Shown here: positions 1 to 24,206 of the stretch, in pieces
Layout of the letters: the number at the start of each line of letters is the position of its first letter
Position numbering within the stretch: position 1 is the stretch's first letter
From: a virus
Strand: one strand, 5' to 3'
DNA: 24,206 nt
IMG/VR virus record: IMGVR_UViG_3300020021_000421
Location: 1-24,206 of that record
Notes under the pieces: model-generated
What the model was told of the DNA's origin: nothing
Seen by the model: only the letters and a program-made list of their open reading frames with translations
Databases searched by the model: none
Translations under genes and position numbers: made by a program

Positions 1-354
1 TGGATGATGAACGACAGCTCGATCCTCACGCTGCGCCTGGCGAAGGACGGTCAGGGTCGGTACCTCTGGCCGGAGATGGGCAACGTGCAGAACGGGCAGC
101 CGGTGCAGCTCGCCGGGTACGGAGTCGTGCCCAACAACGACATGCCCGCGATGGCCGCGAGCGCCGTGTGGTCAACTTTCGGCGATCACCGCTACTACAA
201 GATCCGCCGCATCAAGGGCATCACGATCGTGCGCATCAACGAGCTCTACGTGGAGTCCGGCCAGGTCGGCTTCCTCGCGTTCCAGAGTGCCGATGGCGGC
301 TACGCGAATCCGGGTCAGGACCCGATCAAGGGTCTGCAGAACAGCGCGACGTAG
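1..354 (+). CDS. HK97-fold major capsid protein, C-terminal part (5' truncated by window)
   Basis: This is the end of a phage major capsid protein that forms the icosahedral shell. The reading frame is open from base 1 (the first codon is Trp), so the visible Met at base 4 is internal and the gene starts outside the window. Seen features match the C-terminal part of the HK97 family: a WMMN segment, then LAKDGQGRYLW, a GYGVVPNNDMP turn, and a closing strand region with FGDHRYYKIRR, GITIVRINE and a GFLAFQSADGG tail. The HK97 A-domain normally ends with such a 'y...gqvgf.af.r.dg' block. About 117 residues remain, roughly a third of a typical mature capsid subunit. The neighbours (a small capsid-associated gene, then neck genes) agree with this identity. 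Confidence 0.9.
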   Translation, partial: WMMNDSSILTLRLAKDGQGRYLWPEMGNVQNGQPVQLAGYGVVPNNDMPAMAASAVWSTFGDHRYYKIRRIKGITIVRINELYVESGQVGFLAFQSADGGYANPGQDPIKGLQNSAT

Positions 355-405
355 TGCGGACGCTGCGCCACATCGCGACAGTCACTTTTTGACGAGGGCA
401 TAGAC

Positions 406-831
406 ATGGAAGCACCCGGATACCTGAGCGACAACTTCAAGGTCACGGTCGACGATGCCCAGGGCTCAGCTGGGACGGAATTCGATTCGACGATTCTGGA
501 CATGACCGGCTTCGACTCGGTCCTGTTCGTCGTGAAGCTCGGCACTTCGAATGCCGGCAACTTCGCGAAGGCACAGGAAGACAGCGTGATCGGATTCGGC
601 GGCGTGCAGGACCTGCTCGGCACCAAGTCGGCAGGACAGAAGACGCTGCTCGTCGACGTCCAGCGCCCGGTGAAGCAGTTCGTGCGCTGCGCGGTCATCC
701 GCGCCGGTGCGAACACGACCGTCGATTCGGTCGTCGCGATCCAGTACAACGCGCGCAATCTGCCGATCGTGCAGGCGGCGACGGTTGCGCTCGCGCAGGC
801 GATGGCGCCTGCCGAAGGCGCAGTCGCGTAA
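406..831 (+). CDS. capsid-associated virion protein (possible head decoration protein)
   Basis: A 141-residue protein directly after the capsid gene. It starts at ATG with GAGGG at 394-398 as ribosome binding site. The body is acidic to neutral and beta-rich, with LDMTGFDSVLFVVKLGT, a GVQDLLGT turn, a VDVQRPVKQFVRCAV strand and VDSVVAIQYNAR, ending in an Ala-rich tail. This pattern resembles small proteins often encoded just after the capsid gene in siphoviruses, which I remember as a family of unknown or decoration-type function. It has no signal peptide or membrane segment, unlike the next genes. Its role in the capsid is inferred from position. It could also be a head-completion or scaffold-like accessory. 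Confidence 0.6.
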   Translation: MEAPGYLSDNFKVTVDDAQGSAGTEFDSTILDMTGFDSVLFVVKLGTSNAGNFAKAQEDSVIGFGGVQDLLGTKSAGQKTLLVDVQRPVKQFVRCAVIRAGANTTVDSVVAIQYNARNLPIVQAATVALAQAMAPAEGAVA

Positions 832-860
832 ACGCCAGTAGCCGATCGGTTGGTCCATGG

Positions 861-885
861 ACGAGCGAGCACGACGCTCGCTCGT
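861..885 (+). other. perfect 10-bp hairpin after the capsid genes (possible attenuator or partial terminator)
   Basis: ACGAGCGAGC (861-870) pairs perfectly with GCTCGCTCGT (876-885) across a 5-base loop. It lies in the 87-base gap between the capsid-associated gene and the exported-protein block. There is no real T-tract (TCCCGATTT follows), so it is at best a weak or factor-assisted terminator. A role in limiting read-through or protecting the 3' end of the capsid mRNA is inference. Confidence 0.5.
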
Positions 886-918
886 TCCCGATTTCGTCGA
901 AGAAGGAGTATCGGATTC

Positions 919-1587
919 ATGCGGAAAATTCTTGTCGCATCGGTGACCGCGGCGCTTGTGGCCGCCTGTCTGGCGACGACCGCGCCAGCCCGAGCTTTTG
1001 CTCAGAACGTCGCCTGCTTCTTCGATCAGGGCGGCGCAGGCTTCCACGCGGGTAACGGCTGCACCATCTCGATCGAGTCTGGCGGCACGCTCGCTGTCAA
1101 GACGCCGCTGTATCTCGGTGGCAACGGCGCGCCTGGCGGCGCCGGCGTCGATGGCCTTCTGGCAAAGACGGTCACCGCGATCGCCAACAACACGGCGACC
1201 GACGTCCTGACGGTCACGGTCCCGAACGCGGCACACTCGGCCACGATCCCGATCATCATCAACGCCACGCTCGGTGCCGGCGGTGCCGTCGGTGCGAACG
1301 AGTGCACCGCGACCGCCTACGGACAGATCGTCCTCACGCGCACGGCTGGTCTGGCGACGGTTGCCACCGCGACCACGCTGGCGGACACGGGCTCGGCCTG
1401 CGTCGCCGGCGCGACGACCGTCACGCTGGCGTACAGCGTCACGTCGATGACCGGTGCGAACAGCGCCACCCAGACCTTCACGGTGCAGGTGACGATCGCG
1501 CGCGGCGGCGGCTCGAGCACGAACCACGTCGCCGTGATCCAGGCGGACATTCTCAACGCGAACGCCTCCGGAGTGACGGTGTCGTAA
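919..1587 (+). CDS. exported beta-rich phage protein with N-terminal signal peptide
   Basis: The start is set at ATG 919 because GAAGGAG at 902-908 precedes it and because translation from there begins with a textbook signal sequence (MRKILVASVTAALVAAC...). An upstream in-frame Met at 850 would bury the signal. Two exits are possible: signal peptidase I after AFA28, or a lipobox VAAC with Cys17. The mature part (about 195 residues) is rich in Gly, Ala, Thr and Val with alternating beta strands, a Gly-rich stretch (GGNGAPGGAGVDG) and a C-terminal region (TFTVQVTIARGG...HVAVIQADILNA) like trimeric phage fibre or decoration domains. Cys residues in the mature part could form disulfides after export. 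I do not recognise a named family. It may be a virion protein, or a lysogenic-conversion or exclusion factor. Confidence 0.65.
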   Translation: MRKILVASVTAALVAACLATTAPARAFAQNVACFFDQGGAGFHAGNGCTISIESGGTLAVKTPLYLGGNGAPGGAGVDGLLAKTVTAIANNTATDVLTVTVPNAAHSATIPIIINATLGAGGAVGANECTATAYGQIVLTRTAGLATVATATTLADTGSACVAGATTVTLAYSVTSMTGANSATQTFTVQVTIARGGGSSTNHVAVIQADILNANASGVTVS

Positions 1588-1883
1588 TGCTCATCATCAT
1601 GCGCGGCAGCGTCTCAGGTTTCCACGGCTCGCTGAAGTACGGCGATGTCGTCGACGTCGATCAGGCGCATGGCGAGGCCTGGATCGCTGACGGCCTCGCG
1701 GAAGCGCACGCCGCCGACGCGACGGATCCCATCCGCTGGCAGGATCCAGTAACCATCTACGGCGTTGACCTCGCCGGCGAGGCGCCGGCGGCCGCAGGTG
1801 CTCACGCCGAGGCGGACGAGAAGCCGGCAGGCTCACCGACGGACGAGCTCGCGTCGTCGAAGACCGGTGAGTCTCAGGAATGA
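1587..1883 (+). CDS. small phage protein with GDVVDVD...AWI core (paralogue of the gene at 2963)
   Basis: A 98-residue protein whose ATG overlaps the previous stop (TAATG). A second Met at 1599 is an alternative start. The N-terminal half carries KYGDVVDVDQAHGEAWIADGLA, closely echoed by the protein encoded at 2963-3163. This resembles the short phage proteins with a 'G.vvdvp...a..li..Gla' core that often sit between capsid and connector genes and whose function is not known to me. The C-terminal half is low-complexity, rich in Ala, Glu, Asp and Ser, and probably disordered. It lacks a signal peptide, so it stays in the cytoplasm although its neighbours are exported. Confidence 0.6.
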   Translation: MLIIMRGSVSGFHGSLKYGDVVDVDQAHGEAWIADGLAEAHAADATDPIRWQDPVTIYGVDLAGEAPAAAGAHAEADEKPAGSPTDELASSKTGESQE

Positions 1884-2347
1884 CGTCCCGCGATCAGGCC
1901 GATCGTCGGCTGTCCTACGGACTCATCGCGGCCCTGCTCACGGCGTGTTTCTTCGTGGGTCTGGCGCGACAGGTGCGCGCGCAGGACCCGACGACTGGAT
2001 CCCTCGCGAAGGCCAGCGACGCCGTGACGATCTCGCTCGTTGGCATCGCCAGCGAAACGATCCAACTCACGGGCGCGTGGTCGGGAACCGTCGTCTTCGA
2101 AGCCACCGTCGACAACGGAACGAACTGGCAGGCGGTTCCAGTCGCCAACGTCAGCACCGGCGCGCCGATGCTGCAGGCCAACACGAACGGTCTGCAAGTG
2201 ATCCAGAACGCCGGATTTACCGCGGTCCGCGCGAGGGCCGCCACTTGGGGATCCGGGACGGCGACCGTCACATTCACGCGTGGCTTCCTGGGCTTTATCG
2301 CGCCGCCGTGTAACGCGCTGCTGCGCGCGGCTGGCGCGTGCAAGTGA
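1880..2347 (+). CDS. exported protein with virion-type beta-sandwich domain
   Basis: A 155-residue protein starting in an ATGA overlap with the previous gene. The N-terminus has a basic start (MTSRDQADRR) and a hydrophobic core, with a possible lipobox LTAC (Cys23) and a signal peptidase I site VRA|QD (after residue 34). The mature part contains a domain pattern I recognise from phage tail and head proteins: VTISLVGIASETIQLTGAWSG, then VVFEATVDNGTNWQAVPV, then GFTAVRARAATWGSGTATVTF. The general form is 'sv.vqltGtwsGtv.fE.s.Dg..W..v...g..a.RvratawtsGtatv'. Two Cys lie near the C-terminus. A virion-like domain behind an export signal is unexpected, because phage particles assemble in the cytoplasm. 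Confidence 0.68.
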   Translation: MTSRDQADRRLSYGLIAALLTACFFVGLARQVRAQDPTTGSLAKASDAVTISLVGIASETIQLTGAWSGTVVFEATVDNGTNWQAVPVANVSTGAPMLQANTNGLQVIQNAGFTAVRARAATWGSGTATVTFTRGFLGFIAPPCNALLRAAGACK

Positions 2348-2376
2348 TTCGATTCTCTAACAAGAGGGAGATCTCC

Positions 2377-2889
2377 ATGCGCCGTTCTAGTTTGTTCACC
2401 TCGCTCGCGCTCCTCGTCGCCTTCGTCACCACGCTGGCCGTGCGGCCGGCGGCTGCGCAGAACCCGCCGGGGAACGGCAACGGCAACACGGTGCCCGTGC
2501 AGCTGGTCACTGGCTACTGGCCCCTCACGCCGATCAGCGCGACCGGCGCGGTCAACGTGGCGACCGTGCTGACGATTCCGGCGCCGAGCAATCCGAACTT
2601 CTTCAACTACATCTGCTCGCTGGCATTCGAGTTGAACAGCGACGGCACGGGCGGTGCCATCAGCAACCAGGTGTCGACGTCGACCAACTTCAACGCGTTC
2701 GCCGTCAAGGCCAGCTTCCCGGCGACCGTAAGCATTGACTCCGGCATTCAAATCGCGCTGCCGACGCAGACGCCCGGGACGGGCTGCTACAAGAGCGCCG
2801 CGGCCGGCGTCGCGACGACCTTCACGGCACCCGCGTCCTCCGCGCACATCGCGTGGACGTGGTACGCGAGTTACTACCAGGGTCAGTAA
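2377..2889 (+). CDS. small exported protein with signal peptide, function unknown
   Basis: The start is placed at ATG 2377, preceded by AGAGGGAG at 2363-2370. The upstream in-frame start at 2338 would overlap the previous gene and precede the signal. The first 27 residues form a clear Sec signal peptide (MRRSSLFTSLALLVAFVTTLAV...) with cleavage near AAA|QN. The mature part, about 143 residues, begins with a Pro/Gly/Asn-rich stretch (PPGNGNGN), followed by Ser/Thr-rich beta segments and two Cys that may form a disulfide. It ends with AHIAWTWYASYYQGQ. I do not recognise the family. It is the third exported protein in a row and sits just before the second GDVVD-type small gene. Confidence 0.62.
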   Translation: MRRSSLFTSLALLVAFVTTLAVRPAAAQNPPGNGNGNTVPVQLVTGYWPLTPISATGAVNVATVLTIPAPSNPNFFNYICSLAFELNSDGTGGAISNQVSTSTNFNAFAVKASFPATVSIDSGIQIALPTQTPGTGCYKSAAAGVATTFTAPASSAHIAWTWYASYYQGQ

Positions 2890-2910
2890 GAGATCCCAGA
2901 ACAGATGGGG

Positions 2911-2926
2911 GCGGCGCGCGCGCCGC
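2911..2926 (+). other. perfect 16-base GC palindrome in the 2377-2963 intergenic gap
   Basis: GCGGCGCGCGCGCCGC is its own reverse complement and could fold as a 6-bp stem with a 4-base loop. It lies in the 73-base gap before the second small GDVVD gene and has no T-tract behind it. It may be an mRNA stability or processing element, or simply chance in GC-rich DNA. Confidence 0.3.
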
Positions 2927-2962
2927 TCGAATTGCACGCCCGCAACGAAAGAGAGCAGAGAG

Positions 2963-3163
2963 ATGGCCGCCGACAAGAAGCGCACGCTCAGGATCAAGAT
3001 GTTGACCTCCATCGCCGGCCGCACGACCGCGAGCGCGGTCGGCCACGCGACGGGCGACGTCGTCGACATCGACGCCGAGGTCGCGCAGGCCTGGATCGAA
3101 GAAGGCATGGCCACGCTGGTCCGCGACGATCCGAAGCCGGAAAACACCGCCGCCCGCACGTAG
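2963..3163 (+). CDS. small phage protein with GDVVDID...AWI core (paralogue of the gene at 1587)
   Basis: A 66-residue protein. ATG 2963 is chosen because a purine-rich GAGAGCAGAGAG stretch lies just upstream and because the product then has a plausible short form. The upstream in-frame Met lies inside the preceding gene. Its core, GDVVDIDAEVAQAWIEEGMA, matches the 1587 gene product (GDVVDVDQAHGEAWIADGLA) at most positions, so the two are likely duplicates. The basic N-terminus (MAADKKRTLRIKM) and a short charged C-terminus flank the core. Small proteins of this type commonly lie just before the gp6-like connector in siphoviruses; their function is unknown to me. Confidence 0.62.
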   Translation: MAADKKRTLRIKMLTSIAGRTTASAVGHATGDVVDIDAEVAQAWIEEGMATLVRDDPKPENTAART

Positions 3164-3182
3164 TCACTCCAGCACGTGAGCA

Positions 3183-4088
3183 ATGTACGACCAGTGGCTT
3201 CCGGTACCTTACGGCGGACTTGACGGCTCCAGCAGCCGCCTCCGTGAGGGTCCGCGCTTCTGGCGCGACACGCCGCGTTCCGAGCCGAGAGAGATTACGC
3301 CACCCGCGTTCGAACCCCTGAGCCGCGCTGAAGCCAAGCTCCATCTGCGCACGGGCCTCACCGATGAGGACGCGTGGTTCGACCGGACCATACCGGCCGC
3401 GCGCCGGCAGGTCGAGACCGACACCAACCGGACCTTCGTTCAGACCGTTTGGGAGATGACGTTCGACCAGTTCCCGATCGAGCGCTACATCGAGCTCCCG
3501 CGTCCGCCGCTCGTCAGCGTGGCCAGCCTGTCATCGTTCGACCTGCTGACCGGCCTCGAGACGGTCGTCGATCCATCAACGTACTACCTCGACACGTATT
3601 CGCAGCCGGGGCGCGTGATTCTGGTGCCCGGCAAGATCTGGCCGACGGGCGTCCGCTGGCAGCAGGGCGGCAAAGTGCGTTGGACGGCCGGCTACAGCGG
3701 CGTGGCGCAGGCGATCGCGTCCATCACACGCGTCGGCGCCGTCGCGACCGTGACGACCGTCGCGCCGCACGGCTACGCGAGCAATCAGCAGTTGACCGTG
3801 TTCGGCGCCGACCAGGCCGACTACAACGGCACATTTCAGGTGACCGTCACGGGTGCGGCCACGTTCACCTACGCGGTCGCCAACAACCCGGCGACGCCGG
3901 CGACTGGTGTCCTGACCGTCGCCTCACTGGGCGTCCCATCGCGCTACGTGCATGCGATCGCGCTGCTGCTCGGCCACTGGAACTTCCACCGCGAGGCGGT
4001 CACGAGCGGCGCCGCGCGCTACTCGCCGGACCTGTACCCGCTCGGCTATGACGCGTTGATCAGCGATCGGATTGTGGGGCTCGGGTAA
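3183..4088 (+). CDS. gp6-like head-tail connector protein with inserted beta domain
   Basis: A 301-residue protein of the HK97 gp6-like connector family, which forms a ring under the portal. Family signs are LSRAEAKLHLR (residues 46-56), the helical DEDAWFDRTIPAARRQVETDTNRTF region, WEMTFDQFP, IELPRPPLVSVASL, TYYLDTYSQPGRVIL, VRWTAGY (residue 171), then VHAIALLLGHWNFHREAV and a C-terminal LGYDALI. Normally the AGY strand runs straight into the VP...AI.LL..HW helix. Here about 70 extra residues (about 179-247) with PHGY, YNGTF and ATFTY motifs interrupt it, explaining the length (301 against roughly 190-230 usual). The first 45 residues are also extra. The gene leads the neck cluster, and its stop overlaps the next start (TAATG). 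Confidence 0.85.
   Translation: MYDQWLPVPYGGLDGSSSRLREGPRFWRDTPRSEPREITPPAFEPLSRAEAKLHLRTGLTDEDAWFDRTIPAARRQVETDTNRTFVQTVWEMTFDQFPIERYIELPRPPLVSVASLSSFDLLTGLETVVDPSTYYLDTYSQPGRVILVPGKIWPTGVRWQQGGKVRWTAGYSGVAQAIASITRVGAVATVTTVAPHGYASNQQLTVFGADQADYNGTFQVTVTGAATFTYAVANNPATPATGVLTVASLGVPSRYVHAIALLLGHWNFHREAVTSGAARYSPDLYPLGYDALISDRIVGLG
3717..3923 (+). repeat. PHG-type beta domain, copy A (inserted in the gp6-like connector)
   Basis: It encodes about 69 residues beginning ASITRVG and containing VATVTTVAPHGY, GADQADYNG and ATFTYAV. Copy B in the next gene shares SITRVG, VAT, TTV, PHG, YNG, VTV and ATF in the same order, about 30 of 54 positions by eye, with clear DNA similarity too. The layout resembles phage segments that automatic pipelines often name E1-FCCH-like; that link is from memory. 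Confidence 0.8.
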
Positions 4089-4666
4089 TGGGCAGCGGCC
4101 TCTCCGTCGGCGCCCTGCGCGAGCGCGTGGCCATCCTGAATAACGTGTGGCCAGCCATCACCATCAGCAGCATCACGCGCGTGGGCATCGTCGCGACCGC
4201 GACGACGGTGGGGCCACACGGGTTTCTGACAAACGACTACGTCACCATATCGGGCGCCAACCAGGTCGGCTACAACGGCCGCGTCAAGGTGACCGTCATC
4301 GACCCCGCGACGTTCTCGTACACAGTCGACGGTGCGGTCGTGACGCCGGCCACTGGCGCGCCAGCCGCGGTGTACACCAGCGACGCGGAGGGCGGCCGAC
4401 GAGCCAACTGGGTGACGCTCGACACGGTCTGGGCTGAAGTGACTGCGCTCAGCGCTCGCGAGCAGCTGCAGCTGCAGGCCATCGAGGCGAAGGCGATGTA
4501 TCAGGTCCAGATCCGGCGCCGCGTGGACGTCTCGCCGACGATGCGGCTGCTGTGGACGCCGAGCTGGCCGCCGAACAGTCCCGCGCACACACTCGAGATC
4601 GACGCGCCGTTGCCTGATGACGATCTCGCGTACATGAACCTCTCGGCAAGCGAGGTCGTCCAGTAA
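4088..4666 (+). CDS. phage head-closure (head-tail joining) protein with inserted beta domain
   Basis: A 192-residue protein of the siphovirus head-closure family (gp7/gp16-like), the plug below the connector ring. The family N-terminus (LRERVAILN, residues 10-18) and C-terminal part (WVTLDTVWAEVTALSARE, then YQVQIRRRVDVSPTMRLLW, then AYMNLSASEVV) are both present. Between them, residues about 27-97 are a second copy of the SITRVG...PHGF...YNG...ATFSYTV domain seen in the connector. The usual family length is about 105-120 residues, so the insertion accounts for the excess. The start is in a TAATG overlap with the connector and the stop in a TAATG overlap with the tail terminator, implying translational coupling of the neck genes. 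Confidence 0.82.
   Translation: MGSGLSVGALRERVAILNNVWPAITISSITRVGIVATATTVGPHGFLTNDYVTISGANQVGYNGRVKVTVIDPATFSYTVDGAVVTPATGAPAAVYTSDAEGGRRANWVTLDTVWAEVTALSAREQLQLQAIEAKAMYQVQIRRRVDVSPTMRLLWTPSWPPNSPAHTLEIDAPLPDDDLAYMNLSASEVVQ
4166..4378 (+). repeat. PHG-type beta domain, copy B (inserted in the head-closure protein)
   Basis: It encodes about 71 residues: SSITRVGIVATATTVGPHGF, ISGANQVGYNG, VTVIDPATFSYTV and an ATGAPAAVYT end. It is closest to copy A at both protein and DNA level, suggesting a fairly recent local duplication. It sits in the N-terminal part of a protein otherwise of normal family composition. Confidence 0.8.
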
Positions 4667-5115
4667 TGGCCCCGACCTACTCGCCGCTCGGTCCGGTCTC
4701 CGCGTGCTTCTACGGCCTCTTGTCGAGCGACCAGGCGTTGAACACCCTACTCGCCGGCGGCGTGCGGACGGACGTACCGGAATCGCCCCAGTTCGACTTC
4801 CTCTGGATCGAGGTCCTCGAGTCGCAGCAGTTCGGAGGCCTCGGCACTAAGCCAGGCGTCGGGGCCCTGCCGGAGGTCGAGATCCGGCTTCACGTGTTCA
4901 GCGCCTATGCGGGCGCCACGAACGCCCACGCGGCCATCGCGCGCGCGATCGCGCTCGTCTCCGCGACGGATGTGCTCGTGGTCAACGGCTACAAGGTGGC
5001 CGGCCAGGAGCCGTTCCACGACGCCACGTTGCCGCTGCACGACCAGGAATTGAACGGCGTGAAGTGTCGGGAGCTCGTGTCGATGCACCGCCTGTACGTC
5101 GAGGAGCTGCCCTGA
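4666..5115 (+). CDS. DUF3168-type tail terminator (tail completion) protein
   Basis: A 149-residue protein of the DUF3168 type, which caps the head-proximal end of the tail tube and joins it to the neck. Evidence is the N-terminal FYGLLSSDQALNTLLAGGVRTDVPES pattern (helix, then G..v.D.vP), the central FDFLWIEVLES strand, VEIRLHVFSAYAG followed by the helix NAHAAIARAIALV, and the closing strand LVSMHRLYVEE. Length agrees with the family (about 120-150). It starts in a TAATG overlap with the head-closure gene. The gp10-like neck gene usually found just before it is absent here and appears instead at 8133. Confidence 0.8.
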   Translation: MAPTYSPLGPVSACFYGLLSSDQALNTLLAGGVRTDVPESPQFDFLWIEVLESQQFGGLGTKPGVGALPEVEIRLHVFSAYAGATNAHAAIARAIALVSATDVLVVNGYKVAGQEPFHDATLPLHDQELNGVKCRELVSMHRLYVEELP

Positions 5116-5306
5116 TGGCGGACGACGAGCGCCAGCCGGTGATCGTGGATCCGCAAGGGCGCCCGGCGCGCAAGCGGTCCGATCGCGCGTGTCCCCAATG
5201 CGGCGCCGCGGCCAGCAAACGCACGGCGTCGTGCGGATTCGGCGTGGCGCATCCGGTGTGTTCGGTGTGCGGCCATGAATTCTTGGATGAGGTGTGGCGT
5301 GACTGA
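5115..5306 (+). CDS. small zinc-ribbon protein
   Basis: A 63-residue protein whose ATG overlaps the TGA of the tail terminator gene; the upstream in-frame Met is inside that gene. Two Cys pairs, CPQC (26/29) and CSVC (49/52), form a zinc-ribbon pattern, with an extra Cys40 and His46/His54 between and after. The N-terminus is polar and includes a basic PARKRSDRA stretch. It has no further domain. A tail-module zinc ribbon is not a standard siphovirus morphogenesis gene; it may bind nucleic acid or be a small late regulator or structural adaptor. Function is not assignable. Confidence 0.65.
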   Translation: MADDERQPVIVDPQGRPARKRSDRACPQCGAAASKRTASCGFGVAHPVCSVCGHEFLDEVWRD

Positions 5307-5544
5307 GTTGAACGGGAAGGACTTTGTCGCGGTCGTCCGTCTGAGCGACATCGAGGATCGCACGGTCGCCGACGTCGGACAAACCTGCGAGCGCGTGCCC
5401 GCCGGGAAACACGGCGGGACCGTCTCGGATGCGCTGGGAAAGTTGCTCGCGAGCGGACTGATCGCGCCCGCGCCGGCCCGCAGCGCTGCGCCTGCCCAGG
5501 CGACGCCAGTCGCGCCGGCGCCGGTGCAGAAGGACACGGTGTAA
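5299..5544 (+). CDS. small phage protein with Ala/Pro-rich tail, function unknown
   Basis: An 81-residue protein. GTG 5299 is preferred as start because GAGGTG (5289-5294) sits four bases upstream and the overlap with the zinc-ribbon gene is then only 8 bases; an ATG at 5275 is the alternative. The N-terminal half (LNGKDFVAVVRLSDIEDRTVADVGQ) looks like a compact alpha/beta fold, and VPAGKHGGTVSDALGKLLASGLI resembles the boundary-motif style of small phage proteins that precede tail tube genes. The C-terminal 25 residues are Ala/Pro-rich and probably disordered. It stops three bases before the tail-tube start. Confidence 0.55.
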   Translation: MTELNGKDFVAVVRLSDIEDRTVADVGQTCERVPAGKHGGTVSDALGKLLASGLIAPAPARSAAPAQATPVAPAPVQKDTV

Positions 5545-5547
5545 TTG

Positions 5548-6546
5548 ATGGCCGGCAACAAATTCGGCAGCGGCTCGGCACTCTTCTTGGTCGATGGCTA
5601 CGACTTCCTCGCCGCCAAGCTGAAGACGCTCGCGCTAAAGATCACGTCATTGACCGAGCAGACGGACGGCCTCGGGGATCTTTCCGAACTGTTCCTGCCC
5701 GTCGGCAAACAGCGGGCGACCGTCACCCAGACCGGTGCGTTCTTCGATACGACGGCCCTCAACATCCACGATGCGATGGCGACCAAGCTCGGTACGACGC
5801 CGCAGGCGACGCCGCGCATTATGTCGATCGGCATCGTCGGCAACACGATGGGCGCCGTCTGTTATGGCGTCGCCGGCGCGTTCAGCGTGGCGTACGAAGC
5901 GGCGCTCGAGCTGAGCAAGCTGACCAAGGCCAACGCGGAACACCTACTCGCGGGCCTCGTCGAGCGCGGACAGATCATCCAGCCCACGGCCGTCAAGGCG
6001 GCGAGCTGGAACACGAAGACGCTCGGGACGTCAGTGGATTCCACGTTGGATCCGTCGCAAGTGGTCATTCCGATCACCTCGGCCACGAAGGCGAATCCCT
6101 GTGTGGTGACGACGACCGTTCCACATGGATTGACGAGCGGCCAGATCATTCTGCCGTCAGGCAACACCCTCGCCGGTCCGAACATCAACGCCGAGCAGAT
6201 CGTCACCGTCCTCACGCCGACGACGTTCTCGGTCCCGGTCGACACGTCCGCGAGCACCGGTGCGGGCACGGGCGGATCGTTCGTGCGCAGCAGCACCGTC
6301 AACGGCGGCGCGGGCTACCAGCAGATCACGGCGTTCGCTGGCTTCACCGGCTTCATCGGGAAGGTCCGGCACTCCGCGGACGACACGACATACGCGGACC
6401 TGACGGTCTTCGCGAACGTGGCGGCCGGCCCGACCAACGCGCAGCGGATGACGTGCGCGGGGACGGTGAACCGGTACCTCTGCTTCGACGGGGCGGTCAC
6501 GGGCGCGGGAAGCCTGACGCTCTTCTCGATGTTCGCGCGCGGGTAA
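5548..6546 (+). CDS. long tail-tube-like protein with inserted beta domain
   Basis: A 332-residue protein; ATG 5548 is taken over the TTG three bases upstream. The N-terminal about 160 residues form a tail-tube-like core (FLVDGYDFLAAKLKTLALKITSLTEQTDGLGD, LPVGKQRATVTQTGAFFDTTA) that shares PVGKQ...FDTTA...H.AM...TTPQ.A.R with the shorter protein at 6780. The C-terminal part has a separate pattern common in phage tail proteins: GYQQITAF, KVRHSADDTTYADL and TVNRYLCFDG. Between them, residues about 177-246 are a diverged PHG-type domain (TTTVPHGL...TPTTFSVPV), breaking what is usually a GTSVD...NGGAGY link. It may be the main tail-tube subunit with surface domains, or a decorated minor variant. 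Confidence 0.75.
   Translation: MAGNKFGSGSALFLVDGYDFLAAKLKTLALKITSLTEQTDGLGDLSELFLPVGKQRATVTQTGAFFDTTALNIHDAMATKLGTTPQATPRIMSIGIVGNTMGAVCYGVAGAFSVAYEAALELSKLTKANAEHLLAGLVERGQIIQPTAVKAASWNTKTLGTSVDSTLDPSQVVIPITSATKANPCVVTTTVPHGLTSGQIILPSGNTLAGPNINAEQIVTVLTPTTFSVPVDTSASTGAGTGGSFVRSSTVNGGAGYQQITAFAGFTGFIGKVRHSADDTTYADLTVFANVAAGPTNAQRMTCAGTVNRYLCFDGAVTGAGSLTLFSMFARG
6076..6285 (+). repeat. PHG-type beta domain, copy C (inserted in the tail-tube-like protein)
   Basis: It encodes about 70 residues: TSATKANPCVV, TTTVPHGLTSGQ, NINAEQIVTVLTPTTFSVPV and a TGAGTGGSFV end. It keeps the PHG turn and the TTF strand but lacks the YNG motif of copies A and B, so it is an older or independently acquired relative. 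Confidence 0.6.
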
Positions 6547-6550
6547 CGCC

Positions 6551-6766
6551 GTGACGGACGCCGAGATCGCCCGACAGACCGTGTTGGTCGCCTCGTTGGA
6601 GAAGACGGCCCGGGCGCACTGGGATGCCATCGCCCGGACCGACGACGGGATCGAGTATCAGGCGGCGATGGGAGTCGTGCGACAGGCCGGAGCGCTGCGG
6701 CGGTCGCTGGAACAGTGGATAGTAGCGCGCGCCACGAAGGCGCAACGAGCCGCGGCCTCGCGGTAA
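6551..6766 (+). CDS. small helical protein between the two tail-tube genes
   Basis: A 71-residue protein starting at GTG 6551, four bases after the previous stop. It is almost entirely predicted helix from sequence (ARQTVLVASLEKTARAHWDA, VVRQAGALRRSLEQWIVARA) with many Arg, Ala and Glu, compatible with a short coiled coil. No catalytic motif, signal or membrane segment is visible. Its place between two tube paralogues suggests a role in tail-tube assembly, but that is only positional inference. I do not recognise the family. Confidence 0.5.
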   Translation: MTDAEIARQTVLVASLEKTARAHWDAIARTDDGIEYQAAMGVVRQAGALRRSLEQWIVARATKAQRAAASR

Positions 6767-6779
6767 AGGGAGAGTTCGC

Positions 6780-7202
6780 ATGCCTGGAAAGTACGGATCA
6801 GCGAGCGCGGTCATCACGCTCGACGACCACGGCGGCACGCCGCGCATCTTCACCCCGAACGTCCTGACGATCGGCGGCCTCAAGATCACGCAGATAACCG
6901 AGGAGAATTCGCCCTTCGGCATGGCCAACGAGCAGAACACGCCCGTGGGCAAACAGAAGTTCGGCCCCGTCACGATTGCGGGCAACTACGACACGACGGC
7001 GACGACCGGCCCGCATGCGATGTTCTCCACGCTGGAGACCACGCCGCAGGACGCGACGCGGACGCTCGTCATCTCGCCGGACGGGGTGAAGAACCTCACC
7101 GTCGAGGTCTATGCAGTGGAGTACGAGCCCGTGCTGACCAACGGCAAGCTGACCGGCTACAGCGCGACGCTCATGCAGGCCGGCCTGGCGGTCTGGTCGT
7201 AA
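6780..7202 (+). CDS. short tail-tube protein (paralogue of the 5548 gene product)
   Basis: A 140-residue protein with strong upstream AGGGAGAG (6767-6774). It matches the core of the longer upstream protein: LKITQITEEN, NTPVGKQKFGPVTIAGNYDTTATTGPHAMF, TTPQDATRTLVIS and a closing GYSATLMQAGLAV strand. It lacks the extra C-terminal domain and the PHG insertion. Tube subunits of siphoviruses form stacked hexameric rings around the tape measure, and a plain compact core of this size fits that role well. The long 106-base leader before the next gene holds two hairpins. Which of the two paralogues is the abundant tube subunit cannot be told from sequence; the strong ribosome binding site favours this one. 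Confidence 0.7.
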   Translation: MPGKYGSASAVITLDDHGGTPRIFTPNVLTIGGLKITQITEENSPFGMANEQNTPVGKQKFGPVTIAGNYDTTATTGPHAMFSTLETTPQDATRTLVISPDGVKNLTVEVYAVEYEPVLTNGKLTGYSATLMQAGLAVWS

Positions 7203-7210
7203 TCGGATAG

Positions 7211-7267
7211 GGCGCGGAAGCGCCAGCAGTCACTGCGGCGGCCGGTGCGGTCACGAGAGGCCGCACC
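7211..7267 (+). promoter_or_regulatory. two tandem hairpins in the leader of the tail chaperone genes
   Basis: GGCGC (7211-7215) pairs with GCGCC (7220-7224) across a GGAA tetraloop of the GNRA class. Then GGTGCGG (7244-7250) pairs with CCGCACC (7261-7267) across 10 bases. They lie in the 106-base gap after the tail-tube stop, with no T-tract. They may insulate or stabilise the highly expressed tube mRNA or limit read-through into the chaperone genes; function is inferred. Confidence 0.4.
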
Positions 7268-7308
7268 CGCCGTGCGCCGTTTCACCTGGAAGAGAGAGGA
7301 CACGAATC

Positions 7309-7827
7309 ATGTCGTCACCGTTTGCCCGCGCCACCAAGACCATCGAGATTCCGTTCGACCAACCGCACGAGGTCACTGTCCAGCAGTTGAACGGCCGGCA
7401 GCTCGGGAAGGCGCAGAAAGCGTTCTTCAACGAGCTGATCGCCGACGTCCAGGTCCGTGGCGGCGCGAAGGTCCAGAAGGACATCCAAACGCTGTTCGAG
7501 AAGGACCCGGCGACCGCGAAGGGCGAGATCGAGAAGGTTAAGGACGATCCGCTCAACGGCTACGACAAGTACACGCTGCTGTACGACGGCATCAAGGCGT
7601 GGACGTATCAGGAGAGCCTCGAGCGCGTGGCCGTCGAAGAGCCGACGTCGGACGGTCGGAAGATTACGGTGATGCGCGTGCCGGCGATCGACTCGCTGAG
7701 CGACGAAGCCGTCGATTTCTTCGCCACGGAAGTCCTGAAGCTCACGAAGCCGTCGCTGTTTCTGACGCCAGAGGAGCGGGAGGCGGCACAAAAAAAGGCT
7801 GACGGCGTGCCATCGATCACTGAATAA
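7309..7827 (+). CDS. tail assembly chaperone, gpG-like (zero-frame product)
   Basis: A 172-residue protein at the position of lambda gpG, between the tail tube and tape measure genes. The N-terminus (TIEIPFDQPHEVTVQQLNGRQLGKAQKAF) has the style of siphovirus chaperones: a beta hairpin naming the substrate-like strand, then helices. The middle is highly charged and helical (VQKDIQTLFEKDP, EIEKVKDDP), and the end is LTKPSLFLTPEEREAAQKK. It is thought to coat and keep the tape measure soluble before tube polymerisation. Near its end, an A7 run (7790-7796) sits in an excellent frameshift context, and the next frame stays open into the downstream T-like region. GAGAGAGG (about 7292-7299) precedes the ATG. 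Confidence 0.72.
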   Translation: MSSPFARATKTIEIPFDQPHEVTVQQLNGRQLGKAQKAFFNELIADVQVRGGAKVQKDIQTLFEKDPATAKGEIEKVKDDPLNGYDKYTLLYDGIKAWTYQESLERVAVEEPTSDGRKITVMRVPAIDSLSDEAVDFFATEVLKLTKPSLFLTPEEREAAQKKADGVPSITE

Positions 7828-7844
7828 CGACGATGACGCGCCGT
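7778..7844 (+). promoter_or_regulatory. probable programmed frameshift site joining the G-like and T-like frames
   Basis: Three elements line up. A Shine-Dalgarno-like GGGAGG lies at 7778-7783. The slippery tract is A-AAA-AAG at 7791-7797 inside A7 (zero-frame codons CAA AAA AAG GCT). Four bases further on, ACGGCG (7802-7807) can pair with CGCCGT (7839-7844). A -1 slip gives one Gly codon then TGA (7800-7802). A -2 or +1 slip enters a frame open to 8131, adding 111 codons and making a protein of about 273-274 residues. Lambda-like phages usually use -1; Mu-type phages use -2. Confidence 0.7.
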
Positions 7845-8131
7845 ATCCGACCACGCTCTGGTTGGCCGTCCTCATGGATGCCTTCCAGGGCCGGTTCCTG
7901 ACGGAGATCGTGCAGGAGCTCGAACGGCTACCGACCGGGATGCTCGACGAGGTCCTCGAGGCTAAGTCCTATCGCTATGCGAAGGAACTCGTGGACGCGG
8001 CGGACACCGACGAAGCACGGAAGCGATTGCCGAAGACGCCGCTCTTTCTGCTCGTCGACGAGATTGATGGTGAGCTTGCAGAAGAAGAGATCGCCGCGCG
8101 AATAAAACGAGAGGGGATGACACCTGGCTGA
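7796..8131 (+). CDS. tail assembly chaperone, gpT-like C-terminal extension reached by frameshift
   Basis: This frame is +1 (equivalently -2) relative to the G-like gene and is open from 7673 to the TGA at 8129-8131. No good independent start exists: the only candidates, TTG 7862 and ATG 7874, lack a ribosome binding site, while sensible protein sequence (DDAPYPTTLWLAVLMDAFQG) already runs upstream of them. It then continues with helical, charged sequence (FLTEIVQELERLPTGMLDEVLEAKSYRYAKELVDAADTDEARKRLPKTP). In siphoviruses the T domain is made only as a G-T fusion at a low ratio and recruits tube subunits to the tape measure complex. If translated alone from 7862 it would be 89 residues. The next gene starts two bases after its stop. 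Confidence 0.68.
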   Translation, partial: RLTACHRSLNNDDDAPYPTTLWLAVLMDAFQGRFLTEIVQELERLPTGMLDEVLEAKSYRYAKELVDAADTDEARKRLPKTPLFLLVDEIDGELAEEEIAARIKREGMTPG

Positions 8132-8132
8132 C

Positions 8133-8510
8133 ATGTTCACGGCTTCCATCGACGCCTCCGAGGCCATCAGCATGCTCGATCGCCTCGCGCAGTCCGCGGA
8201 CTTCGTGACGCGCGAGGTCGCGCTCGACACGGCCAAGCGGATCGTCGCCGAGGCTGAACGGCGAGTCGCGCGGGCGACCGGGCAGACCGAGTCCGGCATC
8301 CACTGGGAAATGACGCGCGACGGCATGGGCTACGTCGTCCTCGGCTATCGCGCCCACGTGCAGGCACCCGTCGACAAGTATCTGGAATTCGGCACGCGCT
8401 ACATGTACGCGGAGCCGTTCTTCTTCGCGTCGGCAGAACTCGAGGAAGGTCCGCACCTGCGCCGCCTGATCGATCGGATGCAGGCGTGGCTCGACGAGGT
8501 CGGCCGGTAA
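8133..8510 (+). CDS. HK97 gp10-like neck/tail completion protein
   Basis: A 125-residue protein with the family signs of the HK97 gp10-like group: a helical N-terminus (SEAISMLDRLAQSADFVTREVALDTAKRIVAEAERRVARATGQTESGIHWEM), a central VVLGYRAHVQAPVDKYLEFGT and a C-terminal AEPFFFASAELEE helix. The 'vEfGT...a.PFl.pA' pair is the most diagnostic part. The family normally acts at the neck, and its gene normally lies between head-closure and tail-terminator genes. Here it sits between the tail chaperones and the tape measure. It could be the true neck protein relocated, or a paralogue used elsewhere. The stop abuts the tape measure ATG directly. Confidence 0.7.
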   Translation: MFTASIDASEAISMLDRLAQSADFVTREVALDTAKRIVAEAERRVARATGQTESGIHWEMTRDGMGYVVLGYRAHVQAPVDKYLEFGTRYMYAEPFFFASAELEEGPHLRRLIDRMQAWLDEVGR

Positions 8511-11500
8511 ATGGCGGGATCGACACCGCAGCTCGCGATCCGGATCGCCGCGAACACGGCCGAGCTGAAGGCCAATCTGGCCGAAGGCAAGGCGAGCATC
8601 GAGGCGCTCGGTCCTTCCGTCGCGAAGCTCGCCGCCACCTGGGCGGCGAACAGCAACACGATCATTCAGAACGCTAGGAACATCGTCGCCGCCGTTGATC
8701 AGGTTGGCACAAGCACGATGACCGCCGGGGACGCCGCGCGCGGCCTGAAGACGCTCGAGGCGGCCATGGCGCAGCTGCGCGCCGCCGGCGAACCGATCCC
8801 TCCGCTCATGCAGGCGACGGCCGAACAGCTCCGCGCCGTCGAGAACGCAGCCAATCCAGCGGCGAAGGCCGGCGGCATGGTCGCCAGTGTGTTCGGGCAG
8901 GTCTTCGCAGCGTTCTCTGCGGCGAGCCTCGCCAGCCAGGCTGTCAGCACACTCACGGATCTGGGTCACGCGGCTATCGAGGGTGCGCGGTCGGTTATGC
9001 AGCTCTCGGACAAGACCGGCCTGTCGACCACGACGATTCAGCAGATGCAGTACGTCGCGAAGCAGACCGATTCGGACATGCAGTCCTTCGCCAACGCCGC
9101 CTTCAAGATGGGCGTGAACGTCGCCGACGGCACCGCGAAGGCCCGCAAGGGCGCGGAAGAACTCGGCCTGGATTGGGCGGCCCTGCGTGCCGCATCGCCG
9201 GACGAGCAGTTCAACATGGTTGTGTCAGCGCTCGAGCGGATGGAGGATCCGCAGAAGCGCAACGCCGCCGCGGTGGCGCTGTTCGGGAAGACGGCCAAGG
9301 ACATCATGCCGGCGGTCGTCGCCGGCTATTCGAAGATCGCGGAGGCGGCGACTCTCTCGAGCGACGCCCAACTGAAGGCTGTCGATCGAGCCAGCAAGGC
9401 GTGGGACGCGTTCTACCAGCGACAGGTGACCAACGTCACCTCGTGGCTCGGCAACGCCGTGATCGCCCGCGACACGATCAGCAAGCTGACCGACGAACAG
9501 ATGGCCGCATATCAGGCGCTGCTGCGCGGCGGGGGCGACGCCCAAAAGTTCCTACTGGACATCGCGGCGAGCCTCGCGAAACAGGTCGACATCAAATTGC
9601 CCTCGATGGCGGCGCCAGCCCTGCCGCCCTCATTCGTGCAGGCCCTTGGGGCCGCCAAGGAAGGCTACCGGAATCTCACGACGGAGCAGCGCGCCAACCT
9701 CAATGCCGCCTTCGAGCTCGGGACGAGCAACGAAGCCATCATCAACGACCTCAACATCACCGATGGCGTGCTCTCGATCGCCAAGAAGGCCTACGAGGAT
9801 CACAAGCGGGCGGTTTCTGAAGCGGCCGCTGAGCAGAAGCGGTTCGCCGAGGCGAATGCGAACGCGGCGAGCTCGATGAACGATCTCTCAGGCGAACAAG
9901 TCGAAGCGATCAAGTACTACCTCCAGCAAAAATTCAACATCGACGAAATCTCCAAAATCATGGAGGTCTACAAACACCAGGTCGAGGAGGTCCAACAGAC
10001 CGAGAACCTGCGCACGCTGATGGCGGTGTCGAACTACAAGATTCTCGCTGGCGCGATCAAGTACTACGACGACCTGGTGAAGGCTGAGCACGAGACCGAG
10101 AACGCCGCGTTCCTCGCCGGCGGCAGCGCTATCACTGCGGCGGGCGCGAAGATGTACGACGAGCTCGACAAACAAACGATGACGAGCACGGACTATCAGG
10201 TCACGAAGATCGGAGAGTGGGCCCAAGCGCAGATGGTGGCGTTCAAAGGGACTGCCGATCAGCGGGTCATCTTCGACGCGATCATCAAGGCCTCCGCCGA
10301 CAACCAAGTCAACGATCTCTACATCGATAACAAAGCCCTTCGCGATAACACGGTCGAATCGCTGCAGCAAACAGCCGACAGAGCGTCGAACACCTACCTC
10401 GAGATGGCCGACCATCCAGAAAAGTACAAGGCCAGCACGATCGCGAAGTTCAAGGCCATTTCTGACGCCGCGCGCCGTGAGGCCGATGGGACCGCTGAGG
10501 CGTGGAATCGCGCGTTCACGGTACTGGATGGTGCGTCACAGATCCTCGGCACGATCGGTGGCAAGTTCGGCGAGCTGGGGCAAATCGGCATCACCGCGTT
10601 CGAAGGGATCTCGAAGAGCCTGGCGAAGGGGGACATCTTCGGCGCGGTCGTCGCCGGCGTCACCGGCGCGATTAAAGCGATCAAGGCGCTCTTCGGGGGC
10701 CCGAGCGCCGACGAGCTCGCCGGCCGGAAGGTGGAGGCCACCTTCGAACAGTCCTTCGGCGGATTCGATCAGATGTCGGCCGCGATCGGCGCAGCGTACG
10801 CCGCGACGGGTCGCTCAGCCTCGCAGGCCAATGCGGACATCCTCGCGCTCATGGCGGCCGAGAAACAGGGCGCGGCCGCGACGCAGGCCGCGCTCGACAA
10901 GATCAACGTAGCGTTCGACGATCAGAAACAGAAGATCACCGACACAAAAACGGCGGTCGACGCCGTCGTCAGCGCCTACCAAGGATACAGCGGGAAGATC
11001 CCGGACTCGGTCAAGGCCACGATTAATTCGCTGTTGACGATGAAGGGTCTGACCGACGACGAGAAGACAGCGCTCGAAGGGTTGATGAAGACCGCGGCGC
11101 CTGACTACGCGTCGCTCACGTCGATGGCCGCTGGGTACGGCATCACGCTCGCGGGTCTCGGTCCGAAGTTCCAGCAGGCCAATATCGACTCCAGCGCGAA
11201 GAAGATCTTCGACGACTTCACCGCCCTGACCGATGCGGGCGGAGACGTCGGCGGCATCCTCTTCGGGATGTCCGGATCGATTACGAAGCTCGTCTCGGAC
11301 TCGAAAAACTTCGGCACGGCCATCCCCGACAACATGAAGCCGCTGATTCAGAACCTGATCGATTCCGGCAAGTTGCTAGACGACAACGGCAAGGCGATCA
11401 CGGACATCACCGGGATCAAATTCGAGGCGACGCCGCTCGACACCGGTCTCAAGACGCTGAACGACACGCTCCAGAAACTGATCGATACCCTCACGGGAAA

Positions 11501-12074
11501 GGGCGGACTCGTCGGCGGCCTGAACGACGTAGCGAACGGTCTGAACGGCCTCCCGTCGTCGAAGGTCATCACGATCACGGAGCAGATGAAACGGGATTTC
11601 ACAGATATGGGCGCGAGCACGGACTGGACCCAAGGCGGGATCGGTGACGCGCACCCCATCGCGCGCGGCGGCCTCGTGACGGATCGCGGCGTGCGGTATC
11701 TCGCTGGCGGCGGTCCGGCTCGCGGAAATCTGCTGCGCTTCATGCCGCGCGGAACCGACACCATCCCGGCCATGCTGACGAAGGACGAAGGCGTCGTCAA
11801 CACGACCGGGATGGGCATCCTCGGCGTCGATGGCCTCGCGCGGCTCAATCACGGGCAGGCGCCGGCGTCGGCCACCGGTGGCAGTGCGACGGCGATGTTC
11901 AGTATGTCGTTTGGCGACATCAACGTCAGCGGCGATGCGTCGGGGAGCGACGTCGCCGACGCCGTCGAGCGACGGTTCGACGACGTCATCATCCCCAAGT
12001 TCATGGACAAGCTGCGTCGTGATGGCGGATTCCGCCGCGAGATCGTCGCGCGGCTCGGCGTGAAGGCGGCCTAA
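8511..12074 (+). CDS. tail tape measure protein
   Basis: A 1187-residue protein and the second longest in the window, right after the chaperones, as expected. The N-terminus is Ala-rich and helical (IRIAANTAELKANLAEGKASIEAL) with a hydrophobic segment at about 121-149 (MVASVFGQVFAAFSAASLASQ). The middle has long coiled-coil-like charged stretches, and a second hydrophobic segment lies near 700-730 (GDIFGAVVAGVTGAIKAIKALFGG). The C-terminal motif RGGLVTDRGVRYLAGGGPA followed by PRGTDTIPAMLTKDEGVVN (about 1053-1097) is typical of the end of siphovirus tape measures. At about 0.15 nm per helical residue, the lambda ruler value, it predicts a tail near 175 nm. Its stop overlaps the next start (TAATG). 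Confidence 0.92.
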   Translation: MAGSTPQLAIRIAANTAELKANLAEGKASIEALGPSVAKLAATWAANSNTIIQNARNIVAAVDQVGTSTMTAGDAARGLKTLEAAMAQLRAAGEPIPPLMQATAEQLRAVENAANPAAKAGGMVASVFGQVFAAFSAASLASQAVSTLTDLGHAAIEGARSVMQLSDKTGLSTTTIQQMQYVAKQTDSDMQSFANAAFKMGVNVADGTAKARKGAEELGLDWAALRAASPDEQFNMVVSALERMEDPQKRNAAAVALFGKTAKDIMPAVVAGYSKIAEAATLSSDAQLKAVDRASKAWDAFYQRQVTNVTSWLGNAVIARDTISKLTDEQMAAYQALLRGGGDAQKFLLDIAASLAKQVDIKLPSMAAPALPPSFVQALGAAKEGYRNLTTEQRANLNAAFELGTSNEAIINDLNITDGVLSIAKKAYEDHKRAVSEAAAEQKRFAEANANAASSMNDLSGEQVEAIKYYLQQKFNIDEISKIMEVYKHQVEEVQQTENLRTLMAVSNYKILAGAIKYYDDLVKAEHETENAAFLAGGSAITAAGAKMYDELDKQTMTSTDYQVTKIGEWAQAQMVAFKGTADQRVIFDAIIKASADNQVNDLYIDNKALRDNTVESLQQTADRASNTYLEMADHPEKYKASTIAKFKAISDAARREADGTAEAWNRAFTVLDGASQILGTIGGKFGELGQIGITAFEGISKSLAKGDIFGAVVAGVTGAIKAIKALFGGPSADELAGRKVEATFEQSFGGFDQMSAAIGAAYAATGRSASQANADILALMAAEKQGAAATQAALDKINVAFDDQKQKITDTKTAVDAVVSAYQGYSGKIPDSVKATINSLLTMKGLTDDEKTALEGLMKTAAPDYASLTSMAAGYGITLAGLGPKFQQANIDSSAKKIFDDFTALTDAGGDVGGILFGMSGSITKLVSDSKNFGTAIPDNMKPLIQNLIDSGKLLDDNGKAITDITGIKFEATPLDTGLKTLNDTLQKLIDTLTGKGGLVGGLNDVANGLNGLPSSKVITITEQMKRDFTDMGASTDWTQGGIGDAHPIARGGLVTDRGVRYLAGGGPARGNLLRFMPRGTDTIPAMLTKDEGVVNTTGMGILGVDGLARLNHGQAPASATGGSATAMFSMSFGDINVSGDASGSDVADAVERRFDDVIIPKFMDKLRRDGGFRREIVARLGVKAA

Positions 12075-12889
12075 TGTCGACCGTTGCCGTCATCCACAGC
12101 CGGTACAGCGATAACCTCGCGGCCACCGCCGCGATCTCAATCGAAACTGGCACCGCCGCGACGGGCTATCCGGCCAGTCAGGTCGCCGACTACAACGCGG
12201 CGCGGCCGTCGAAGTTGAACGAGGCGTCAGGGGCCTGGCTCTTCGATATGACCACGGCGAAGAGCATCGCGATCGCCGCCATCGCCCATCACAACTTCCA
12301 GGCGGCGCTCGACGTGCGGCTGCAGGCGAACGCGACGAATGCCTGGGGCGGGCCGTCGTTCGAGGCGGCATTCACGATTCCTGCGTGGCGCGCCGACCGC
12401 TTCCCGGGGCAACCCTGGCTCGATCTGGCGGGGCTGGCCGGCTGGGGCCCGTATCGCTATTGGCGTCTGGTGGTGGTGGGGACCAATCCCGTCCCCTTGG
12501 CCGTTGGCGACGTCTGGCTTGGGAGCACCCTACGGCGGTTCGATCGCAACGTCCAGAAAGATCATCAGCTGGGGTTCGACCAGCCGCGCATCGAACACCA
12601 GACGGCCTATAAGCGCCTCCGTACGCCGCTCGGCACGACGGTCTACTCGTTTGTAGGTGATCTCGACCCGGCCACGCCACAGACCGCCCAGGACGTCTTT
12701 GATTGGATGCTGGACGCGGCCGGGCGCCCGTCGCTGTTCATTCCTGACGGCACGAAGAACGAAGCGAGCCTGTACCTGCACACGCAGTCCGCGCAGAGCA
12801 TGAAGCGGCACTACATCGCGAGCAACGCGGTCCACCTGGATCTGATTGAGGACGGTCGCGGCCTCGAGCCGACGCCGTCGCCGCTGTAG
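12074..12889 (+). CDS. distal-tail-like (tail tip) protein with possible carbohydrate-binding fold
   Basis: A 271-residue protein directly after the tape measure, where the distal tail protein (Dit) normally lies. The first about 160 residues look like a jelly-roll such as a discoidin or galactose-binding fold: YPASQVADYNAARPSKLNEASGAW, SIAIAAIAHHNFQAALDVRLQ, PYRYWRLVVVGTN and VGDVWLGS. The second part (HQTAYKRLRTPLGTTVYSFVGDLDP, DVFDWMLDAAGRPSLFIPDG) is strand-rich and may be the ring-forming tail domain. Carbohydrate-type folds on Dit-position proteins often help adsorption. It starts in a TAATG overlap with the tape measure gene and ends immediately before the hub gene (TAG then ATG). A Dit identity is inferred mainly from position. 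Confidence 0.6.
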   Translation: MSTVAVIHSRYSDNLAATAAISIETGTAATGYPASQVADYNAARPSKLNEASGAWLFDMTTAKSIAIAAIAHHNFQAALDVRLQANATNAWGGPSFEAAFTIPAWRADRFPGQPWLDLAGLAGWGPYRYWRLVVVGTNPVPLAVGDVWLGSTLRRFDRNVQKDHQLGFDQPRIEHQTAYKRLRTPLGTTVYSFVGDLDPATPQTAQDVFDWMLDAAGRPSLFIPDGTKNEASLYLHTQSAQSMKRHYIASNAVHLDLIEDGRGLEPTPSPL

Positions 12890-15800
12890 ATGGCTGGCGT
12901 CTGGGCAGAGAACTTCAGCTGGTGCACGAAGGCACAGCTCACGCGCGCGTACACCTCCATCGTCGAGAACGGCACGATCTCGCTCGGGGCCTTCGGGCCG
13001 AGCGGCTCGCCCGGGCTGAGATTCAGCGGCAATCGCGTCGACGAGGTCTGGCGCGGCTCGATGACGTGGGTGTCTGGGGCGGTCGCGATCTTTGAAGTCG
13101 ATTTTCGGGTCTCTGCGTATCCGACGACCGAAAACCGCATCATCTCGATCCTCGACGGCGCCGGGAACGTCGACGCGAACATCCAAGTCGAGTTTCACCT
13201 GAACACGGACGGAACGCTGCGGGTGCAGCGCGGGCACCAGACGACAGCGGTCGTGATCGCGGACTCGTCCTACGTGGTGCCGCTCGGCGGTCACATCCAT
13301 CTCAGCGGCCGCGTGCTGATTCATTCCTCGGCTGGGACGATCACCCTCGACGCCTATGCGATCGGGAGCTCGACGCCGACGAACGTCTTTACCCTGACGG
13401 GACAGAACACGCGACTCACCGGCGCCTCGCAGTGGAACGGTCACTTGATCGGCGCCGGTGTCGACGTCGGTACAACCGATTTCGCCAACATGGTCTGGAT
13501 GGACGGCAGTGGCGCGGAGAACAACGCGCCGATCGGACCAGGCTATCAGGTGCTGGGCGCGAAACCGATCGCGCCAGGTGCCCATCAAGGCTTCACGCCG
13601 GCCGTCGCCGCGAGCAACGTGGCGATGGTCGACGAGCCGACAGCTGATGACGACGCCTCGTACAACGCGTCGACCGTCATCGGCACGATCGATACCTTCA
13701 CCGTCGAGCCCGTGGACCCAGGCGCCGCAGTGCTCTTCAACGCCCTGATTATTCAGGGGCGCAAGGTGAGTGGCGACCCGACGGCCGGCCTGGAACCGAT
13801 CGCACGTGAGGCGGGTTCCGATACGGTTGGAGCCTCTGCGCTGCTCGCGACCTCGTACGCGCACGTGCTCACGCCGGCCTTCTATCAAAAGACGCCATCC
13901 GGTGCGGCCTGGACAGCGGCCGGTTGGAACGCGATGCAGTGGGGCTACGAGCTCGCCGGCGTCACGGCGGTGGCCCGCGTGACGCACCTGATCGCGCTCG
14001 TCGTCGTGCGTGGCGGCGGGCTGGCGCCGACCGAGTTGGTCAACGGCGGGGAAGTAGACCTGACCTGGATCGAGATTACCGATCAGGCCGGCACCGTCCA
14101 CGTCATCAGCGACAGCGATCTGCCGGATCGCTTCGAGTACTTCAACGGGTTGAAACTCGGGATCGTCACCGAGCTTGGCGAAATCGATCGCCGGCTGTCC
14201 GATCGGTACGGCGAGCACGAGGTGCCGAGCTTTACATTCAGCCTCTTCGATGAGTTCGGCGCCTGGCGCGCCTTGGCCGCGGCCTCACCCACGCGCGATT
14301 TCGATGGCATGGCGGTGGTCTGTCGAGGCATCACCGACGCCGGCCGCCGCGCCGAGTTGACGCCCCGCGTCCTGTTCCGCGGCGTCGTCCGCGAACACCA
14401 TTGGCAAAGCGATCAGACACTGCAGTTCGTCGCCGAAGACACGCTCTCGGCGGAACTGGCCGTCAACAACGACAAGGCGCAGATCCCGAAGGCCTCGGTC
14501 AACATCGACGACTTTCCAGGGTGCGCCGACACGAAGGTGCCATCGTCGGCCGAGAACTACGTCGTCAACGGCGGCCACAGCGCCGGCGCGACGACGGTGC
14601 TGGTCCGGTCCGGAATCGGGCAGTTTGCCGCGGGAGACACGGTGACGTTTGGCGCCGGCGCCGACGTCTACAGCATCTCGAGCAGCTCGAAGAGTGCGGC
14701 GACGCTCGAGCAACTCGTCGCTGCGGAGACCGCCGAGGTCTCGATCGTCATCAGTCCGGCGCTGCTCTCAGGCCTCTCGGATGGCAATGCGGTCGTGCAG
14801 ATTCCAGCGCACACCGTGCCGGCTGCGGTCGGCACACCGGTGCCATTCGCCTTCGGGCTCATCACTGATACGAAGGTGGCCGGTGCCGGCGTCACCCTGC
14901 CGGCCGTTGATCTCGCGTTGCCGGCCCCGACGATCGTCGGGCAGATCGGGCGGCCGGGCGACCTGCGCGATGCGTTGAATCCGTCCGGCCGCCGCTGGTC
15001 ATTCGTTGCCGGATACAAGGCGTCCACGAACAAGCTGAGCCCGCTGTCGAACCAAGGCAACAACCTCGCGCGTGACGATGACTACTCGAACCCGAGCGGC
15101 GCCGGCGTCAACTTCAACGGCAACGCGACCTTCGATAACTACTACGTCTTCCTCGCGGATTCGCCTGACTTCGATCCCTACGGATCGCCAGGCACGGCGC
15201 ATCACGTCGTGTACATCACGCACGACAATGTCACGCACGACGGGGTAGTCCTCGGGGCGGACTTCCAAGCGACCCTGCCGGCGTGGACTGGCGCGGGGAT
15301 CACCGACCTGACGGGCGCCACCAGCAGCGTCGGCCAGGGCCAGGGGCCGATGAAGTTCATCGGCGACGAGATCCTCGACGGGCGCCGGACGGCGCTGATG
15401 CTGTGGACCGGGCACGCGTGTTACGCGCCGGGCGGGAGCCCATTCGTCTCGCTGAACTTCTGGGACACCGTCGTCAACGTCACCACGCTGGGGGCGAGCG
15501 ACGAGCGCATCGCGGTGCCCGGTGGCGCGCGCTGGACCGAGGTCGGGTTCACCGGCACCTTCATCAGCAGGAACGGCCGCGACTACACGGTCGTCGGACT
15601 GCAGGGCGTCTTCCGCGACTGGGCACTCGGCCTGACGCCGGCGCCGCCCACGCACCAGGGCGTCCCGTTCGCCGTGAACGCGTACGGCCGCATGGACAAG
15701 TTGGGCGCGCTCCTGACCAGCGGGCCGCAGATCTACAAAGACAGCTGGAAGAATTACATCAAGGGCGACTACCGCGGCGGCGCGCTGCTGGACGCGCCGA

Positions 15801-17704
15801 ACTTCCCAGACAATCCGACCCTGTCGATGCTGAATGAGGTGAGCTTCGATCACGTCGAGGCGCAGCAAACGAGCCGCATCGGTGCGCCATACCGTCTCGA
15901 CTTCATCGTCGGCGCCAACAACGAGCGCATCTCCTACGGCGAGCTCGTGAAGCGGTTGGACCTCGCAAACGATTGTGACTCTGGTTTCAACAGCGACATC
16001 CAGTTCATGATCGCGCAGGTTGAGGATGACCCGACGACCGCCGCGGCCGCTGCGGAAACGCTCGACGACGTGAACGACATTCTGGACGAGAGCGGGAACG
16101 CGCTCGGCATTGACGATCAGGATCTCAACCTGGCTAATGCGATTCGGTTCAGCCACACGCCGGACTATTGCGGCCGCGAGCCAGGCGGCTGGCGCAGCGC
16201 GCAGACCGGATTCAACGAAGTCTTCCACCAGGCGTCAGTCGATCGGCATGGGAAGGTCTATGCGCAGCCCGTGGAGCTGCACTTCATCCGCGGCCGCAAC
16301 GTCGCGACGGACGTCATCGACTACCAGGCGGGCACAAACGCGGCGGCCGACATCCTGGCGCACAGACTCCGCCGCACCGCCGAGGCGCCGCGTATCTACA
16401 GCGTCCCGACCGGGATGCGTGGCTTCAACACGCCGTTCGAGCTCGGGTCGACGATGTACATCGTCGCGCTCAAGAACGTCGGCGGCCGCACCCAGCGGCT
16501 CGTACGCATCCAGGGCGTGAAGGGTCGCGCCGGATCCGATGCGCAGGGCCGCGTGGTCGTGTTCGAGGCCGAAGACCAAACCCGACTGCTGACCGATCCC
16601 CTGTCGATCAGTTTCGCGTTGGGTGTGGTGACGGGGTCCGCGCCGACGAGCGCGCCGTCAGGCAGCGGCGGCAGCAGCAGCCAGGCGACGCCGTCGCCCG
16701 TCCCATCGAGTGGTGATGTCGTCGGGCCTGGCAGCTCCACCAACAAGGCGATCGCGCGCTACAGCGGCACGACGGGGAAGGCGCTGCAGAACAGCGCGCC
16801 GATCGTCCAGGACGACGGTCGGATCTCTAGCGTCACCGACCCGTCCAGCGGCCAGGACGCCGCCACGAAGAACTACGTCGACGGCCTGGCCGTGAACCTG
16901 GGCAAGCGCGCGCGTGTGCGGGCCGCGACGACCGCGAACATCACGATCAGCACGGCCCTGAATAACGGCGACACGCTCGACGGCGTGACGCTGGCCACCG
17001 GCGATCTCGTGCTGGTGAAGGACCAAAGCACGCCAGCGCAGAACGGCGTGTACGTCGTCGGCGTCGCGCCAGCGCGCTTCAGCGAGTTCGACACCTACGA
17101 TGAGCACCCGGGCACGCTCATCGCGGCTGAAGAAGGCACCGCGAACGCGGACACGCTCTGGCTGTGCACGTCGAACGTCGGTGGCACGCTCAACACGACG
17201 GCGATCGCGTTCTCTCAGCTCTCCGTCTCCGCTGGGATCTCGCAACTGACGGGCGAGGTGTTGGCGGGGCCCGGCAGCGGCTCGCAAGCGGCGACGATCA
17301 ACACCGCCAGCACGCCACGGGTCGCGCGCCTGGGCATTGGTGTGGCGGCTGACGCGTCGGCCGCCCTCAAGATTTCAGGCCAGTACTATTCGCCTGAGAT
17401 CACCGACACTGCGGCGGCTGGCGCCGCGACGATTGATTGGAACGCCGGAAACGAACACTACCTGCTGCTCAACGCGGCACCGGTGACGCTGACCTTCTCG
17501 AATCCGAAGGGGGGCGGCCGCTACGTGCTGCTCCTCCAACAGGACGGCACCGGGAGCCGGACGGTGAGCTGGCCGGCGAACGTCGTGTGGCCAGGCGGTG
17601 TGACGCCGACGCTGACCTTGGGCGCCAATCAGTCGGATCTGTTCACGTTCCTGTTCTCAGCGGTGCTGAACAAATACATTGGCAACGGGGCCTTCAATTT
17701 CTAG
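12890..17704 (+). CDS. tail hub protein fused to tail fibre / receptor-binding region
   Basis: At 1604 residues it is the longest protein here. Rough layout: 1-230, a LamG/jelly-roll-like domain (WRGSMTWVSG, IFEVDFRVSAYP, FANMVWMDGSG); about 233-380, a domain of the 'Y..st..i.t.dtf' kind common in phage tail proteins; about 382-1240, the hub, starting VDLTWIEITDQAG and including IDRRLSDRYGEHEVPSFTFSLFD, a YVVNGGHSAGATTVLV insert and closing RGRNVATDVIDYQAG...LAHRLRRT...VVFEAEDQTRLL. A Ser/Gly/Pro linker (about 1243-1277) follows. Then come fibre motifs: DVVGPGSSTNKAIARYSGTT, SSGQDAATKNYVDG, VRAATTANITIS...GVTLATGDLVLVKDQ and a glycine-rich tip ending NKYIGNGAFNF. Most siphoviruses encode hub and fibre separately. 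There is no S74-type chaperone at the end. It probably recognises the receptor. Confidence 0.8.
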   Translation: MAGVWAENFSWCTKAQLTRAYTSIVENGTISLGAFGPSGSPGLRFSGNRVDEVWRGSMTWVSGAVAIFEVDFRVSAYPTTENRIISILDGAGNVDANIQVEFHLNTDGTLRVQRGHQTTAVVIADSSYVVPLGGHIHLSGRVLIHSSAGTITLDAYAIGSSTPTNVFTLTGQNTRLTGASQWNGHLIGAGVDVGTTDFANMVWMDGSGAENNAPIGPGYQVLGAKPIAPGAHQGFTPAVAASNVAMVDEPTADDDASYNASTVIGTIDTFTVEPVDPGAAVLFNALIIQGRKVSGDPTAGLEPIAREAGSDTVGASALLATSYAHVLTPAFYQKTPSGAAWTAAGWNAMQWGYELAGVTAVARVTHLIALVVVRGGGLAPTELVNGGEVDLTWIEITDQAGTVHVISDSDLPDRFEYFNGLKLGIVTELGEIDRRLSDRYGEHEVPSFTFSLFDEFGAWRALAAASPTRDFDGMAVVCRGITDAGRRAELTPRVLFRGVVREHHWQSDQTLQFVAEDTLSAELAVNNDKAQIPKASVNIDDFPGCADTKVPSSAENYVVNGGHSAGATTVLVRSGIGQFAAGDTVTFGAGADVYSISSSSKSAATLEQLVAAETAEVSIVISPALLSGLSDGNAVVQIPAHTVPAAVGTPVPFAFGLITDTKVAGAGVTLPAVDLALPAPTIVGQIGRPGDLRDALNPSGRRWSFVAGYKASTNKLSPLSNQGNNLARDDDYSNPSGAGVNFNGNATFDNYYVFLADSPDFDPYGSPGTAHHVVYITHDNVTHDGVVLGADFQATLPAWTGAGITDLTGATSSVGQGQGPMKFIGDEILDGRRTALMLWTGHACYAPGGSPFVSLNFWDTVVNVTTLGASDERIAVPGGARWTEVGFTGTFISRNGRDYTVVGLQGVFRDWALGLTPAPPTHQGVPFAVNAYGRMDKLGALLTSGPQIYKDSWKNYIKGDYRGGALLDAPNFPDNPTLSMLNEVSFDHVEAQQTSRIGAPYRLDFIVGANNERISYGELVKRLDLANDCDSGFNSDIQFMIAQVEDDPTTAAAAAETLDDVNDILDESGNALGIDDQDLNLANAIRFSHTPDYCGREPGGWRSAQTGFNEVFHQASVDRHGKVYAQPVELHFIRGRNVATDVIDYQAGTNAAADILAHRLRRTAEAPRIYSVPTGMRGFNTPFELGSTMYIVALKNVGGRTQRLVRIQGVKGRAGSDAQGRVVVFEAEDQTRLLTDPLSISFALGVVTGSAPTSAPSGSGGSSSQATPSPVPSSGDVVGPGSSTNKAIARYSGTTGKALQNSAPIVQDDGRISSVTDPSSGQDAATKNYVDGLAVNLGKRARVRAATTANITISTALNNGDTLDGVTLATGDLVLVKDQSTPAQNGVYVVGVAPARFSEFDTYDEHPGTLIAAEEGTANADTLWLCTSNVGGTLNTTAIAFSQLSVSAGISQLTGEVLAGPGSGSQAATINTASTPRVARLGIGVAADASAALKISGQYYSPEITDTAAAGAATIDWNAGNEHYLLLNAAPVTLTFSNPKGGGRYVLLLQQDGTGSRTVSWPANVVWPGGVTPTLTLGANQSDLFTFLFSAVLNKYIGNGAFNF

Positions 17705-17710
17705 AGAGCT

Positions 17711-18199
17711 ATGTCAAACAAGATTTACGGCGCCTCGGAAACTCCAATCGTCTTCAAGTCATCCCTCGGCGACGTGACGTTCACGCCGACGAGCGTCGCG
17801 AACGGCGCAGGACGGATCTCGGCTCGATGGGATCGCGGCGCCGGCAGCAAGCCAAGCCTCTACAAGTGGCGTGTGCACACAAAAGCGGCAGCGGCCCTAG
17901 CCGTCGGAACGCCACTCGAGGTGTATCTCGCGACATCGGACGGCACGGACGAGGACGGCAACCTGGGCACGGCCGACGCGGCCTTCGCCTCGGCTGATAA
18001 ACGCCGGAACCTCCAGTACGTCGGCGCCATAAACGCGGATTCCATCACCAACGGAGAAGTCCAGATTGCGTCTGGACTCGTAGAGATCCGGGATCGCTAC
18101 GTGTCAGTTGTCTGGTGGAACGCGCTGGGGCAAGCGCTCTCGGCGACAGCCACCGATCACACCTTCACTCTCACGCCGGTGCCGGACGAGATTCAGTAG
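17711..18199 (+). CDS. virion structural protein, tail-fibre neighbour
   Basis: A 162-residue protein six bases after the hub-fibre stop. It is beta-rich: TPIVFKSSLGDVTFTPTSVANGAGRISARWDRG, PSLYKWRVHTKAAAALAVGTPLEVYLATSDGT and a tail NGEVQIASGLVEIRDRYVSVVWWNALGQAL...TPVPDEIQ. I recall a phage family with the same 'SG.veIr.RYvsvVv.Na.g.als......f.ltPvpdeiq' ending encoded next to fibres, but its function is not known to me. There is no signal peptide. It may decorate the fibre or tail tip. Its stop abuts the next ATG, indicating coupled translation with the lectin-like gene. Confidence 0.62.
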   Translation: MSNKIYGASETPIVFKSSLGDVTFTPTSVANGAGRISARWDRGAGSKPSLYKWRVHTKAAAALAVGTPLEVYLATSDGTDEDGNLGTADAAFASADKRRNLQYVGAINADSITNGEVQIASGLVEIRDRYVSVVWWNALGQALSATATDHTFTLTPVPDEIQ

Positions 18200-19030
18200 A
18201 TGTATATCAGGCGCACGCGCCCCTGGGACTTTGGACGGCCGACTCGGCCCTATGCGCTCAATAAGGATTGCGCGCAGGCGCAGGGGCTCGTGGCGTGGTG
18301 GCCGATGGCCGAACTCAACGGTCTCGTGCGTGACTGGTCTGGGAATCTCCTCTCGCTCACGAATAATGCCGCGACACCCTGGAAAGGCGAGCATCCACGC
18401 AGCGGACAGTCGCAGGGGCTCGTCCCAAATTTTACGGCGGCCTCGTCACAGTGGCTCTCTGCCTCTGGGGTGCCGGTCAGCGCGGAGCCGCTCACCCTCG
18501 CCGCGTGGGCATGGATCAACACGGCGGCGAACGCGGAGATCCTCGCGCTCGGCGTGCAGTCCGGGACGGCACGGCATCAACTGATTTTTGACGTGGCGAG
18601 TCACATCGAAGCGAACAGCGTGACAGCAGCGGCCGCCAGTGCATTCGCCGCCACGCCGACCTTCTACACCGACAGCGCGTGGCACCACGCCTGCGGGGTG
18701 TTCTCAGCCTCGAATGCTCGCGCGGCGTATCTGGATGGCACCGGGAAAGGGACCGACACCACGAGCGAAGTCGTCTCAGGGCTGAACCTCACGAGCATCG
18801 GCGCGCGGTATGCCGGTGGTGTGTTGGGAGGCTTTCTCGATGGCAAGGTCAGTGACGCGCGAGTCTACAGCCGCGCGCTGACCGATGAAAACGTCAACGC
18901 GCTCTTCGACCCAGAGACGCGCTGGCAGTTGTACTACCCATTGGGACGCAAGTCGTGGGTATTCGTCGGGCGGGCCGCGAGCGGAAGCTTCGGCGGCGGC
19001 AATGCCTTCCCCGCACTTACCGTCGCGTAG
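18200..19030 (+). CDS. LamG-type (concanavalin A-like) domain virion protein
   Basis: A 276-residue protein with a clear LamG/concanavalin-like jelly-roll: GLVAWWPMAELNGLVRDWSGN at the start, SQWLSASGVPVSAEPLTLAAWAWIN, then the diagnostic SAWHHACGVFSASNARAAYLDG, and LGGFLDGKVSDARVYSRALTDENVNALF. Such domains bind sugars or serve as trimer-capping and adsorption domains in phage tail tips. The basic N-terminus (MYIRRTRPWDFGRPTRP) and a C-terminal WQLYYPLGRKSWVFVGR with a Gly-rich, Pro/Ala end resemble virion-attachment tails of phage LamG proteins. The gene follows the fibre cluster without a gap (TAG then ATG), so a receptor-binding or decoration role is likely. Which glycan is bound cannot be told. 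Confidence 0.82.
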   Translation: MYIRRTRPWDFGRPTRPYALNKDCAQAQGLVAWWPMAELNGLVRDWSGNLLSLTNNAATPWKGEHPRSGQSQGLVPNFTAASSQWLSASGVPVSAEPLTLAAWAWINTAANAEILALGVQSGTARHQLIFDVASHIEANSVTAAAASAFAATPTFYTDSAWHHACGVFSASNARAAYLDGTGKGTDTTSEVVSGLNLTSIGARYAGGVLGGFLDGKVSDARVYSRALTDENVNALFDPETRWQLYYPLGRKSWVFVGRAASGSFGGGNAFPALTVA

Positions 19031-19081
19031 GTCTTGAGTCGAAGTGCAATTGAGTGATCGAACCCAGGGGACACAAAGCCG

Positions 19082-19465
19082 ATGACGTCTTTGCATCTTT
19101 CGCACGCTCCTGATGACCCGCGCTGGCCCATGCGATGGGACCAGCGCACCGAGGAGGAACGTCGTCAACACGACGACCGCCGGGAAGATCCGCCAGAGCC
19201 GCCGCGCGCGATGAAGCTCGACCTGAAGGCGATCCTCGCGATCATCTCGCTCGCCTCGGCGATCTTCACGGCCGGCTACAACTGGCGCGATGTGGTCGCC
19301 CTGCGCGAAGTCGTAAGAAACAACGAGTCCGATAACCATCTCGCGCATGATGGATTCGTCCGGAAGGACGTCAACGACCAACATTTCGAGAGTGTGCAGC
19401 GGCAGCTCAATGACCAGAAGGCGTTGCTTGAGCAGATCATCCGCGGCCAACAGAGGAGACGATGA
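19082..19465 (+). CDS. small single-span membrane protein of the lysis cassette (holin/XhlA-like candidate)
   Basis: A 127-residue protein just before the endolysin. The N-terminal 45 residues are polar and highly charged (WDQRTEEERRQHDDRREDPPEPPR). A single membrane segment follows (KAILAIISLASAIFTAGYNW, about 49-68), then a polar, coiled-coil-like tail (DVVALREVVRNNESDNH, FESVQRQLNDQKALLEQII) ending in RRR. AGGGG lies 11 bases upstream of the ATG. An internal Met44 is a possible shorter start that would leave TM plus tail, similar to a short XhlA-type membrane protein. A holin or holin-partner role is inferred from position. The stop overlaps the endolysin start (ATGA). Confidence 0.6.
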   Translation: MTSLHLSHAPDDPRWPMRWDQRTEEERRQHDDRREDPPEPPRAMKLDLKAILAIISLASAIFTAGYNWRDVVALREVVRNNESDNHLAHDGFVRKDVNDQHFESVQRQLNDQKALLEQIIRGQQRRR

Positions 19466-19920
19466 TCACGAGTCTGAGCGCCATCGCGCGCCGTCTGAAC
19501 TTCGTTCGAGAGACCGAAGGGCCGAATCGTGGGGCATGGGTATCACTATTTCAACGGTTCTCCGGCGGCCAGGACGGCGATTCGTGGTGCTGCGACTTTG
19601 TCAGTTTCATCGAGGACATCGCCTATCACGGAAAAGCGCCATCGAGGCGGACCGGTTCGTGCGATCTGAAGCTCTCGGACGCGCGCTTCAAAGGGTTCAT
19701 CGTCGCAGCGCCGCAGCCAGACGACCTGTATTTCTTCATCACCGATGTCGGGCATGCGCACCACGTCGGCATCGTGACCATCGTCTCTGAGGTCGGATTC
19801 GCCGGGATCGCGGGCAACACCTCAGAAGACGGGCTGAGCACCAACGGGACCGGCGTGTTCGAACATCTGATTCACGTTGAGCCCAGTCATGTGGTCTTCG
19901 TGCGATTGCCACAGCAATGA
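19462..19920 (+). CDS. endolysin, CHAP/NlpC-P60-like cysteine peptidase or amidase
   Basis: A 152-residue lysis enzyme expected to cut the peptide part of peptidoglycan at the end of infection. The active-site pattern is that of small CHAP-type hydrolases: SWCCDFVSFIED (Cys43 as likely nucleophile in the W-C position), QPDDLYFFITDVGHAHHVGIVTIV (His101) and a following AGNTSEDG (Asn119 as the usual third residue). There is no signal peptide or membrane segment, so release depends on a holin. It lacks a separate wall-binding domain, typical for a Gram-negative-type host. GAGGAGA sits just before the ATG, inside the end of the upstream membrane-protein gene. Confidence 0.8.
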   Translation: MITSLSAIARRLNFVRETEGPNRGAWVSLFQRFSGGQDGDSWCCDFVSFIEDIAYHGKAPSRRTGSCDLKLSDARFKGFIVAAPQPDDLYFFITDVGHAHHVGIVTIVSEVGFAGIAGNTSEDGLSTNGTGVFEHLIHVEPSHVVFVRLPQQ

Positions 19921-19972
19921 GGTCAACGACGTAGGACACGAACTGACCGATCGATAGGCCGGGAGGCCGAAC

Positions 19973-19993
19973 CTGACGACAGGCCGTCGTCAG
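19973..19993 (+). other. 8-bp hairpin in the post-endolysin gap
   Basis: CTGACGAC (19973-19980) pairs perfectly with GTCGTCAG (19986-19993) over a 5-base loop. It lies in the 199-base gene-free gap after the endolysin. No T-tract follows, so by itself it is not a terminator; it may add to the terminator structure downstream or be an operator-like inverted repeat. Confidence 0.35.
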
Positions 19994-20045
19994 TGCCGCA
20001 TCCGCCAGGGTGAGGAAATCGATCGACACAGGCCGCGGAGAGAAG

Positions 20046-20099
20046 GCCGTCTCTGCCGATCGCGCTCGATGCGCGGCGGTGGCGACGGCTTTTTCTTTT
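20046..20099 (+). terminator. intrinsic terminator at the end of the structural-lysis operon
   Basis: GCCGTC (20046-20051) pairs with GACGGC (20084-20089). Inside this, CCG (20056-20058) pairs with CGG (20077-20079) and CGCGC (20061-20065) pairs with GCGCG (20071-20075) over a 5-base loop. A TTTTTCTTTT tract follows directly (20090-20099), the only long T-rich run I noticed in the window. The next gene's ribosome binding site comes right after, at about 20105. It separates the lysis genes from the downstream operon. The stem has internal loops, so strength is uncertain. Confidence 0.65.
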
Positions 20100-20119
20100 C
20101 GGTCAGAAGGAAAAGACAG

Positions 20120-21583
20120 ATGGACGGACACGAGGCGCTCGGAGATCTCGCTCAGGAATTCGAGGAGCAGAGACGGAAGGATTTCAAATGGGACGTCATT
20201 GAATGGGCTCTCGTAGTGGTGGCCTTGTTGTTCCTGACGTGGTGGTGCGCCGGTTGCGCCACGGCGCCGGCGAAGCCCGTCCCGCCGCCAGGACCTCCGC
20301 CTGTGTCGGTTCCCACGCGGCCCTTCGACATCAGCCTGCGTGGTCCGAGCGGACCGATCGCTGGTCAGGTCATCACGGTCAACACGCACGTCTCGCCGGC
20401 TGACAACCACGTCGAGACGACGAACGGCGACGGCTACACCATCTGGACGCTTCAGGATCCGACCGGCGATGCGTCGGTGTACGTGACCGTGGACGGCTAC
20501 CAGCCGTACGACTCCGGGACGGTGCACCTGGTCGACTACGCGGCGCGCGAGCACAACTTCATCGACCTGGAGCCGGCGCAGCCCCCTCTTCCGCCGCCGG
20601 CGAGCCGTCAGGAGATCCTCGATTCGCATGAGAGCTTCCAGGGCGCGGTCCTACACACGGCGCAGTTCGGCGATCTGAACTGGTGGCCGACGGCGTGGGT
20701 GTCACTGAGCGCTGACGATCGCATCGATTCGTATCCGCAGATCGCGTCGTGGGGCGACACGGACATCACCGTCTCGGCGACCTGGGACTATGGCGAAGGC
20801 GGCCAGCCGTACGGCAGCGGCCAGCTCGTGCCGCCCAAGAACTATTTCGCCGGCGCCGACTATGCGAGCGCGGACGTCGTCGGGTTCCGCGCGTCGATCA
20901 AGGACGTCCTCCTGCACCAGGCGGCGAACGGCAAGCCCTTCGTGCCCGTCGTCTTCATGTCGGGCGACAACGGCTTCTCCTACTACATGTGGGCGATGCC
21001 GCTGATCGTCAAGGCGCTGCAGCCGCAGCCGACAGATCCGGTCGACCTCACGACGTACGTGAAGTTGCGCATGTGCTACGACTCGTGCGTCCCAGGATGG
21101 CAACCGCCGTCGCAGATCGATGACGCGATCCTCGCGACGCGCGCCGCGTGTCCGGGCTGCGTCATCGCGCTGGAGTTCTCCAGCGGGTATCCGTGTTGGG
21201 GCGGCGGCGACGGCTGCGGCGACGTGAACTTCAACTCGCCGGCTGGGCAGGCGCTCGACGAAGTCGACTGGGAAGGCAATTCCTGGCCGCCGACGAACTG
21301 GGATCAATACTGGCAAGTCCTCGCGCGGCTCCTCGGGCCGACGTCGAAAGGCGGCACGTACGTGCGGCCGTCGAATCAACCAGCAGACGACGATCCGAGT
21401 CCGCCCTGGTACATGAAGAAGGGCACGCCGCGCGGTCCCTGGGGCGTGCATTGCCTTGAACCCTACACCTATCAATTTGTCCGCGGACAGGTGCCGCTCG
21501 ATCAAGTTCCGGTCGTCTGGCGCACGCTGCGCGCGATGGGCTGCGGGGCGATCGACACGCCGTATCCGGCAGGTGCACGGTGA
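20120..21583 (+). CDS. membrane-anchored or lipoprotein secreted protein with Ig/carboxypeptidase-regulatory-like and enzyme-like domains
   Basis: A 487-residue protein starting at ATG 20120 behind AGAAGGAAAA; a further-upstream in-frame start at 20069 would overlap the terminator. Order: a charged head (1-25), a hydrophobic segment (26-43, WALVVVALLFLTWW) followed by AGC46ATAP, a possible lipoprotein cysteine; a Pro-rich linker (52-63); a beta domain (about 68-150) with GPIAGQVITVNT, TTNGDGYTIW and VYVTVDGYQPYDSGTVHL, like carboxypeptidase-regulatory or PEGA-type domains; a second Pro-rich linker; then about 325 residues with SATWDYGEG, GKPFVPVVFMSGDNGFSYYMW, KLRMCYDSC, GCVIALEFSSGYPCWGGG and DEVDWEGNSW. 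The last part looks like a TIM-barrel hydrolase, perhaps a glycosidase, but no catalytic pair is proven. Many Cys fit an extracytoplasmic fold. Confidence 0.55.
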   Translation: MDGHEALGDLAQEFEEQRRKDFKWDVIEWALVVVALLFLTWWCAGCATAPAKPVPPPGPPPVSVPTRPFDISLRGPSGPIAGQVITVNTHVSPADNHVETTNGDGYTIWTLQDPTGDASVYVTVDGYQPYDSGTVHLVDYAAREHNFIDLEPAQPPLPPPASRQEILDSHESFQGAVLHTAQFGDLNWWPTAWVSLSADDRIDSYPQIASWGDTDITVSATWDYGEGGQPYGSGQLVPPKNYFAGADYASADVVGFRASIKDVLLHQAANGKPFVPVVFMSGDNGFSYYMWAMPLIVKALQPQPTDPVDLTTYVKLRMCYDSCVPGWQPPSQIDDAILATRAACPGCVIALEFSSGYPCWGGGDGCGDVNFNSPAGQALDEVDWEGNSWPPTNWDQYWQVLARLLGPTSKGGTYVRPSNQPADDDPSPPWYMKKGTPRGPWGVHCLEPYTYQFVRGQVPLDQVPVVWRTLRAMGCGAIDTPYPAGAR

Positions 21584-22005
21584 ACGTCGTGAAGGTTCCG
21601 GACGTGCCGCATCCGACGTGCGAACTTTGTTACGCGCAAGCGCCGACGATGGAACGCTGTGACCGGAAGAAGGGTCACGGAGGTCGGCACACGTGGGAAG
21701 TCTGGAACGACCTGCAGGCAAAGATCGCCACCCTCACCGAGGCCGAGCAGGCCGCGGCTGAGGCCGGGTTCGGCGGCGGCTTCGACGCGGATTGCACGCC
21801 GGCCAAAGTCATCGCCACGCTGTCCAGCGCGAACAACGATCACGAAGCCCAAATCATCGAGCTTGAACAGGCGCTGGGCGGCTGTCGTCCGCCGCTCGTC
21901 GAGGGATCACGCGTCGGCAACATGATCGCCTACATCGCGAAGGCTAAGAGCGAAGAGCGGGCAGTTCTGATGACTGGCCAGCTGCGGAGCAACACCGATG
22001 GCTGA
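21580..22005 (+). CDS. small protein with Cys/His zinc-binding N-terminus
   Basis: A 141-residue protein starting with GTG in a GTGA overlap with the previous stop. The N-terminal 40 residues carry CELC (14/17), Cys27 and GHGGRHTW (His33, His37), the small metal-binding pattern 'C..C.......C....GH.g.H.w' that occurs in many phage hypothetical proteins. The rest is helical (VWNDLQAKIATLTEAEQAAAEAGF, HEAQIIELEQALGG) with a C-terminal GNMIAYIAKAKSEERAVLM helix. No catalytic motif is seen. The function is unknown. It is coupled by overlaps on both sides, so it is co-translated with the rest of the second operon. Confidence 0.6.
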   Translation: MNVVKVPDVPHPTCELCYAQAPTMERCDRKKGHGGRHTWEVWNDLQAKIATLTEAEQAAAEAGFGGGFDADCTPAKVIATLSSANNDHEAQIIELEQALGGCRPPLVEGSRVGNMIAYIAKAKSEERAVLMTGQLRSNTDG

Positions 22006-22360
22006 TGCCCACGTCGAGCACGGCAACATGGTCCGCGACGAGCGCGACGAATGGCCGGCGGATGAACCGATCGGATCGTTCGACATCAATGCTGGCCCTG
22101 GCCACAGCGTGCAGGGCTATCCCGGCGCGAACGGTCACATCATCTTCGTCTGCCCGAACAATCGCCGGTGCTCGGTCCTCGTGGGGCCATCTCCAGTCGA
22201 GCGGCCGTCGAAGGACGCGTGCTACGTCTGGGGCTGGAACGGCGACAAGGACCGCCCGACGCTGACGCCGTCGATCAACTGCCGCAGTGTCGATGACGAA
22301 GGTAAGGCGTCAAGCGGCTGCGGCTGGCACGGTCACATCATCGACGGAGTCATTCGGTGA
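21998..22360 (+). CDS. DUF6527-like phage protein
   Basis: A 120-residue protein whose ATG overlaps the previous gene by 8 bases. The C-terminal half has the signature that I associate with DUF6527: FVCPNNRRCSVLVG, then YVWGWNGDKDRPTLTPSINC, and finally GCGWHGHIIDGVI, in line with the general form 'W.fNGd...PTltPSi......CH.fi.dG.i'. The conserved Cys and His residues suggest metal binding. These proteins are frequent in phages and prophages, but I know of no established function. The stop overlaps the next gene's GTG start. Assignment rests on pattern memory. Confidence 0.6.
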   Translation: MADAHVEHGNMVRDERDEWPADEPIGSFDINAGPGHSVQGYPGANGHIIFVCPNNRRCSVLVGPSPVERPSKDACYVWGWNGDKDRPTLTPSINCRSVDDEGKASSGCGWHGHIIDGVIR

Positions 22361-23292
22361 GCGAGGCCGCGCCGATCCGCGACACCTCGAAGGCCGACGC
22401 TGTCTACGCGCTCGCCGGCGAGCTGCTGCCGGCGCTGCGCGCCGTCGCGCGATCGAAAGGCTATGCGCTGGCGTACCACGGCAGCTTCGCGCGCGACATC
22501 GACGTGATCGCGGTGCCGTGGCTCGATCGAGCCGTCGACGCGCTCGAGCTCGCAGAAGCGATCCGCCTCGAGGCCCAGCGCATCACCGGCCATACAGCGT
22601 TCGTGATGAACGACGAGAAGGCCGAGCCGACGAATTACCTGCGTCGGTCTCCTGAGCCGAAGCCTCACGGTCGGCTCGGCTGGTCGATCCATATCGCCGG
22701 GAGCGGCACATATCTCGACCTGTCGGTCATGCCGGCCGGCCAGGCGCACGTCGACTCGAAGGTCGCCGAGCTCGAGCGGAAGCTCGAAGCGTCGATCGAC
22801 AACACACTGAAGCAATCGAAGCGCGCGCAGGACGCTGAGACCTCCCTAGCCAGCGTGCGAGCCGTCCGCCATGTCCGGCAAGAGGATGTGAACGGCTGCT
22901 GCGTGGCGTGCCTCGCGATGGTGACCGACCGATCGTACGCGGAGGTTCGCGCGTACTTCATCGGCGTCGGAAAGACGTTCGAAGGCGAGGGCGGCGGCAT
23001 CCACGAGTACGACGCCGAATCGTATCTCTCGGATCACGGCTTCGCCTTCACTCGCAAGTACCGATGGATCGGGAACAACAGGCCACGGCCGCAGTGGCCG
23101 GCCCAGTCGTTCGCGCCCGTGCACATTCTCGGCGTCCGCGGCGGCGGTGCACACGCCATCGTGCTGTTGCCTGACGGCACCGTCCTCGATCCATTCCACG
23201 CTGAACCGCGCGCGCTCGCCGACTATCCGGACGTCGCCTACATGATCGGGGTCTGGCGGCTCCACGAGCATCGCATCACGGAGGCGTTCTGA
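22357..23292 (+). CDS. fusion of nucleotidyltransferase-like domain and C39-like cysteine peptidase domain
   Basis: A 311-residue protein starting at GTG 22357 in a GTGA overlap. The N-terminal domain (about 1-130) has YHGSFARDIDVIAVPW (Gly42-Ser43, Asp47, Asp49), then KPHGRLGWSIHI and YLDLSVMP (Asp121), a known small phage family resembling minimal nucleotidyltransferases, though the GS-to-DxD spacing (3 residues) is much shorter than the canonical 8-12. A charged coiled-coil-like linker follows (133-168). The C-terminal domain (about 170-311) has RQEDVNGCCVACLAM (Gln175, Cys181/182), GGGAHAIVLLPDG (His266) and VLDPF (Asp278), a papain-like Cys/His/Asp set as in C39 peptidases. The fusion is unusual. 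A role in host takeover, peptide processing or defence is conjecture. Confidence 0.6.
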   Translation: MSEAAPIRDTSKADAVYALAGELLPALRAVARSKGYALAYHGSFARDIDVIAVPWLDRAVDALELAEAIRLEAQRITGHTAFVMNDEKAEPTNYLRRSPEPKPHGRLGWSIHIAGSGTYLDLSVMPAGQAHVDSKVAELERKLEASIDNTLKQSKRAQDAETSLASVRAVRHVRQEDVNGCCVACLAMVTDRSYAEVRAYFIGVGKTFEGEGGGIHEYDAESYLSDHGFAFTRKYRWIGNNRPRPQWPAQSFAPVHILGVRGGGAHAIVLLPDGTVLDPFHAEPRALADYPDVAYMIGVWRLHEHRITEAF

Positions 23293-23519
23293 TGGCCAGA
23301 CCTGGCGGCAGCATGCACAGCACGAAGGTCAAGCCGACCGTGGCGAAGCCGTTCGTCTACGTCTTCACGCCACGCGGCTGGCGCATCAAGCAGGGGGAGA
23401 ACTGGCGCTCCGCGCGCGAGATCTTCTGTTCAGCGCCGCACGTGTCGAGACCGAACGGCGAGGAGCATGGGATCGGCGTTGTCGAGCGAGACGGCGACGT
23501 CATCCGGATCACAGCCTGA
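23292..23519 (+). CDS. small hypothetical phage protein
   Basis: A 75-residue protein in a TGATG overlap with the fusion gene. The sequence is basic in the first half (KVKPTVAKPFVYVFTPRGWRIKQGENWR) with a beta-like core, and acidic at the end (GEEHGIGVVERDGDVIRITA). There is one Cys and no recognisable motif, signal or membrane segment. It is credible mainly because it is tightly packed between two better-supported genes and keeps a consistent overlap pattern. I do not recognise the family. Confidence 0.5.
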   Translation: MARPGGSMHSTKVKPTVAKPFVYVFTPRGWRIKQGENWRSAREIFCSAPHVSRPNGEEHGIGVVERDGDVIRITA

Positions 23520-23520
23520 G

Positions 23521-23712
23521 ATGGGTGACTTCGAATTCTCCAAGGCCGTCAGTGCCATGCGGGACGAGGAGCTCGAGTGTCCAAAGTGTCACGCGAGCAA
23601 TCTTCGGCCGCCGGCAACACCGAGCGTAGAGATCGACAAGAACGGCCGCGGAACGTGTAACGCCTGCGGCCACGTATGGACCGTGAATCTTTCGCTCAAG
23701 GAGAACCGATGA
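23521..23712 (+). CDS. small zinc-ribbon protein
   Basis: A 63-residue protein; ATG 23521 follows the previous stop by one base, and the upstream in-frame Met lies inside that gene. CPKC (20/23) and CNAC (46/49) make a two-knuckle zinc ribbon separated by 22 residues, with a final GHVW. The N-terminus is acidic (MGDFEFSKAVSAMRDEELE) and the C-terminus is a basic SLKENR. It resembles small phage zinc ribbons and the one at 5115 in spacing but not in flanking sequence. Its partner or target is unknown. The stop overlaps the last gene's start (ATGA). Confidence 0.62.
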   Translation: MGDFEFSKAVSAMRDEELECPKCHASNLRPPATPSVEIDKNGRGTCNACGHVWTVNLSLKENR

Positions 23713-24206
23713 AGAGACTAAGTGTCGTCGTCGCGCTGGCGTGGGTCGTGCTCATCTACGCGCCGCGACTGCACGGGCAGCAAGGTCAACCGCCGACGGT
23801 GGTGCAGCAGGTGCCAGGGGTGATCCAGCCTCCAGCGACCGGCGCACCGAGTCAGCCCGCGATCGCGGTGACGACCGTACCCTCGCCCGCCTCGCCCCAG
23901 AACCCGACTGACCAGATCATCTGGGCGCTGGCGATGTCCTACCTACTACGGTACGTGACGACGAAGCGCTGGCTGTCGTTCCTGACACCCGACGCCACCG
24001 CCCGTGTGAAGGCGATCTGCGGGTTCGTGGTCGCGTTCTGCACCGCGGCTGGGATTCATCTTGCGGTCAACGGGAGTCCATTGGACGGACACGGCGCGAC
24101 GATCACAATTTCAGGTCTGTCGTTCGACGTGTTGAAAGACGTCGGATTCCAGTGGGTCAGTCAACAGGCGTGGTTCGATGCCTTGGTCAAGAAGGTTTCA
24201 GTTTAG
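23709..24206 (+). CDS. holin-like membrane protein with N-terminal signal peptide
   Basis: A 165-residue protein starting at ATG 23709, with AAGGAG just upstream inside the previous gene. A signal peptide is seen (MKRLSVVVALAWVVLIYAPRLHG|QQ), followed by a long Pro/Val/Gln-rich disordered stretch. Two hydrophobic helices come next (QIIWALAMSYLLRYVTT, and VKAICGFVVAFCTAAGIHLAV, split by a basic KRW and charged loop), then a soluble tail ending in SQQAWFDALVKKVSV. The two-span C-terminal half resembles phage holins. A cleavable leader on a holin would be unusual; it would place the N-terminus outside the membrane. A holin role is inferred, and a small inner-membrane anchor for other exported phage proteins is possible. 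Confidence 0.5.
   Translation: MKRLSVVVALAWVVLIYAPRLHGQQGQPPTVVQQVPGVIQPPATGAPSQPAIAVTTVPSPASPQNPTDQIIWALAMSYLLRYVTTKRWLSFLTPDATARVKAICGFVVAFCTAAGIHLAVNGSPLDGHGATITISGLSFDVLKDVGFQWVSQQAWFDALVKKVSV

Follow-up and report, generated by a model that had tools for sequence, protein, structure and literature searches.

The window, by which we mean the whole stretch of DNA analysed here (24,206 bases, IMG/VR record IMGVR_UViG_3300020021_000421), comes from an uncultivated virus, is of linear class and is probably a fragment of a larger genome. Its genes run from the end of the major capsid gene through the connector to the tail genes (Table 1) and are referred to below by their first position. Purine-rich ribosome sites lie upstream of ORFs 919 and 2377, and the first 4 bases of 1880 are shared with the stop end of the preceding gene. 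An earlier note, made from the sequence alone, had described 919, 1880 and 2377 as three consecutive genes between capsid and connector. Their position was borne out, but strict adjacency was not, as the 98-aa signal-less gene 1587 splits the first two. This gene and 2963, both with phrog_2616 matches, flank the predicted exported pair 1880/2377, an arrangement suggestive of a duplicated block.

Table 1. Genes of the head block and the last gene of the window
Positions	Strand	Feature	Evidence
7..354	+	Major capsid protein, HK97 type, C-terminal part, clipped by window edge	Pfam Phage_capsid 1.2e-18; phrog_10 4.4e-15
406..831	+	Small protein next after capsid gene, no signal	Homologues after capsid gene in L110 and L111 (36-39% identity)
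919..1587	+	Exported protein 1 (predicted): signal 919-1002, short slot-protein motif, C-terminal tailspike-type beta-sandwich ~1150-1584	
1587..1883	+	98-aa protein without signal, related to gene 2963	phrog_2616 2.7e-4
1880..2347	+	Exported protein 2 (predicted): signal 1880-1981, XepA/YomS-fold beta-sandwich at residues 34-137, C-terminal cysteine pair	
2377..2889	+	Exported protein 3 (predicted): signal 2377-2457, two cysteines	
2963..3163	+	66-aa protein, same kind as 1587-1883	phrog_2616 2.3e-4; L111 equivalent directly before connector
3183..4088	+	Head-tail adaptor (connector)	phrog_442 9.3e-14; 58% identity to L111
4088..4666	+	Head completion protein	Pfam Phage_HCP 7.3e-11
23709..24206	+	Last window gene, fourth signal-bearing product (cut between ..LHG and QQGQ)	Rule-based scan

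Elsewhere in the window, the connector and head completion proteins share a type of inserted repeat (phrog_9998-like, SITRVG.VAT.TTV.PHG). Within the tail module, 18200-19030 encodes a LamG/concanavalin-type domain (Pfam, 9.6e-15) with no signal. Some 60 residues into the 504-aa product of 20069-21583 lie a hydrophobic segment and what may be a lipobox, WWCAGC; its true start may lie further downstream, as that of a lipoprotein.

Export signals in the head block

For the calling of export signals, a rule of our own for n-, h- and c-regions was employed, in which a cut followed by Q, A, D, E or S earned a small bonus. Among the 31 frames of the window, four were positive: 919, 1880, 2377 and the last gene. 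The called cuts of the three block signals fall after MRKILVASVTAALVAACLATTAPARAFA (919), MTSRDQADRRLSYGLIAALLTACFFVGLARQVRA (1880) and MRRSSLFTSLALLVAFVTTLAVRPAAA (2377), in each case before Q. By this rule, all three products have a positive n-region, a hydrophobic h-region and small residues at -3/-1; no Tat motif could be seen by eye in the three signals. The convincing Sec signals that had been described on all three products were thus recovered (3/3 called), and, with the capsid and connector genes on either side, the earlier observation of exported-type proteins in a head block was confirmed.

As a background, the same rule was positive in 29 of 884 called genes from 83 non-redundant loci. 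From this rate, the chance of three signals among the six complete genes of the block is ~6e-4; the true background is somewhat higher, because the automatic start choice of the background scan lost two of the window's three signals. Signal genes cluster across the 83 loci, with six adjacent pairs against 1.8 expected (p = 0.0025), and they recur in or near the structural blocks of contigs L004, L013, L017, L050, L063, L087 and L114. One call, in L065 (score 3.88), was judged false. A genome scan returned a sole relative, in a MAG labelled Mycobacterium, and the gene of this relative carries no signal.

Finer details proposed for the signals held only in part. The lipobox-like VAAC and LTAC do match a lipobox in two of the three window proteins, but a lipobox was found in none of 19 other signal-bearing proteins. 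The ..AQ ending, which had been thought to extend to the last gene, occurs in three of the four window signals and in many relatives; the last gene, however, has QQ after LHG, not AQ. Q stands at +1 in 15 of 20 called signals, the rule itself being slightly biased towards Q. The signals of the window, L002 and L007 are alike in cut-site style, whereas their sequences are unconserved. No description of signals on head proteins was found in the accessible text of PMC12309495, PMC4128745, PMC6937236, PMC7949094, PMC11924767, PMC6834076, PMC12494034, PMC8812541, PMC1266369 and PMC7296036, which does not imply that none is in print.

Folds and relatives of the three proteins

The mature part of 919 comprises 194 aa and contains cysteines C33, C48, C129 and C161. 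An AlphaFold model placed a beta-sandwich at residues 78-222, with blocks from residue 81 mostly at pLDDT 72-92 (one block at 66) and residues before 74 mostly below 50. Among the fold matches listed, the top one was the C-terminal domain of an Acinetobacter phage tailspike (6c72, Z 10.0, 117 residues, rmsd 2.9), and T4 gp9 was also present (Z 8.5); Foldseek alone gave 5w5p at E = 8e-4. The tailspikes whose C-terminal fold resembles residues 66-222 of 919 are Fri1 gp49, AM24 and APK09 (Z 10.0, 9.1 and 8.7, respectively), and in L020 a 919-homologous domain ends a spike-like protein, the beta-helix part of which was named by eye. Unlike these tailspikes, 919 carries a Sec-type signal, lies beside the capsid gene and lacks a catalytic beta-helix, the model having just a short low-confidence part ahead of the sandwich. 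A weak fold match (Z 6.7) was obtained to WceF of Pantoea stewartii, which is described in the available text of PMC7949094 as an exported bacterial enzyme with a tailspike-like fold that acts on exopolysaccharide; WceF differs from 919 in being bacterial, in its Tat signal and in being an enzyme.

Scans for relatives of 919 found two, and then at least 19 contigs (599 stretches fitted the search pattern). The homologue in L002 and L007 bears a signal and comes immediately after the capsid gene; in the window, the 406 gene stands between the two (genes named by eye and by alignment). A signal-less homologue is located one gene past the capsid gene in L014, L016, L019 and L022 (genes named by eye). 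The domain also ends long fibre- or spike-like proteins, which bear a signal in L003 and L013 and none in L008, L010, L011, L015, L018, L020 and L021.

The virion-type beta-sandwich seen earlier in 1880 was supported by an AlphaFold model from 37 sequences (mean pLDDT 84.5). This model matched the C-terminal domain of XepA at Z 15.5 (101 residues, rmsd 1.8) and YomS at Z 15.2, with the next listed family at 9.9. The relation to XepA (prophage PBSX) and YomS (SPbeta), both of Bacillus subtilis, is by fold alone, because a profile of the 1880 family recovered neither chain among PDB sequences at E up to 1. XepA and YomS form pentamers; the comparison was made with the 1880 monomer only. According to the accessible parts of PMC6834076, XepA is a pentameric product exported during phage development and absent from mature particles; it is reported to be cytotoxic, with dissipation of the proton motive force proposed, whereas its C-terminal domain and YomS, each alone, are not cytotoxic, and a transient place at capsid vertices was also considered by its authors. 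The text available of PMC1266369 lists XepA as a secreted protein that has no signal peptide. Export during phage development would be common to XepA and 1880, for which it is predicted. XepA, however, belongs to a lysis cassette and lacks a signal peptide, while 1880 lies in the head block behind a Sec-type signal, and no sequence similarity between the two was detectable.

With 1880 as the only query, a viral scan gave no match, and phage records gave six weak matches, the best of which was to L004, a spring podovirus (E = 2e-5); a scan with the 1880 family gathered 79 loci. In L004, which is complete and circular, the 1880-type domain is part of an 846-aa signal-bearing protein whose gene is the portal gene's immediate downstream neighbour. 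The three genes that follow, among whose products are a LamG lectin and a pectate-lyase-like protein, have signal-like starts (one rule-called, two by eye), so that four consecutive signal-like genes follow the portal (L004:4404-9904). In L066 and L075, signal-less 1880-type domains are encoded in the interval from the capsid gene to the neck genes (genes named by eye).

For 2377, no relatives were found in the viral scan, among the ORFs of all loci gathered or among PDB sequences, and phage records gave one match at E = 0.6. A link to L056:3817-4314 was dropped (E = 1.5), as was one to L004. Searches against defence families gave no match for the products of 919, 1880 or 2377.

Signal-less counterparts, cysteines and the L114 spike base

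A capsid-fragment scan yielded 27 loci; L026, L027 and most of L117-L136 were considered for gene order only, or left out. L111 has the same gene order as the window, with a capsid fragment 70% and a connector 58% identical: its genes run capsid, 406 homologue (phrog_5707, 4.1e-9), slot X (199 aa), slot Y (127 aa), a small 2963-like gene and connector. Neither slot X nor slot Y of L111 has a signal or a cysteine, and in L110, whose capsid is 78% identical, slot X is likewise without a signal and clipped by the contig end. The N-terminal motif of slot X recurs in L112, L113, L114 and L116 and, weakly, in 919 just past its signal. An HMM built on the slot X N-termini of five contigs found L113 at 7.9e-20 and, as the next match among 10,665 ORFs, window 919 at E = 0.003. 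The latter aligned 23 residues, and its score was reached by none of 2,000 shuffles; beyond the motif, slot X and 919 are only 23% identical. As called by the rule, the same slot thus holds signal-less proteins in relatives (L111, L066, L075, L014 and L022) and predicted signal-bearing ones in the window phage. The slot proteins of related phages seem to stay inside the cell.

Signal-bearing proteins were also compared with signal-less ones by cysteine content. In the window, the three signal proteins have 8 cysteines in 458 mature residues, against 49 in 7,092 in the 27 signal-less frames. In the 1880 family (83 members, 62 non-redundant), two or more cysteines were found in 8/8 signal-bearing and 16/54 signal-less members, and cysteine density was higher in the former (p = 0.0004). 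In the 919 family (21 members, 19 non-redundant, among the matches listed), the five signal-bearing members were richer in cysteine than the other 14 (p = 0.023), a weak test, and the same five and 14 did not differ significantly in having two or more cysteines (p = 0.11). Positives in these family tests exclude the signals read by eye in L050, L056, L017 (middle gene), L004 (two genes) and L041. Pooled over the 83 loci, cysteine density was 1.53 per 100 residues for signal-bearing proteins and 0.72 for signal-less ones. Within loci having both kinds, signal-bearing proteins were the richer in just 12 of 17 (p = 0.028); this, the other cysteine p values and that for the clustering of signal genes are optimistic, because the sequences are related. 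In the 919 alignment, C129 and C161 co-occur in the window, L002, L007 and L013, all signal-bearing (4/6 signal-bearing rows, 0/10 signal-less), with L003 and L017 (signal by eye) being the signal-bearing rows that lack them. Because signal-bearing members are richer in cysteine, export looks real, and the cysteine statistics suggest that exported members may contain disulfides.

In L114, five genes in a row after the connector region have signal-like starts (L114:7838-9417 and on; rule scores 4.1, 5.4, 4.6, 4.75 and 4.6), and the fourth encodes 8 cysteines in its mature part. The first encodes a spike base that belongs to the RCAP_Rcc01079 family (NF048002, 6.5e-27), with the match beginning at residue 24. 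It is 67% identical to a signal-less copy in L116 (93.7 and 80.1 bits for L114 and L116, curated cut-off 28), which starts MADKF where the L114 base reads ..GGVCFA and then ADKF. A good ribosome site precedes the L114 gene, no alternative start codon of the usual kind is present there, and the product contains STRRSFL, which we take to be a Tat-like motif. Because this base scored no more than 4.1 by the rule, which set the cut at residue 17, its signal hangs on our own reading of a cut before ADKF; so read, the signal would be a precise add-on, removal of which restores the start of the L116 copy. Among 50 records, NF048002 gave three matches, with only L114 and L116 above the cut-off, and it gave no match for window 406, 919, 1880 or 2377, which places the three window proteins outside this family. 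Unlike L114, none of the eight isolate phages examined has a signal on its NF048002 base, and 1 of 47 genes in these phages had a rule call of at least 4.5.

In the portions of PMC7296036 available, the bases of RcGTA are described as binding capsid pentamers by their N-termini, with head fibres that bind the host capsule. RcGTA head spikes (base Rcc01079, fibre Rcc01080) thus form a head-surface module, to the base family of which the signal-bearing L114 protein belongs; the RcGTA base is a pentameric jelly-roll, and XepA is a pentamer too. Since RcGTA bases bind capsids, an exported base would make sense if it were still capsid-bound.

Possible roles of the predicted exported proteins

The accepted view is that tailed-phage virions form in the cytoplasm. 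For this phage, the sequence evidence gives good support for the export of virion-type head-surface proteins, though not for any one destination, and actual export in cells appears quite probable. The earlier interpretation stands in part, namely the signals (by rule), the cysteines that accompany them and the virion-type domains with signal-less homologues or counterparts in the slot, while lysogenic conversion, one of its suggestions, became unlikely. An option missed at that time, the fourth, is now placed first, tentatively and at a little less than an even chance: the proteins would be signal-bearing head-surface adhesins, capsid spikes that are exported, oxidised in the periplasm and meet capsids only at lysis. 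The capsid-connector block would house proteins of the head surface, be they spikes, fibres or decoration, which in this phage lineage carry Sec-type signals by the rule. After export, cleavage behind ..A would remove the signal, and disulfides would form in the periplasm; the sandwiches of tailspike and XepA type in these proteins point to binding of glycans or surfaces. Capsids would fill in the cytoplasm, and the periplasm-matured spikes would dock on them at lysis. Docking was ranked first because no other job is known for a spike base; free action came second and a membrane anchor third. If export is granted, docking on virions at lysis appears somewhat the likelier course than free action.

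Free action would mean that the proteins are exported but never join the particle. As free or surface-held adhesins, they would either coat receptors or glycans of the host, which would save progeny from being trapped on debris or block superinfection, or loosen the polysaccharide around the cell; the decoy or masking role suggested earlier would be of this kind and may apply. A known example of an exported receptor blocker is T5 Llp, and the tailspike-type C-terminal fold of 919 would suit such a role, as would the lectin and the pectate-lyase-like protein that L004 is predicted, from signals read by eye, to export beside its 1880-type protein. WceF offers a precedent for an exported enzyme of this fold (PMC7949094, as available), and XepA, the best fold match of 1880, favours a free-acting product in that it is exported and absent from virions in the accessible text of PMC6834076. 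The genes, however, lie in the head block, where relatives have signal-less proteins, no catalytic domain was found in the window proteins, and export of the L114 spike base seems pointless if nothing reaches the capsid; free action, although the main rival, is considered rather unlikely. Another explanation, in which exported sandwich proteins help lysis as XepA may do by acting on the cytoplasmic membrane late in infection, draws on the reported cytotoxicity of XepA and on the 1880 match, which is well above the next listed family. What 1880 matches, however, is the C-terminal domain and YomS, neither of them cytotoxic alone on the available evidence of PMC6834076; there is no sequence match to XepA, and the genes are in the head block rather than beside a lysis cassette. 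A lysis function is a slim prospect.

The remaining alternatives are a use of the N-termini other than export, and lysogenic conversion. Signal-like N-termini could work without export, as an inner-membrane anchor during assembly or as a hydrophobic segment kept in the particle, and membrane-associated assembly had been raised before. It is kept alive by the major head protein of L018 (L018:2211-3284; identical twin L025:5001-6074; phrog_267 1.2e-29, match from residue 62), the N-terminus of which is extended by a signal-like stretch, VKKFIKKISTINLVVLGVVLALYALGICGTADA, with a good ribosome site in front; the next gene also has a signal-like start, and neither gene has one in the related L026. 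A capsid protein can hardly be exported and also form the shell, so that signal-like N-termini may have another use. However, L018 shows no cysteine enrichment and may be a different case. The cysteine pattern of signal-bearing members disfavours an anchor, as does the similar cut-site style of the otherwise unconserved signals of the window, L002 and L007. An anchor was accordingly rated improbable. Lysogenic conversion, by which a prophage would make cell-surface proteins, is in keeping with the signals and surface-type folds, but by position the genes lie inside a late head operon, and the window, itself only a fragment, showed no integration gene; this was rated the most improbable of the explanations.

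A wider claim can be attached to docking at lysis, namely that a group of tailed phages builds two-compartment head spikes, with a shell made in the cytoplasm and spikes from the oxidising periplasm, the signal having been added at the exact start of a virion protein and the two parts being joined at lysis. We regard this as possible but rather doubtful. If virion-type head proteins are routinely exported, there would be either a post-export assembly step or virion-derived adhesins working away from the particle. Either outcome would change the reading of 'structural' genes in environmental phages, and both are directly testable. Parts seemingly made for a virus shell may mature outside the cytoplasm.

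Follow-up and report, generated by a model that had tools for sequence, protein, structure and literature searches.

Mobile accessory domains are a known feature of phage virions. The Ig-like domains (Big_2, I-set and FN3; Fraser et al. 2006, as cited in later papers) are mobile accessory beta domains, variably present on many structural proteins and attached to them as C-terminal appendages. In lactococcal 936 phages, CBMs occur in both neck and tube (NPS, the MTP extension and evolved Dit) and have been tested by fluorescent fusions (PMC6669499). The tail tube protein gp41 of phage T1 has an additional domain (residues 16-94) that interrupts its tube fold and reaches outside (PMC11945409), and the adaptor ring of R4C carries an accessory Ig-like attachment domain at its periphery (PMC10276861).

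To this known kind of structure, the DNA analyzed here adds barrels of the FCCH type, named for the first catalytic-cysteine half-domain of ubiquitin E1, in three ring proteins. The stretch, which we call the window, is an entire IMG/VR virus record of 24,206 bases with a G+C content of 60-68%, in which late head genes are followed by neck, tube, tape measure and tail-tip genes. Like the Ig-like domains the inserts are mobile and variably present, but they lie inside ring proteins, unlike the C-terminal Ig-like appendages, and their best matches are of FCCH type. As in 936 phages, modules of a binding type are spread over the neck and tube of one virion; however, host binding was measured in those phages and the neck protein there serves solely as a passage structure dedicated to that role, whereas here core connector and stopper rings are the hosts and binding is putative (PMC6669499). 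T1 gp41 is similar in bearing a small inserted beta domain in a tube protein, but it differs in insertion site, in its weak sequence likeness and in its authors' Ig-like label, and copies in connector or stopper are unreported there (PMC11945409). The R4C domain is comparable as an accessory beta domain on an adaptor ring, but it is N-terminal and Ig-like, belongs to an apparently different adaptor fold and contacts the capsid (PMC10276861).

The features are as follows.

3183..4088, + strand: gp6-like head-tail connector, 301 aa, host of insert A (PHROG 442)
3714..3929, + strand: insert A, putative FCCH-like beta domain, connector residues 178-249 (alignments, shuffles, profiles)
4088..4666, + strand: head-closure or stopper protein (Phage_HCP), 192 aa, host of insert B (PF05521, AlphaFold, Foldseek)
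4154..4378, + strand: insert B, FCCH-like beta domain, residues 23-97 (alignment, AlphaFold, Foldseek)
5548..6546, + strand: major tail-tube protein, host of insert C (PHROG 9522, AlphaFold, Foldseek)
6067..6285, + strand: insert C, diverged FCCH-like beta domain, residues 175-247 (profiles, AlphaFold, Foldseek)
6780..7202, + strand: second, shorter tube-type protein without insert (profile likeness, weak PHROG 10528, major tail protein)
8511-12074: tape measure, 1187 residues (PHROG 1272, weak)

A domain profile run over all 24,206 bases found no further copy beyond A, B and C.

Three interrupted ring proteins

The connector matches PHROG 442 over residues 35-179 (E 9e-14) and scores 18.1 bits against Pfam PF05135, below the 21.2 cut-off. 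Aligned with connectors of other phages it is ordinary up to WTAGYSG, continues with about 70 extra residues and resumes family sequence at VPSRYVHAIALLLGHW, so that split matches to the gp6-like core flank the insert on both sides. Insert A is located between the end of the GY strand and the C-terminal helix, and is missing from homologues L004-L008 and from the nearest relative, L097. Among 80 connectors collected by motifs outside the insert, a clear FCCH insert was present in one other lineage only (L011/L218), at the same site. L215 has a weak, distant likeness of the domain there (4.5 bits), and extra segments at or near the site in L223, which carries another insert at site A, and L212 show no FCCH likeness by sequence. 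A search of viral contigs with exact peptides gave no close relatives of the connector. The predicted structure of a viral Gp6 domain protein of 285 aa, A0A6J5SH11, can be superposed to 0.5 A across 76 columns, at an identity of 41%, which suggests that a further connector of this kind is present, unremarked, in databases.

Two observations concern neighboring features in other phages. FCCH-like segments lie near the N-terminus of a gene in the tail-terminator position at L011:3454-4569 (also in L028 and L218). A different insert of about 110 residues with a VTADGET motif follows the first helix of the connectors of L112, L115, L118, L122, L131/L132, L176, L180, L202 and L205; it resembles an FN3-type domain by eye and had no match in a Pfam search.

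The head-closure protein combines a family match (PHROG 25, E 2e-10; PF05521 Phage_HCP, E 7e-11) with a stopper fold, as one half of its AlphaFold model (mean pLDDT 92.4) is matched by Foldseek to the RcGTA stopper 6tba, the phiXa connector 9lbn and SPP1 7z4w. The other half is insert B, which occupies the loop that follows the first beta strand and is predicted to be seven-stranded (24-32, 35-40, 51-57, 64-67, 69-72, 75-79 and 90-98). Twenty non-redundant head-closure proteins have the insert and 22 have none. Its site is nearly always the same, with the domain of L051 located in another loop.

The tube protein, which probably starts at the ATG at 5548, matches the major tail protein family PHROG 9522 in two stretches (E 2e-9) and is predicted to have a tube beta-sandwich, with Foldseek matches to the R4C tail tube 8gtb and a pyocin tube (AlphaFold pLDDT 89.2, pTM 0.85). 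It consists of a tube domain, insert C and a C-terminal beta domain, with C placed in the linker that joins the two. An alignment of 48 tube homologues with and without the insert shows sharp common borders, SVD before it and SS.NGG after it. No prophage matching this alignment was found in genome contigs. The predicted strands of C (175-180, 186-190, 201-205, 221-224, 227-230 and 245-248) follow the same order as those of B.

The tube-type proteins at 5548-6546 and 6780-7202 stand in tandem and are alike by profile, the shorter one resembling the N-terminal domain of the main tube protein; the insert and the C-terminal domain are present in the longer one only. In relatives the C-terminal domain of the tube protein can bear long Ser/Pro/Ala repeat loops (SPSASVSPSAS...), a second, hypervariable tube decoration (L112:4883-6301, L176:8169-9227, L133:5391-6386 and L186:4477-5433).

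A common domain of FCCH type

Inserts A, B and C are homologous beta domains, each some 70 residues long. Between A and B, identity is 50% in protein over 74 columns and 66% in DNA across 66 codons, a likeness covered by a DNA repeat (D1, 70% across 158 bases), and the local alignment of the two (z = 23) was equaled in none of 2000 shuffles. Chance likeness was considered for the more diverged C and rejected: the B-C score was reached by 0 and the A-C score by 1 of 2000 shuffles, a profile from A and B alone recovers C (E 6e-4), as does a family profile built without C (E 6e-6), and the segment in the tube model has the PDB neighbors of B. In one alignment A is 60-64% identical to some copies in proteins of other phages versus 54% to B, and the A-B likeness is therefore no proof of local duplication.

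The predicted fold of B and C is that of the E1 FCCH barrel. The head-closure and tube models each independently match the FCCH-bearing ubiquitin E1s UBA6 and UBA1 with a Foldseek probability of 1.00 (for the tube model against UBA6 7pvn, an rmsd of 1.8 A over 79 columns), these being the top solved neighbors outside phages. A further match of the head-closure model is 2v31, the mouse FCCH domain on its own. Insert A would share this fold, judging by its 50% identity to B. The likeness to Pfam PF16190 (E1_FCCH) extends to a partial sequence match, but the copies fall under its cut-off of 29.5 bits (no match for A, 21.2 bits for B and 13.4 bits for C), have no ubiquitin chemistry and reside in virion ring proteins. 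Ig-family Pfam models (Big_2, I-set and FN3) did not match the inserts, and the head-closure model has E1s with an FCCH domain, endosialidases and stopper and tube proteins as its listed PDB matches; by both sequence and fold matches, the inserts fall outside the Ig family. The T1 tube is one of these matches (E 2.6e-4). The endosialidase matches have high rmsd, as the two domains were searched together, and do not isolate a domain-to-domain equivalence. Fold comparison alone gave matches to solved structures, a domain profile having found no credible one among PDB sequences.

A preliminary description of this DNA had named the three families and proposed that their folds are interrupted, not replaced, by one domain of about 70 residues, close in A and B and diverged in C. 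The matches to PHROG 442, PHROG 25/Phage_HCP and PHROG 9522 bear out the families, the alignments, shuffles and profiles the common domain and its degrees of likeness, and homologues lacking the segments, which align on both flanks of A, B and C, reveal clean insertions into otherwise normal families in all three cases. The E1-FCCH-like label it mentioned is structurally right, and the structure prediction it recommended, performed for the hosts of B and C, gave related folds with common E1 FCCH neighbors.

Distribution and descent of the inserts

To survey the domain we used a pattern search, which gave 80 loci (alignments A1, of the connector, A2 and A4 had too much diversity to be used in this way), and added earlier loci before searching with the domain profile. 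This identified 104 host frames across 94 loci. By family-match tallies, which do not describe a random phage sample, the 70 non-redundant hosts include 19 Baseplate_J wedges, four head-closure, two connector, two major tail and two head-closure Hc3 proteins, besides fibres and other tail proteins; the domain also occurs in nozzles of unrelated phages. Such mobility across unrelated virion proteins is the behavior typical of phage Ig-like domains. PHROG 9998 matches 63 of the 70, and a lambda-like tail-tube protein (L220:6195-6893) has a Pfam-significant E1_FCCH domain (E 3e-12), so that existing families already catch the domain; we found no paper tying it to phage virions in the open literature searched. 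A tblastn search of phage records with a synthetic domain consensus gave almost no matches, probably owing to low-complexity masking. An FCCH-type domain sits in an insertion-tolerant loop of each of the three ring proteins and has been shuffled among the virion proteins of many phages. Connector and stopper rings, usually regarded as conserved core, here accept insertions of a mobile barrel, which is also found on tube, baseplate and fibres.

The inserts B and C come and go independently in relatives. On insert-free trees we counted seven label changes for C in the tube (starred branches force at least two) and two for B in head closure. In a domain tree of 72 copies and 69 columns, in which many forks are open, the tube copies group in a single clade with the L067 connector copy (100/99), and 17 of 21 head-closure copies make up a second clade (98/96). 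Insert A belongs to neither and is placed, unresolved, among copies from other proteins. The AU test does not reject A and B as sisters (p 0.16), and A and B share 26 identical codons versus 18.8 expected (p 0.01), a slight excess; a local copy between B and A is thus possible, though not required by the tree. Very probably, all three are separately acquired FCCH-type inserts. C and B may be old residents of their host families and A a recent, lineage-specific addition, the connector copy being nearly private to the phage of the window.

These data bear on the proposal that copies of the domain in successive rings interact with one another and so lock the neck in a coordinated way or form a common collar. 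In its favor, the window and L067, a 6.2 kb contig with the same gene order, each have the domain in connector, stopper and tube. Against this, B and C tended not to occur together and showed no positive association in a hand-compiled table of 24 loci that are not independent (odds ratio 0.17, Fisher p 0.085), the copies derive from different lineages, and connector copies are rare and differ in site. Independent gain and loss and a near-private connector copy are not what locking predicts. We consider it highly improbable and have set it aside; the rings would do without one another's copies. The shared locking element suggested in the preliminary description is accordingly not borne out, and its "three in a row" holds for the window and L067 but not as a fixed architecture, as the L067 connector copy occupies an N-terminal site. 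The relative nearest by tube core, L097 (72% identical), has B and C and an empty connector.

Possible roles of the inserts

We lean, with modest confidence, toward a reading in which a promiscuous module was separately acquired by permissive loops of ring proteins, faces outward and provides weak multivalent adhesion. By analogy with the T1 and R4C structures, the inserts would project from the rings of connector and stopper and from each ring of the tube, and could bind host-surface or extracellular polymers, mainly through the many tube copies. Taken alone, the adhesion step is plausible, a little short of probable. Glycan binding and surface projection, which we infer here, have good precedent.

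The main competing reading, which we regard as unlikely, is stabilization of the kind described for R4C or YSD1. In this case the connector and stopper inserts would pack on the capsid underside or on neighbors while the tube insert braces within its ring, much as the R4C adaptor domain touches the capsid across a symmetry mismatch, read as stabilizing (PMC10276861), and as domain2 of the YSD1 tube protein inserts and packs against its neighbor (PMC8718954). However, most relatives with the same core proteins do without at least one insert, and connector inserts differ in site and type, unlike a conserved docking interface. The inserts could instead be nearly neutral passengers that recombination between repeated domain copies has spread and that persist because permissive loops tolerate them. 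Presence and absence, site switching and the many unrelated hosts agree with this, as does the finding that some phages keep activity after removal of an Ig-like tube domain (PMC8718954), but the tube and head-closure copies form deep host-specific clades with constant sites and have intact motifs and frame in divergent relatives, which suggests purifying selection. We regard the passenger reading as unlikely, slightly more so than stabilization.

For the adhesion reading, copy number matters. Tape measures span about 1.5 A per residue and a tube ring about 4 nm, and the tape measure of 1187 residues would correspond to roughly 40 tube rings and some 250 copies of C, numbers that favor weak, avidity-based contacts. 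Such contacts have been argued for 936 phages (PMC6669499). The R4C connector is a ring of 12 subunits, while its stopper and each of its tube rings have 6 (PMC10276861); if these numbers are valid here, tube copies dominate. The beta-barrel of endosialidases, parent enzymes that are among the Foldseek matches, is a polysialic-acid binding site (PMC12632334). Counting against adhesion, the conserved PHG and YNG positions look structural, and the R4C authors considered a domain so near the head unlikely to help adsorption (PMC10276861). A broader generalization seems doubtful to us: that FCCH barrels constitute a second, largely unrecognized class of mobile virion module next to the Ig-like domains, placed repeatedly and independently on core rings of neck and tube, where they would read glycans for adhesion, and sometimes copied between neighboring ring genes of one genome. 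What decorations of neck and tube do is directly testable with naturally occurring pairs that have or lack an insert (L097, L067, L098 and others).

Other genes of the window have unusual features. Upstream of the neck, successive genes at 850-1587, 1880-2347 and 2338-2889 encode signal-peptide-like N-termini (for example MRKILVASVTAALVAACLATTAPARAFAQ and MRRSSLFTSLALLVAFVTTLAVRPAAAQ), which is odd for virion genes assembled in the cytoplasm; L067 has one similar gene (475-1077), and other relatives have little that resembles them. Between the tail-terminator and tube genes, a small zinc-ribbon-like frame (CPQC...CSVC) lies at 5064-5306, and L067 has a similar frame.

Follow-up and report, generated by a model that had tools for sequence, protein, structure and literature searches.

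In this uncultured phage two overlapping reading frames, G and T, follow the gene of the major tail protein and precede that of the tape measure, as expected of a G/G-T pair, and we propose, with a probability of roughly two in three, that they constitute a single tail-chaperone gene joined by a programmed -2 frameshift that makes a G-T fusion. Slippage itself, its size of two bases, its rate and the roles of the proteins are what we infer from comparing the window, i.e. the whole stretch of 24,206 bases that was analysed, with related loci. Eight further loci display the same -2/+1 relation between the two frames, and the arrangement is therefore real and repeated in the family rather than the freak of a single contig. 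The comparisons also indicate that the size of the slip has probably changed more than once in this chaperone family, by as little as one DNA base. Amongst tail-chaperone frameshifts -1 is the rule and -2 was long regarded as peculiar to Mu (PMC4378225); -1, -2 and +1 shifts have all been reported amongst tailed phages (PMC5009743), and both sources cite Xu, Hendrix and Duda 2004 for the lambda-type G/G-T frameshift (PMC5009743, PMC4378225).

Slip site, flanking signals and reading frames

Across the window, whose GC content is 65%, a single A/T run reaches six or more bases: an A7 (7790-7796) followed by a G, where the codons of the G frame are CAA AAA AAG (Table 1). The zero frame proceeds to a TAA (7825-7827), the -1 frame reads GGC TGA (7797-7802) and would give a product of 164 residues, and the -2/+1 frame stays open from 7796 to 8128 (stop at 8129-8131), overlaps G by 62 nt and would give 274 residues following a -2 or 273 following a +1 slip. 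Third-position GC is 0.88 in the G frame ahead of the site, and across 7797-7861 it is 0.73 in the T frame versus 0.55 in the G frame. A previous inspection of the letters alone (the sequence-only reading) had drawn attention to GGGAGG, the A tract, the G stop, the -1 TGA and the open 111-codon -2/+1 frame, all of which are present in the sequence, and its product lengths (172 residues without a slip, 164 with -1 and 273-274 with -2/+1) are correct.

Table 1. Positions in the window of the proposed frameshift signal and of the surrounding tail genes
Feature	Position	Strand	Basis
Candidate major tail protein, immediately ahead of G	6780..7202	+	PHROG 10528, E 3.7e-4
G-like tail assembly chaperone, 172 aa when read without a slip	7309..7827	+	AlphaFold model, fold matches
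GGGAGG, resembling a Shine-Dalgarno sequence, 8 nt ahead of the AAA slip codon	7778..7783	+	Sequence
Putative slippery site CAA AAA AAG (A7)	7789..7797	+	Only A/T run of at least six in the window; re-pairing table
T-like domain, -2/+1 frame, 111 codons, without its own start at the conserved beginning	7796..8131	+	Homology, model
TGA that would end a -1 reading after one codon, probably left over from the ancestral G stop	7800..7802	+	Alignment with L065, L025, L018 and L063; stop distances
Predicted downstream RNA hairpin, 15 bp, 4 nt past the AAG codon	7802..7844	+	Folding; counterparts in L065 and the -2 clade
HK97-gp10-like / Neck1 protein, encoded after T and ahead of the tape measure gene	8133..8510	+	PHROG 5, E 6.5e-9; PF04883 below cut-off
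Tape measure protein, 1187 aa	8511..12074	+	PHROG 1272, E 4.5e-4; size, place

The 6-bp stem described in that first inspection is present, but its extent had been understated, as it forms the base of a 15-bp hairpin (pairs 7802-7809/7837-7844, 7811-7815/7831-7835 and 7817-7818/7829-7830). The predicted stability is about -23 kcal/mol (z -3.6 to -3.8) and none of 200 shuffled sequences is as stable. Folds over the 60 nt downstream of the site yield a mean z of -3.1 in the nine -2/+1 loci, seven of which fall below -2 (the value is modest in L060 and weak in L063), and a mean z of -0.9 in the 27 loci with a -1 relation, five of which fall below -2. Six aligned members of the -2 clade form a 17-pair hairpin, 90% paired, with three compensatory pairs, a number that is reached in 7 of 500 shuffles; in the window and in this clade alike the helix begins 7 nt past the AAA slip codon. 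RNAalifold, applied to 20 sequences of both classes together, returned no common fold, possibly on account of a shift in hairpin register between the classes; the hairpins were instead assessed by separate folds and by the six-sequence clade alignment. Automatic spacer lengths are unreliable for the -1 loci and were excluded as evidence of a class difference.

Upstream of the site GGGAGG ends 7 nt before A_AAA_AAG, and a second Shine-Dalgarno-like sequence, GAGGAG, is located at 7771-7776. The duplex with the anti-Shine-Dalgarno sequence is slightly stronger than in synonymous shuffles of the window (z -0.7) and is stronger in all nine -2/+1 loci, with a mean z of only -0.9; the sequence is in part imposed by Glu-Glu codons. 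It is compatible with stimulation of the slip and counts as weak evidence because of the small departure from the synonymous shuffles.

With the heptamer, the Shine-Dalgarno-like sequence 7 nt before it and the hairpin 4 nt after it all in place, the earlier comparison to a dnaX signal, whose Shine-Dalgarno sequence lies about 10 nt upstream, holds. The site further shares with Escherichia coli dnaX a -1 stop after one codon (PMC5009743), but the long product of the window requires -2/+1, whereas the -1 product of dnaX is a functional short form. The arterivirus nsp2 site likewise gives -2 from a site at which -1 meets a stop at once (PMC5009743); arteriviruses are, however, eukaryotic RNA viruses that need a trans-acting protein, and the likeness is an analogy only.

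The tail genes and their relatives

Neither G nor T has a significant match in Pfam or PHROG. Amongst solved structures, an AlphaFold model of G based on 33 sequences (pLDDT 92.8) matches the HK97 tail assembly chaperone 2ob9 best (Z 6.6 at 3.4 A, 88 residues aligned; Z 4.0 for the next match), and its top viral match in BFVD is the tail assembly chaperone of a Gordonia phage (E 8.6e-4), which lends moderate support to a tail assembly chaperone fold. The model of T is helical (pLDDT 92.2), its first helix beginning at residue 2, and a structure search with it gave no meaningful match.

The order major tail protein, G, T and tape measure, the position of the slip site near the end of G, the predicted G and G-T products and the fold match to the HK97 chaperone are all of the lambda type. 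The window departs from lambda and most phages, which use -1, in its -2/+1 relation, and from the lambda type in the HK97-gp10-like gene that separates T from the tape measure gene. A gene intervening ahead of the tape measure gene has precedents in HK97, SPP1 and KL1 (PMC3483164). In at least three of the relatives (L001-L003) a similar-looking gene lies downstream of T, at the place of the HK97-gp10-like gene in the window, an order that is uncommon but precedented.

Scans of IMG/VR identified 35 distinct other loci that possess both G and T, i.e. 36 with the window, and in all 36 the similarity of T begins at the slip site. The frames are in a -1 relation in 27 loci, mostly with A_AAA_AAC or A_AAA_AAA as the site and with the G stop mostly a few codons on; L001 (3567-3577) is the sole member with G_GGA_AAC rather than an A run as its -1 site. 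The relation is -2/+1 in nine loci, namely the window, L002, L003, L008, L011, L020, L034, L060 and L063, in which G continues for 8-9 codons past the site. The eight other contigs of this class come from several metagenomes, and L010 resembles the class, but its contig is cut off. The proposal of the sequence-only reading that a G-T tail chaperone pair is joined by recoding other than -1 is thus strengthened, both by the eight contigs that share the relation and by the homology of T from the slip site onwards. An exact search of IMG/VR for the slip region of the window found no second copy, so the length of its A7 rests on one contig; genome contigs and the phage collection yielded no relatives, and no cultured relative was found.

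Direction and size of the slip

Whether the codon in the P site could re-pair after moving was assessed at each -2/+1 locus. Two bases back, re-pairing is full in all nine, while in the +1 direction it is full in seven, poor in L003 (AAA C) and impossible in L008 (CGA G). Codon choice points the same way: in the background 11% of Gln is encoded by CAA, CAG being the usual Gln codon, and 18% of Lys by AAA, yet the site reads CAA AAA in eight of the nine loci and CAA is kept in all eight that have an A tract. The last A of CAA matters for a -2 and not for a +1 slip, although it may be inherited from -1 ancestors. The junction would have the same length in the -2 product as in the -1 relatives (QKK/RLT versus QKN/RLT, with the slash marking the slip) and would be one residue shorter after +1. 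In the window alone -2 and +1 re-pairing are equally perfect, so that -2 is favoured rather than proven, on the strength of the nine against seven re-pairing loci together with the retention of CAA.

L008 (2936-2965) reads GCG CGA GAG with no A tract, and a tRNA-Arg that pairs with its CGA could also pair with the CGC two bases back, which makes it a possible homopolymer-free -2 site; by itself it is modest evidence, because 4.8% of codons allow a -2 match by chance.

The alternative of a +1 slip, in which tRNA-Lys would move from AAA at 7792-7794 to AAA at 7793-7795 and continue with AGG into a 273-residue fusion, is unlikely. Its re-pairing in the window is perfect, a move from AAA to AAG could occur in six other loci of the class, some tailed phages use +1, and a review has the +1 frame reached mostly by +1 shifting (PMC5009743). 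It would, however, leave L003 and L008 without proper re-pairing and have no need of the third base of CAA, which is kept all the same (though perhaps as a legacy of -1 ancestors), and backward shifts are the more typical setting for a 3' hairpin.

Under the favoured -2 slip, most ribosomes would read through CAA AAA AAG and end at the TAA as the 172-residue gpG. A minority would be held up by the hairpin and slip two bases backwards, with tRNA-Lys on AAA (possibly also on AAG) re-pairing on the A7 and reading resuming with AGG CTG ACG, to give the 274-residue G-T fusion (...AAQKK/RLTACHR...). The predicted junction peptide is AAQKKRLTACHR... if the slip is -2 and AAQKRLTACHR if it is +1. By analogy with lambda, gpG may coat the tape measure and the T part may recruit the tail tube protein. 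Of the -1 heptamers tested in E. coli, A_AAA_AAG shifts most readily (PMC5009743), and a -1 slip would therefore be expected to compete.

Access to the T frame of a tail chaperone by -2 is known from Mu (PMC5009743, PMC4378225), albeit Mu is a myophage and the likeness covers the frame relation only. The earlier remark that -2 is known mainly from Mu-like phages is too narrow, for a -2 G/T shift on CCCUUUUUUU, with Sanger-confirmed sequence, is reported in the Escherichia siphophage 9g (PMC4276943). On that account a -2 siphophage chaperone is not new: 9g resembles the window in being a siphophage with a homopolymer of seven at the site and a -2 relation, and differs in that the run consists of U rather than A.

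History of the slip site

The window falls in the G tree beside L018, L023, L024 and L064 (support 99/97), all of which are -1, and in the T tree with L065 (100/96), likewise a -1 locus. A single clade of all nine -2/+1 loci is rejected (p-AU 0.0035), whereas one of the eight without the window is not (p-AU 0.225), and the supported branches force at least two changes of class in the joint tree, at least three in the G tree and at least four in the T tree. The G and T of L019 and L060 are placed differently in the two trees (the G of L019 lies beside the -2 locus L002 and its T amongst -1 loci); this conflict makes mosaicism likely and the exact number of switches uncertain, and it suggests recombination at or near the frameshift site.

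At the slip site L065 reads CAAAAAAACGGCTGAC versus CAAAAAAAGGCTGAC in the window, which has one base fewer, and the lineage would have arisen from -1 ancestors by the net loss of one base. In an alignment with L065, L025, L018 and L063, the TGA at 7800 falls where G stops in the -1 relatives. Of the nine -2/+1 loci just two, the window and L063, retain this stop in the -1 frame, which in the others is open for 26 to 231 codons. The alignment and the retention in two of nine loci mark the TGA as a likely remnant of the ancestral G stop, which leaves unsupported the earlier idea that a -1 slip deliberately makes a short form; such a slip would give a product that ends almost like the ancestral gpG.

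The same single-base difference invites the objection that the assembly lacks one base at the site and that the phage is really -1 like its nearest kin. All near relatives are indeed -1 for G (L018, L023, L024, L064) and for T (L065), L065 and the window are exactly one base apart, and with the base restored the TGA would become an ordinary G stop. Against this, eight other contigs share the -2/+1 relation, and the old stop survives in the -1 frame of L063 too, so that switches of class do happen; furthermore, the main genes of the window are whole, with third-position GC bias throughout. An indel in the tract, from sequencing or from assembly, would leave the same picture and keeps a small probability, given that the closest relatives differ by exactly this one base.

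Slippage of the RNA polymerase on the A7 homopolymer, by which an mRNA one A short would yield G-T through normal reading, is very improbable: relatives of the -2/+1 class have A5 only or, in L008, no run, yet CAA AAA or a codon able to re-pair at -2 persists in them, and the hairpin just downstream would be unneeded. Transcriptional slippage in Thermus dnaX and other cases acts on runs of about nine (PMC5009743); a run of about nine A/T kept by selection was looked for here, and there is A7 in the window and A5 or none in loci that share its frame relation. Equally hard to credit is a separate T protein made from in-frame starts (TTG 7862, ATG 7874) or by re-initiation after the G stop, since both codons lie 22-26 codons inside the conserved T sequence, conserved residues upstream of them include the R.L motif, the whole first helix of the model and some of its second, no Shine-Dalgarno-like sequence was seen before either, and the T frame alone is translated there in the -1 relatives; the earlier view that the T frame lacks a usable start is in keeping with this.

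Bacterial -2 programmed frameshifting has few known cases (Mu and 9g), and here one position of one gene is a -1 site in 27 loci and a -2/+1 site in nine, with well-supported tree branches forcing a minimum of two to four changes. These loci provide a natural series for the determinants of slip size, i.e. spacer, A-run length, A-site codon and hairpin, and the family illustrates how a frameshift site may survive an indel; gene finders that allow only for -1 would miss G-T in such phages. A limited search of the open-access literature found no description of a chaperone family that alternates between -1 and -2 at the same position with a one-base difference. A further-reaching and tentative reading, which we consider doubtful, is that slips of different size replace one another freely: at an unchanged position, with a hairpin directly behind it, most members would shift by -1 and the rest by -2, one-base indels would toggle between the two, and L008 would slip -2 on CGCGA without a homopolymer. 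Newly switched phages, in which the old G stop is left in the -1 frame, would then make long G, short G and G-T from one heptamer.

Upstream of the tail genes, the connector proteins encoded at 3183-4088 (residues 175-242) and 4088-4666 (residues 23-90) have a common inserted domain of about 68 residues, 56% identical, that belongs to phrog_9998. Its carriers are the neighbouring head-tail adaptor and head closure proteins, and a weak PHG-type stretch in the protein encoded at 5545-6546 may be a remote copy of the insert (E 0.05).
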